Assembly (NCBI GenBank): GCA_021234155.1 | Contig: JAJEKV010000014.1 | Location: 7,581,563 to 7,645,562 of the forward strand | DNA: 64,000 nucleotides | Source: Isoetes taiwanensis | Lineage: Eukaryota; Streptophyta; Lycopodiopsida; Isoetales; Isoetaceae | Reading direction: 5' to 3' | Shown here: positions 1-64,000 of the stretch, one piece after another | Position numbering within the stretch: position 1 is the first letter of the stretch | How the letters are laid out: the number at the start of each line of letters is the position of its first letter | Program-made: the position numbers and the translations under genes | Notes under the pieces: model-generated | What the model saw: the letters and a program-made list of their open reading frames with translations, nothing else | Databases searched by the model: none | What the model was told of the DNA's origin: nothing

Positions 1-2
1 AA

Positions 3-416
3 TGTTTTGGGGAAACGATGTGGGCTCAATGTGCAGAGTTAGAGGAGCCTAAGGAATTTGGTTCAATCACTAGACTTTGGTTGTTCATAAGTAATAGTCA
101 GTTTCTTCAAGATCGAATGCCGGAGTATTTTAGACTTGTCCGTTTATGTCAGACCATGATTCTAGGTTCAGTAGAAGATGAAAGAGTGTTTAGCATCATG
201 AATTATCTGAAGAATAAGGTGCGCAACAGGCTCACGAATAACTTAGATATTGCTCTACGATCGTACACCTGCAAGTACACTCTCAAGGATTTTCCATTTG
301 AGAGGGCATTAGCTTTGTGGGATTCAACGTCAAGGAGAGAGAGCCAAGCAGTCCCAGATGTTATAATAAGTCCAGGCCATCTGAATTCTTCAAGCGGTTG
401 GAGCGCATTTGATTGA
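3..416 (+). pseudogene. hAT transposase, C-terminal dimerisation region (partial at window edge)
   Basis: The reading frame is open from the window edge, so the gene begins upstream. The segment LCQTMILGSVEDERVFSIMN followed by a KNKVRNRLTNNLD stretch matches the hAT C-terminal dimerisation domain: hydrophobic strand, ERxFS-like core, then a basic K-x-R-N-R-L segment. The usual ER-SFS is DERVFS here. hAT transposases are nuclear cut-and-paste enzymes, and this domain mediates oligomerisation. The frame ends normally at 416 and is followed by a 17 bp sequence that is repeated on the far side of the next element (464-480 and 4867-4883). No 5' part is visible, so whether the gene is intact cannot be judged. 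Confidence 0.8.
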
Positions 417-463
417 TTGCAGGTCACTTTTGTGTATGCACATGTGAGAATTTTGTTAATGTG

Positions 464-480
464 TTAATGCAGTAGAATTA
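464..480. repeat. Left 17 bp direct repeat flanking the 481-4866 element
   Basis: TTAATGCAGTAGAATTA lies directly before the left inverted end, and TTAATGCAGTAAAATTA (4867-4883) directly after the right one: 16 of 17 positions agree. It ends in TTA, which alone would suit a PIF/Harbinger-type TTA duplication. The longer match suggests either a long target-site duplication or an older local duplication. Confidence 0.75.
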
Positions 481-710
481 GGGTCTATTCGCACCGGCCG
501 TTAAGTTAGGTTTAGTTAGAGAATTTAACTGCAATCAACTTCACACCAATAGTTAAGTTAATAATTTGTAGTTATAGGCTGTTAACTTTTTTTTAACTGA
601 AAACATTAATAAAATGTTCCTTTCACACCCAAAATGTTGGTTAGTATTTTGTTAACCAAATTTTAACTGTGGATAAAAAATGGACTAAAAGTTAAAGTGA
701 CCTATACGAG
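481..710 (+). repeat. Left terminal inverted repeat, three iterated subterminal units
   Basis: Three units begin with TTCGCACC, TTCACACC and TTCACACCC. Each is followed within a few bases by GTTAAGTTA-like or TTGGTTAG-like sequence, at spacings of roughly 60-80 bp. The outermost unit is the terminus itself. Confidence 0.65.
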
Positions 711-1017
711 GTCACTTTAGCCGCAGTTAGCGATGGCAATGTATGGACGGGCCCGACGAGGGGCGGAGAGGAACCGGTGAACATGGCCGTGGGAGGGCGA
801 GGGTCTTGGTCCGGTATTCGAAGGTGCGTAAGATGTCTGGGAAAAAAGTTTGTGTTCTTTTTTTTTTTTTCCATTGGTGAATTTAAAAAGAATGATCCCA
901 ATGAGGAGAAGACCCAACAATTTTCGAAAGCAATTTGAGGCTCAGCAGTGGCCGAGCAATTTGAGTATTGGAAAGTGGCTTGGAATCGTTTGATGCCACT
1001 TGTGTACATTAGCCCGA

Positions 1018-2182
1018 CTTGCTAATATTTTTAGCATCCCGGTCCTCCGCTTTCGACCGAGCCAGCAGATTGTCCCACGATTGTCCGGAAGCGTCTGCAG
1101 TGTACCGAGTTTTTAATTCCCAAAGCCACCCATTTTTTAAGTCGTCCGAGGTTTGTTGGTATGCTTGTGGAACCATCTCCTTGGATAGTAAGTGTAGTCG
1201 AGCTTCAAACCGATTTATGCAGGTTGGGACCTTGTCAAGGTCTATTTCTAAATCTTGAAGATATGGTAGCCTAGCCTTCGAGACAACCCCGGCCCGATTA
1301 AAGGGGTTCTTAATTTCAGACTTTCCAGTTTTTGCACGGCCCGTGAAATATTAAGATGTTTCAAGTGCTTACACCGTGAAAGAGTGGCTGGTATGCAATC
1401 TTTTAACACCATAGTTTCAAGGAAAAATAAGGCCCCTATAGAATCGGCAAAGATTTAAGTGCTTTCGGCGATCGAGATTGAGAGTTTTTAAACGTGAAAG
1501 AAGACGTATGCAATCGGGCAATTTTACAAGGAGATTATTAACGCCAGCGGTATTTCTTCAACTTGGTAGTGTAGTTGATCAACCAATTTGGAATACTTGA
1601 GCTCAACAACCAAGTTCAATACCTTTAAGAAGAACGCTTTGAACTCTATGTGAAACATTCTTCAAGTCTCCAATCTAGGACCAAGATAAGATATATAAAT
1701 TAAGCTAACAACATGTATTTTGGAAAGAAAAGGGCATGAAAAGACTCCACGATTTGTACTGCTGCTTAGTTTAACGAAAATTGCACCAACCTGCAGAAAG
1801 AATAATCCTCCGGTTTTGAATCTGGGACTTGATTTGCATGCCTTAAGACCGCATCATAGGCAGCCGGTTTAGTAATCCCATAAAAGAGTGGCAACACCGG
1901 ACTACCACGTTTGGCTCCAATCATTGACAACTCATTGAGGCAACGCTTGGAGGCTGCATATGCCACGTAAAATATTACAAGGTCTAGTTTGGAGTAAGTT
2001 CCTCTTGATGGAAGAAGGCAATTGTTACGCCCGCAGTGCGTGAGAAGAACAAATGCTTTAATGCCAAGTTGGTCGGCGAGCCTTAGCTCCCCCTCCTGGC
2101 ATCGGCAGTAACTTATAAATACATCATATACACTAAGATCCTCAAGGCGGTCCATGAACATCAACACTTTTTTCTCTCCCAC
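1018..2182 (-). pseudogene. TIR-NLR gene remnant (TIR domain and LRR pieces)
   Basis: The open segment 2182-1766 encodes a degenerate TIR domain: YDVFISY near residue 19, YAASKRCLNELSMI near residue 77, and VLPLFYGI, matching the conserved DVF-S(F/Y), YA-S-WCL-EL and P-FY motifs. Downstream on the same strand (about 1640-1260), frame-broken segments read as leucine-rich repeats, for example LPDCIRLLSRLKTLNLDR and LKDCIPATLSRCKHLKHLN. Further coding-like sequence runs to about 1018. No NB-ARC motif (P-loop, GLPL, MHD) is visible between them, so this is a relic or an assembled fragment, not a working immune receptor. It sits wholly inside the inverted-repeat element. Confidence 0.65.
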
Positions 2183-4499
2183 GAAGCGGAGGGATTACTT
2201 ATATGGTGTTTCGTGTGTTGCCAAAAGGAGCATGTTAGCAAAATATGAGCGTAGCAACAACCTAGAAGGCTCTCTTATTACGTTATGTTTCTCTTCATAT
2301 TCACAAGGATCAGGTATTGCTCTCTAGTACAAGGGATTGGCCATAAAGAGGCTATAATCACAAAATGAAAGCTAAAAAGTTCCTAAGGTAAGGAGGCCAG
2401 ATTTGCTTAAATACTTGCTCTTTTGAATGTTAGAGAGGACAGCTTCTGAGAATCTGGGGAAAATTGTGAAAAATGATTAGATGTGGTCTTGTATGGACCT
2501 CAAGAATGCAATATAAGACTGAAGTTTTGAAGTTCTATACCAAGAGTTAAATTCATCGATGTTTACGTATGATGTAACGAGAGTTGTGTTGCCCCTATAG
2601 ATGTTTATTGAAACAAGGAATTGAAGCATTTGTTAAACTTGAAATGCATGTTTATTTGTGGTGATTCAAAATTTATGAGCTACAAAAGAAGCGATATATT
2701 TTCCGAAGTGGGCGATTTGGCTTGTGGATCATAATAGCATATGTCGACTTGGGCCATTTTCATATTTATTGGTTTGGTTTTCGCTAATAAGTATGCATGG
2801 TTGCTTTTTGAAACTCCAAGAAACTACTACAGAGTACGAGAATTTCTAAGTGCGGCCGAGCACGTATGATCTTAAAACCAACACGGAAATCAGGTAGGTA
2901 TGGATGAGATTTTATATCTTTTTTCGTGCTTGTGAACATAGGCTTTTTTGGTAACAGGAAAAAGGCGGGCATATCTTTGTAACTAAAATCCGGGCGACTT
3001 TTGTAGAGAAGAAGACAAGGGTTTGGCAATCTAGAGATGCGTAGAAGAAGGTTCCAAGTGAAAGGGAGGAATTCCCAAAAAAAACCCGAGAAAAAGAAGA
3101 CGAGGAGTTTCTTCTTAAAATAAAGATGACTACCTTGGTGGCTCAAGGCAGTTGAGTAAATCCCATTTTTACAATTTCTGGCAGATGTGGGGTTTTCGAA
3201 CTAGCATTTAGTAGTCTGCAGATCCTTTGCTCTTGTTTGTAAATTGCGGGTTATGAGAAGCCGCCTCCCTCTAATCTAAGTCTCCTCGTTTTGGGCATCT
3301 TTGGGGTCCTCATTCCATGTGCCTACATTTAAAGACCCTCGCACGGTACTATTTCTCTTGCTTATCTACATGCAAATTTATTCAAATCTCATGCGATTTA
3401 TATCTTTAAATATATCTTAGCTTAAAATCGAGTTTTGAATTTGTTTTGCACCGCCATGCGAACACCTAGACTTTACGGTTTAGCATATCTTTGTTTGTTT
3501 GGACTTGGTAAGTTTGATATGGACATTTTGCACATGGGTTTACTTGTATATGCACAAACATTTTTTTGCACATTTAACATTTTTTACGCCTCCTCAAACC
3601 TCTCCGGGGAGAAATTGCTTTGTTCAACAGATCCCCTTACTTTTATTATCAACTGCCGGTGCTCTACCTAAAGTGGTTGCGAGTCCTTGTGAAGGTTATC
3701 ATCTCCATGGATATGTCCGTTTCCCTTGAGGGGTAAGAGTGATGTGTTTATATCGTATCCACATCTGCGAGAAGATGTGTCATGTGCGATTCAGCTTTGA
3801 AGTCTTCTTCCATAACCAAATCTTGTGGTGCTTCATGTTGGTCTTTATTGCGGTTGTCAAAATACCGCTATGAACCTTATGTGTATTTTACGTTACATTG
3901 GATCATGTGACAGTCTAGAATGGTTGGCGCAAATCAACTTAGAGTTGACCAGACCATGCCATGGATGCTAGGATTTATAATGCCAACTCCATGCCACATC
4001 TAAAAGGCAAGTTACCTTTGTGTGAAAGGTAGAGGCTAGTTCCCCAAAGCGTGTCTCTCGAGGAGAGGGGTCAGATCATCCGGATTTTTATCTTGGATCA
4101 TCACCTTGGGTCCAAGGCATCCAATAGCTCTCAGTTTGGATGGTTGATCAGATGTAATTGATCAGGATGGTGCCAAGTGCATCGTTGGGTGGAGAGTCTT
4201 TCATTTCTTGTACAATCATCTCTCTTGTTCTTAAAAAAACTTGAAATAGGGATATAAGATCATCCTTTTCTTCGTTAAGCTGCGGAAATTCTTTATTTTG
4301 CATTCTATACCATTGTGCTCACATTCGTTGTGGCAATCGTTTGAATAATGCCTGGCTGTGGTCCTCATCCTCTATAGGATCATGCTCCTTTGACTTTAAG
4401 TATTTGGCATGTTGTCATCTGCCATATTGCAGACTTTTTCATTTATACAAAAATGCTTTTTAGGTATACAAAGCTTTTTGGGTCCATGTTCTTCCAATA
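2183..4499. other. Interior of the inverted-repeat element, no recognisable gene
   Basis: Only short open frames without family resemblance. The sequence is unique within the window, with no retroelement, SINE or tandem signature found. Confidence 0.5.
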
Positions 4500-4866
4500 G
4501 GTAAATAACTTGACTGAAAACATGTTTTGAATAAGCTTTGATTAAGTTAACAATAATAAACAGAACTGGATTGGTTCGAATGCATTCTGGTTAAGTTAAA
4601 CTTGTAACTTAACTAAAGGCATGTCTGAAGGGATTTTGGTTAACCACTAACTTAATAAGACGATGTCTGAACAACTAGTAGTTAGGTTATAATTTTCTAA
4701 CTTAACTATATTTGGTGTGAAGAAATTTAACTTTATTCTAGTTAAGTTAAGTATTCAACACAAACTTAACTATTTTTAGTGTGAATGCATTTGTTATAAT
4801 TAAGTTTAACTAGGTAGTTAATTTTTTTTAACTTAACTTAACTAAACGGCGGGTGCGAATGAACCC
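4500..4866 (-). repeat. Right terminal inverted repeat, about six iterated units
   Basis: Read on the minus strand, successive units begin TTCGCACCC, TTCACACT, TTCACACC, TTCAGACAT, TTCAGACAT and TTCGAACC. Each is followed by TTAAGTTA-rich sequence. The right end holds more units than the left one, as in foldback-like or transposase-binding arrays. Confidence 0.6.
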
Positions 4867-4883
4867 TTAATGCAGTAAAATTA
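4867..4883. repeat. Right 17 bp direct repeat flanking the element
   Basis: Partner of 464-480 with one mismatch (A for G at position 12). Downstream sequence continues TGTTTTAAATTC and shows no further match to the left flank. Confidence 0.75.
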
Positions 4884-5080
4884 TGTTTTAAATTCTTACT
4901 TATACTGATTGAAAACATTGGTTGCAGCAGCAGGCAGAGGTTCCCAAAGTTTAGAAGATTTATATCAAAGCTGGCATTCTGAAGTCAGACAAAACAGGTT
5001 AGCAAGAAGCAAGAGCAAATAAGTACAGTGCAAGAAGCAACAGCAAGTAAGGTCGTGAAAAATAAGCTGATATAGCATTT

Positions 5081-5287
5081 TTGTTCATGGCACAAGATGT
5101 TCTTCACAAGAAGGCAGTCAAAGATGTTATATTTTTTGCAGGACATGTTCAGAGATGTTATATTTTTTTTGCAGAGATGTTTAGCACCCCTTTGCTGGAC
5201 ATGCATGCAAAAGGTGGTTTTCTTGTTGAGGTACAAGTTGTCTTTGATAGCATGCCAGTTCAAACTTGCACTTTGCTTTTTCTATGA
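5081..5287 (+). pseudogene. PPR repeat relic
   Basis: The stretch LLDMHAKGGFLVEVQVVFD followed by SMPVQ closely follows the PLS-class PPR consensus (ALVDMYAKCGSLxxAxxVFDxMP), with several substitutions. Only about one repeat survives and the surrounding frame is not PPR-like. PPR proteins bind organellar RNA; this piece is too short to function. Confidence 0.5.
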
Positions 5288-5944
5288 CAGAATATATATG
5301 TTTTAAATGCAATTGAGAGTTCATCAGGAATCCTAGATATCGTCACTGAAATCTAGTGAGAGTTCATCTGGAATCCTTGATCTGGTCATTGGTCTTGGAT
5401 CAACAAGGCCTAACGATAATACTAGATGTTTTGTTGTGCACAGACTACAACTGTAAGTCTTTTGATTATGTTACTGTCTTAATATTTTGAGTTGCTCAGG
5501 TTCATATTTCAAGTCAAATGGGGTCTTCAACTTAATGAACAGTGCCTGCGGACAAGTACAGAAAACAAAATGAAATCTTGAAAACCATTTACTGCCTTTG
5601 ATGCCGGATTCTGTATTTCTAGCTTGTCTTGAGATTGAACTAACTAGATCCGAAATGATTTCGGCAAATCCGTGAACTGAAGCGACAAAATTACGGGTAG
5701 AAGAACAGGGTTCCGGTATTGGCCGATTTTCTTTCAGTTTGCCTCTAAAAGGTAGATACTAATTTTTAATCTTCAATGTAATGTAATGGTAAACATATCG
5801 CAAATATGGTAAACATATCTCAAATATATTAAAAGTTCCCAGTTTGAGCATATCCACCAAACGATGTGCTCCACACAACAATATCCCTTACAAGCATGTG
5901 ATCAAACAGTTGCATAGCATCCTCTATGCAACTGTTCCTTAGCA

Positions 5945-5988
5945 CACTAGACCAGACGCCCAGTTGCGTCTGGGCGTTTGGTCTAGTG
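5945..5988. repeat. 19 bp-arm hairpin overlapping a SINE promoter
   Basis: CACTAGACCAGACGCCCAG (5945-5963) pairs with CTGGGCGTTTGGTCTAGTG (5970-5988) in 18 of 19 positions, counting one G-T, around the loop TTGCGT. The right arm contains most of the A box of the SINE starting here. Confidence 0.85.
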
Positions 5989-6163
5989 GTAACACACTAG
6001 TTCCTTAGCAATGTGGTCTCGAGTTCGAGACTGCCCAGAATCGCACTCGGTACTGTTGGGGGTCAAATCCCAACAGACGCAATGTAAGGTGGTTGGGGGC
6101 AGGGCCCAACCAAGCAATGTAGTGTGGTGTGTGGTCACATGTCCAGTTGGATGCTTAAAACTA

Positions 6164-6215
<52 letters not shown>

Positions 6216-6216
6216 G
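5970..6216 (+). mobile_element. tRNA-derived SINE with (TATC)n tail
   Basis: The A box TGGTCTAGTGG (5979-5989) and the B box GAGTTCGAGAC (6021-6031) are spaced as in a tRNA-derived pol III promoter. The body ends in about 13 copies of TATC (6165-6215), a typical SINE 3' tail. No coding capacity. Confidence 0.75.
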
Positions 6217-6316
6217 CTTCCACATTTAAAATGCATATTAACAAGTGCACGTCCCACAAATAGATCTAATTCGCATCCGAATTGAACAATCCGTGCATGA
6301 AAATATTTGCCTTGTC

Positions 6317-6793
6317 CTAGTAATTCAGGACGGTCACAAAAATAACATTATTTGGTGTCAATCCTTCTAATTGCATGGTTTTAAACAGAGAAAATACCTC
6401 CTTAAAATTTCCATGATGTGCATATCTTGATATGATTATGTTCCACGAAACTCCATTCCTTGATCGCATCCCATAGAATAACTGATAAGCATGATCTATG
6501 TTCCCAAATTGCATATACATATTGATGACTGCATTTCTAATAATAGTGTTAATTCTGGATCCACTTAAAAGGACAACAACATGAACTTGTTTACCATGTA
6601 TATCATTATCACAAGCATTAAGAATGCAGACAAAGATTACCTTATCTGGCTTCAATCCTTCTTGTTGCATTCTCTCGAAAAGGAGAAGTGGCTCTCGAAA
6701 TTGTCTTAGTATACTTAATGGTAGACAATGGTTTGTGTTGGGATAATTTTCGGTACACAAATACAATGATGTTGTCTTAGGATAATTTATCAC
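6317..6793 (-). pseudogene. PLS-type PPR protein fragment
   Basis: About 150 residues covering four repeats: LLLFERMQQEGLKPDKVIFV, then ILNACD, GKQVHVVVLLSG, AVINMYMQFGNIDHAYQLFY, GVSWNIIISRYAHHG and LFKTMQLEGLTPNNVIFV. This follows the order of P, L and S motifs in plant organellar RNA-editing and RNA-processing factors. Such proteins are normally 500-900 residues with an N-terminal targeting peptide; both ends are missing, and no E or DYW domain follows. The first MQQEGLKPDK repeat is preceded by unrelated sequence. Probably a retro-copied or truncated relic; an exon of a split gene is less likely because plant PPR genes rarely have introns. Confidence 0.75.
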
Positions 6794-7099
6794 AACTACA
6801 TTTCCATCTTATCTGAGTGGAATTTTATTTCATTTGCGCCCATAAGCAAAGGCAATGTTAAGTTGGTTGGAGTAGTTGTCTAAGTTATGTGGTATAAACT
6901 TATTTTTCACCAATGTGTATGTATTCAAACATGTGGTCATTATTCCCTACTTAAATTTAGGCTAAATAGTATTGATCAAGATTTGCCTACGTTTCTATAG
7001 CTAAATCTTTTAGCCGGGAGAAATTCGCTAATATAACTAATCTCGAAAACCTAAGATTCGCCTACCATTCTAAATTACACCTACGCAAATTTGGCCTTA
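6794..7099. other. Intergenic, nothing recognised
   Basis: AT-rich unique sequence between the PPR relic and the truncated gypsy element. Confidence 0.4.
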
Positions 7100-8226
7100 A
7101 GGGCAACCCTAGCCATTGCCAGTGCCAAATGCAAAATGGGAAGTCATAAGTATGGATTTCATTACAGGACTCCCAAGAACTGTAACAGGCAAGGATGCAT
7201 TGATGGTGGTTGTGGATAAGTTGTCCAAGATGGCACACTTTGTGCCTTATAGAACCACAGATACGGCGCTAGACACTGCCATCTTATTCACAAGGGAGAT
7301 TTTTAGACTCCATGGCATGCCTCGCAAGATAATCTCGGATAGAGACTCAAAATTTATGAGTGCATTCTGGCAGGATTTGTTTAGCACCATCCAGACCAAG
7401 CTCTCCATGAGCACGGCCTATCGGACATATGGTCAGACAGAACGCACCAACAGAATCATTGAAGACATGCTAAGGAATTATGTTTGGAATAAGCAGTCTA
7501 AGTGGGATGATTTCATCCACTTAGTGGAGTTCGCCTATGACAGCACGAAGCAGGAATCGTTGCTGATGTCTCCTTTCATGATTAATTATGGGTATCAGTG
7601 CCTGACCCCTGATACATGGCACAACCCAGTGTCAAAGGTGGAAGTCTCCCAGCAAATGCTATCAGATATGCAACAGCTGGTTGAAGAGGTAAGGGGAATT
7701 AGCAGCAAGAAGTGGGCAAAAAGTAGCCGACAGGCACAGGACCATAAGGGAATTTAAGGTAGGCGACAGTGTGTGGTTGAAGATTAAGGTGAAGCAAGCC
7801 AAGCTTCGCATAGGGAACTGCAAGAAGCTTGCTCCTAGGTGGGCAGACCCCTTTAAGATCTTGGAGCGGGTGGGCACTCAGGCCTACAAGCTAGATCTCC
7901 CGGCGCACCTCAAAGTCCATAAGGTCTTCCATGTGAGCCTCTTAAAAAGGCACAACCCAAATCCTGATGAGGTTTTGGAAACTCCAACCCTGTTGGAAAT
8001 GACAGAAGAACAAGTTGAAATTGTGCCTGAATTGCTTCTTGATAAGGCATTCAAGAAGACCAGGAGGTCTCAGTTCCTCCAATATTTGGTCAAGTGAAAC
8101 CTATTGCCCGTGGAAGATGAAACGTGGGTATTGAAGCAGGATTTAGAGAAGCAATACCCGGACTTCATGAGGGAGTTTGATGGGCGAGTCGTCTCCGAGC
8201 TTGTCGACGCCGACTTGCCAGGTGCT
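7100..8226 (+). pseudogene. Ty3/gypsy chromovirus pol 3' part: integrase core, C-terminal domain, chromodomain
   Basis: The integrase core shows MDFITGLPRT (first Asp), ISDRDSKFMSAFW (second Asp) and YGQTERTNRIIEDMLRNY (catalytic Glu), so the D,D-35-E triad is present. The usual HPQTDGQTE is shortened to RTYGQTE. After a frame break near 7757 the C-terminal domain follows (KLAPRWADPFKILERVGTQA, LKVHKVFHVSLLKRH), then a chromodomain-like tail (SQFLQYLVK, DETWVLKQDLEKQYP) interrupted by a stop at 8097. Protease, RT, RNase H and the zinc-finger part of integrase are missing, so the copy is 5'-truncated at about 7100. It is followed by a polypurine tract and LTR of the same element. Confidence 0.88.
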
Positions 8227-9004
8227 TAGCTAGTGTGCCTCTTAGTTAGCTTGAGTAGGGCACATGCATTCTAGCCATTAGAGTGCATGTGTCAGGATCT
8301 TGGACGTGCATGAGATGATGGGATACGCCTCAAAGGCATTCTCTAGGCCAACACGCACCAAGGGTCACAATGCGGGGCACGCGCACCTGACCATAGGGGG
8401 GTCATGGTGAGGTTTGAGTGATCATGCACGATGATGAGATCATGAGACGTTCCCTAGCTTAAAACCCTCAGGGGCATGAGGCACTGGAGTGTACTCAATC
8501 TAGGGGAGTGTACAAGGTAACACTTGATCATGGGCAATGATAGGATCATCTTAAATGGTTCTTAAGCGCAAATCCTTATGGGGCCATGATCGAGTGCAAG
8601 GTAGTAGGGTAACCTTGAGCTAGTAGTTCGGCTCAAGGAGGTAATTAGGGGGGTGGTCCCTTAAAACCACAAACTTATTAACTAAACTAACGTAATGTGC
8701 TACTCATACAGGCCAGTGAGAGGGGAGCATCGAGGAAGAGTGCATTACGTGGAGATGGGGAGCCATGATTTAGACCTAAATTATGAACCCTAATAACTTT
8801 GTGATAATATTTTGACTTATTATAAGGAGTAACCTTGTTAAGGCTATATAATTTTGTATAAGTACAAATATAGCCTATATTACACGTTAACTGTTTAATA
8901 GGATGTTGGTCATTTCAGTTAAATTGAAGTTGTATACTTATGTTGTTTTGCAGGGATAGTGTAGGTTCGTCACCTTAGCGTAACGCTGAGGACATCATTA
9001 TCCT
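8227..9004 (+). other. Gypsy 3' untranslated region before the polypurine tract
   Basis: Non-coding. It shares long blocks with 13690-14494 (for example GTTCCCTAGCTTAAA and GGGGCATGAGGCACT), which shows that it belongs to the element. Confidence 0.6.
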
Positions 9005-9015
9005 AAGGGGGGGAG
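9005..9015 (+). other. Polypurine tract
   Basis: AAGGGGGGGAG directly precedes the TGTGACG start of the LTR with two bases between, the expected position for plus-strand priming. Confidence 0.8.
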
Positions 9016-9017
9016 AA

Positions 9018-10657
9018 TGTGACGTTCCAGGGAAATATACGCTATAAATACGTATATTTCCGGGTCCGTTACTATACAAGTCTACTTCGTAACCTTGTAT
9101 ACCTTACGAAGTGGCATGGGTGCATATCTAAGTTAAGTATATAACTTAGATAACCTTAGGATAAGGCCCATTTTCCACATGGCCTTATCCTATTGGGCAA
9201 CCGCCACATGGCCATGTCCCATTGGAGACATGTCATCCCATGTGGACCCTAACCTATATTAACCTAAACCCTAACCCTAGACCTCTTTTCCTGGCCTTAA
9301 CACCCTGGGAACCTTCTTCGCACTCGAAACCCCGTTTCAAGCATCGTTTGCTGTGGCATAGCCTAGTGCAGCAGCCCCCAGAGTGCATGTACGATCTTGG
9401 AGTGAGCGTGGCTTCAACCACTTCAAGGACCATGGAGACGCCAGGAATGGGAGGGAGCGCTTTGGGAGCAGATATTTGGAGTAATGTTCTTAGTAGTTCA
9501 TCTGGAAGTTAGCACTCCAGATGAGTTAGTATTTCGCATCTAGAGTAGAGCCATCCTAGAACCCTTATTCAACATCTTGAACCCTAATCAACGAACCCTA
9601 ACTGTAAGTTAGATATGTATGATTAGGTTAGATGTTATTCTGATGGTTATCATGATATGAAGTTGTGTGATGATGGTTGATACTGTGTTTGCTCCTCTTG
9701 TATTGGGAAGGGGGGTAGAGACCTAGTAGCCTTACTTAGTAATGCTCCTAGTTAGACCCTTTAGTTCCCATTATTATGCGGCATGTGCATAGGAACCCAC
9801 CGGGCTACGGGGGCTATGATGTGACTCAGCATGACATAACGGGACTAGAGGAGATACGGAGGGAGGGTCCCTGTTGAGAGTAGCTACTGGGGACCCCATA
9901 GCGGGCTAGGCTTATGGCCGGTCACTTCGTGTGGGCCGGGCATGGGTCCGACACCTCCTAGGGCAATGGTGTCGCCCTGCCTCTCAAGAGCTGCAGGTGT
10001 TGGCCTGGCTCTTGTTTCGGGGGGTTAAGTCGGGGGCGAATTGTGTGTCGTCACGATTCTCTAGCCGCCCGAGGAACCTCTATACCCCGGGAAAGGGGAT
10101 ATGCAACCCTTCCTGCCTCAACAGATCGGGGAGATGCAACCCGGAGTAGTCTTGATGGGTGATGCCATGAGATTGCATATCCAGAAGGCTAGAGTCATAA
10201 CAGAGCCCAATTTAGCCCATCTTCAAAGTATGCACAGGAGGGGCAGATGGAGTGGTCAACCCTAGCCATTGTCTATAGCCAGCCCCGCCATTGTTATGAC
10301 TCGGTCTGCTCTATCTTGAGGCCTAGCCGTCAGTCTACCTCCCCATGAGTCTGAGCCTTGGGTAGGAGCTCTCACGTTTTACGACATATTTTATCTATGT
10401 TGTAGCTATGGATATGAGGATGTGCTACCCTTCGATGTAGTATGATGTATTGTTATTGTTAGTTTTGACGTTGTTTATGCTTCCGCTGTGATAGGAGCCC
10501 ATAGGGGAAGGGCGCGCAAGACACCTTCGTGTCCCCTTCCCGCACTAGGGATACCCTGGAGTGCGGAATAGACGGAGGGCCCGTGCGGTCGAAGGACCGG
10601 ATGGGGGATTTCCTACGGAGTGTACGGCCGGGCGTATATTTTGTAGGGAGCGTCACA
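9018..10657 (+). mobile_element. 3' LTR of the gypsy chromovirus (1640 bp)
   Basis: It starts TGTGACGTTCC right after the polypurine tract and ends GGAGCGTCACA at 10657, an 11 bp near-perfect inverted terminus with TG...CA ends. Near 9250-9285 it contains ACCCTAACC-type repeats resembling plant telomere units, also present in the related copy at 14740-14780. An ATG at 9430 opens a short frame (METPGMGG) that matches the start of the gag-like frame at 14924 of the related copy. No second LTR lies in the window on the 5' side, so the element is incomplete. Confidence 0.72.
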
Positions 10658-11539
10658 GGCACTTGGAGAATATCCTTGGCTAGGAGATGCTCCTCCCCTA
10701 ATGTGATCAATGTTGTAGATGGTGCCCATTGGCTATTGCATAGCCCTTCTTGGCAACTCTTATGTTTATTCTTTAGGTCATCGTTCCTAACTTCCTATAG
10801 GCTTGTATTCGGGCTCCCCTGTACACCATCTTGGCCTTTGATTTGCTGAAGTTTCCTCCATAAGTTTGACCTCTGCTTTCAAATTCGTCGATGTTGTCGA
10901 GTGGCTCTCTTATCGTGGGGTCAAGGATCTGCAACGAAGGTTCCCCTGACCTATTTGACTGTCCTAAAGTACACATGGCAGTTACTACTACTACAACAAC
11001 AATTATTTATGTCTACTTACTCTACAATCTCTATATTTATGTCTCTATATTTATGCTTTTATCTACTCTAACCCCAAATGACCCACTTGGCATTTGGCAC
11101 TTTACTAGGCACTGAGAAGGGTACTTGTTTACTGTCATGGGGTGGTATAAGAAGACTTATTTTACAGGTGTTGATGTATTGAACTAAATTACTTAGGTGG
11201 AATGAATTCCTAGATAATTATCTATATACAAGACATGGCGGGAGACAACTGATGGTGGTGCATCTATAACGTGTGCTGGTGTGTCATACCAACGTGTGAC
11301 AACAATTTCTAAACCCTTGGCAACTAGCTGGATTGTTAAGAAAAAGGTTTGATTATACTACCTATGTGTAGACAAGAAGACACTTAGCAAGATAAGAGCG
11401 ACAACTAAGCTAAAATAAATGCAGCTGCTGTCTCTATCTAGCTTAAGGATCTTGGTTCTAACTCTAAGAGTCTTGGCCATTAACATTGATTAAAGCTTAA
11501 ATTTAATGAAGCATTATAATTCAAACATAAACAATGTCT
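10658..11539. other. Intergenic, nothing recognised
   Basis: Only short open frames, plus a simple ACTACTACAACAACAA stretch near 10985. No gene family seen. Confidence 0.4.
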
Positions 11540-11544
11540 GCCCT

Positions 11545-11760
11545 TAGTGGTTGGCACAGTGGGGGGAGGGGGGAGGGGGGAAGAGGCCTTCATCCCCTCG
11601 GTGGGAGGTTTGATTCCAGCTACTGCGGGAATTTTTTTAAGATGTTCAAATGGATTGGAAAGCTAGAATGGAGTGCTATAAGACACTAGAATGCATGGTA
11701 GATAGCTAAAATGTGCATGGAGAATTTTTTCTAGGTAATTTTGCAAATTGTTTCATTTGG
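11545..11760 (+). mobile_element. tRNA-derived SINE or SINE head
   Basis: A box TGGCACAGTGG (11552-11562, perfect to consensus) and B box GGTTTGATTCC (11607-11617, one mismatch) with a G-rich spacer. The 3' end is not clear; the body probably runs to about 11760. Confidence 0.6.
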
Positions 11761-11867
11761 GTTACTCCTTCTCTCAACGCATAGATCTCCGGTGCGGAGT
11801 GATCCATGTGGCTCTATTTTAGCTAAATCGTAACCTTTTTCGCAAATATAAAATGCTAGAATGCACG

Positions 11868-12215
11868 ATTTTAAAAGTATAAAATTTTGTAAATTGTGAA
11901 AATCGCTCAAACCATCAGATTTTTTTTGAAATTATCACGATTGCCAAATTTTGAATCTGTTAGATAACTGAAAATTGAAATTTTTATGTCCTTGAAATGT
12001 CTAATTTTAGATAGATTCAAATGAAAATTAGTTTAGAAATCAACTTTATTCTTTGATAATCATTAGAGTTTTAATTTAAAGATAAACTTATATGCTTAAA
12101 ACTTATAAAAATTATACAATCAAGAAGAATCAAACAATACATATATTCTTATAATGGCGTTTTTGAAGTGCTCTCTATTAAACTTGAATAAGTCCAAATT
12201 TTGTTAAATATGTCA
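11868..12215 (+). repeat. AT-rich dispersed repeat, copy A
   Basis: It shares near-identical sequence with 13028-13365 and 16735-17060, ending in the same block TTGAATAAGTCCAAATTTTG. It lacks the 160 bp leader found in the other two copies. Its last 67 bp overlap the 3' end of the coiled-coil ORF on the minus strand. Confidence 0.8.
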
Positions 12216-12799
12216 TTTTCTGCATCTGTGCCAAAGAGCACCTTGTAGATTGTCTTCATGTGTTCACGGATAGGACCGCTGAACTGACACACCAACGTCA
12301 AGTAGACCTCTCGCTCATCTAAGATGTCATGTCGATGGACGAGCTGAGAGTATTCTTGCTGCAATGACCCCTCCTCGTGACCGGTCACACCAAGCACATC
12401 CGACGACACCTGTACACCAGTAAGACCTGTAACCAACCTCGCATTCTCCCAGTTTGTAATGAATGTCTGCCACCAAGAGATAGAGGGACCATCACCAGCT
12501 CGGTTCAACTCACTGCCACACAAATCCCGCACCTTGCGTCGGAACGCCTCCAAAAGCCTTCGTTTGTGAAGGGCCTCTGCTGATCTTACGGTAAATTCTA
12601 AACATGTCACTCGTCTCTTGATAATGACGTTGTCGCTCTTCAGAGTCTTCACCTCCGCCTCCAAATTGACGTTGGCTCTCTTCAAAGTGTCATTGTTGTC
12701 ACTCTTCAAAGTCTTCACCTCCTCCTCCAAATTGACGTTGGCACTCTTCAAAGTCTTCATATCCTCCCTCAAGAGAGACAAGCATGGTAACCGAATCAT
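12149..12799 (-). CDS. Coiled-coil protein of unknown function with internal tandem repeats
   Basis: 216 codons, uninterrupted. The N-terminal third is three degenerate copies of a heptad-type unit (LKSANVNLEEEVKTLKSDN and variants), seen in the DNA as repeats of roughly 60-70 bp on the plus strand at 12610-12770. The rest is helical, without a motif I recognise: LEAFRRKVRDLCGSELNRAG, then a WWQTFITNWENARLVTG segment. The last 20 codons lie inside dispersed repeat copy A, so the C-terminus is made from repeat DNA. The same terminal block occurs at two other places without the rest of the ORF. It could be the coding part of an unrecognised transposon or a host fragment caught between direct repeats (copy A on one side, copy B on the other). 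No function is proposed. Confidence 0.45.
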   Translation of the reverse strand: MIRLPCLSLLREDMKTLKSANVNLEEEVKTLKSDNNDTLKRANVNLEAEVKTLKSDNVIIKRRVTCLEFTVRSAEALHKRRLLEAFRRKVRDLCGSELNRAGDGPSISWWQTFITNWENARLVTGLTGVQVSSDVLGVTGHEEGSLQQEYSQLVHRHDILDEREVYLTLVCQFSGPIREHMKTIYKVLFGTDAENDIFNKIWTYSSLIESTSKTPL

Positions 12800-12865
12800 C
12801 AGACTTTGCCGCGCTAGAACTACTTGCCTCTAGCAAGCAAGAAGCAAGAAGCAAGAAGCAAGATT

Positions 12866-13365
12866 ACATTTATGTTAAATAAAAAAAAAAAATTAATAGC
12901 TTATTATTGATTAATTGTCAATATATTTTATTTCATCAATAATAAATTATTCAATAATTATTATGAAACTAGTAACTTAATATCATTTAATTAATTTCAA
13001 TCTAAAACTTTTGTTAAAGTATTTTTAAAAGTGTAAAATTTTGTAAATTGTGAAAATTGCTTATCAAACCATCAGATTTTATTTAAAATTATCACGATTG
13101 CCAAATTTTGAATCTGTTAGATTACTGAAAAGTGAAATTTTTATGTCCTTGAAATGTCTAATTTTAGATAGATTCAAATAAAAATTAGTTTAGAAATCAA
13201 TTTTATTCTTTGATAACCATTATAGTTTTAATTTAAAGATAAACTTATATAATTAAAACTTATAAAAATTATAACAATCAAGAAGAATCAAACAATACAT
13301 ATATTTTTATAACGGCGTTTTTGAAGTGCTCTCTATTAAACTTGAATAAGTCCAAATTTTGTTAC
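12866..13365 (+). repeat. AT-rich dispersed repeat, copy B (full length)
   Basis: About 500 bp. It begins with TTATGTTAAATAAAAA and ends in TTGAATAAGTCCAAATTTTG. The first 160 bp also occur inverted at 16245-16400 and directly at 16565-16735. It runs straight into a gypsy integrase fragment at about 13366. Confidence 0.8.
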
Positions 13366-14494
13366 TATCTTCTGGCAGTAAGAAGTCGACAAAAGAGCAT
13401 AGCTGACAAGCATAGAATTGCAAGGGAGTTCCAAGTTGGGGATAGTGTTTGGCTTAAGATTAAGGTCAAGCAAGCAAAGTTTCAAATTAGAAATTGCAAG
13501 AAGCTTGCTCCAAGATGGGCGGGACCTTTCAAGATCTTAGAGCGAGTAGGGAATCAAGCCTACAAGCTCGATTTGCCAGCCCATCTAAAAGTCCACAAAG
13601 TCTTCCAATAACTCCAACCCAGAGGAGGTATTGGAGACTCCAACATTGTTGGAGATGACGGTGGAGCATTCTACGCTAGTAGGGTGCATACATGGGATTC
13701 TTGGAATCTGGGCGATGATGAGATACCCTCCAGGGGCGTTCTCTAGGCCAGCACGCACCAACAGCGTGCATGACCGGAAGGGTCATGTGAGAGGAGCACA
13801 GCATGGTGGGCGATGATGAGACCATCACTCGGATGATCTCTATGCCACGATGTAGGGCACGTGCACATGACCATAAGGGGGTCATGGTGAGGTATGCGTG
13901 ATCATGCACGACGATGGGATCGTTGAGACGTTCCCTAGCTTAAACCCCCAAGGGCATGAGGCACTTGGGGAGTACACGTTCAAGGGGATCTTGTACAAGG
14001 TAACACCCGATTATGAGCGATGATAGGATCATCTTAAATGGTCCTTAAGCTCAAATCCTAAGGGCCATGATTGAGTGCAAGATAGTAGAGGTAACCTTGA
14101 GCTAGTAGCTCGGCTCAAGGAGGTAGTAAGGGGGTGATCCCCTAAAACCACAAACTTATAAACTAAACTAATGTAATGTGCTACTTGTTCAGGCCAGTGA
14201 AGAGGAGCATGGACAAGGGAGCACATTATGAGAAGACAGGAGTCATAGATTTTAGACTTAACTATGAATTCCTAATAACTATTGTGATAATGTTATGGTT
14301 ATATTGTGATAAGTAACATTTGTGAAGGCTATATAATTTTGTATAGGTAGAAATATAGCCTATATATACGTAATAAGTAGTTAATAGCAAGTTGATCATT
14401 TCAATAAAGTTAAGTCTTTATATCCATGTGTGTGGCCTTGCAGGGTTAGTGCAGGTTCGTCACCTTAGCGTAATGCTGAGGACAACATTATCCT
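13366..14494 (+). pseudogene. Second gypsy chromovirus fragment: integrase C-terminus and 3' UTR
   Basis: It encodes ADKHRIAREFQVGDSVWLKI, then KKLAPRWAGPFKILERVGNQ and LPAHLKVHKVF, the integrase C-terminal domain of the family seen at 7790-7945. It loses frame at 13611. The following non-coding part parallels 8290-9004, including the run to the polypurine tract. The ORF joins repeat copy B without a gap, so it was truncated at that junction. Confidence 0.8.
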
Positions 14495-14506
14495 AAGGGG
14501 GGGAAG
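14495..14506 (+). other. Polypurine tract of the second gypsy fragment
   Basis: AAGGGGGGGAAG, same position relative to the LTR start as at 9005. Confidence 0.75.
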
Positions 14507-14508
14507 AA

Positions 14509-14990
14509 TCTGACATTCCCCAGAAATATATGCCATAAAGACGTATATTTCTAGGCCTCGTCACCGTACAAGCCTATTATTATAGCCTTGTACACCATAG
14601 TAAGTGGAAAAGGGAGCATGGCTAAGTTATTTACATAACTTAGCTAGCCTTAGGCTTAAGGCCATTTCCACATGGCTTCAACCTAGTGGGCACCCACCAT
14701 ATGGGAGCACCCCACTGGAGCCACGTGGCAGTGATATGGAACCTTAACCTATAAGTACCCTAACCCTAACCTTAGGCCACTTTTTGGCTCCATCTGCCTT
14801 GAGAACTGTTCTTCGCTCGTAACTCCGTTTCGAATACCGTTCGTTGCAGTTTAGATCAGATCGACAACCCCAAGGCAGTACACTCTTTAGAAGGAGGAGG
14901 AATCACTCAACTCATCATCAAGTCATGGAGACTCCAGGAGTTGGAGGAAGTTCGTCCAGAGCAGGTATTCTGCTTCCGAATTTAGGAGCA
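14509..14990 (+). mobile_element. Related gypsy LTR start, diverging at about 14990
   Basis: It begins TCTGACATTCC, where the other copy has TGTGACGTTCC, and parallels 9018-9500, including the TACCCTAACCCTAACC stretch and the ATGGAGACTCCAGG block at 14924. The end of the LTR is not visible; similarity is lost where a gag-like, charge-rich frame starts. Confidence 0.6.
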
Positions 14991-15545
14991 AGCAATAGAA
15001 GCAACTCCGGGAACAGAAGCAACCCCAGCAGCAGGAAGAGCATGTGACAAGCAAGCAGCATAAGCAACCTCGGCAACAAGAGCAACCCAGCAGCAAGAGG
15101 AGCAAGCAATGTGGAAGAAAAGGGCAAGGAGAAAGTGGTCGCAAGGGAGGAAGAGATATAGGCAAGAGAGAAGCGAACAAAGGGGCGTGAAGATAGACAG
15201 GAGAGGGAGCATGGTTATCAGCGAACCACAACCGGATGAACCGGAGGAGGATGAGTCCGAGGAGGAAGAACCATACCAACAAGAGGGGGAGCAAGAGGCT
15301 GAAGAAAAGAGGAGGGGGAAAGCCGAAGAACAGACGGAGCCTACACTCGGCCACCATATCCGGTGCACAATATACAAGATTTAACTTCGTTGATGGATCT
15401 GACATAATTACCAGTACTACAAGCAGAGTGCCGAGGTCCGTCAAAGGCGGCCGACCAGGGTCGAAAAGCAAGCCCACTACGTTGACCCGACTCTTTCAAG
15501 AAGGTCCGCTATGGGCTAAATTCCAAGCACAGTAGAGCTTCTCGG
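14924..15545 (+). pseudogene. Degenerate gag-like region rich in Gln, Arg and Glu
   Basis: It starts METPGVGGSSSRAG, breaks after 40 codons, and continues in other frames with highly charged sequence (EPEEDESEEEEPYQQEGEQE). It ends near a FVDGSDI motif that resembles the start of retrotransposon gag domains (F-x-G-SDI). Position downstream of an LTR-like sequence supports gag; the many frame shifts make it a relic. Confidence 0.45.
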
Positions 15546-16244
15546 GAGATTGCCAACAGTGCACCAATTTGATGATTCGGAGAGCCTCTTTTGAGTGTCT
15601 ATATCGAGAGATTATACAAGATTCAAGATGGACTATCGAGTCACAGCAACGATCATCCGGTCTTGCCAGGAAGCGGCCGAAGTGGAGCGGACTCAACTTT
15701 TCAAAGAGGCCAAGATATGCGCCATTCACGCCAAGAGGATGATCGTTATGCTCAAGGACATGAACTTGGCATGGAGGATTAGAAAAGATAAAAATTAGGA
15801 ATCTTTATATAAAATTTTGAGCTTGTATGCATATATGTTTCTAGTATTAATGATAGATTAAAAAAATAAATTAAAAAAATTAAAGTCAAAGTCAACTCGG
15901 ATCACTTCGCACCAAACGTCTCTGTGTTGCGAACGCAGACCTTTTATGCGCGGAATAACCCGAGTCATCCTCGTTGTACTTAAATTTATTGAATTGACAT
16001 GAGAAAAGTTGCTAAATAACTTAGAATCATGCAAATCTTGCATCCTAGCACTTTTTAAATTTGTTAAAAAATGTCATGTAATAGTCAAGATTGACCCACT
16101 CGGGTCACTCTGCGCCAAAGCTCCCTGCGTCGAGAAAGTAGACCCCTTCTACGCTGAGTAACCCGAATCACCCTTGTTTGCACTTACACTTGTCAAATTG
16201 ACATGAAATAAATTGGCAGATAGCCTAGAACAACTTTTACAAAA
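15546..16244. other. Non-coding, nothing recognised
   Basis: Contains two related blocks around AGTCAACTCGGATCACTTCG (about 15885) and TTGACCCACTCGGGTCACTC (about 16090), a diverged tandem duplication of about 205 bp. No gene seen. Confidence 0.45.
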
Positions 16245-16400
16245 GTTTTAGATTGAAATTAATTAAATGATATCAAATTATTGGTTTCATAATAATTATT
16301 GAATAATTTATTATTGATAAAATAAAATATATTGACAATTAATGAATAATGAATAACTAGCTATTAGTTTTTCTAATTAAACATAAATGTAATCATTTAA
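16245..16400 (-). repeat. Inverted copy of the AT-rich repeat leader
   Basis: Reverse complement of 12866-13020 and of 16565-16735. It faces copy C across about 170 bp and so forms a palindrome with about 155 bp arms. Confidence 0.8.
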
Positions 16401-16564
16401 TGAATTACAGTTCTTCCTCTGGCAGTTCTTCCTCCTGCACAAGCTCCACAAGAACTTCTGCACAAGCTCCCACTCCTGCACAAGCTCCCGCTCATCTAAG
16501 ATAGCTCTGTATAATTAAAATATTATTTTTTTCAAAATATTTAAAGAAAATTTGAGATTGAAAT

Positions 16565-17060
16565 TCATTAAATGATTATATTTATGTTAAATAAAAAAAA
16601 TTAATAGCTTATTATTGATTAATTGTCAATATATTTTATTTCATCAATAATAAATTATTCAATAATTATTATGAAACCAGTAACTTAATATCATTTAATT
16701 AATTTCAATCTAAAACTTTTGTTAAAGTATTTTTAAAAGTGTAAAATTTTGTAAATTGTGAAAATCGCTTATCAAACCATCAGATTTTATTTAAGATTAT
16801 CACGATTGCCAAATTTTGAATCTGTATTTTTATGTCCTTGAAATGTCTAATTTTAGATAGATTCAAATAAAAATTAGTTTAAAAATCAATTTTATTCTTT
16901 AATAACCATTATAGTTTTAATTTAAAGATAAACTTATATAATTAAAACTTATAAAAATTATAACAATCAAGAAGAATCAAACAATACATATATTCTTATA
17001 ACGGCGTTTTTGAAGTGCTCTTATAAACTTGAATAAGTCCAAATTTTGTTAAATATGTCA
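16565..17060 (+). repeat. AT-rich dispersed repeat, copy C
   Basis: Collinear with copy B, with a 20 bp deletion after GAATCTGT. It ends TTGAATAAGTCCAAATTTTG then TTAAATATGTCAT, the same end as copy A. It abuts the truncated end of the minus-strand gypsy integrase. Confidence 0.8.
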
Positions 17061-17176
17061 TCATTGGATTATACCAAGTGTCTGGTGTCAATTAATCATG
17101 AATGGGGACATTTGTGAAGATTCTTGCTTGGCACTATTATATACAAACTCTACCAAGTAAATGTAGTCGACCCGTT

Positions 17177-17711
17177 TCACATATAGCTTTTCAACATGTC
17201 TTCTAGAATTCGGTTGGTGCGCTCTGTTTGATCGTCAGTTTGGGGATGATAAGCCGTGCTCATAGACAACTTGGTCTGGATCGTGTTGAATAAGTCCTTC
17301 CAAAAGGCACTTATGAACTTGGGATCCCTATCGGAGATGATTTCCCTTTGCATTCCATGTAATCTAAATATTTCTTTTGCAAAGAGCAAGGCGGTGTCCA
17401 ATGTTGTATCTGTAGTTCAACATGGCAAAAAGTGAGCTATCTTAGATAACCTGTCGACCACTACCATTAAGGCATCATGGCCCCTTGCCGTTCTTGAAAG
17501 TCCGGTTATAAAATCCATGCTCACAACCCCCCACTTGGCGATTGGCACTATCAAGGGTTCCAAGTTTCCTGAAATTCGAAGGTGCTCGGCTTTTGTTTGT
17601 TGACATAACTGGCACTGTCGAATGTAGTTGGCTATGTCCTTCTTCATGCCGGGCCAATAGCAACTACTTCTTATCTTGAAGTAATCAAGAAACAAAAAAA
17701 AGCACCAAGTT
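17177..17711 (-). pseudogene. Gypsy integrase (3' part of a split element)
   Basis: It encodes the end of the zinc-binding region (SSCYWPGMKKDIANYIRQCQ, LCQQTKAEH) and the core: VSMDFITGLSRT, ISDRDPKFISAFW, and QTERTNRILEDMLKSY. The triad D, D, E is present, but a stop interrupts the frame at about 17415. The protein starts abruptly inside the HHCC zinc finger at about 17711. The missing upstream part resumes at about 24380 on the same strand, so one element was split by an insertion. Confidence 0.85.
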
Positions 17712-17721
17712 TACCTCAACC

Positions 17722-18171
17722 CTAAAATCGTTGAAGCAGTCTCAGATTCTGCTTCAAGCTCTCCACAAAATTGACCACCTCCAAAAACGACTTGCTTTGC
17801 TCCAACAAACGAAATGTTTCAAGTGTCACAATGCTTATACATCAATCAGATCAAACAAAGAAGGGAAAAAAATGATCAAAACATTACCTCATGCCCTCAT
17901 CTCCAAAATCGCATTTGGAGAGCAGTGCCTCGAATCCCATTACACAAATGATGCTGAAGCTAGATATCTTGTGTAAAGCTGGCAAGGCAAAGTGTATGAT
18001 GCCGGAGTACCGTTTACCGACAACATCAACCCTTCTTCTGTTTCCAGAATCCAGTGCACACCCGACATTAGGAACTGGGCTAAAAGTATTCCATGCAAAT
18101 CCAACATTCAGGAATTGGCAAGCAAAGGCGCCCTCAATAGCATCAACGCAGAAGAAAAGCAAGCCGTCCAA
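17722..18171 (-). pseudogene. C-terminal end of an LRR-like protein, two exons
   Basis: One exon ends ...CDFGDEGM/AG at 17888 with donor GTAATG. The second (17833-17722) follows TATAAG and stays in frame to a stop at 17722 (LETFRLLEQSKSFLEVV, SLKQNLRLLQRF). Leucine spacing and phrases such as LPALHKISSFSIICVMGFEA suggest the C-terminal end of an LRR region, perhaps of an NLR, but this is weak. The stop lies only about 10 bp from the junction with the split gypsy element, so the fragment sits at the very edge of the inserted DNA. Confidence 0.35.
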
Positions 18172-18879
18172 ATAAACCGTGTAATCAACGGACCAAAATA
18201 TAAAAAAATTGAACGCGCAGGATTGCGCACAAACTATCCTAAAACTCTATTAGTATTAGATATGGATAGATAGATCTTGGTTGGTTTTTTGTTTCCCATA
18301 TTCGCTTTGCATGTGACCAAGTGATTCCTCTATTTTCGTTGAAAGTGCATATTTATGGGCTATCAGAATGTTATAGAACACCGCAGCATTCAGAATGCTT
18401 GCTCAAAGGCATTAAATCATTGGTCAATTGTTTTGGTCAATCCCTTAGGCAAAGCCTCGTTCACGTTTTGGTGAGATACCACTTGAACATCTGGTCAAGC
18501 TTTAGATCAATTTCCCCCTACGAGCAAATAACCAAGTACGTTCTAATCAATGCTTTATCTACTGTAGTTTGGCTTGGCACGAATGATGGGCGCAATGAAC
18601 TTAAGCTCTATGCAATTAATTTGAGAGATATGACACATTTTTGCAAGTGCAAAACTTAGTCAATACATTTTAAATAGGAGTTAAATATCTTAAGCAATAG
18701 AACCAACTTAATCATTTATAAAAAGATGGAGTACGTACAAAATCCAAAACACAGATGCATAAGTCAATCTATATAAATAATTACTTTGGGGAGTACATTG
18801 TTGAAAACAAAAAAGACCAATAAGTAGATTCTTAATCAAATATACAGATAGTACATCTCTTTAAATAAAATTTAAACTA
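18172..18879. other. Non-coding part of the insert
   Basis: No recognisable gene or repeat; only short open frames. Confidence 0.4.
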
Positions 18880-19035
18880 AATTGAATTGAACTTTATCAT
18901 CCACACAGATTAATCGGCCTACAAGACTTAAACAAACAAAAAATAGTCGATCTATTACTATCCAGGATTAAAAAACCCTCACCCTAAAGGGTCTTTGAGG
19001 GAAAAACCTTAGTAGTAATAGACTTATTGAGCATG
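18880..19035 (-). mobile_element. LINE 3' end fragment
   Basis: Read on the minus strand it carries the block CTAAGGTTTTTCCCTC, then a CCC...GGG hairpin and TTAATCCTGG, ending in GATAAAGTTCAATTCAATTT. It matches the 3' ends at 45632 and 50924 in order and spacing. Only the untranslated tail survives. Confidence 0.6.
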
Positions 19036-19270
19036 ATAAAAGTCGCATCATCCTAAACTTAAATTATACTTTGCTTTCTTCGCGTGTACTTTTGGAATCT
19101 TATGTTCCTGTATGGACGTAATGTATTTTCCCCTTGGTGGTGCATAGGACCAAAGAATACAACTTACTTTTTCTTTCCTTGGGGGATCCGAAGGATTCAA
19201 AACTCAAGTCTTGTCCCAACAATTTTCATAAACCTCCTTTTTTGCTTGGCCTTTTCTTTTTCCTCATATT

Positions 19271-22200
19271 CTATTTTGGAGCCCAATATTGAACTTCAAT
19301 CCAATAGTTTTCTAGTCCTGGTTTATCATCATCCTTGGTAGGTACACATCTAACCTCACCTAACCAAACTGGATATACATCTAGATTATCAGGTTTAATG
19401 AGAACAAAATACCCCTTTTTCACATCCTCTATAAGCAACCAATCTGGTAGGCCATGCCATTGGGGCCTGCTAGACTTGCTACCAACATGCCAATTAGCCA
19501 AGCTCTTTTTTTGCAAGGTACCAACATTCAACTCAACTTGTTCTAGGGATTTCTTCTCCCATCTAGAAATTGGAAGAAATCCATCTTTCAAGGGTCCTCC
19601 TCCATCAATGTTTTGCAAGGCCTCACTGTAACGTTCCTAACCGACATGCCCTTAGCCAAGGGGGCAAAACCGTCTAGACGTTTATGAGTAGTCGCTTCTA
19701 CCCATTTATGTCGGTGTCTGGGGAACCCACAGGCACATTCAAGGATCGAATACTCGAGCGGTCTACCATGGGCCCGTTACAGTCTCTCCCACTAGAACTA
19801 TGCTCGTCCTCGAGCATCCAAGGTTATACCATGTCACATCACATTGATTACCAAGTCTTTGCAAATTACCCATGCATATAGGCACCCATGAAGACTCGAA
19901 CTCGAGACCTGCTCTGATACCAACTGTAACGTTCCTAACCGACATGCCCTTAGCCAACTGGGCAAAACCGTCTAGACGTTTATGAGTAGTCGCTTCTACT
20001 CATTTATACCGGTGTCTCGAGAACGCCCCACAGGCACATTCAAGGATCGAATACTCGAGCGGTCTACCATGGGCCCGTTACACTCACGCACTTTCTCCAA
20101 TATATAATCACCTTTTGTAAAGAATCTTTCTTTGCTACACTCAGTGTTGGTTGTTGTAAAATGTCTTGCCAATGGCTAATAAATTGTTTAAGTCCTCTCA
20201 TCAATGCTTCGTGATCTTTGGTGTTCTTGAACGGTGGGAGTGATAAAGGCTCACCTTCAAGAATCATTACCTTACCATCTTTATCTCGTCTCCACATTTC
20301 ATATCCATTGCTAGGGAGCCAATCTTGATCTGTCGAATGCATCTTACATTGCATTATAGGAACACCTTCTTTAACCCAGAATTTGAATTATAAGGGTTTG
20401 GAATGATCTGTCAAAGCAAGGTTTCCTTCTGGCATATATGGCTCGGCTCTACAAAGGATTTCCAATCTGGAACTTCATCAACTAAGAATGATATAAGTGA
20501 TGGTTTTTTTGTATGTGCAAATAACTCCATTAGTTGTGGCAACGTCATTATTGATTCTTGTTGCAACAAAGAGGAGAACACTCCAAAGAAGGCATCCACG
20601 TCATCATGTGTGTGACCAACCATAAGAAACCCAACCTTCACAACCTCGAACACATTTTTGGCTGTCAAGAATGAGCATGCTTGAAATAGCCATCTATTCT
20701 TAATTTGGCTAAAGTAATTTTCAAGTTGTAGACACAATTCTTGAGGTAGCTTTCTCCCCACTACTCCGTGAGACATCTTATCTATAGTTGTCGAAGTGAT
20801 TGGTTCCCTTCCAGAAAACTTTGCATTCTTTTCCATCTGTTTAGTTGCAACATGTGCCTCATCATTTAGAAGAGCCCCAAACAAAGCATTGCTACTGCTT
20901 TGCTCATTTGTAACACCTCTTTCTAGATTTCGGAGACATTTGAAGATAGAGCCAACATGAAAATTCGGTCCATCTTCCCATAGATCTAATGAGAAATGAC
21001 CATACACACCTATTCCGTGTCCATGGGTCAACATTCCTGCTAGTGAGATCTTCAATTGTTGTGCATTAGCACAACTTTTAAGGATTGGCTGCAATTTAGG
21101 CAAAAACGTTTTGTGTTGATCCATTTTATCGTGTATGATGCATAAGTATCTATCTGGTTCCATTGAAGAAAATACCCTCCACTGATAATACATTGCCCTA
21201 CATGATATTTGCTCATTCTGATGTCGACGCATCTCATTTCTCAAAGCATTTCTTTGCTCAGGTACAACTGTACTTCTCAGAGCCTCTCGCAATTGTATGC
21301 AAGTGTTACACTTTGAAAAGCTATTATTCTTTGTCACCACCACATCACTAAAATGCTTATTCCAGATCCTGCTAAAAGCTGACTGAGAGATTGCTCATCC
21401 ACCTGCTTGTGTTAGAACAGTGTTGGCCTCTTGTAAGCACTCTTTTTGAATGTATTGAGGTGGCAAGACACGCTTCACCTCTTTGTTCCCATGCTCATTT
21501 AATTTTGTCTTGTATGGCATTGATTCAGCCATGTATTTGACAAAGTTACCAAACACTTCAATTGCCATCATAGTGTTGCTCCTAGTTTTGATAGTACCTG
21601 TATTCCCACGTACTGCTTTTCTTGCACCATCTCTATATTCATTATGGTATCTATAGAAAGTGCTCTCTGCAAAACCAATCATGCATGTCACTGCTTCTCT
21701 GCAGACCATCTATTCTCTAATGGATATGTCATGTGACCTGTATTTGCATCTCTAATGCTAGATCCAAACATAGAATACATTATATTTTTTTTTATCACTC
21801 GAAGTATGGGTCCAAAACTTTTTCCTGATATTTTGTATTTCTTCGACTGAGAATTTATCTATGCACCAAGAAGGACAACAAGGTCTTCCCCTTGTTTCTT
21901 GAACAATCTCCTTTGAACAGTTACACATATGTTCCACTTTTTTTAATTTTTTCTTAGGGTTAGATATTTCTCCCTCAGCTTTTCTCTTCAATTTTTGTTT
22001 TATTGCTTTCTTCACCGAGAAGTGCGCCTTCCTCTTCTTGTATAAGAGAACATTCTCTGGAGACATAGAGAAAGAATGTTCTACAAGCTCACTATCTACA
22101 TTGGCCCTAACCAATGTAATTCCCTTTAGATGAAGGACATGTTCTATTGGCCATCGCATCAGAGTAGAAATCTCGACCATGCCTTTGCAACACGATAATT

Positions 22201-22830
22201 GTTACTCACATTGCTCTGCCTCATTGAATTGTAGTTAGGTAACAACTGAGTAATAGCAACCCTGACAGTGTCATCTCCAAGTGGCAAATCTTCAACTGCA
22301 TCTAAAGGATCGCATTTACACATGATTGCAATTGCAAATGTTTCTCCAGAACATGAATGGACTAATCTAAACTTCTTGTTCTTCCACTCAGTCCTTTTTG
22401 AAGTAAGACTTGTATCCCCCTCAACAGTTTCAACTGTATCCTCTTCAAGAACTATACCTAGTATTGCGTTGGCGTTTTGTTCCTACATAAGGCATACCAT
22501 ATCAAACTAATTTATTATCTCATGAAGACATTAAAGAAAAGAGAGATTTATATAAAGGGAGAATATGAACTAACCATGTCTATTTTCTTTATGTCTTTCA
22601 AAGGCCATGCCACAAAAGATCCTACAGCCTCTGCTATTGTCTTTGCATCAGGAGTCTCCTTTAGTAGATCCACATTCTCATGCACGTCGGTCTTTAGAGC
22701 TACCTTTGTCCATCCCATTTCTAATTCTTTACAGTGGAGAAGTCCTCGTATAGCTATGATTGCTCCCTTTGCAACCACTTTGCCTTCTATCAAGAGTTCA
22801 AACTCTACATCAAATGCAAAAATATATATC
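19271..22830 (-). CDS. DUF7869-type multi-exon gene (transposon-like), interrupted by a TRIM element
   Basis: Several minus-strand coding blocks follow in order. 22830-22600 has VAKGAIIAIRGLLHCKELEM and GSFVAWPLKDI, like the N-terminal part of plant transposase-associated proteins. 22490-22220 and 22180-21758 have a basic segment and RGRPCCPSWCIDKF. 21709-21395 has REAVTCMIGFAESTFYRYHN. 21343-20411 has the core: KCNTC, then YLCIIHDKMDQHKTFLP, GHGIGVYGHFSLD and the hallmark VGHTHDDVDAFFG of DUF7869. 20354-20083 and 19626-19271 hold a C-terminal domain (PSNGYEMWRRDK, then ENYWIEVQYWAPK). The family occurs in bryophytes, lycophytes and animals in repetitive contexts; its biochemistry is unknown to me. 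A 456 bp retroelement splits the last exon, and the two sides do not rejoin in one frame, so this copy is probably dead. Confidence 0.65.
19622..19626. repeat. Left target-site duplication of the TRIM element (CTCAC)
   Basis: CTCAC immediately before TGTAACG; the identical CTCAC follows the right LTR at 20083-20087. Confidence 0.9.
19627..20082 (-). mobile_element. Complete TRIM (miniature LTR retrotransposon), 456 bp
   Basis: Two LTRs of 155 and 158 bp (19627-19781 and 19925-20082) begin TGTAACG and end CGTTACA, and agree at nearly every position. A 5 bp target duplication CTCAC lies on both sides. The primer binding site, complementary to the 3' end of initiator methionine tRNA, lies beside the right LTR, so the element is on the minus strand. 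Next to the other LTR, the minus strand reads GTGGGAGAGAC, a purine-rich tract. The 143 bp interior has no coding capacity, so mobilisation would need proteins from another LTR element. Confidence 0.92.
19911..19922 (-). other. Primer binding site (initiator Met-tRNA type)
   Basis: On the minus strand TGGTATCAGAGC, the standard plant PBS, two bases from the LTR end. Confidence 0.9.
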
Positions 22831-22863
22831 AAACGGACTCAAGTCCGTGAACTCCATGAATGA

Positions 22864-24380
22864 AAAATAACACAATACTAACTTGGCTCTGGCTCTGGGT
22901 CCAAGCATACATTCGTAGTATTCATAACTGGGCTACCCATAGCTATGGATTGTGATTTCCAGTCAAAACTATAAAAACCACATTTATACCATTAGATTAT
23001 ATTCTAGTGGATATAAGATATAAAAAGCCTAAGCATACATTTAAAAACATACTATAACCATCGTATTGTTCCTAAAAAATTCAAAACAAAAAAAGACTAA
23101 AAAAGCATGCAAGAGAAAAAGTGGCTTAACAAATTTTCGTGCAGAAATTCAAAACAAAAAAGGACTAAAAAAGCATGCAAGAGAAAAAATAGCTTAACAA
23201 ATTTTAGTGCAGACATGCCATGCCACGGAGATAGTTCTAAAATAGTTGGTCTGGCCTAGCCTTTTTCGATGTGCCCTCGCCTTGCCTAGTTCCGCCATCA
23301 ACAGTTTGCCGCCTTGTCTAGTTCTGCCATCAACAGTTCGCCATCAACAGTTTGCCATCAACAATTTTGCATCTGCTTGAGGATATTCGCCTCGCCGTCA
23401 TCACAGTTTTGCACCTGCCTCAGGACTCAGGATATCTCACGATACGGAATACCAACAAGGAAGAAGGTATATTTCTCAATTAGAGCTAATTATTTTTTAT
23501 GCTAGAACAAAGGTTTTTGCTGGAATAGAGGCTTTTGCGCCTCCTCTTCTTTAAATTATTTTGTTTCAAGAAATCTCGTTTAAAAAGCTGCAGGCTGCCA
23601 TACCCTCGAGCAAATTTCTAAGTAGGAAGGAGCATGAAACTGATGATTATAAGTAGGAAGGAGCATGAAACAGGAAGGGGCATGAAACAGGCTTGAGTCA
23701 GGCTTGAGGAATCTCAGCATGCAAATCAGACTTGGATCATGCAAATTGCAAATTCTTCAATTTTGGCATGCAAGTCAGTCTCAGATCATTCTGACTTTGT
23801 GGTAGGAGTCCGCTGAAGTGGAAGCTGTTATAACGTTTTAAAAAGCTAGTGAATACTCTTTCTTCTCTCACACAATTCTGACTGGCCAAAGGCACGTTTA
23901 GCCCTTCCAAATTAGGACTTTTGCGCAAGCATGAACAGAAAGAAGAAAGAGGGCTCCAAGTCTCGTGTTTGCACTTGGGGATGTTTGTCTTAACAGAGCA
24001 TACAAGGCTTAAAACTTCCTAACATAAGAAGGTCTTCCCACTAAGAAACGTGTGTCCTACTACTAAGCTTCAAAACCAAGAAGACTGAGAAACACATGAG
24101 GCTGCCGTGTGCCGAAAGATGCAAGAATTCTGAGACTTCTTGGAATGAAGAAGGGGAAGAAAAATAGAAATGGCAAAGGCAGGGGCGCCATTCGCAAAAT
24201 TATAACTCTAGAAAAGAAGATGGGCAAGGATATCAAAGCCAGGGGCACACATCAAAGTATAAAGCATGTCTATGTCTCTTTCACATGTCAAAACCAGCTT
24301 CAAATTGGCATGTTTTAACTAGTTCTTTTGTGCTAGCTTAGATGACCAAGGCGCAAAAGGAACAGTTTAAGTATAGTGCT
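22864..24380. other. Remaining insert up to the gypsy junction, no clear gene
   Basis: Contains a 68 bp near-perfect tandem duplication (about 23078-23215), a short CATCAACAGTT repeat near 23300-23370, and TCAGGCTTGAGG-type short repeats near 23650-23710. No family match. The boundary with gypsy sequence is near 24380, judged from where integrase-region similarity resumes. Confidence 0.45.
23078..23215 (+). repeat. 68 bp tandem duplication
   Basis: Two units starting AAATTCAAAACAAAAAA and ending TTAACAAATTTT(A/C)GTGCAG, with about four differences. Confidence 0.8.
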
Positions 24381-24389
24381 CATGAACAG

Positions 24390-26436
24390 CAGTTTGCAGA
24401 ACCTCTTTAAACTAACTGCATCAAAAATTCGAACCCATGACATGCTTCGGGACACAAAGTTTGTTCTTGTGGTAGAGAAGATTGCCTTCTCTCTTATATC
24501 TTCTATAAGTTCTCTTTCTTTATATGTCCGTGCCTCTTTGCAAAGACTAGTCTATATTTCCTTGAATTCTTTGCTTGAAGGCAAGACCTCTTCAATCTTT
24601 TTGCCGAAATTGCTACACAAAGTGGAGATGGCATTGCAATGCACTCGAGTCTCCAATGGCCTGCAAGGGAGAGCGTCAGCAACCACATTTAATTTACCTG
24701 GCTTATAGACTATCTCAAGGTCATACTCTTCAAGGAACTCCATCCATCGCCGTTGCCCCAAATTGAGTAGTGGTTGCGTAAAAATATATTGGAGGCTTTG
24801 ATGGTCGGTATCCAACTGGAATTTCCTACCAAGCAGGTAGTGCCTCCAAATATGAAGAGCTCTTACTATGGCCAAGAGTTCTTGATCATGCGTTGGATAA
24901 TGTTACTCGGTATCATTCATTTTCTTAGAGTCATAAACTACCATTCTTCCTTCTTGCATGAGAATTCCACATGTTGCTAGCTTACTAGCATCAGTTGCTA
25001 CAAGTTTATCCTTGCTTGAGTCTGGTAGAGTGAGCACTGGTGCTGTTGTCAAGGCTTCGTTGAGCTTTTCAAAAGAAGCTTGAGCGTTCTCTAGCCAATG
25101 TGCCCTTCAATCTTTTACCTTGACGTTCTTGGTGAGGTCCGACAAAGGGGATGCCCACTTTGCAAAATCCCTTACAAACTTCATGTAGTAGCCTGCTAAC
25201 TCAAGAAAGCTTCTCACTTCCGAGACGTTCTTCGGGTCCGGCCAATCTACTATAGGTTCTATCTTTGACGGGTCCGTCGCTATTCCTTCGGCTGCACAAC
25301 ATGTCCAAGGTACTCAACCTTGGTTGTAGAAAAACGACACTTAGAAAGCTTGCCAAACAAGCGGTGCCATCTTAACTTCTCCAAGGCTTTCCTTAAATGT
25401 GCTACGTATTCTTCCATTGACTTGCTATAGATGAGGATGTCGTTGAAGAAGATGATGACGAACTCATCCAAGAACTCTCTGAAGATGTCGTTCATTAGCC
25501 TCATGAACGTTGCCAAGGCATTTGATAAGCCGAAGGCATGACTATGAATTCATAGTGCCCATACCACGTTCTAAAGGTGGTCTTATGAATGCCTTCTTCC
25601 TTGATTCTTATATGATGGTAGCCTGATCTCAAGTCTATCTTAGAAAAGACTTTTGCTCCTTGGAGTTGATCCATCAAGTCATCTGTCCTAGGCAAGGAGT
25701 ATTTGTTCTTTACCTTCTGCTTGTTCAACTGACAGTAGTTTATACACATCCTTAGACTTCCATTCTTCTTCTTCACAAAGAGAATGGGTACCCCGAGGGG
25801 GGATACGCTTGCCTTGATGAATCTGAGCTCAAGCAATTCTTGCAATTGCTTCTTAAGCTCAGCTAGCTCTGGGGTGCTCATCATGTAGGGGGCCTTGCTG
25901 GTAGGCTTAGTATTTGGTGCTAGTGTGATCTCACACTCCACGCCCCTATAGGGTGGCAACTCATGGATTTCATCCGGAAACACATCATGGAACTCCTTGA
26001 TTAGCCTTGCTACTGGTCTAGGCAAATGATTCAAGCTTGGCTCCCTTTTCCTGACCCAGCTCAATTGCCTCTAGTCTAAGGATATATTCCACCTTGTCTT
26101 TCATTAAGCTTTTGTGCAATTGCTTCAAAGAGATACACTGCATGGTTGAAAGGACTTTCTTACCTTTGACTACAAAGCGATTTCGTCGGGTGCTGTGATG
26201 GAGATTTCGTGCTTGTCACAGTCAATCATGGCTTTAGCTGGCTTCAAGAACTCCATTCCCACTATGAGGTCATATTTACCAATATCTATTACCTCTGCTC
26301 CCATAGTCCATTTGGTTCCGCTGAGGTCTATATCAAATTTGATTCTCTTTCCCTTGATGTGGCAAATCACACCACTTGCCATACTGACCGGCCTGGGTTT
26401 GGACTTAAGGGTCTTGTTCTTCATTAAGGTGGCCAA
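24390..26436 (-). pseudogene. Gypsy protease, reverse transcriptase and RNase H
   Basis: In order on the minus strand: an aspartic-protease-region block (26436-26170; DLIVGMEFLKPAKAMIDCDK, typical of the segment after the protease in chromoviruses); RT (26064-25280; [51 protein letters not shown]); and RNase H (about 25260-24552; YPTHDQELLAIVRALHIWRH, FQLDTDHQSLQYIF). The catalytic YIDD-type box reads FFND, so one aspartate is lost. Several frame shifts and stops confirm a dead copy. Its integrase continues at 17711 after the 6.7 kb interruption. Confidence 0.88.
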
Positions 26437-26644
26437 CCTGGGGGAAGCGAAGTTGTGTGAGCTACCTGTATCTATGAGGACTACATAGGGCTTACTATGA
26501 ATGATGCCCCTGCCGAAATAACTGTAGACTGATTTTTAGCATCACCTGACTCAATAGCTGCACAAATTCTGCACTCATCTTCTATATAATCTTGTGGTTC
26601 CGGCTGGTTGTCTTCATCGTCATCCACTTTTGTTGGTAACTCCT

Positions 26645-26935
26645 CCTACCTACAAAGTGTGCATGTAAGGCAAAAGTTTTGCCCAACAGATGTGTGGTGA
26701 GTTGGTATAGGCCTAGTAATGCCAAAATAAATGTGCATTTGGTTATGGTTCAAACCTTGCCAATGTCATTTATAGTTGGAAGTTGGTTACTAGGGGTATA
26801 CGATGATGATCCCCGACATGGTAGAACTTAAAAGCCTATATGTGTCCTCCACTTTGGCTGCCGCAAGGCAGTGGGATAAGCTAGCTAGTCTGTACAAGAT
26901 TAGTCTAGTATGGACCTTAAACAAAGTAATAATCA
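26645..26935 (+). mobile_element. SINE family 3, copy 1
   Basis: Shares the body ACAAAGTGTGCATGTA, GTGTGGTGAGTTGGTATAGG and CGATGATGATCCCCGAC with the copies at 29543-30410. A diverged B box GGTTCAAACCTTGCC lies near 26749. It is inserted between the gag and protease parts of the minus-strand gypsy element. Confidence 0.75.
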
Positions 26936-26984
26936 ATGAGTTCTGCTAGTGCTGCTTGCATCACGAAGGAGCAATCATATGTAC

Positions 26985-27700
26985 GATGACCGAGCTAGAA
27001 GCATCTGAAACACAACTTCTTCTTTATGCATTACTCCCTCTTTTCCTTTGGGATACTGTCCAAAACGATTTTCACTGACTTCCCCCATGGGCCTCTCAGC
27101 TGCCTCTGTTCCCCAAAAAATCCTTTCCTATCCATCCTCCCTTGAGACTGGTGCCCTGCTGGTGTGGAGGATGCCTGCCTTGGATGATAAGTGCTTGTTG
27201 CTTTCTTGTTGTAAAATGGTTATTTCCGCACTGGGGTTGTCAGTGCTTCTTCCAAGTTTAGTGCCTTGTCTTCGGCCTCCCCAATTGTTTTCGGATTGAT
27301 GGCCCATACCAATCTCTTAATGTTACTGTTCAATCCCTCAATATAGCCATTCACTGCCTTCCTCTCAGTAATCCTGCGTTAGCCTCATAAATTCCTCTGT
27401 ATATTTGGCCACTGATATTCCCTGGTTCAACCTGTAGAACTGCTGAATCTGCCTGTTGGTGTGTGGTTTGGGACATAGTATTTTCGGAAAGCCTTATAAA
27501 GGTTTGAATCTGCAATTGTTCCTTCTTAGCTTGTTTGACTTGACATATCCCTTCCACTAACTCCGAGCTGGACCAATCAGGTTTGCTGTTGCCACCTTTC
27601 CTATGTCCTTATCTTTCATGCCATAAGAGTTTCCAAATTCCTCCATCTCGTCTAACTAAGCTTCTGCTTCCATTCCAGACCTGTCTTTCCTAGAGAACTA
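26985..27700 (-). pseudogene. Gypsy gag with CCHC zinc knuckle
   Basis: On the minus strand, in shifting frames: RKYYVP, LNQGISVAKYTEEFMRLTQD (the conserved gag core), NGYIEGLNS-like sequence, then a zinc knuckle reading CFRC-x4-H-x4-C near 27000-27020, with a stop inside it. It precedes the protease on the same strand, as expected for one element. Confidence 0.65.
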
Positions 27701-28227
27701 TCCCAACTTTCGGGTTTTCCATACGTTACTCATTGCACTATCCACTTTCTTTTGATAGTCCCCTGTTCTATGGTTCTTGTCCCTGCTGTGAGGTGTCTAA
27801 TTCTCTTTCAGAACAGCTTTGAGATCCGCTTCCTGTAGTGTCTGACCGGCTGGAGCCAACTGGAGCTAGAAGGAGTCAGACTCCTTCTACTTCTCCTCTT
27901 TCTCTTTTTGTTCTTCTCCGGCACATGGACTTCTTCCGGCTCTGGTTAAGGAATTTTGTCTGGTCCTCTCGGTGGTGGAGGCGGCATTGGTCCATATTCC
28001 TGTGCATGCATCAAAGGCGTGGCCCACTGTATTAGCTGTTGCATCCGGTTATGCATTCATCCTCTCTCTCTATTTACGTTATGTTTACTGTTTTGCATGG
28101 CATGCTTGACCAACCATTTCTATTTTGGAGGTTTTTATCTCGTGTATATGTCTTAGTGTTTATGTTGTCCATGGATTCAATTAACATGCACTTTCTGGCT
28201 TCGTCGATATTCATATTTTTTGGGGAC
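27701..28227. other. Upstream part of the gypsy element, not resolved
   Basis: Probably gag N-terminus or leader. No LTR or primer binding site was found, so the 5' end is undefined. Confidence 0.35.
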
Positions 28228-28420
28228 CGTTGTAGTAGCCCGATGATTGTCCAAGCCCTTTGCCGAGGGCCTATCACTAGGGTTTTTCCTCAAAAACCCA
28301 AAGGGGCAGGGTTTCTTAATCTCGGTGATAAGCCTGCAACAGGTACATCATCTAACATCTCATCATACTTTGTTATTTTAACAACTCCATCGAGGAGTCA
28401 TTTTTAGCTGTATAATTGTA
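28228..28420 (+). mobile_element. Diverged LINE 3' end on the plus strand
   Basis: CACTAGGGTTTTTCCTCAAA, then a CCC...GGG hairpin and TTTCTTAATCTC parallels the minus-strand tails at 18880, 45632 and 50924, including the hairpin position. Its last part differs. Confidence 0.45.
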
Positions 28421-29542
28421 ATAATTTATGATTCATTTTTGGGCAGCCTGCAATGCGTGGCTACCCGCTCTCAACGAATGTAAAGCACCTGCTGAGATGA
28501 ATGAATAAAAGAGCCTACCTAGGCGGTTTGGATGCATGATGCAAGTCCTCATGAAAATGCTTATTTCATGGACAGTTTCAATTCAACCACGTCAAGGCAT
28601 CAACATTAATGCACAATAAGCTTTTATGCCAGTACATGAAGAGTATTTTACCTTTGAAAGGTTTGCTGCCATGGTACATTTATAACAATCACAATAAGTG
28701 AAGAAGAAGCAAAGGAGTTTCATTGCCTTTATCCGATACTATAATCTTTAGATATTAGAAATAAAGATTGGAAAAATGGATAGAATACCATGATCTTTAG
28801 ATAGTACAAATAAAAATCTTATAAATGCCACTGTTTAGACATTATAAGTACCTAAGATCAAAGGGGCATCCTCCATTCCATAACCTACTTTGAGGAATAT
28901 TGACAGAGAAATGGTTATTTCATGGAGATTTTTAATTCAGCCACATCAAGACATCAACAACTTCTGCAAATTATGCTTTCGTGCCAGTATATGAAGAGTA
29001 TTTTACCTTTGAAAGGTTTGTTGCCATGGTATAACCTATTAATTCATAACCGATAGGAAAAATGGACAGAATACCATGATCCCTAAGGGAATCTGGACAA
29101 AATATTTATATAACAAATAAAAATCTTATAAGCTACTTTATATGTCATAAGTGTTCCTTAGTGATTTATGTATTTCTCGATGAATGACTTCATTTGCTTA
29201 GAATAAGGCATAAATATGTCATATCCTAAACAGTGTGGGGCAAAGTCTGGGGAACACTATAAACCAACCGGTTGAAATTGCAAATTTTCCGGTTCGCTTA
29301 GGGTGTCGTAGGAATTTTTTCGACAAATTTTCTTAAGATTTTCTATTAACACAATAGAAATTTTCGACTCTAAATATAAGATACCTGACTGGTCAAAGTA
29401 ACCAGAGGAAATTTTCTGGTGTGACCTAAAAAGTTTCTCCAACACTGATCCTAAACGGAGCATGTTTCAATCCAAACCATATGCACGCAATACTTTTGTA
29501 CTTTGTAGATTTTGACTTTCTTATATTTTTGTACTTCCATCT
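28421..29542. other. Non-coding, with a diverged internal duplication
   Basis: Two related blocks (about 28555-28690 and 28900-29030) share ATTTCATGGA, ATGAAGAGTATTTTACCTTT and GAAAGGTTTG. No gene seen. Confidence 0.5.
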
Positions 29543-29885
29543 CCTGAGGCGGGGTTCTATCCTGCCTACAAAGTGTCATGTATGGCTAAACTTTTGCCCA
29601 ACGGATGTGTGGTGAGTTGGTATAGGCCTAGTAATGCCAAAAATAAATGTGCACTTGGTCAGGGGTTCAAACCCTGGCCAGTGTATGTTTAGCTTTTGGT
29701 GTTGGTTACTGGGGTTATACGATGATGATCCCCGACGTGGTAGAACTTGTGCCTATGCGTGTCCTCCACTTTGTCCTCATAATGGGGCAGGATAAGCTCC
29801 ACAGTAATTGTGTGAGTAAACCAGTGCAAATTGGCTTCCAGTACACTGGCGCTGGTATACTGGTTGTTGCCTAAAATTTCCCCCA
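29543..29885 (+). mobile_element. SINE family 3, copy 2
   Basis: A-box-like TGGTGAGTTGG (29610-29620, one mismatch) and B box GGGTTCAAACC (about 29663-29673) with tRNA-like spacing. It ends GTTGCCTAAAATTTCCCCC. Confidence 0.75.
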
Positions 29886-29888
29886 CTT

Positions 29889-30083
29889 CCTGAGGCGGGA
29901 TTCTATGCTGCCTACAAAGTGTGCATGTATGGCTAAAGTTTTGCCCAACGGATGTGTGGTGAGTTGATATAGGCCTAGTAATGCCAAAAATAAATGTGCA
30001 CTTGGTCAGGGGTTCAAACCCTGTAAACCAGTGCAAATTGGCTTTCATGTACACTGGGGCTGGTATACTGGTTGTTGCCTAAA
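29889..30083 (+). mobile_element. SINE family 3, copy 3 (internally deleted)
   Basis: Starts CCTGAGGCGGGATTCTATGC like its neighbours. It jumps from the B box directly to GTAAACCAGTGCAAATTGGC, having lost about 140 bp. Confidence 0.75.
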
Positions 30084-30096
30084 ATTTCCCCCACTT

Positions 30097-30410
30097 CCTG
30101 AGGCGGGATTCTATCCTGCCTACAAAGTGTGCATGTATGGCTAAAGTTTTGCCCAACGGATGTGTGGTGAGTTGGTATAGGCCTAGTAATGCCAAAAATA
30201 AATGTGCACTTGGTCAGGGGTTCAAACCCTGGCCAGTGTATGTTTAGCTTTGGGTGTTGGTTACTGGGGTTATACGATGATGATCCCCGACGTGGTAGAA
30301 CTTGTGCCTATGCGTGTCCTCCACTTTGTCCTCATAATGGGGCAGGATAAGCTCCACAGTAATTGTGTGAGTAAACCAGTGCAAATTGGCTTCCATGTAC
30401 ACTGGGGCTA
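30097..30410 (+). mobile_element. SINE family 3, copy 4
   Basis: Nearly identical to copy 2. The A and B boxes are intact to the same degree. It ends at ACACTGGGGCT, where an ATT/TAA microsatellite begins. Confidence 0.75.
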
Positions 30411-30436
30411 ATAATATTATTATTATTATTGTTGTT

Positions 30437-30490
<54 letters not shown>

Positions 30491-30491
30491 T
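30411..30491. repeat. (TAA)n / (ATT)n microsatellite
   Basis: About 80 bp of ATT, GTT and AAT triplets. It lies exactly between the 3' end of a plus-strand SINE and the 3' end of a minus-strand LINE. Confidence 0.95.
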
Positions 30492-31069
30492 AGATCGAGC
30501 TTCGTGAGACCCAAAAGGTCATGAAGCTAAATGTACATCCACTAATTTCAAACTTTGCAGTACTAGTTCACGATGGATTTCTATTTTTAACATAAAAGTA
30601 CCCAGCTTCAAAGGCGCTATTTGCAATAAAGTAAAAAAATTCTGGAAATCTTCTTGACTGATCTCAAAATCATCGCGTATCTTCTGGTAATGAGGACAAT
30701 ATAAAAAGACATGTTCCTCATCTTCAATGCGTCCCATGTCACAAGAACAGGTTCGATCTCAACCCGCAACCAGTGAGAACCCAGTCTATATCGTGCAATC
30801 AAGCACTGTTTCATTATATATGGACTTTCCCTGAGTCCATACGCCTCCAAAATTGACGCAAATTTCTGGAATATTATGGTTTTTTTAATAGAATGATGAA
30901 ATTTTTTGGGAAACGTGTAGGTAGATGAGATGGCAGGTGTTGTTTCTATTAAGCCAAGGAAGACACAGCAAACTCGGGGTCGCAGAAATGCGCCTTCTGT
31001 ATAAGAGGTGTTGCTAGTCAAGCTTTTCCAAATGATCACTACAACTAGAAAATAGAGTGTATTATGCAC
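30492..31069 (-). pseudogene. LINE ORF2 C-terminal end (zinc-finger region)
   Basis: Coding blocks QCLIARYRLGSHWLRVEIEP and GRIEDEEHVFLYCPHYQKIR match the basic segment and the C-x-H-x-C end of plant LINE ORF2 proteins. Reading frames shift between them. The 3' tail runs into the TAA microsatellite, a common LINE terminus. Confidence 0.7.
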
Positions 31070-31299
31070 AATAAGATGAGATAGAACAACCTTAAGATAG
31101 TAAAAGTTTAGATAAAGTCCATAGTTTTAAAGAGTTCGTATGTAGCATTTGAAAGTAAAGTAATATGTTGACAATGTTTTAGAGTCAAATGTGCACAAAG
31201 CTAGGCCCAAATTCCGATTCTCATCGGCACATAAATATAAATCACGTTCCAGTAAAATCTCAAAATGCGCAAATCTAACTACATATATACTACAGTTGG
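31070..31299. other. Unassigned spacer
   Basis: AT-rich, no feature seen. Confidence 0.4.
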
Positions 31300-32420
31300 C
31301 AACATTGATGCCTCAAATTGGACACCCGCCCTATTTGGGAGGGGGCCTTTCGAGCAAGAGATGATCTCAGACAAAGTCATCAATAAGTGCTGAAGTCCCT
31401 AATCTCATCTTCTTCACACACATGGACACCCGCCCGCCCATATTTGAGGTACTAAATTTGGGGCATGTAATCTACTCTTCATACAGATGGGACTCCAAAT
31501 TGGGCATACGCCATGGTGGCAATATATATGTTTTTCAGCATAACTCTTGTATCTCTGAGTTCATTTTCAAAGTTCTTTAGCTTGTTGGAAAGCTAATCCA
31601 GAGACTTTGGCAAAGTCACTAATCACGCATACTATTTAGACAAATGGGGTCCCAAATTGGGCGGCCGCCCAATTTGAGGGGCTCCATAGTGGAAGCATAT
31701 AGGTTTTTCAGTATCACTCTTGCATCCGGACTCTGTCCTCGATGTTCTTTAGCTTGTTGGAAAGCTTGTTCAGAGGGCTTTGGTAAAGTCACTATGAAGC
31801 ATACTATTTATACAAATGGAGCCCCAAATTGGGCGCCCGCCCAATTTGAGGGGCTCCATGGTGGTAGTCTATAGGTTTTTTGGCATAACTCTTGCATCCG
31901 GACTCCGTTTCCGATGTTCTTTAGCTTGTTGGAAAGCTTGTTCAGAGAGCATTGATAAAATCACTAATAGACATAGTATTTACACAAATGGGGCCCCAAA
32001 TTGGGCGTCCGCCCAATTTGAGAGGTTCCATGATGGCAGCATATAGATTGGAAAAGTCACTAATAGGACACCCCATCTACACAAATGGAACTCCAAACTG
32101 GGCAATTTGAGGGGCTCCATGAAGGTAGCATATAGGTTTTTCAACATAAAGCAAACATACACTTCACACAAATGAGGCCTCAAATTGGGCGCCCGCCCTA
32201 TTTGAGGGGCTCCATATGGCCGCAGTGCCAATGGAAATTAAGCAAAGAATATAGTCCACTTGACAACACTGGAGTCTCAAATTGGGCGCTTGCCCTATTT
32301 GAGGGGACCTTCCTCGCAAGAGAACAAGTGGGAAAACTCAATAATATATCTATTCTTACGCAAATTGGGTCCCAACTTGGGACTTGGACTATTTGAGGGG
32401 GTCTATGTTAGCAAGTGTTC
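31300..32420 (+). repeat. Tandem array of about 170 bp units built on a CAAATTGGGCG palindrome
   Basis: Palindromes at 31653-31676 (perfect, 24 bp), 31825-31848, 31997-32020, 32181-32204 and 32278-32301, with damaged ones at about 31313, 31430, 31495, 32095 and 32361. The middle units are 172 bp apart and share TTGCATCCGGACTC, TGTTCTTTAGCTTGTTGG and AAAGCTTGTTCAGAG. Short open frames across the units are a by-product of repetition. Confidence 0.85.
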
Positions 32421-33578
32421 TCTGCTAATGGGCAAAATGCATGCCCAAAACCAAGGGATATGCATCTCCAAAAGTAAGAAAAAGAAGGATAATGCATGCC
32501 AAAAAGCATGGGAGTAGCATTTTATGTATGCATATAGAGCATGCAAAGAGGACAAACTATACAAAAGGAACAAAAGCAATAAACACATGAGATGCGCTTA
32601 CCATTTGCGGTCTTGGATATGCATACACTTCAAAGTATCTTCTAGATGATGGGCGCCTTCCTAGAGGAGCACATAATGGAGGAGAATAGAGAAGAATAAT
32701 AGCTTACCTCTATTGTGAGGGAAGAGCATCTTCAGTTAAAGTGTAACATAATAGAAAATAAAGAATAAAGAAGAAGAATAGCTTACCTCCGTGTAAGTGG
32801 CAAATGCTCTTGCTTCCTCAAAGGCTTAAAAGGCACCTAAAGAAAACGGGTGGAGAGGCTTTGAAAAAGGGACACGTGGCTAGTGCCCATTCAATTTCTA
32901 AAGCACCCCCTCCCCCCCGCCCATTTCGATTTAAATTTCAAATTTTCAATTTCCCCCCAAAATTTTCCTCCCTTGCTTTGTTTGAATTTCGAATCCCCAT
33001 TCACTTCCAGGAATCCTTGAGCGCCCATGAGCGCCCATGTTAGCAACTTCGAGCTTGATGGCGCCTAGCGACTTTGTGCCTCCATTGCCTCTACTATCTT
33101 CTAAATAGAGGTATTTACATATTTTATTGATTATGTAGCTTTCACCAATCGTTTATCTTGTGAACGTTATCGCCTAGTTCTTTTCTTTTCATTGGGGTGT
33201 GATCTTGTGTGATTGACGAGTTACTTTTACTGATAACCTAGTTCTTTTCTTTTCATTGGGGGTGATCTTGTGTCTAGTTCTTTTCTTTTCATTGGGGGTG
33301 ATCTTGTGTGTGATTGACGAGTTACTTTTACTATAGTTATTCCAGTACATAATGCTATATATCCATTCTTATTTAATATTTCTTCCCAATGTTATATATC
33401 CGTTCTTTCTTTGTTTATTGTTTATTATTTCTTTCCTGTATCATGTGCCCCTCTTATTCAGTTAACTTGAATGTTCTATTAGAGCCATCCAAAAATGTTG
33501 TGGTATCACACAAGCCACGATTCATGAGATGCACTTTGCTTCCCTATCTAGGTTATGAAATGCATTTTGCTTTCCTAT
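32421..33578. other. Non-coding; short local tandem repeat
   Basis: About 33175-33325 holds three partial copies of CTAGTTCTTTTCTTTTCATT plus GGGGTGATCTTGTG. No gene found. Confidence 0.5.
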
Positions 33579-33785
33579 AAATTGGGCGATCGCCCAATAT
33601 TCATGAGATGCACTTTGCTTCCTTATCTAGGTCACGAAATGCATTTTTGCTTTCTTATAAATTGGGCTGTTGCCCAATATGTTTATACATGATATAACAC
33701 TACGGGTGAGTTACCTATTGTCATAACATGACATGTCATTATGCATGGCATGCACACTGCTTATGAAATTGGGCGGTCGCCCAAT
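33579..33785 (+). repeat. Three ATTGGGCG palindromes left of the Crypton
   Basis: ATTGGGCGATCGCCCAAT (33581-33598, perfect), ATTGGGCTGTTGCCCAAT (33661-33678) and ATTGGGCGGTCGCCCAAT (33768-33785), about 80-107 bp apart. The spacer repeats ATGAGATGCACTTTGCTTCC. Confidence 0.9.
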
Positions 33786-33954
33786 ATGATAGACAATTAT
33801 GCTGTGACTGCTTACACATATCACGATTCATGACTTTGTTTTGCTCACCGTAACCTTTAAGACCCTGAAATTTCCTAAGATTTCAGGCCTTTTTTTTTTT
33901 TTAGGTAATTTTGTGCTTCAAAGTTTCTGGTGGCGATTTAGTAGCGCCACCAAG

Positions 33955-34160
33955 TTTCCATCACTACCACTTACAGTCACTTACAGTCAAATTATAGTTA
34001 CACTTACAGTCACTTACAGTCAAATTACAGTTACAGTTTCCATCACTTACAGTCAAATTACAGTCAAATTACAGTGCCAAAATTACAGTAAAATTATAGT
34101 GCCAAAATTACAATCAAGTTTTGATTACAGTCAAGTTTTGATTACAATGCCAAAATAGTG
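33955..34160 (+). repeat. Degenerate short tandem repeat (ACTTACAGTC/AAATTACAGT)
   Basis: About 20 units of 9-11 bp based on ACAGTCA and AAATTACAGT. It lies just beyond the 3' end of the Crypton gene. Confidence 0.8.
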
Positions 34161-34278
34161 ATTCCAAAATATCACTAGTCCTCAGGAAATATCTGTTCAC
34201 AATTCACGTTTTCAAATTTGCTCATACCAGTAAAACCAAATTTGTTGTTCACAATTACATTTCTCATACCAGTAGAAA

Positions 34279-36842
34279 CTATGAAGATGATTGACCACCG
34301 ACATTACACTTTTCCATTGCCAGCTTCAACGCGTCAGCTAACATACCTGTAAGCATTGTTGGATCTAGGAGATTATAATTGTAGAAACTACAATTATTAT
34401 TAGTACCACCCAGGAAAGAGTGCCCTCCAGTATTGTTAATCGTCGAATCCACAATCTTCAACCCATTCAATTGTGGATAACGCTTTTCTACTTCATCCCA
34501 GAACTCATTATCAATCTCCGGATCATACTTGACAATATGATCACCATCATTACCCTTAACTTGTACAATCGAATCAACTAACTCCGTCCCCTGCATCCAC
34601 AAAAATATATTAAAATTACAAACATAAACCTAATAAACCTAAAACACAGTGCAAAAATTTACCTTAGTAGAAATATTTTGCCCTGAATCTACATGCATGG
34701 CATCGTCTGAAGCTTCTTTGACCTGAATAAAGTAGCATTAGCAATAAAAAATCAACGACATAAACAAATTCAATTATGAAGAAACAATACCGTGATAGCA
34801 GAACTTCTCTCGGAAACTGTCTCATTTAGCCTTGCTTTTTTCTGAAACAAACAATAAAAATGTCAACGAAAAAGCTTAAATTTAAAAGAACTAAAATCAC
34901 GTACCACAACATTATCGCAAAGGTTGTCAACTTCAATACAATTTTCAGAAATCGGAACAGGAACAGAACATTCTACTATTAGAACCTTTAACATTACAAA
35001 GTGAACGTTTCTTCGCTATCTCCTCGTTCAACACATGCTTATAAGTTCTTACGTTCCCATCACTATCAAAAGGACAAGCCAAAATGCTCATACAAGCATT
35101 AATTTGCAGCTCCTTTGTTCTGTCGTATCTGAAAAAAAATAGAATACATTAGAATAGACGAGAGACACAACATAAAGGATTATCTCACTTACTTTTGGTA
35201 CGATTCAACACGTTTATGTCCTGTAACCAAGCATCCAATTTCTGCAGGCACGCCAGCCAAAGATAACCTCGATACAGTAGTGACCCGACCACTTTTGTTG
35301 CTAAGTGTGCTGTCATTCACAAGACTACCCATTACATTTAACCAGGACCTGATCTTATTCGTCCCAACAGGGACTTTTTGGTACCAAACCTACACAAATA
35401 ATACAAAATAAGTAAATAGAACAAAGTCTTCCTGTAAAAAACAAATATGCTCCAGCTTAAGTCAATAGTACGGAAAGAAGTTTTCACTCAAGAAACACGC
35501 AATGATGCCATTAAACAGTTAAACAGATAATTTGAGACAGAAACATGCATTGAACAATAATAAAAAATTCGAGACATTAAAAAATGTACCACTTTAGATG
35601 GTCGAGTGATAGGCTGCAGAAAGAAGCTTCGAGGCTGAGACCCATCCTTTGGTGGAATATGCAACAAATAACGCTTGTAAGTAAATACAAAGTCCTCTTC
35701 GTGAGTCCATACAGGTGGTCTAAAATGCTCGCTGTCAAACTTTGTCACAGTGCAGCCATAAGTCTTGCTTACCCGTTCATGGTAGGCAACAAACTCACCA
35801 TAGCTATCATTCCCTAAACTGAAATCGCAATCCATTGTAGCATGAAGCTCCCTGTAACCTCTAATACCGAAACGTGTGACCACATAATAGCATAACCTCT
35901 TTTGTAACCCATGAACGTCTGTTACTTGATGCTCTGGATCTGCCAACAATTCTGTTTCAAGTCTAAAAGTTATCTCCGGGGCCTTCCTTTTCTTTGAGCC
36001 AATTCCAGCATGCCTTGCCCTCTCCGCTGCACCAATAAACGCTTTCTGAGCTCTCCCAAACATAGGATGGGTTACAATGTTGAACTTTGGAACTTCAACA
36101 CCCGTCTCTTGCATTATCATCTCCTGCTTCTTTCTGACAATTCTTCCAACTGTCTTGAAAAGATTGTTTAAACTACAAAACAGAAAGGAGAAAACTGATC
36201 AGACACTAAAGCGAAAATTAAAAAAGAAATAAAAAAACAAATTAAATATTTATACCTGCTGGCAGGGTACATCTGCCCATTATTCTTCTTTGTTTGTATG
36301 AGGAAACGTACCAACATTTCATTCAGATCAGGATAAGAGAGATCTTCAATAGGAATAGAGGTATCTTTCTTTGCAAACCTTCTCCACTCATCGAACTTCC
36401 CACGGGCCCAATTAGTTGCTTTTGCAGACCGATCCCTACTGCCATTGTACACATCGTGCATAATGTTGGGATCAAGTGGAAGAAACCTGCTGGATTCATC
36501 ATCCAGAATCTCATCTTGAATCTTAGTCCCTGTGTCACTATCAAGAACCTTATAGTCTTCATTAAACCAGGGTTCGTTGGATATTTCTCGCATAAAAGCT
36601 TCTTGTTCATCATTGATATTTGCATCTAAGAATGCATCCAGATCTTGAACATCTTCAATGTCACCTTCTAGAGTTGGATGCAAAGTAAAACTTGGTTTTT
36701 CTACCTCAGAAACCTGACCAGACTCAACAGAATCCATACCACTACAATGATAACTTGAATCTCCATTAGAAACTATCTGGAAACTAAGGAACAAAATACA
36801 TACCAACACTACAACCTGTAGTGAAATAACCTGCAAACACAA
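34279..36842 (-). CDS. Crypton-like tyrosine recombinase, multi-exon
   Basis: The N-terminal exon ends at 36256 (SAKATNWARGKFDEWRRFAK is typical of the Crypton/DUF3504 N-terminal domain), with donor GTATAAAT. Exon 36172-35590 has LNNLFKTVGRIVRKKQEM and RFGIRGYRELHATMD, carrying the probable first catalytic Arg. Exon 35389-35193 has LSNKSGRVTTVSRL (second Arg) and TGHKRVESYQK. Exon from 35128 begins by completing Lys, then Tyr, placing Tyr nine residues after His, as in XerD-type recombinases. A C-terminal exon (34599-34279) ends NNNCSFYNYN. All three inner junctions have GT..AG signals and keep frame. Cryptons move by tyrosine-recombinase chemistry. The His of the H-x-x-R box is Lys here. Element ends were not found; a domesticated gene is possible. 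Confidence 0.8.
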
Positions 36843-37639
36843 ATAAAATTTTAGTAAACACTTAAAAAAGAAACATTATGATCAAGCAGGTAAAACCATA
36901 CCTTCAACACCTTAAACTTTCCACTTGAAAAAAAACTCGAATAAGAGCTGCAATTAGCAACAATTCTTAGACCACTAGCAGCTGCTGTCATTGAAAAAAC
37001 AAGAAAGAAAATATTCCACATCCACTGCAAGTAATGCCTACAAGAAACAACTTGTAACCTGAAAAAGAAAACAAGAATTAAACTAAAACTTAGAATAAAT
37101 CATAAACAAGCATGAAATACCGAAAACTTGTAACCTAGAGACAGGAAATACCTTAAAATATTGCTGTGTTCCACAATATTTCTTCAGACGACCTTCATTG
37201 TAACGGACTTTCGCCAAGATTGTTGCAATAGAACTCACAAGCAAAGTAACTTCGAAGAAATCTTTACTGTAACGACTCTTAAGCAATAAAGCTTCACCTT
37301 AAGACATCTTCACAAAGATCACTCAAACACAGCTCCACAACCACACTAACCGTCAAAAATCGACAATAGAAAACGAGCGCCAACGGAAAGAACAGCAGAA
37401 TCAATCAAAGTTGCCAGAGATCTGTAATCTTCAACGGATGTTCTGGAAAATGAGCCGCTATAACAAAAACAAGCTTAAAATCTGTCTACCAAACCACATG
37501 CGCCAAACCAGCAGCTAAAAAGTCGATGCAGGACCCTAGCGCCATAGTTCCGGCGACAGAGCTTGGACGAAATGGAAGAGAGAGAAAATTGTGACGTGGC
37601 GTCAGAAAAGGGAAATTTCGGGTCTAAAAGGTTACGGCG
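36843..37639. other. 5' flank of the Crypton gene
   Basis: Probably leader exons and promoter on the minus strand. A coding-like block MLKSRYSKDFFEVTLLVSSI lies at 37286-37083, of unknown status. Confidence 0.35.
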
Positions 37640-37767
37640 GGAAACTCCACTCGCAGGAGGTTTCCTGGAAGAAACCCCTGGTGGCGGCGCCGCTCGCGGC
37701 TCCCGCCGCTCGCGACGGCGCCGCCAGGGGTTTCTTCCAGAAAACCTCCTGCTCGCGGAAGTTTCCC
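37640..37767. repeat. GC-rich hairpin 1
   Basis: Core arms 37655-37698 and 37711-37750 pair almost throughout: AGGAGGTTT, CTGGAAGAAACCCCTGG, GGCGGCGCCG and TCGCG, with small indels. The loop is near GCTCCCGCC. Weaker pairing continues outwards to GGGAAACT / AGTTTCCC. Confidence 0.92.
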
Positions 37768-37770
37768 CTT

Positions 37771-38140
37771 CCAAATTGGGCCCAATTTGGTGTTTGTCTG
37801 ACTGCTTATATGCCTCATCAAATTGGGCGGTCGCCCAATTTGGTATGGCAGTTTGTCGGACTGCTTACATGCATCCCTGTTTATCACTGTTTACTGGTCA
37901 TAATATAACAATTGATTATGCATGTCATATACTGATATCATATCAAAGAGAAGAGTTCGTGAGATGTAGTAATCTACCCAGAAAGCATTTTATATTCACC
38001 ATTTAAATTGGGCGACTGCCCTATTTACAAGCTTTTTCACCAGAAACTTCCATATCTATCATCCCCTGTTCACAGATTAAGATTCAAAAGATTCATTTAA
38101 ATCCTTATTTTTAAACCGTTTAAATTGGGCGATTTTGCCA
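37771..38140 (+). repeat. CAAATTGGGCG palindromes right of the Crypton
   Basis: CCAAATTGGGCCCAATTTGG (37771-37790, perfect), CAAATTGGGCG..CGCCCAATTTG (37819-37842), a damaged copy at 38005-38026, and a half at 38121-38131. The spacer ACTGCTTAYATGC resembles that of the left group near 33750. Confidence 0.88.
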
Positions 38141-39399
38141 GAAAATATTCCATTGACCTTCGCATGGTTTTGTTGATTCTGGATGAATCCTTATCTAAAA
38201 AGCTTCATTAAGAAGCTCAACAAAATAGAAGCCATAGCCTACCGGAATGGATTACTTGCTCCAGTTGTTTCCTGCTTGCAGCGGAATTGTAGCCTCCGAT
38301 CTTCTAACTTCAAAGCTGTTGCTGCATCTCCCAGAACTGTGTTGCAGGTACCGATGGGGCATGCATCTGAATCGGCCACAACCAAGTGCTCATCTTTGTC
38401 ATTGCCATCGCCCAGCTCCACCGCCGGCCTGTTACGTTAAGATATTAGGGTTAGATAATAGTTTGCCCTAAGTTAATGGTTGCCTATTTTTATGTTCCCC
38501 CTTTTTTAGGTGTATTCGAAGCATAGCCTATATTCTTCCATATCTAATTTAAATTCATGTATAAGGGTAAGATAATTGAGACATGGCTTGGTAGTGACCC
38601 GCGGAGACCCTTACAATATCATAACTGGGGATGCTGCAGTTCGTCTCAATTTTATCATTTTCTAGAAGTCTTTGAGTTTGCTTCACATGCAGCGATGGTT
38701 ATCCACAAGGATCCCACAAATTAGCATTCCTGAAAATTGGGGCAAAGCACGTGGCAGCACAAGGATGCACCACCGGACAAAAATCCGACCCAGTTATGAT
38801 ATTGTTTGGTGCTTGATTAGTGGTGGTGATAATATACACATATTCTCCTACCTCGACCTTGCATCCTAACTAGGTTTATGTCTATGCTAACATGGAGGTT
38901 GCGCAGGCATCTATTCTAATCAATGTAAGCATTATGATGGAGATAGTGACTATGAAAATTATATGTGATTTAAACTGTGAGTGTGGAGTCAAACATGCTA
39001 TGAGTATAGGACATGTTGGGCATCATAATGATTATCATCATGTTACCTTAATACATGTCTAAAGATATGTCTACTTTGATGTTAATGCAGGGATGGTGGC
39101 GCTTCTATGCTATTTAGAGTGGATTCAAATGTGACGCCGCCGCCATAAACCTCGATGCCCACTGTCACGGGGCATGCATTATTTTCACATGGTATATAGC
39201 ATGCCTCCTCTCTTGCGACTGTTGCATGTGAACCCAGCCTTCCCCTATCGTAATGGCTATGCCAGTTAATTGCATATGATGGAGATGGCAGCTAGTTGAT
39301 GAAATGTTGTATTGACGGAAGAATTCAGAAAATGGTCCATAAATTCAGGTTTTGTCCAAAAATAATGAAATTGTGCTTAATCACCTTCCTAAGCCATGG
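38141..39399. other. Intergenic, nothing recognised
   Basis: Short open frames only. Confidence 0.4.
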
Positions 39400-41523
39400 T
39401 TACGCTCGTAAGTACTCTTGGTCCATATACACAAGCATGGGATTAACCTCCATCAGGTAGAAATTCATCTTAGTCCCTTTTTCACGCCACAACCTCTCAA
39501 TTACCTTAGATTGCACTATATCCCTGACACTTGCATCAGAATCCAGCCAATCTTGTACATCCAACCCCCATTTGCTTGCCCACATTTTAACATCAGAGAA
39601 CCATCCATTCTATTCTCAGAAGACATTTGCATTCCAGATTCCTATGTATGGAAGCCTATCATCCTCCAAGCTTTTAACCCGATTAATGTACACAATTGTC
39701 TGGCACAAGGCCTCTGCCTCTAGTGGGAGCATTCCAACCTCTGACAAGATCATTGTATAAGGCACCTGTTTCTGACTCCCAATTCCTCCCGCAAAAACAA
39801 CTTAAAAACCCCCTCTATTTTGATCCAGAGCTTTCCCGAGATAGATGGCCCCCATATGGGAGATCCATAAAGCACAACCGTTTGAACCAAGGTTCGAAAA
39901 AGCATTTTACGCAAGTGCCATGTTTGCAAACTTGCCTTATGATATCTCCTCAACATGCTATATAGTGCTGATTTACCTCCTGCTATTCTCTTCATGATGC
40001 ACTCCTTCCAACTGTAATTAGAGCTAACCTCTAAGCCCAAATAGTTGTATGTATCAACTACCTCCAGTTTATCTGTCCCATAAAAGAAGTCTGTTTTTTG
40101 CCACAGTCCCAAAAATCATGCATTTTGATTTTGACATGTTTACCTTCATACTCTGATCTTTAGAGAACAGCTCCAAGCTATCTAGATGTACTTGTAGGCC
40201 CATTGGATTTTCTGAAATAAGAACCACATCGTCAGCATACATCAATAACTGAATTAAGTGGTTACTAAGAGGCATCTCTGTTTGTCCTGTCACACGTATC
40301 CATTCTTCTAATGAATCAATGTAAAGCCCAAAGAGCGCCAGTGATAAGGGGCACCCTTGTTTCACACCGATTGTACTTTTGATTTCATCTGGAAGTTTTA
40401 CTGAAACTTTTGCAATGACCTATTCATATAGTTTTGTGACTGCACCTCGCAAGGATGTTGGGATACCTAATCGTTCCATTCCTTCCTGCAATCCTTCCCT
40501 TGGAACGGAATCAAATGCCTTTGTGAAATCAATGAAGGCCAAATACAACGCTTTTCTAGGACGTTTTGCCCTCTCAATAAGGCAACGGAGTGTCATGATA
40601 TGGTCATAATTACTACTGTGGTTCCTTCAAGAACCAGCCCGACATACTGGTCTCTTGCCCTTTTCCTCCGTCCAGTCACTTATTTTACATTCAAGTAAAC
40701 CACCAAAAACTTTTGCAAACACGCTACTAACCATAATTGTGCAATAGCTGTGCACATCATGCTTATCACCTGATTTGAAAATAGGGACTACCTTGCAAAC
40801 TTGCCATGCTCTAGGAAAACCGTCTTTAGCTGCTCTATTCAAGACTGCAGTCAAATATGAGATCATACAATCCCCTCCCCATTTCAATAATTTGGCTGAG
40901 AGCCCATCTATGTCTAATGCTTTACCATTTGACATTGTCCGTAGATAATCCTGCACCTCTGATTTAGTAAATAGATCTTCATGCACCTCAATTTCTTTCA
41001 TGACAGTAGCCCCAGGAACATAATAAACTTGCTAGACAAATTTCAGCAACTCACCTACATTCAAAGGCGTATGATCATGATCCAGTTGAGTGGTAGCCCA
41101 AAATCTCTTGGGCTCTTCTTCTAACAGTGCCTCTAGCTCCACTTGACGAGTTCGCTGGAAAGATCTTTTCTTCCTCTTCAAAAACTTCTTATACTAGCTC
41201 GGTTTACATTTCAGACCTTTTGGCAAAGATTTCTGCATATCTGCGCACTCCAGATCCCACCAAGATTTAGATCGCTTTGCTGGCCTATGCTTTGTCATTC
41301 CAAAACTCTGTTTGGCAGCACCCAAAATTGCAATGGTTAACACCGTTGCATCAATTTCAGTCCTGCTCTCTACCAAGCTTTCAATTTGCCTTTCAAAACT
41401 TTCTTGATATAGATGTTTCAGTTTATAATTTAGCTTGATTCTATGAACAAATTCCTTGCTAGCAGCCTGTTTTTGTAGCCTTTCATTCAAAGGGAAACAT
41501 AGAGGAGCATGAATGCTTTGCAA
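39400..41523 (-). pseudogene. LINE ORF2 reverse transcriptase region
   Basis: Minus-strand blocks in order: a linker before RT (41523-41194); RT fingers and palm (41001-40627; FTKSEVQDYLRTMSNGKALD, ISYLTAVLNRAAKDGFPRAW, VVPIFKSGDK); the thread ALYLAFIDFTKAFDSVPREG (about 40560-40500); KQGCPLSLALFGLYIDSLEE and the catalytic LMYADDVVLIS (about 40260-40230), intact; then a post-RT region (VVDTYNYLGLEVSSNYSW; KWGLDVQDWL). Stops and frame shifts separate the blocks. No endonuclease domain is seen upstream of 41523 and no zinc-finger end below 39400, so both ends are lost. Confidence 0.88.
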
Positions 41524-42652
41524 CCAACTTTATCTTAGATGGTATGCAAGAACATTATTTATGTAGGTTGACCCACCCGAGAATAATCATCTTAAGGGTA
41601 AAAAACCAATGATTCCAAGTAATGCAATGAGTTGGCTTCTCTAAAGGAATACAATCAAAGAGTAAATCAGTCAGTTTGGACATGCAAGATAATGAATATA
41701 CAAGCTATGCAAGGTAATGAGTTTAAATGCCCCCTTTTTAAATTCAAGCACATGATGCCTAAAACCTTGGTTACAAGCACATGGGATGCCCATCGAAGGG
41801 GGCAATTCTCTAGTTATAATATAAGATGAACTCCTGAAAGAAGATTGAATGAAGAGGTGTGTTACATGCATTTTTTAAGACCAAGTCCAAATGTTCAAAC
41901 ATGGAATGTCGACTCGTGAATTGGAACCAACCAACAAGTCTGCCATGTTGTTTTCGAGTAAACATTAGAGAGAGGCCAGTTGTTCTAGGGCCAAACAAAG
42001 TTAAAAACTAGTAGGAAGAAATTATAACCACAATGTCCAACTCAGGTCCATAAAAGCAAACATTAGAGGCAACAAATTCTGTATATTGGATACTGACGGA
42101 GGCTAAGGCAAACATGGAAGAAACATAATGGAATGAATGAATGCTTCCATTCATCAAAGCCAGTTGAGCTAAGAGTATATTGAAATAGTTCCATTGACTA
42201 ATACGATTCTGTTAACATAGTGAAGAGGCAAATTTAAGAAAGAACGAATAAAAAGACAAAGAAAACGACTCGCATAAACATTAAAAGTCCAGTCCAACTT
42301 CGTTTTTGCATGTTCGTCCTAAGGTTAGAAGGAAAAAATTTTATTCATTTCAAATACTTTGCATACACTGGTTCTTGCCCAGAATTTCTAGTTAAAGTTG
42401 GACAAATCCAGTTTTTAAAGTAGATTGCCCGTAAGTATCAATAAAGCACGTCATTATGGTGGTTTAGGCAAAATCTAAATTTGAGGTCTGGTAGCACTCA
42501 ACTTCTTGATGAGAACCATATTTGAACCTAAGACCAAACTATAAAAAACTATAATGGATCTTGATATATGCATTTTGCCAAGCTTCTGAAAACTCAATGT
42601 CATAAATAAATTTAAGGGGTATATAAAATAGGCATTACAAAGTCATTTCAAT
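41524..42652. other. Intergenic, nothing recognised
   Basis: AT-rich sequence with no repeat or gene signature. Confidence 0.4.
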
Positions 42653-43080
42653 TCAAACTGCGGGAGGCGGTGGAGATGGTGTATTCACCGTATTGTGGCT
42701 TGGATTCGTATAATCTGATGTTGTCACCTGCAAAAGCCTGCGGTTTTGGATCTGCGCAGCTTCTTCAAATTTAAGCAGTAAGTTTTTTGATTCGTCCTGC
42801 ACGCAAAATCTTGTTAATATGGCTTAAATCTGTATAATTTCATTGTAAGATCGATTTTAAGCTCGGCAGAAAGAAGCAGATTGACGTACTTTTAAATTTA
42901 GGCGGCTTAAATTGCGAATTGGAAGGGCTGCAAGGAAAATGGCTGTTGCAAGAAATACATATATAGAATAAAACGTATTAATTAGTGCAGAATAGAAGAA
43001 AACGTACATAAAGATGGTCTGGCGATGAGAAACAGGGCGAAAAAGATCGCCAAGAACAGGGGAGGCCGTCGTTCCGCCAT
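42653..43080 (-). CDS. Small secreted peptide precursor, RGF/GLV-like candidate (gene 1)
   Basis: Three exons by GT..AG signals: 43080-43008, 42942-42890 (alternative acceptor giving 42927) and 42796-42653, phases 1 and 0, 89 codons before the stop. The N-terminus MAERRPPLFLAIFFALFLIA is a signal peptide: basic start, long hydrophobic core. A variable middle (FEEAAQIQNRRLLQ) carries a dibasic site. The C-terminus begins DYTNPSHNTVNTPSPPPP, with Asp-Tyr as the likely tyrosine-sulfation site and P/H/N spacing like RGF peptides, though the usual terminal R/K-H-N is not clear. Its divergent neighbour at 44222 shares the layout, the same two intron phases and a DYxxPxH core. Could instead belong to another sulfated-peptide class. 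Confidence 0.55.
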
Positions 43081-44221
43081 ATCTAATGGTCAGATCAGAA
43101 ATAAAATGCTAGCGTATTAATGGTGTATAAAAAATTAAAGTCAAATGGCTTCACACCTAAATAAGTATTTTCTGAGTCTTTCCTGGCTCTTTCAGTTATC
43201 AAACTTGATTCTAAGCACCGCCATTTGCAAATCTATCTTCAGTTTTACTTTGTTGACAAAATCGTTGTCTTCTTTTGAAATGCTGGGCCCTGCAGTGCTG
43301 CACAGAAATAACAAAGAATACTGCATGTTGTATGCAGAAAAAAACAGTTTTAAATCCTTAGCAAAAGACTCATTATCTTGCCCTCAATTACCATCCATTT
43401 TGCGGCTTTGAAGCTTATCTGTCTATCATCTGTGTTGAATATTTGAAAACAGAAAATCCGAGCACTTGATCCCTAAAATTCCATAGAAGCCATTGTTATG
43501 TTCTCATCGTCCATAAAAGTTTGGCCTCATTGAGTAGTGAATGCTAAAATTCAACTACAATTCAATTTTACATAATCTTGAATTTTCATCTTTCTTTTAC
43601 TTCTCTGAATTTTTAGATTGATGATCCCCGTATGTTGTTGCTTTGCATTGGATGGAATAATCTAAAGACCTTTATTACATAGTTGCATACAAAAAGAATA
43701 TGTTGTCAAGAGACCAGGTGTGGCATTTAGATCACGATAGTATGAACTGCAAATCGTGCGTCCTATTCTACAGCAACCAATTGAACCCCAAAAAAAGAGA
43801 GCAATCCGATGAAGCAAGAGCTATTGAGGATTGTTATCTATTCCATTCTATTTTATTCGTTGGGAACAGATGATACCACATACTGAACCAAAATCATATG
43901 TTAAAGATTTTTCCTCTTCCAATTCCATTGGGTAACCTATCTATATATTGATTGAATAAAACGTTGGTGTCTATCTGTTTATATATTGATTGAATGAAAA
44001 GTTGGTATTGAGTAACTCTATCTATCTATTGAATATCTTCTGTACTAATTCAGACGATGCGACTACAGATGAGCTGGAGACGGTCAAATCAACCGACAAA
44101 GGAAAAGTCAACACTGAATTGAAGCTTTCATGGAAATTTCGTAGATGTGCTGGCGTCTTCAATAAAATCCAAGGATGTTATTCAAATAAGCGCGCCCCTA
44201 AATACACGATATAAAGCAGCC
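43081..44221. promoter_or_regulatory. Shared intergenic region between the two divergent peptide genes
   Basis: 1.14 kb between the two start codons. A TATA-like GATATAAAGC lies just before the plus-strand ATG, but too close to serve as a normal TATA box. ATCTATCTATATATTGATTG is repeated at about 43937 and 43971. Confidence 0.3.
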
Positions 44222-44578
44222 ATGGCAGACACAAGGGTTCTACTAGTGCTTGCAATTCTTCTGATAGCTTCAACTTGTTTGGGTATGTATGTAGGAATAT
44301 CGAAGTAAAAAATAAATAAAGTGACATAGTGGGACTAATCTGAGTTTTGCAGGTGAATCACAAGAAGAGGAATACATGGCGATGGTGGGTGGAAGAAGAG
44401 GCCTTTGTGCTTTCAAAAATTCGCCCAAATTTGCACAGGTATTTTGTTGGGCATAAAAGGAGGAGGATAAATATTAACGTTCGGTATGGTTTTGCAGCTG
44501 GAGTTTTCTAATGACTACGGCGGCCCAGTGCATAGTACAAACAAGCATAATTTCAACGCGCCTTCACCAGTTTACTGA
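44222..44578 (+). CDS. RGF/GLV/CLEL-like secreted peptide precursor (gene 2)
   Basis: Three exons with GT..AG borders: 44222-44282, 44353-44438 and 44498-44578, phases 1 and 0, 75 codons before the stop. Residues 1-21 (MADTRVLLVLAILLIASTCL) form a signal peptide. An acidic and then basic middle follows (ESQEEEY, GGRRG). Residues 55-67 are DYGGPVHSTNKHN, matching root meristem growth factor peptides position by position (D-Y-x-x-P-x-H-x-x-x-K/R-H-N); known members carry sulfated Tyr and hydroxyproline. Eight residues (FNAPSPVY) follow, whereas many known precursors end at or near HN. RGF peptides signal through LRR receptor kinases in meristems. The short exons hide it from simple ORF scans. 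Confidence 0.75.
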
Positions 44579-45018
44579 TCTTTGCTTCTTCAAAACGCAT
44601 GCACAACCTAACTTCCAATACTTAGACAGGTCTGCAAATGCCCGCTTACTTATAAATTAGCCAGTTTTTGGACTAAATCGATTAGCCATGCTGTTGTCTT
44701 ATGGAATCGAAGTGTTCAATTATATATATGTGAGGTGTTCTTTTTCCTAGTGTATATATGAAAGATGCAAGCTTGATATCAATCTACTCCTTTGAAAAGT
44801 ATTTTGTAGGCGCCTACTAAATTAATTACAAAACAAGCAGTACAATGTATTCTGTACTTAATGGGTTGTTTTCATCTTTTAGTATGGGCCATTGATGGGG
44901 AGAATATTCCATTGTGCTACATCAAAGGCCTTGAGTTTTTTTTGCCTTCAAACCCAGGCAACTTTCAATGGTGCAAAGTAAACCAACAAGAACCAATGGA
45001 TACACATACGTAAATATT
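44579..45018. other. 3' flank of peptide gene 2
   Basis: No feature recognised. Confidence 0.4.
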
Positions 45019-45168
45019 GGGGGAAGGGGCTTTTTTCCTCCTAGATTTCAGTTTTTATTTCCTCTTTGGAAACTTTTGTTGGTGGTGAAGCTTGGGGGAA
45101 GGGGCTTTTTTCCTCCTAGATTTCAGTTTTTATTTCCTCTTTGGAAACTTTTGTTGGTGGTGAAGCTT
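45019..45168 (+). repeat. Perfect 75 bp tandem duplication
   Basis: Two copies of the block GGGGGAAGGGGCTTTTTTCC to GGTGGTGAAGCTT start at 45019 and 45094. The period is a multiple of three, so a frame stays open through both. Confidence 0.92.
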
Positions 45169-45631
45169 AAGCGGTGCCATCAGTATTGTTTTATACAGGA
45201 AATTGAAGGTGTACACACATTATAGACGAGACCTTATAGACAATTTCAATTTGTACACACTTATAGACAAGAAATTCGAGTCCTATTATCCCATTATCAG
45301 AAGTTTGGAAGTGGTAATCCCAGATACAACCCAAAACATTCCTCTTTCTTCCCTACAGAGGTCTTCCTTCAGATCAGTTATAGTAAAAGATTCTCTGCTA
45401 GCTCAAACGCAGTCAGCTAATACTGCATGCAAGCCAATCAACAACAAAATGACAGAGCAGAACATGCTTTCCTCCGGCATACCGTCGAGAACTGCAAGAA
45501 AGAAACAAGAAAGGGTTAGAAATAAATAAGGAAACTTCAATCCACGAAAAAAATATAATAAAAAACCCTAAGAAGCTTGAAAACTCGCAGATCTTCTCGC
45601 CACAACTCACAGGAACTCGTCGAAAATCTAA

Positions 45632-46156
45632 AAGAATAGAATAGAATAGAATAATGTTTTATCGTCCACGGAGACCGATTGGCCTATGTGACTCAAACAA
45701 AAAGAGAGCAGCAAGCGTATTACTGTCAGGATTAAAAAACCCCCGCCCCAAAGGGTTTTCGAGGGAAAAACCTTAGCAGTAATAAGTATGCTGGCATGCT
45801 GTACAATTGTATAAGACAGTTCAATACTGTCCCGGAGGACACAACTGAGTCCGTGCATCTATAACCTCCTGGAGGTATGACCCCAACAAACCCACTGATG
45901 CCATATTCAATAACTCATGCAACGGTTGGCCAAGCACTAGTAATCGAACATACCGCTCTCGGATATAGGCAAATGCTGGGTAGATCTGGAGGGCATGACA
46001 TTCATCCTCAATGACGCCCTGATGGCAACACTGGCAAAGCCTTTCCTCCCGTGCTTCCCGAGCCCAACGTCCTGTCTCAATGCGGAGACGATGTGCACCC
46101 ATGCGAATGGAAGCTATAAGTCTGCGCTTCTTCATGGGAAAGAAGACACAGATCAC
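45632..46156 (-). mobile_element. LINE 3' end: ORF2 C-terminus plus 3' tail
   Basis: 46156-45821 encodes MKKRRLIASIRMGAHRLRIE, TGRW, then ERLCQCCHQGVIEDECHALQ, the basic and zinc-finger C-terminal end of a plant LINE. It is followed by a 3' UTR with GTTTTTCCCTCGAAAACCC, a G-rich half and TAATCCTGACAG, ending GGACGATAAAACATT plus (ATTCT)n at 45632-45653. 5'-truncated. Confidence 0.78.
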
Positions 46157-46403
46157 AAATTTACACTAAAAAGCATAAAGACTCGCAAATCTTCTCACCA
46201 GAACTCATCGGAACTCTAAAGAGACAGACCACAGAACTCGCTGAAACCCATCAAAAACAATTCTAAATCCGTCAAAAATACAATGTAATGGATGCTACAG
46301 CCAAGACGCCTCCACAGACGCAAGCTGTGGGGCAAGCGCCACAGCAGCGCCCCTCCCCCCCGCGGTCCCCCCGTTGTTTACATAAGCAAACAACCACATG
46401 TCA
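46157..46403. other. Spacer before hairpin 2
   Basis: 46178-46220 resembles 45580-45620 (ACTCGCARATCTTCTC, CAACTCA/GAACTCA), so the LINE piece sits between two diverged copies of one sequence. Confidence 0.45.
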
Positions 46404-46495
46404 GAGTTTCCGTGGTGGAAACTTTCAGGCGGCGCACCACTCGCGGCTCCGCTGCTCGTGGCGGCACCGCCTGAAAGTTTCCTCCACGGAAACTC
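46404..46495. repeat. GC-rich hairpin 2
   Basis: Arms GAGTTTCCGTGG, GGAAACTTTCAGGCGG and CCACTCGCG pair with CTCGTGG, CCGCCTGAAAGTTTCC and CCACGGAAACTC. The tip, with loop near GCTCCGCTG, parallels hairpin 1 at 37683-37725; the arms below it have a different sequence. Confidence 0.92.
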
Positions 46496-47369
46496 CTCCC
46501 GTGACAGTTTCCTATTACAAATACATTATTCTCAACGCAAAATTACAACCGAAGGTTTGAAGCCTCAAAGAGAGGCCTGGGCGCCACAAAGAGAGGCCTC
46601 ACTAGAGACGCCGTCTCAAGAGGCCGATTCAACAGTTCCAAAGCTAGAGCCTTGTCAAATTTATTGCTTGATCTGCTTAAGTAATAGCATCTCCAGCCAG
46701 GCTGCGGCTTTTGTTGAAGAAATTTCTGTGCCGACGACGATGATGATGGAATGAAGGAGAGCTTAGGCAAGTACTTCACAATTGACAGATGTCGCATACT
46801 GAAAAGGAACATTAAATCTGAAAAAAAAAAAAAAAAAAAAAACCAAGAATGGTAAAAAAGACAATGCATGTCCCTGAACTGGCCATCGGTATGGGATCGT
46901 TTGCACCAAAGCCCCACCAAATGCCAAGGCCGCAAGCTGTGCCAATCCAAAGCCCTACTCTGAGCCGCTGCCGCATCTAAGCCGAACAAGGAATGCTATT
47001 GTCTGGGATGGCATGTCTGTTCTCCCGATCTTTCCAAAAATTGCAACTGGGGCCATTGCAACCACAACCACAATAAGCCCCAAGAATAGAAATATGACCT
47101 TCAATCCAATTAAGCAACTCAAACAACCCCAAATATACCATTTTGAATACAATACAATACAAGAATCATAGCTCCAAGCATTGCGAGAATCCCCTCCCGC
47201 AATACGAAACGAATTGTGCAAACTTAATTACACCTCATAGAGTTAAGGAAGGTATGTTATACATTCTTATAGTTAGGCCAACGATGGGCCAACCATTGTG
47301 GCAATCTCCTTTCATTGTACTTTTACCTCTCCTTAATTTTCTTTTTGGAATGCCAAGTGGCCTCGGATG
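46496..47369. other. Intergenic, nothing firm
   Basis: Includes AGAGAGGCCTGGGCGCCACA-type short repeats at 46568-46600 and a poly-A run at 46820-46841. Confidence 0.4.
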
Positions 47370-47432
47370 CTTTAAATGCCTCAGTGGTAGAGCGTTAATT
47401 TTGTAAAGTAAAAGTCTGAATTTCAATCTTCA
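47370..47432 (+). tRNA. tRNA-like sequence (Thr-TGT-type pseudogene or SINE head)
   Basis: CCTCAGTGGTAGAGCG is a canonical D-arm/A box. TTTTGTAAA fits an anticodon loop with TGT, flanked by a 4-of-5 paired stem. GAATTTCAATCTTC replaces the normal GGTTCAATTCC. Acceptor pairing is poor, so this is not a working tRNA. Confidence 0.4.
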
Positions 47433-47639
47433 TGGAGACAATTTTTTTTTGTTTTGAAAGATAAGATCTCAATTGAACATGATTAAAAGTACATTTGGTA
47501 TTACGCCTCTATGTCGAGAGTGGATCATGAGGGAAAATCATACAGCAAGTGAACATCTGCGTGTCTAAAATCGATTAAGATAGCGGTCCCATATTTCTTG
47601 AGAAACATCCCCCTCCACTTTTAAACACCTAATTTGCTT

Positions 47640-48060
47640 TGAAAACTTAGCTTTCGATATCCCGAACAAGCCAGGTGCATGGATGAATTGATCCTGAAAA
47701 GCTAAGAGTCTTCCCCTTTTCCATATACACCAGCATATCCCTTAGCTATATGAATAACCATTTTCATTGGGCTAGACCAGGCATTACTGTACCTCTCTAA
47801 CACCACTTCCTTTAATGGCATTGTTAAATGAAATAATTGTTCGAACTTATTCCATATTTGTGGGATATTTGGCAGTTGATAATATAGTGCTCTACTGTTT
47901 CTTCCGCTCCCCCACAGATAGGCAAATAGGACAAGCATCATTTATGAACTTATGCACAGAGACAAAAGAATCTATGGCGAAAATGCCAAATAAGCCGATT
48001 ATTGTCCATGATAAAAAAAACACCCCATTCTGAAGGGGTTTCAGGGAAAAACCTTAGCAG
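47640..48060 (-). pseudogene. LINE remnants: zinc-finger region of one element and a 3' tail of another
   Basis: 47702-47960 reads, in two frames, ACPICLSVGE and QIWNKFEQLFHL, the C-x-x-C and following W-x-K-F of LINE C-termini. 48008-48055 carries the hairpin tail GGTTTTTCCCTGAAACCCC...GGGGTG of the family at 45632, ending at the CATGGACAATAA terminal block near 48000. Confidence 0.5.
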
Positions 48061-48299
48061 TTTGCTGATTAACTGTATAACTGTACATAAAAGAAATGGC
48101 GTGAAGAAAAGAAGAAACGAAGTGGGACATTATATAGAGAAGATCTCTCATACATCCAATGTATATACTCCCTAAATAATGTACTTTGAATGCTTTTTAC
48201 TTTGGAAGTTGGATTGTGATGCCCTTTGGCTTACCGGGGGAATTTTCCCAACATGAGACTTCGATTATGTATGTTGCTACTTTGAAGCAGTAATTATCT

Positions 48300-48790
48300 G
48301 TTCTGAATTGAATTGTTTTCTATCATCCACGAAGACTAGAATGTCTATGGGATCCAATACAAGAAAGAGCACAACAAGAGCATTGCTATCTAAGATTAAC
48401 TCCAAAGGATTTTCGATGGAAAAAACTAAGCAATAATAGACTCGCTGATAAAATGTACATATGTACGTATCAATGTGTTGATGCAGGATGTATTTCATTT
48501 CGTCTGCCGAGAACCTCCAGGTACAGGATGATGTTGTTATTATTGCAAAAGTTTGCAAGAGCATATTTAGCGGCTGGTTAAGTTTAATCAAGTCAACATA
48601 TCGTGCTTAGATAGTTGTGAACGCTGGATAAATCTGAAGAGTGTGAGTTTCATCTTCAATGGCTCCCATTTGGCAACCTTGATACACCATGTTCTTACAT
48701 TCCTCATGAGTCCATCTAGCAGTTTCCATTCGGGCATCATGTGCATCAGTGCAAATGGATGCAACTGTTCTACATCTCTTCATGGGCAAA
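48300..48790 (-). mobile_element. LINE 3' end, diverged
   Basis: 48789-48607 encodes MPMKRCRTVASICTDAHDAR, METARW and GAIEDETHTLQIYPAF, clearly related to 46156-45821. The 3' UTR follows down to about 48300 with CTTCGTGGATGATAGAAAAC. The CCC/GGG hairpin is eroded. Confidence 0.68.
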
Positions 48791-50923
48791 TGTGACAGTT
48801 ACTGATGTGGAACACATGCGAATGTGGGATTAATCTAGATTTTGACATGTAATATCTTGACTATTTCCAAAACACAGACATTCTGAAGCTTATCAAGAAC
48901 GCATGGATCGAGATACTGCTTCAAGCAACTGTGATCTTCCTTATTATGCACCTGTATATATTGGTGCTCCTGGACATCCCATCTAGGAAACCAACATGCG
49001 AGGTTTGGAAGTCGAGTATATACCATGTTGACCACCTTCTGGCAATAGAGTATATGGCATTCCAAAGCAGCATGCTGTAGCGGCAAGAATCATGTCTCTT
49101 AGAGGCAAAGCATTATGCCTTACGATTATAATATAAATCCCTTAAAACCCTCTTTCGTTTAGGTGCATATTCGTACGAGGGAAATACGTAGGGCAGCGAG
49201 AGACCATCTTAATGAACAATATCTAGCATAATAACAGGGGGTTTTCTTTGTATTTTTGTACGTTTTTTCCTAAGGTTTTCATATGATTTGTTGGCCGTAT
49301 TCCATGGCACATACTAATGCGTACATCTAGAGTGCGCATTGTATTCCATGTTTTAATTCCTAGTTTAGCCCCATGTTTGCATGGTTTTTTGTGCCATCCA
49401 AATTTATCGTCCCATCGTAATGGCCAAGATTGACTCTTTAATTCTTAATCAAGGGATGATATTGAAGCCCCATTTAGCTTCTGGTAGGGGAGGGTGTCCA
49501 TCGGCTGCGCACTTTAGCGCAAAATCATGACAGCAGTCACGTAGAAGCTAAAAAAAAAATTTGCATGCTCAGGCCATAGGCCCAACGAGATGGCCTACGC
49601 AGCAAACCCTGCCACATTTCAACTTGACAATACCACCTCAACTTATGAGGTACCAAAGTGGTAGGGGTATTGGTACCACCAAGGCTGAGATGGCAGCCCC
49701 ATAGGCTACCAGGGTGCCCACTGAAGCTGGATATGCAAATACTTGAAGAACAAATATATTTTATTGGGAACAGACTTAAAATTTATGTCAAAATACAATC
49801 AATTTTAATAAGAACGGTCTTAAAACTTTAAGAGCAACCTTATGCTTGACTTTATCTGAATTGCTCTGAACTTAAATAGCAAACCTTAGAGTTTATAAAC
49901 TCTCAAAAATGAAGATTACAATTTCCATTGGATATAGACAAATTTCAGATAACCTGCAGTTAGAAAATAAATTCAAAGCGAAGCACACTTACAAGGCATA
50001 TGCTGCTGCAATCAGCTAAGATCCAGCTTGACTTCTAGCTAAATCTCCTTTCCTTCTAGAAACAACTGAATAACCTTTGCCTTGTGCTTGTGAAGTTCAA
50101 CCAACGTCTAGGTGCTGCTCCATCAATTTCCTCATCCATACGCTGCGACTGCTTGCCTATTTACAGTCATTTTCAAGGATGCAAAGCACTGCTCCAGGAT
50201 TAACCATTTGAAGAAACATTTCTTTTCAAAAAACACCTTTCATTTCTACCATGGCAGTGCCACAGAAACAATGGCGAGCATAGGAACTCGACTCGACGGC
50301 TGATGAAATCAAGAAATAACTAGTTAAAACGAGGATAATCAAACAAACACAAATAAAGCAACCACCAAAGTCACTAAAAGCAAATTTCCAAAAAATGACT
50401 ATTATGTGTTGTTGCATGCTTATAAAACTTACTCCATCTTTATCAATGACCTTCTACCTACACCTTTGTAGATACAATCATCTCCACCTACACCATCGTA
50501 CATATAATCCCTACATCTACACCTTATTTGAATTAGAAACAATCACCTCTTTGCTTTGCTTTCACCTCTTGGCACATGTAGACAATGCCAAAAAGATCTA
50601 TATTCAAGCTAAATTAAATATGACCTGGTTATTTTAGCCTAGCATAGCTAAAATTCATAAACAAATATCTGTATTCCCTCCACTTATCAAATATCTGTAT
50701 AGCATAGCAAATATCTGTATAGCATAGCAAATATCTCCCTCCACTTATCATGCTGAAGGTCTGCTGCAAACTAAAAGACACCATGCTTGTTCCTCCAGTC
50801 AGCCCTGCAGTCTCTGCTATCTGCAACATTCAAAGGCATTTGAGTTATACACTTGATTCAATAAAGGAGTGATTCAAGTAGACATTTGTTATACACTTGA
50901 ATTGGGTGCTTTACATATGTATA
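48791..50923. other. Intergenic, one unexplained coding-like fragment
   Basis: 48835-49086 minus reads RLPNLACWFPRWDVQEHQYI and HSCLKQYLDPCVLDKLQNVC. It looks protein-like but I cannot place it. 49138-49185 (CCCTTAAAACCCTCTTTCGT) resembles 60705-60750 (CCCTTAAACCCCTTTTTGTT) and may mark ends of a small element. About 50685-50745 has ATAGCAAATATCTGTATAGC repeats. Confidence 0.4.
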
Positions 50924-51058
50924 GAAGAATAGAATAGAATAGAATTGTTTTTATCGTCCACGGAGACCAATCGGCCTATGGGACCCAATACAAAAAGCGC
51001 AGCAATCACATTACTGCCCGGATTAAAAAACCCCCGCCCCGAAGGGTTCTCGAGGCTC
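50924..51058 (-). mobile_element. LINE 3' tail only
   Basis: Minus strand: CTCGAGAACCCTTC, GGGGCGGGGG, TTTTTTAATCC, then ATAGGCCGATTGGTCTCCGT, GGACGATAAAAACAATT and (CTATT)n at 50924-50945. Nearly identical to 45632-45760. Confidence 0.82.
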
Positions 51059-51590
51059 TTGTAGAACTGGTTTGATATTTTTGTGGTGCTCTTGTAGAAT
51101 TGGGTTGATATTTTTGTGACTGGATAATCTATGGTGCTCACTGCTCCTGTAATATCTGAAGAAAAAAATACTCCTGGCTCCTTGTATGGTATCTAGTATG
51201 TTAACATCTGGAAGGTAAATCCCTGTTCCTAGTGCAGAAGGGTCACCTGCAAAAAGAATCAATAGCTTTTCATTACACAAATTTGAGACAAAACCGATTC
51301 TTATATGATCATGTTCAACACATACCCACACCAATTTCACGGCTTCTAAGTTGTGGCAAAACCGACAATCAAAAACAAACTAAGAAACAGCCACCCAGCC
51401 ATGGTTGCTAAGACGAGCAGATGTGAGTATGGCATACGCAAGCCCTCTCTGGCTATGGCACAAGCTATGAAACCGAAGCCCTCTCTGGTCGCCACAGGAG
51501 CCGCATCAGTCTTCACCAAAATCGTAATAGAAACCCTAAGAAACCCTTAGGAGCCAATCCGCGTGCGCCACGAACCAAAAATCATGGCCG
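51059..51590 (-). other. Possible small minus-strand gene, uncertain
   Basis: Around 51440-51350 the minus strand reads MPYSHLLVLATMAGWLFLSL followed by FLIVGF, a signal-peptide-like start that soon stops. A second block at about 51250-51180 (GDPSALGTGIYLPDVNILD) follows an AG. No family recognised and no proven splice. Confidence 0.2.
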
Positions 51591-53000
51591 CCAATGGGCG
51601 GGCGCCGCGAATGGCGACCCTCCCCTATATCTCAAAACTCACATGCAGATATTGAGCTATTCTTTCTAGGCCAAAAACTGGCAAAAGGGAAATCGAACTT
51701 TTTTACAAAGGGGGTCAGCGTCGGATTTAGTCATGGGCAGCATCGGAATTATAAGGGGGCTGCATCGAAACTTACAGGACAGCATCAACGGCCGCCAACC
51801 AGCTTCCGGATCATCTCCAACAGGCAGCTACTGTCGGATCTGCCAAAATCGATTATGTCCCTAAGCCAGCCGGATTCTTCTGCTGGTAATCTAGTTCTTT
51901 GCCTTGATGTTTGCTACAGCCTCCTGCCTTGTTGTTAATTCTGCCAGAGCTCTACACCGGAAGGCCCGATTGGGTGGAGAACTGCCATTAATTACCTTGT
52001 CAATCAGGATCTTCCTCTAGTTTTGGTGAACTAGAGCCGGATCTACCTGAGCTATTGGTGTAGCTCCTAACACTAGGGTTATTTTAGGGTTATTTTAGGG
52101 TCAGCAGCTGGGGCAGCTTTTCTTTCCGCCATCATAGTAAACCCGCTTGATGTTGTGAAGGTATGATGGATATTTTTCCCACTATTAATTTTAAGTAGAA
52201 AGATTTGAAGAAAGCGTTATAATTGCTCATTGCCTCAGAGCCTCAACCTCAGAAATCCAGAGACATTGGGGCTTTGTCTCTTATCAGAGGGCCTTATGCT
52301 CATGGTTCGAAAATAGGGGAGTTCCTCCCCTAAAAATCCGCCCACTTGTGTTAAATTCCGGTCATCCTGAAAATTTTCCGGCAATTTTCCGGCAAGAAGA
52401 TAACAAATTTCTGGCATAATACATTAAAAAATGCACTATTATATATTTTTTCCGGTAGCCTAAAAAAGCCAATGGCATTTTTTCTGGTTAGACTCATTGC
52501 TATTTTCGAGCCCTGCTTATGCTATGCTACTGCAACTTGCAACGGTGAGTGCTTGTTTCAGCTGGTCTTGGAATACAAGGCTCTCCGCACTTTGTTTTCA
52601 GCAGTGAATACATCTAGCACCATTCTGGAGATATCAAGTATTCTGCCAAATCATCTGTTGTTAAAGTGTTATTTGATACTTGAATGAACCATTCACATAT
52701 TATTTCCAATAAGATATTTCACAGGATTGTACATGTTATTGCATTAATCTTTCTTTCTGTCATACTCTACTAGTATTTGATCCATTGTTTTTTATTTTGA
52801 TTTTTAATGTAGTTGCGGTGGTGGCAGACATGTAGTATATCAGTTCCATCACATCTCTCAAACTACGAGTGCACTCAAACTTCTTCTCGTATAGATATTA
52901 CTTTTGATATCCCTACTATTCTGGTCTAGATAGATATTACATGTGGTACTGCTAGCGCACTGAATTCCTTCTTTCAAATGCTCACTAATTTTACCTCATC
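51591..53000. other. Intergenic, nothing recognised
   Basis: Short open frames only. TTTTAGGGTTATTTTAGGG appears near 52080. Confidence 0.4.
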
Positions 53001-53022
53001 CATTAGAGAAAATATGGGGTCT
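53001..53022 (+). repeat. Left 22 bp terminal inverted repeat
   Basis: CATTAGAGAAAATATGGGGT plus CT; perfect inverse of 60450-60471. Confidence 0.85.
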
Positions 53023-53554
53023 CTTGGTGTCCCCCTAAGAAATATTATGGTTTATTTTTTCTATTTTCCTAATTATATTGGAGAGCATTTATCCTTCATG
53101 AATATAGAATCCAAGTGTATCTTGGAGTCCACGTAGACCTATCGCATTATGCCACGTCATTTGGAGAGAGAGAGTAGGAAATCTCGATTAGGGTTCCTCG
53201 AATCAGTTCGTGAGATCTCGGGCGTGTCTCCGAGATCGCCCTGAGATCTCCCTATTCAAGCGAGGTGTCTGGTGGTTTTCCAAGGCAATAGATGCACGAT
53301 TTGAGCTCGAGATCCAAGGTTTAGGGTTCATGTGGGCGTGTGAGTTCAAATTTGAATTTCCCTCATTGCATTTGCTCGGAAAATTTTGAATCATAGTTCA
53401 AATTTGAAATTCCCTCATTGCATTTGCCCGGAAAAATTTGAATTGCAGTTCAATATTGAATTTCCCTTACTCTAAAGTGCTCGGAAATTTTGAATTGTAG
53501 TTCAAATTTGAATTTCCCGCACCTTAAACATTTGAATTCAGTATAAAATCAACA

Positions 53555-56185
53555 ATGGAGTTTCTGGGATGGTTTCTGCTAGCTGCAGTCATTGCCATGG
53601 TTCAAATGAGAATTACCTTGCCTTCATCAGAATTTGCAAAATCTACTGTCAGCAAAGAAGAACATAATGCTTTGAGATTGAGTGGAGCCAAGCATGCTGA
53701 TATCTGGACAGTAGGGGAAATTTACCCACGAAATCCATTCACAGGTAAATGTCCAAATTTCAATTGTGTAACAAGCCTTGTGAGGTTTGTTTGTGAGGGA
53801 AAGTCTGGGCTGCTAGGCTACTGTGAGAGCCTGGCACAATACAGTTTGCAATTAATTTATCAAAATAACAATTTGTCACATTGCTTGTATTTGAGAGATA
53901 CGGAGTTGTCTAAATTGAGAGATCAGTTAGAGCAGCAAAGAAGGAAAAAGGATAAGCAGGTCAGCCAGCTAACAAAAAGGAATTCTCAATTGGAGGAAGA
54001 TATTGTGATGTTTCAGCAATGTGTCAAGCAATTAGAGTTTGGAAGACTTTCAGCAATGGCAGATGCTAGAAAGAATATGAAACAGTGTCGTGTCTTGCAG
54101 AAGAGATTGGAGAGATCAAAGAGGACTGTTCTTGGTGCTCGAGAGAGAATAAAAGAATTCAAGCCAATTGAAACACTTAATATTAAGTGTGGGGCTGCTC
54201 GAAGGAGAATTTATGCTATGAAGCAAGTGCTACAGTCAAGTAAGGGAAAGAAGGGTGTGAGGAAGAATGTTGGCAACATTGTAAGAAGTATTGCCACAAA
54301 AGAAGAAATCATTTCAATGTTAAATTCACCTGAGAATTCTGATTTGAATAAATCTGTTATGGACCTGCTTCTTCATGAGGTGAGTTCTAAAATGGATGCA
54401 AATAAAATTCAAAATGTATGTGATTCTGCTGGAATTAGTACAGCAGCTTATAGATTGCTCTTCAAGCAATTCTCGGATGCATTGAACATGGTTGGGACAA
54501 ATAAAGTTATGGTTCCAAGGCCACACCATCTGAATCTTGTCAGGGCAAGGAGAAACACCATGGTTGAAGAGATCATTGGAGGAATGCACTCGATTAAGTG
54601 TGAAGCACCATTCACTATTTCAGGGCCAAGATCTAAGAAAGGTATCCCCAATGACAGCAAAATTATAAGTCACCATGAGAGAGACAATTTATGGTTTGAC
54701 TTGGAGAGCATTCTGAAATTTATGGTAGTTTTCTATAATATACATGAAGATAGCATTCAAAACAGCCAGCTGGAGGTTTGTTTGAAGCTTGATGAAATGG
54801 AACTCAGCCACAAAGTCAAGTATGAAAGGGTGTCTTTGACACTCATGAATCGGGCATTTGCTGCAGATTATGAACAGCAAAAAATGTTAAAGAGGAAGGA
54901 TAGAGACCCCGAGTGGTTTTCAATTCAATCCGAGGATCATACCTGGTGGTTGGGCCTTTTCCAAGTTCAGAAGGAGAATCATGAAGTGCTGAAATGGGTC
55001 TTTGAGCAGACGGGTATACCTATGCTTGTGGACAGCTATAATAAAGGTAAGAAGGTTTGTGTTGAAGGTTTTGGTTCTTTTTTGATTAATTTCCACCTGG
55101 CATCAGATTTGAAAACTGAGAAAGCCATGTATAATATTAGGTCTTCTGGTGCAAAGACTTCTCGAATGTGCTTGTATTGCTGTGAGACTTTGAAAGAAAC
55201 AAAAAATGGCCCCTCAAAGAGTACTCTCAAATGTAATCAGAGTTTAGCTCCTGATAGACACCTGAAGGATAAAGATCTGATCCCAATTTTGCCTATTCCC
55301 TTGGATAGAGTTCACATTTGTACACTGCATGCTCTTGTTAGGATAGTAGAAAAGATGATTTGGCTTTCAGAGTGCTTTGTCTGGAACATTAAGGATGAGA
55401 AGCAATGGAAAGAAGCTATTGAACGAGTGGAGACATTCTTATCAACTGCAGGATTGCATGGTGGATGTGTGAAGCTGGAAATGGATACTAAACAGTCCTC
55501 CAACGGAAGAAGCTCGGTTCCAACCAAGGTGTCTATTGGAGGTGAGAGGGCAAAGCACTTTCTATGCAATGAAAGTGCCAAGGTAGGTGTATGGGACTTT
55601 GGGAAAAAACTTGTAGATGCAGAGATGGACAGAACCACTAATGGAAGAACCAGAAAAAGGCATGCATGGAATGCCTTGTCCAACTTAAATTTGTTGTTGC
55701 AGAAACAGTACTTTACTGCTGAACAGAAGCTGGAATTCCGAGCTGCTGTTAATGCATTTACAAAGGCATACATAGATGCATGGGGGGAGAGCGAAGTTAC
55801 ACATTATGTGCATATAATTTTTGCACATGGGCCTTGGTTTGCAGATAGGTATGGCAGCTTGGCCATATGGAACACACAAGGCATGGTAAAATCACATAAG
55901 CAAGCCAAGATGGTTTTCAATAGGAAGACTCAACGAGGCGGCAGTAATCTAACTTCTCGTCAATCCAATCCATTGGTCCAAATGGGACAATGGTTCTATA
56001 GAGGAGTGCTAGCAAGACATGAAGAGAATGTGGCAAGACGTGCCTCGCCAATTTTGCATGATGCAATGGCAACTGCTATGAAGAGACGTCGACAACGGGC
56101 TTGGTCAGAATCGAATGGCGGGAACAAACTAAATGAGTGGAGAAGCAAGAGACAAAGAATTGGAAAAAGGTATATTGTTATCTGA
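53555..56185 (+). CDS. 876-residue transposase-like protein of an unnamed family
   Basis: Uninterrupted, with an ATG start after an AT-rich leader with TTTGAATTTCCC-type repeats. Residues 1-20 are hydrophobic (MEFLGWFLLAAVIAMVQM), odd for a DNA-acting enzyme. Residues 120-200 form a coiled coil (LRDQLEQQRRKKDKQVSQLT). A C-terminal region resembles large DDE-type ORFs of animal and fungal repeats in order of motifs: LKLDEMEL (Asp413), FHLASDLKTEKAMYN (Asp518), CLYCC (539-543), PIPLDRVHICTLHALVRIVE (Asp584, His593), and HYVHIIFAHGPWF with SHKQAK (about 760-785). These acidic residues are candidates only; a final Glu is not obvious. The lysine-rich tail suggests nuclear entry. Confidence 0.6.
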   Translation: MEFLGWFLLAAVIAMVQMRITLPSSEFAKSTVSKEEHNALRLSGAKHADIWTVGEIYPRNPFTGKCPNFNCVTSLVRFVCEGKSGLLGYCESLAQYSLQLIYQNNNLSHCLYLRDTELSKLRDQLEQQRRKKDKQVSQLTKRNSQLEEDIVMFQQCVKQLEFGRLSAMADARKNMKQCRVLQKRLERSKRTVLGARERIKEFKPIETLNIKCGAARRRIYAMKQVLQSSKGKKGVRKNVGNIVRSIATKEEIISMLNSPENSDLNKSVMDLLLHEVSSKMDANKIQNVCDSAGISTAAYRLLFKQFSDALNMVGTNKVMVPRPHHLNLVRARRNTMVEEIIGGMHSIKCEAPFTISGPRSKKGIPNDSKIISHHERDNLWFDLESILKFMVVFYNIHEDSIQNSQLEVCLKLDEMELSHKVKYERVSLTLMNRAFAADYEQQKMLKRKDRDPEWFSIQSEDHTWWLGLFQVQKENHEVLKWVFEQTGIPMLVDSYNKGKKVCVEGFGSFLINFHLASDLKTEKAMYNIRSSGAKTSRMCLYCCETLKETKNGPSKSTLKCNQSLAPDRHLKDKDLIPILPIPLDRVHICTLHALVRIVEKMIWLSECFVWNIKDEKQWKEAIERVETFLSTAGLHGGCVKLEMDTKQSSNGRSSVPTKVSIGGERAKHFLCNESAKVGVWDFGKKLVDAEMDRTTNGRTRKRHAWNALSNLNLLLQKQYFTAEQKLEFRAAVNAFTKAYIDAWGESEVTHYVHIIFAHGPWFADRYGSLAIWNTQGMVKSHKQAKMVFNRKTQRGGSNLTSRQSNPLVQMGQWFYRGVLARHEENVARRASPILHDAMATAMKRRRQRAWSESNGGNKLNEWRSKRQRIGKRYIVI

Positions 56186-56729
56186 TTCAAATTCTTGTAT
56201 CAAAATTTGTATCAACCATCTTATGCAGAATTTTGTATCAAATTCTTGGGATCAAGCTGTTACTGACAGAATTTTAGAGCAGTTCAAAATGAAGCTGGCA
56301 TATCAGAATATATCAGATTTTTATTTGAACTTCACAATCAATGGCAGATTAACACAAGCACATGGCAGAGTTCTGAAACCCATCTCAGCTGCTCCTTCCC
56401 TAGGTCGAGTTCTGAAACCCTAAATAGCTGTAGTGGTCGAAATATCCCACATGCTTGTGTCTTAAAAGAAATAGGCATATATAAGTTAAGTGTCTCCAAT
56501 TTTATGTTGGATTGGGTCCTCATGGTGAGAGCCCAACCCTCGCCATGGGGATCCATTCCTCACCCACCCTTTTGAGACTGTTATGGCAGAATTTTAGAGC
56601 AAATCAATACAAGGTTTCTCAACCCTAAACTCCCTTTTGGATTTTCAATTGCAATACTTGTATGAACATCAAACTTCAAAAACAATTCTAAGTTTCCATA
56701 ATACTTCTTACCATAATAAACTTAATTAT

Positions 56730-57165
56730 GACCATTGCTTTGCATAATGAACATTGCTAGTTATGCTTTGCAAAATTGTGACCATAAAATGCTAGTTATG
56801 CTAGTTATGCTTTGCAAAATTTTGAATCATAAACTTCATAAAATTAACAAATGTGACCATAAGGGTTCAATTTTAAAGTTGATAGCATGATGCCATAGGT
56901 GGCATGATGGTTCAATTTTGATAAAGTTTATGGTTCATAAAGTTTATGGTTCAATTTTGATAAAGTTTATGGTTCATAAAGTTTGTGGTTCAATTTTGAA
57001 CCATAAACTTCATCAAGATTAACAAATGTGACCATTAACAAATGTGACCATAAGGGTTCAATTTTAAAGTTGATGCCATAGGTGGCATGATGGTTCAATT
57101 TTGATAAAGTTTATGGTTCATTAACAAAGTTTTTGATAAAGTGACCATTAACAAATGTGACCAAT
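56730..57165 (+). repeat. Degenerate tandem repeats (GGTTCAATTTTGATAAAGTT / CCATAAACTTCATMAA)
   Basis: Several direct and inverted copies of 20-50 bp units built on TGGTTCATAAAGTTTATGG and AACAAATGTGACCATAA, between the two plus-strand ORFs. Confidence 0.85.
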
Positions 57166-57373
57166 AGTTCACCAAACTTGCACAACCCTAAACCAACAAT
57201 AGTACAAAAAAAAAAAAAAAAAATCAGTTGACGAAGGCATTGATTGCATGACGCGCCTTTTTAGACAGAACAGTGCATTTCGTATGCATGCACTCCATTG
57301 CACTCGATTGGAATCGAGCTCTTCATCTTCCTTCCAATTCCCAGAACCATACCCACCAGAGATCGTAACGAAC

Positions 57374-57640
57374 ATGGCCAGAATCAAGATCACCGCCAAG
57401 CTTCCCATGGAAGAATCTGTGAATTCTAGCCAGCCGCGCAAGAGGATCAAGTATGTCGCCAGATTTTCTTGTGTGGAGGTGGAGCGCCTAGTTCGAAAAG
57501 GAGCTGTAGTTTCTGAAAAGGTTCAGCAGTGGCTAGACCGTCCTCATTCAGACCATGAGCGCCTTCTGGAGATAGTTATTCAAGCTGATGGCAATGACCT
57601 GCGTATGGAGCTCAGGATGCCGCCTGCTGGACGTGCCTAG
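57374..57640 (+). CDS. Small basic/acidic ORF of unknown function (88 residues)
   Basis: ATG at 57374 (MARIKITAKLPMEESVN), with an in-frame upstream ATG at 57248 in sequence that looks untranslated. Contents: SQPRKRIKYVARFSCVEVER, LVRKGAVVSEKVQQWLDRP, LEIVIQADGNDLRMELRMPP. The C-terminal part alternates hydrophobic residues like beta strands. A poly-A run and CATG-rich leader precede it. It lies inside the 7.47 kb element and could be an accessory protein; no homology recognised. Confidence 0.45.
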   Translation: MARIKITAKLPMEESVNSSQPRKRIKYVARFSCVEVERLVRKGAVVSEKVQQWLDRPHSDHERLLEIVIQADGNDLRMELRMPPAGRA

Positions 57641-58369
57641 GATACCCCTGTGTTTTTTTTTTTTTTCAATGTTGTGCTTTTGTTTTCTCGACCATGTATA
57701 TGAATCTCCATAACTCATCTCCATAACTTATGATGCTACCTCTTTTTGTGATGGAACATGCCTGCTATGTACAGACCTTTTGTAAATTCGTCCAAGTGAC
57801 GGTTGTTTTTGGGAGTATATAATATAAAATCAGTCATGTATTTCTTGTGTATTTCCTTCTGATTTCTAAGTTTATTCTTCAATGTCGTAAATATATTCAC
57901 CATTGTGTACTTATGTTCAAGTATTCTCAGTTTTTTCTGAAACTCTGAAAGTTTTTGGGAACATGCAATCTAATGTCTAATTGCATGCATGATGTGTGTA
58001 CATTCTTCTTATCTGCTTTCTGAATATATCCTTCAATGCATTTTAAGTGTGATGTGAATACTATTGTCTTAAGCTGTCAATGATCATTGTCAATGATCAT
58101 GTTTAAGTGTAAGCTGAATAACATTGTCTCTTGAACTTCTAACTGTCATTGAACTTCTAAAGTTCCAGCTTGTTCAGCTAAATAACCATCTGTTTAAGAT
58201 TAAAGTCGAGCAAACATGGTTATTGAGCAAGCATGAATATGAAAGCCCTTCCAAACCCAAGTTACATATAAGACAGTAATATATCTAGCAGTAATCAATC
58301 TTCTAAGACATGTCTATGATTTCATCATGTTGTGGACAAAGAATAACAAGCACTTGAGATTGCAGCAGT
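57641..58369. other. 3' region, nothing recognised
   Basis: Contains a direct repeat of TCAATGATCATTG / TTTAAGTGTRAKGTGAATA near 58040-58120. Confidence 0.4.
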
Positions 58370-58735
58370 TCACATAAACCAAAACACTGCCAATTCAGTG
58401 TCATATCAAATCAGAGTCTTGCAAAACAGCAAAGTCTTACATGAACTATTAGTCTTACATGGATTCAACAAGTAGTAGACATTGTTAAGTAGCAACCAAA
58501 TTTAGATAAAGCTGCAGGAATTGAACCTGCAAAACCATTAACCACTTGAGTTTGCAGCAGTTCACATAAACAGCAAAAGGCTTACATGAACTAATCAGCA
58601 AATGTTATAGCAGATGTATTTTTGGATTCAACAAGTATTAGTTCACAGGAATGGTAAAGTCCAGCAAGAAACATATTGTTAAATAGCAACCAAATTTAGA
58701 CATAGCTGCAGGAATTGAACCTGCAAAACCAACTG
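58370..58735. repeat. About 190 bp tandem duplication with a tRNA T-arm-like block
   Basis: Two units share TTCACATAAAC, TTACATGAACTA, GGATTCAACAAGTA, TAGCAACCAAATTTAGA and AGCTGCAGGAATTGAACC. On the minus strand the last block reads GCAGGTTCAATTCCTGC, a perfect T-arm with B box. No other tRNA arm is found. Confidence 0.75.
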
Positions 58736-58758
58736 CCTTTCTTATGTTTTTCTATCCA

Positions 58759-59808
58759 TTAAAGCACCAAGTATTTGATGCACAATGTAGATGGAGATTT
58801 ACATTCCTTGCATTTTACAGAACACTCCCTTCTATAACCAATCTTTCTATCATTCAAAAGGAAATAGAAGTCACCATTCATTGCACATGTATTCAAGAAC
58901 TCCCGACATTCATGTAAAGTCCATTCTTCCTCAACATGCAGCACCTTCTCCGAGTTGTCATCAAAACCAATGACTAAATCCATAAGGGGTGAGTTCTGTC
59001 CATGATCTTCTACTGATCTCCAAGCCCAGTGGCATTCCTCCCATACATGCTTCCTTCTCTCAATAAAAAAATTGATGTATAGCATCTGGCTACACAACTT
59101 GTACCTGTCTAAGACCATAGAAATCAGAAATGTATTCAATACAATGAGAATCAAGTAAAACAGATATATGCAAATGTAAAACCTGATGCTAAAACTTGCC
59201 AATCCTCACCTAAATATAAATGTGTCATTTGCAGGAGTGCACCTTGTGATTTGATGCCCGGTTTCATGATCCCTTTCCTTCCACTGGCCAGAAAATATAC
59301 TCTCCAGACTATTAGAGGATACACCTCGGATTGTATAAGTCTGTGGTGCAATCCTAATTGAAGTTTCAGATTGAAATAAATAAGAGAAAACATGAATTGG
59401 GAGAAAAACTCCTCTTTCCCTAAGATTCTTAAATACTTCTCTGCCCAAATGATCTCGGTATGCTGTCAACAATTTGCAGTCACCAAACTCAGTACCCATA
59501 AGTTTCAGATCTGGTAGATCAATCTCTACCAGCTTTCCTATCCCTTTACCTGATATACTGTAATGATATGCATGAAACCATATACCTCTTTCTTTCAAGC
59601 TCCTCATGGTCGAATCCTTGACCAACAGATGACCAATTCTGCAATGGTACACTTCAAGCACACTAGTTATGCTCTTGGCTGAAACAACATCAGTAAAATC
59701 CGAGGAGCAAAGCGAATTGGGTTCAAGAGAAGGAAAGGAATGCTTCATTGAAATAGACTCCTTTGCCATGTCGTGTGAGTCATATGCATGCTCCACAACC
59801 AGATCCAT
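58759..59808 (-). CDS. Two-exon gene of unknown function, 314 residues
   Basis: Exon 1 59808-59210 (donor GTGAGG) and exon 2 59104-58759 (acceptor ACAG) join in frame. The start ATG at 59808 is chosen because the upstream frame lacks another ATG; an earlier exon is possible, as GGAGGTAAGG sits just upstream. Visible parts: SVLEVYHCRIGHLLVKDSTM, RSLKERGIWFHAYHY, LMGTEFGDCKLLTAYRDH, HVWEECHWAWRSVEDH, and a C-terminal Cys-rich end (CSVKCKECKSP). Convergent with the 876-codon ORF inside the same inverted ends. No family recognised. Confidence 0.55.
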
Positions 59809-59835
59809 TACAACCTTACCTCCGGTCCAAAACAA

Positions 59836-60449
59836 ATTCTTTTACTCGTCCCTTCCAATGGGCTGAAACCCCGATTTGTTTAACCCTTTTGACACCATGG
59901 TAGCCACACCGCAACAGGCCTCATTGTCACCCGGGGAACCAATTCGAGATGGAGCTTCTCCCATTCGCCTTCTTCATTCTTGTTATTGCATAAGAAAACG
60001 GTCCTTTTGCTCCCCGATCTTGGCATCCGAAACGAGAAAAGAAACCACGAATCAAAACCATGATCACAAAGAAATCAAATGCCAAAACTGGATTAGAATG
60101 TTACCCGGCACGCTTGATCGAGTTGAGTTTAGGCTAAACCCGTGAAGGTCGCTTTGAGAACCCTAAACCGGCCAGGTCGATACTGAAACTACTAATTGGG
60201 AGCTGTGTTTTTTTTCATGCATTAACTATTGGATGCTCGATGCAATACAATGTAGTTATTTCAGACCTCACATAAACAAGATTCCTATATATCTAACATA
60301 TCTTTAGGGGATTTCATGCACTACTTTCTAAATATTTGGGGCATCCCCCTTGCCACGTAGACATGCCATTTGAACAAAGAGCAAGCCCCTTATTGGTGGA
60401 TTGCAAAATCTGATGTGGAATTTCGAGCATTTTTTAAAGGGATATTCTA
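59836..60449. other. Right internal flank of the element
   Basis: No gene recognised; probable 5' region of the minus-strand gene. Confidence 0.4.
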
Positions 60450-60471
60450 AGACCCCATATTTTCTCTAATG
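60450..60471 (-). repeat. Right 22 bp terminal inverted repeat
   Basis: AGACCCCATATTTTCTCTAA plus TG; perfect inverse of 53001-53022. Confidence 0.85.
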
Positions 60472-62131
60472 TTACTGCAGCACATATGACATTATACTTG
60501 GTGACTTAAGGATGCCTACTGTGGCTTGCATTGAAATGTTGTTGCATTGAAATGATGTGCTTTTTTAATGAGCTGATCTAGTTAAACCAATATGGTATGA
60601 CATGGAGAAGAACAATTCAATTCGATAAATGTGGGACAATAAGGGGCAAAAAAAAATTTTAACCTATAATAAAAACCATTACATTGCACGCCTTATAATT
60701 AAATTCCCCCTTAAACCCCTTTTTGTTTGGGTGCTTATTCACACGGGGGGTGACTCTGGGCAACGAGAGCTGTTGGATAGGCATATTCACCCCTTATTCC
60801 TTAATCTACACCGTACGTAAAGTTCCTCTAAACGAGGAAATAAACGAGGATCATTTTCTATGGTCCAGAGGCTAGTGGGACATTCTAAAGGAAGCTCCGC
60901 ACCTTGCATCAGATATGGGCCTCCATGAAGCATATTTTTCGGAGACCCCTAGCCAAAGATGCTAGCAAGCTTCAGGAAACATGATAGTTGTAATGCTACA
61001 CACATGTATCATATACTATATATGAAGTAACTTCTTTGTACCATATATTGGAGAGACTTAAAATTTCAATTGCAAATTCTATCCATGTACTTTGCTGCAT
61101 TTCAGGATGTACTTTAGTTCTAAGAAACACACATTTTGTTGTACATCTGGATGTCGTTCTGTTTTTATCCTTCTAATAAAATAGTGTTATAAACTGTATT
61201 CTACATGTCTTGAGTACTACATTTTCCATGTCCCATGGCCTCGTTCAAGTGCTTATCTTAATTCTTCAATCTAAAACTAAAGCTCTCTCTTCCTATCCAT
61301 AGCTTTAAATTATTACAACCTTGATCATAGATGAACCATCCCCTGGCATCGACTACAAATGTTATCACATACCTTTGCTTATCCATCATCATATTCTTAA
61401 ACTAGATTCTTTCGATCTAGGATCTCCAAACTCATTTGTACATAAGTCCACAACTTCGTGTATTCTTACAATAGAACTATACTTATGCCCGACATCAATG
61501 TTCACACCTCTAGCCCTTTCCCTTTTCTTCCAAATTGTATCTAGTACTAATACCCGTCAATGCCGAGCACCTCCTATTAGTTTTAGTGATACTAGAAATT
61601 GCTCTTCCCATAATAAAAAAACAAGAATCTAATAAAATATTTGGGTAAAAGCTTTTATAACAAGTAGAAGCAAATTATTGTGTAAATGTGTTCTTATTTG
61701 TTGCCCATGTGGAGAAGAATGTCAGGGCTAATTAAATCACATGACCACCACATAATATTTATAACAATAATAATAATATTCCCTAGTGTAATGAGCTAAC
61801 AATGGACAATAGAAGTACTCTAATGATGGCCATAAAGGTCGTCCTACATTAGCTTTTGAATTTCAAGTGCTTACTTTTCCCACAGGACAAAGGCAAATAA
61901 AAATGAGGTCTAGGATAGTAGAGGAGGGTTCTTGTATTAGAAGGGCACATGTCTACGTGGTTGCTAGTTGCCAATGGACCCACTAACAAGTATCTTGCAC
62001 GTTATTGATTCTTTGAAGGTCATAAACTAGGCATATATACTAGTTGATAATCTCTTATGATTTCTTGATTCCATTCGACTCAAAGGTATCATTTTGTTAG
62101 TCGAACTACATCATATTGAAGAATTGCAAAG
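60472..62131. other. Intergenic, nothing firm
   Basis: 60705-60850 may be a small element: a CCCTTAAACCCC start similar to 49138, and CCTCTAAACGAGGAAATAAACGAGG near its end. The rest is AT-rich unique sequence. Confidence 0.4.
62028..62042 (+). promoter_or_regulatory. Possible TATA box of the USP gene
   Basis: GGCATATATACTAG about 95 bp before the ATG, a normal distance given a short leader. No other core element recognised. Confidence 0.35.
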
Positions 62132-62982
62132 ATGAAGATAGGAATAGCTATAGATTTTTCAAAACCCAGCAAGCAAGCTTTGTACTGGGCATTAGACAAT
62201 ATGGCAGAGCCTCAAGATCAAATCATTCTTATCACAATAGGAGGAAATAATCAATCTACCAAGCCTGCTGGTAAAGTTCCTAAAAGCTGCCTGTTTAATT
62301 TTGATAAAATCCTAAACCTTAGTTTCTATGTGTTGCAGTTACGATACCACTCTCATCTATGAGCCAAGAATTGATGAAGGAATATAGGATCAATTTAGAT
62401 TTAGAAGTGGTGGAACGTTTGAAGAATGAGGCCGAAAGCAAAGGGGTGGGGCATCATTTTGAGCTTTTTTGAAATTTTCTAATGTTCATACAATATTTAA
62501 GTTTAACTTATTGCAGTTATGTGTTATGCACAAAGTACTATTTGGCGATCCAAGAGATAGACTTTGTGATGCTGTGGAAGAAGTACCTCTAGATTGTTTG
62601 GTGATGGGAAGTCGTGGCCTTGGCACCATAAAGCGGTATTTTCGTAGTTTCAACTTCAAACATAATTTTTGTACTTTAGATTAGGTATTGTGTTTTCTGT
62701 AATTAAAGGAAGGATTGCTCACATGATTAGCCACTAATTGGAATAATTACTATCGAAAGTGCATTGAGAATAGAAATATTAACATCAACTTTCTTGGATC
62801 CACTCATAACTCTCTTCTTTCTTTCTCTTTTTTCTTTCTACAGGGTGTTATTGGGAAGTGTTAGTAGCCACGTAATAAATTATGCAACTTGTCCTGTAAC
62901 TGTAGTGAAGCTTCCACGAAAAAAACGATCTGCATTAGGTTGTCGAAGAGTTAACTTTCATTCAAAATGGTTTTGTTCCTAG
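62132..62982 (+). CDS. Universal stress protein (USP-A domain), four exons
   Basis: Exons 62132-62270, 62339-62445, 62517-62635 and 62844-62982, all GT..AG, join in frame to 167 residues. The N-terminus [20 protein letters not shown] is the first strand and helix of the domain. The ATP-binding motif G-2x-G-9x-G-S is complete in [15 protein letters not shown], then [16 protein letters not shown] closes the fold. Length is typical of single-domain plant USPs. Such proteins bind ATP and act in the cytosol or nucleus in hypoxia, salt and drought responses. The GTGGGG donor after exon 2 is slightly weak. The tail after VVKLP is longer and more basic than usual ([11 protein letters not shown]). All motifs are intact, so it is probably functional. 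Confidence 0.92.
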
Positions 62983-64000
62983 GATTATACGTTTGCATTG
63001 TTATTGATAATGTATTCACTAGTACGATTACTATTTTGATGAAAATTTCGACATTCCCAATATCATATATAATGTTCATGTAGTCAATTCTTACTTTATT
63101 ATAGTTTAGATCGATAGATACATTTAACTACTTTTATTGTATTTAAATATTTTGCTTTCAATTTCTCTCCTATTTGGTGTATAGAAAAATGTCCCTTCAC
63201 TTCAAAGCAAGCTTGGTATAAGAATTTTTTTTGTTTGTTTATTTAGAATTACGTTGTGTGAATAACTAGATTGATAGACCTTGCTGACCATCCTATTAGC
63301 AAAATCATTTATTTATCAGTTGGGCACAACTAGTAAAACTTAATAAGTATATCCCTTACCTAATGCATCCGCCTTAAGGTGGAACTACTTACTTGGCTTG
63401 ACCTTCTTGAAGAATCGGTTTTGGATTCCTATGGTTATAGAGCACACCAACAAACAAAATTAGTCGCATGCGCCCCTGCCCAAATTACATAACACAAGGA
63501 TAAGAACCACATACGTGTGGGATAGTTGCAGAGAGCGATTCTCATCATTTAAAGCTGTCCAAGAAAGAGATGGCAATGGGAAACCTAGCAACTGATTCAT
63601 CCCAAAACCGGCTGATTTCGCATTTCATATCTGATGCGAGCTAACGAGAATGTCAAAAATTGGAATCAAGAAGTTGAAAGCAGGGAGACAGCTTCAACCT
63701 TGACGCCATGGTAGATAAGCGAGGCCGCCATATCCATAGCTCCAGCTCCTCAGCTTTAGGGTTTGTATGTACAGAATGTTATCCTCTTTGTAGCCAACAA
63801 TAAGGTATACGAATGGCCCACTTTCGCTAGCTCACCGAAAAGTATGACGAGTGTACATATCCCCAACATAGAAATTAGGAGGAAATTTTTTATTTTAGGC
63901 TCTCACTCAGGCTTCATTGCCCTTGCCCCTTTCTTTTGTGTTCCTGCTCGTTTTCATCACTCAAATGTGGTTTCTCTCAAAATTTGGTAACAGATCTGTG
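62983..64000. other. Downstream region, nothing firm
   Basis: At about 63743-63672 the minus strand reads MDMAASLIYHGVKVEAVSLL behind an AGGAGCTGGAGCT leader, perhaps the first exon of a gene ending outside recognisable sequence. No support beyond codon flavour. Confidence 0.3.

Follow-up and report, generated by a model that had tools for sequence, protein, structure and literature searches.

The locus described here raises the question of whether a Crypton-like tyrosine recombinase gene can belong to the genome of a land plant and, if so, whether as a transposon or as a domesticated gene. Crypton hosts have been reported among fungi, animals and stramenopiles, and one DUF3504 protein has been noted in a green-algal mitochondrion (sections of PMC3212892). 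The word 'Crypton' is absent from the main text of a 2022 review of land-plant transposons (PMC9033089), and a section of an Arabidopsis review states that Cryptons had not been described there (PMC7385966). The plant section of another paper lists Cryptons among DNA transposons and calls them rare in eukaryotes (PMC11630846), and excerpts of automated tables contain tiny plant Crypton fragments (24 pieces and 1,719 bases in Dracaena, one to two pieces in Brassica), with no elements or ends. The word is also absent from the main texts of the Isoetes genome papers PMC8566536 and PMC10541799. In the open-licence literature searched, no description of a land-plant Crypton element was found.

Here, we analyse a window of Isoetes taiwanensis DNA (the whole stretch of 64,000 nucleotides) together with the genome from which it comes. 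We consider, with a probability of roughly 0.83, that the window contains a member of a DNA transposon family which encodes a Crypton-like tyrosine recombinase and has multiplied in this lycophyte genome. A multiplied plant family with defined ends extends the known host range of tyrosine recombinase (YR) transposons.

Gene structure

The minus strand of the window contains, at 36737-34279, a spliced gene for a DUF3504-type YR (Table 1). The motifs and the three splice junctions named in the first-pass annotation are found on this strand, and the junctions at 36256/36172, 35590/35389 and 35193/35128 are all of the GT...AG type, with an alternative donor possible 3 bases upstream of 35590. Splicing from the ATG at 36737 yields an open product of 468 amino acids. 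The extent originally annotated, 34279..36842, does hold the gene motifs, but the element itself runs further, from 37772 to 33850.

Exons are conserved in sibling copies, while introns differ in length and letters. Introns 1 and/or 3 are kept in the genomic copies of each lineage examined, and copies L054 and L078 are without intron 2. Compared with L004 and L005, the window copy carries a short out-of-frame deletion in exon 4, beyond the YR domain, and its C-terminus is broken as a result.

Table 1. Positions of the element, its ends and its exons in the window.
Feature	Position	Strand	Content or basis
Whole element	33850..37772	-	3923 bp; ends from alignment of four near-full-length copies and from empty site L075
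Left GG of 2-bp shared core	37771..37772	.	single GG in empty site L075
5' terminal palindrome (E5 - loop - reverse complement of E5)	37639..37766	-	62-nt arms, 81% complementary
Internal inverted copy of 3' end	37611..37636	-	directly inside the palindrome
Coding exon 1	36256..36737	-	N-terminal part, start ATG 36737; conserved in L004, L009, L010
Coding exon 2	35590..36172	-	Arg265 (FGIRG), Lys297 (ERVSK)
Coding exon 3	35193..35389	-	KSGR (Lys387, Arg390), GHK (His413)
Coding exon 4	34905..35128	-	Tyr422 (YDR); short frame-shifting deletion downstream in window copy
C-terminal exons 5-7	34841-34791, 34722-34663, 34590-34279	-	predicted from splice sites common to siblings
3' terminus (E3)	33850..33876	-	alignment of copies, inverted-repeat comparison
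Right GG of shared core	33848..33849	.	empty site L075

The recombinase protein

A Pfam scan of the spliced protein and of ten frames of the element returned only DUF3504 and one insignificant match (E 0.068). With neither a reverse transcriptase nor a DDE transposase beside its YR gene, the element agrees with Cryptons in this character. The DUF3504 match covers residues 322-374 of the spliced protein and spans the 35590/35389 junction, and none of the ten separate frames matches DUF3504 at E <= 0.1. The relationship to DUF3504, a further Crypton character, is upheld by the E-value of 1.9e-5, but its 25.2 bits lie below the curated cut-off of 29.7. An N-terminus of animal type, which had also been proposed, is not borne out by Pfam, which has no match before residue 322. 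DUF3504 matches five of eight lineages of the family at E <= 0.1.

Alignment of the YR from these eight lineages (38-87% identical to the first row) reveals the order R265 (FGIRG), K297 (ERxSK), K387-x-x-R390, H413 and Y422. K297 and R390 are present in all eight lineages, R265 in six (Gln in L077, Lys in L057), H413 in seven (Gln in L078) and Y422 in all seven rows extending that far. The catalytic R...R...Y series of Cryptons is accordingly in place, and the position of the box-II His of their R-H-R-Y tetrad is taken by Lys in seven lineages and Arg in one. Lys at this position is presumably also the state of type IB topoisomerases. R390 and H413 are separated by 23 residues and H413 and Y422 by nine, spacings which we take to be the same as those of XerD. 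The original reading, that a plant genome carries a spliced gene for a Crypton-like YR of DUF3504 type in which Tyr follows His by nine residues, is supported.

Codon comparisons by the NG86 method give dN/dS ratios of 0.04 (dS 1.11) between the window copy and L009, and of 0.05 (dS 0.91) between the window copy and L010. The motifs are thus more than a chance arrangement, as had been argued, and the YR exons have been under purifying selection across lineages; recombinase function was therefore maintained until recently. Closer copies show few differences, and their ratios are to be read accordingly (L004: dS 0.032, dN 0.003, ratio 0.09; L005: dS 0.029, dN 0.008, ratio 0.27).

Searches beyond the genome returned no convincing relatives. 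In the protein database, none of 4482 candidates reached E <= 0.001 with the spliced protein as query, and none of 7996 scored reached E <= 0.01 with the eight lineages. Sequence searches of the PDB gave no match for the spliced protein and two chance-level matches for the lineages, one a haemoglobin. None of 25 pattern matches in viral contigs was confirmed, and Rfam gave no match. Two AlphaFold2 models have low mean pLDDT values of 46.0, from a row containing intron-encoded residues between exons, and 45.7, from a row without the Tyr exon. Foldseek found nothing significant with either of them (lowest E 0.51 and 0.11); its hits included Hermes transposase at E 0.11 and the Cre-type recombinase 5u91 at E 2.6.

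A profile of the YR lineages also finds L001 (C31:89002-92481) and L002 (C606:41185-44682), with E-values calculated for a set of 24 frames. Both lie above the curated DUF3504 cut-off, at 33.4 and 31 bits respectively, and contain in-frame stops. This genome thus holds another recombinase-like family of DUF3504 type, clearly distinct from the first.

Copies in the host genome

The genome searched comprises 1,658,258,908 bases in 1110 contigs. A DNA search in which 40 of 338 candidates were scored gave at least 111 matches, and a protein search in which 91 of 2855 candidates were scored gave at least 199 exon matches. Besides the window's own, there are at least three near-full-length copies, at 97, 94 and 90% identity, and many further copies have diverged. 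Copies at unrelated loci share fixed ends, and short derivatives, such as L064 (about 0.8 kb) and the units of L063, retain both of them. When up to 3 mismatches are allowed, 40 bases taken from the 5' end match the genome at 36 places, among which one element may count repeatedly, against none for the reversed control.

These copies bear on the choice between a transposon and a domesticated gene, which the first-pass annotation had left undecided. Domestication of a Crypton-derived gene by the host would be in keeping with the purifying selection described above, and DUF3504 has been domesticated in animals (sections of PMC3212892). However, a host gene of this kind would sit badly with many fixed-end copies, short derivatives, empty insertion sites (see below) and a frame-shift in the window copy, and we regard it as highly improbable; for the window copy itself it is refuted.

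The other concern was that the assembly might contain contaminating DNA from a fungus, an oomycete or an animal. The plant culture was non-axenic and non-plant contigs had to be removed (sections of PMC8566536), and fungi and stramenopiles are described Crypton hosts. Yet related exons and copies are spread over many contigs, several of them longer than 20 Mb, and insertions sit in repeats that recur in the same genome. Four LEAFY SAM-domain loci in the genome and PPR repeats within the same 64 kb indicate that the DNA comes from a land plant or a closely related alga. A foreign source is therefore rejected as exceedingly improbable. With many copies of a mobile element, including three near-full-length siblings, the locus is thus best read as a transposon rather than as a host gene or a contaminant.

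Several other features lie in the window. A 327-aa open frame on the minus strand at 20414-21394 matches Pfam DUF7869 (E 5e-32) and perhaps encodes another mobile-element protein. Fragments of a retrotransposon integrase (rve; 7113-7754, plus strand) and of a reverse transcriptase (RVT_1; 25504-26070, minus strand) are also present, as is an 885-aa open frame on the plus strand at 53528-56182, for which Tropomyosin is the only match, a weak one that falls below the cut-off (E 0.0021).

Insertion sites

The element begins with GGAAGGGG at its 5' end (37772) and finishes with AAAGGTTAC at its 3' end (33850). L075, a paralogous site without the insertion, aligns to the flanks of the window copy with 350 of 397 columns identical and reads AATTT[GG]TGAG. 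At the occupied site, the left junction reads AATTT[GG]AAGGGG and the right junction GGTTAC[GG]TGAG. This paralogous site shows that the insertion of the window copy was conservative. The empty site of L064 (C1100:17387726-17388167, 98%) reads AAGGAAT[G]AGTG, with a shared core of one G. A presumed empty site of L006 is compatible, but without the G and with a diverged left side; four places span this joint (82-88%), of which one was read. The three matches for L008 (71-74%) were excluded, since they reach no more than 14-16 bases to the left of the joint.

As in Cryptons, target-site duplication beyond the shared core is absent at the empty sites L075 and L086. Terminal direct repeats of 4 to 6 bp, another Crypton character, are replaced by a core of GG in the window copy and G in L064. 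In a hand-made tally of left flanks at 18 distinct loci, one of them (L078) from another family, T immediately precedes the element at 15 loci, C at two and A at one. The tally omits repeated identifiers of the same places, L018, L020 and L060 as near-identical duplicates of L017, the tandem L063 copies, L029/L056/L073 with their atypical 5' end (C1056:7232880), and any copy for which no 5' end was recovered. A 22-base palindrome, AAATTGGGCGACCGCCCAATTT with variants, occurs several times in the repeat that hosts the window element (33565-33787 and 37806-38026).

Foldback ends

The 5' terminal palindrome of the window copy has a DNA fold with z = -9.7, equalled by none of 200 shuffles, and its inner arm continues into the inverted copy of the 3' end. 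Because the palindrome arm adjoins this inverted copy, the joined ends and their inner copies would fold into one hairpin. In L063, a natural tandem junction has a computed fold of -103 kcal/mol (z -16.8). Among 11 copies whose 5' ends were folded, ten have z values from -4.5 to -17.4, and the second element at L005 has -1.9.

End layout was examined in named loci among the diverged copies. Eight of the nine terminal types examined have the foldback layout, several of them unrelated in letters: the window, L008, L064 and L063 types are related, whereas L078, the second element at L004 and L077 are not. For each of the seven types compared, the best match of the 3' end is to the inner copy of its own type; the margin is narrow for the window type (22 against 21) and clear for the other six. 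In an eighth type, L079, a hairpin near 361-463 precedes a stretch, 464-493, whose inverse lies at 3491-3519. L076, one of four distant lineages fetched, has no foldback layout in the stretch examined, and L077 has a second inverted 3'-end copy about 0.5 kb further inward.

Many window-family copies have an inner 3'-end copy that is shorter near the junction (GGNGGGAAAC versus GGAAGGGGAAAC). A mismatch between T (outer) and A (inner), 10-13 bases from the end, recurs in the window copy, L007, L008 and L064, and may mark a strand or a protein contact. At C1056:7232880, the outer 5' end follows GGGTTAC and carries the sequence otherwise seen in the inner inverted copy, which would fit conversion or flipping of the hairpin.

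Published Crypton ends are unlike these. Cryptons are without terminal inverted repeats, and here an inverted copy of E3 lies inside the 5' end, itself non-terminal. As E3 and this inner copy resemble inverted repeats, the element could be an ordinary cut-and-paste (DDE) transposon that has acquired a foldback and carries the YR gene as a passenger. We consider this very unlikely, given that the repeat is non-terminal at the 5' end, that duplications at the two clear empty sites do not exceed 1-2 bp, and that the YR is the sole enzyme recognised in the element and is under selection.

End-to-end arrays

The joined-end sequence AAAGGTTACGGAAGGGGAAACTTCC occurs 17 times in the genome with up to 3 mismatches, against none for the reversed control. 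Fourteen of these occurrences lie within 22 kb of contig C1019 (4.9907-5.0127 Mb), where an 8.4-kb part of the array consists of ten full units of 723-783 bp that are 86-99% identical. L004 and L005 each run directly into the 5' terminus of another, different foldback element, and L078 ends at another hairpin. A further near-perfect hairpin with 56-nt arms lies at L078 3908-4024, 0.3-0.4 kb past the abutting one. Growth of the C1019 array could be explained by unequal crossing-over, which leaves the mixed junctions unexplained.

Proposed mechanism

We infer a circular intermediate. The YR of the transposon would join the two ends into a circle with the junction ...AAAGGTTAC|GGAAGGGG..., for which the expected sequence is GGTTACGGAAGGGG. 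This circle would then recombine with a short target, usually T followed by G, and insert without target duplication beyond the 1-2 bp shared core. New copies would also insert at the end of a resident element, since resident ends carry the same kind of site, and end-to-end arrays would build up. The family may be active at present. Its near-identical copies and the short junction make the element directly testable.

The joined ends and the inverted copy in the 5' palindrome would form one long hairpin, so that a recombination site could arise even when just one strand is available or while the junction is being replicated. The foldback layout suggests a service to the recombinase, and its retention suggests, as the least certain step of this scheme, that the joined site is folded when it functions or when it is copied. 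A stronger version holds that the YR of the family recognises a folded, attC-like site, the layout being kept while letters are replaced between families and elements are collected end to end like cassettes. We regard this version as doubtful, at rather worse than even odds by a wide measure. If true, it would mean structure-guided YR recombination with cassette-like accretion in a plant nucleus.

The same layout could instead be a relic. A DIRS-type retrotransposon that had lost its reverse transcriptase and was copied through RNA in trans would leave a foldback derived from its internal complementary region, which in DIRS elements is an inverted copy of the joined ends (sections of PMC3266345); a region complementary to the joined ends is indeed present in the window element. 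Target duplications are absent in both, and the lack of intron 2 in L054 and L078 would also fit. However, introns 1 and/or 3 persist in genomic copies of each lineage examined and argue against an RNA intermediate, and neither a reverse transcriptase nor one with RNase H was detected in the element frames scanned. Moreover, the YRs of DIRS and Ngaro elements do not match DUF3504, according to sections of PMC3212892, but the window protein does. A DIRS derivative is thus improbable, if somewhat less so than a DDE transposon, and we retain the reading as a Crypton-like DNA transposon. That an element lacking reverse transcriptase has an inverted copy resembling that of DIRS bears on the origin of DIRS-type ends.

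Comparison with known systems

The element shares with CryptonS, CryptonA and CryptonF a DUF3504-type YR, the lack of reverse transcriptase and of target-site duplication, and non-autonomous derivatives (sections of PMC3212892). TATGG at the left junctions of L004 and L008 equals the terminus reported for most CryptonS elements (same sections). It differs from Cryptons in its plant host, several introns, Lys for the box-II His, a core of 1-2 bp, a foldback 5' end with an inverted 3'-end copy, and end-to-end arrays. Terminal direct repeats of 4 to 6 bp have been described in fungal and stramenopile Cryptons and, in the sections cited, were not found in animal ones (PMC3212892). We use the term Crypton-like, short of formal membership, because the element has neither the box-II His nor the 4- to 6-bp direct repeats and carries an inverted copy of its 3' end.

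With DIRS1-like retrotransposons, the element has in common a YR, an internal copy complementary to the joined outer ends, and integration into a very short target that is not duplicated (sections of PMC3266345). In contrast to them, no reverse transcriptase, RNase H or methyltransferase was found in it and introns are present; its inner copy lies in a hairpin beside the 5' end, and inverted terminal repeats of the DIRS kind are absent.

The third comparison is with integrons, from which the element differs in being eukaryotic, in having no integron platform, in carrying its YR gene inside the moving unit, and in a folding predicted by computation. Like the integron attC site, it would have a YR site able to form on a folded strand, in which layout is kept over letters, and, as in integron cassette arrays, its units accumulate end to end (PMC2727003).
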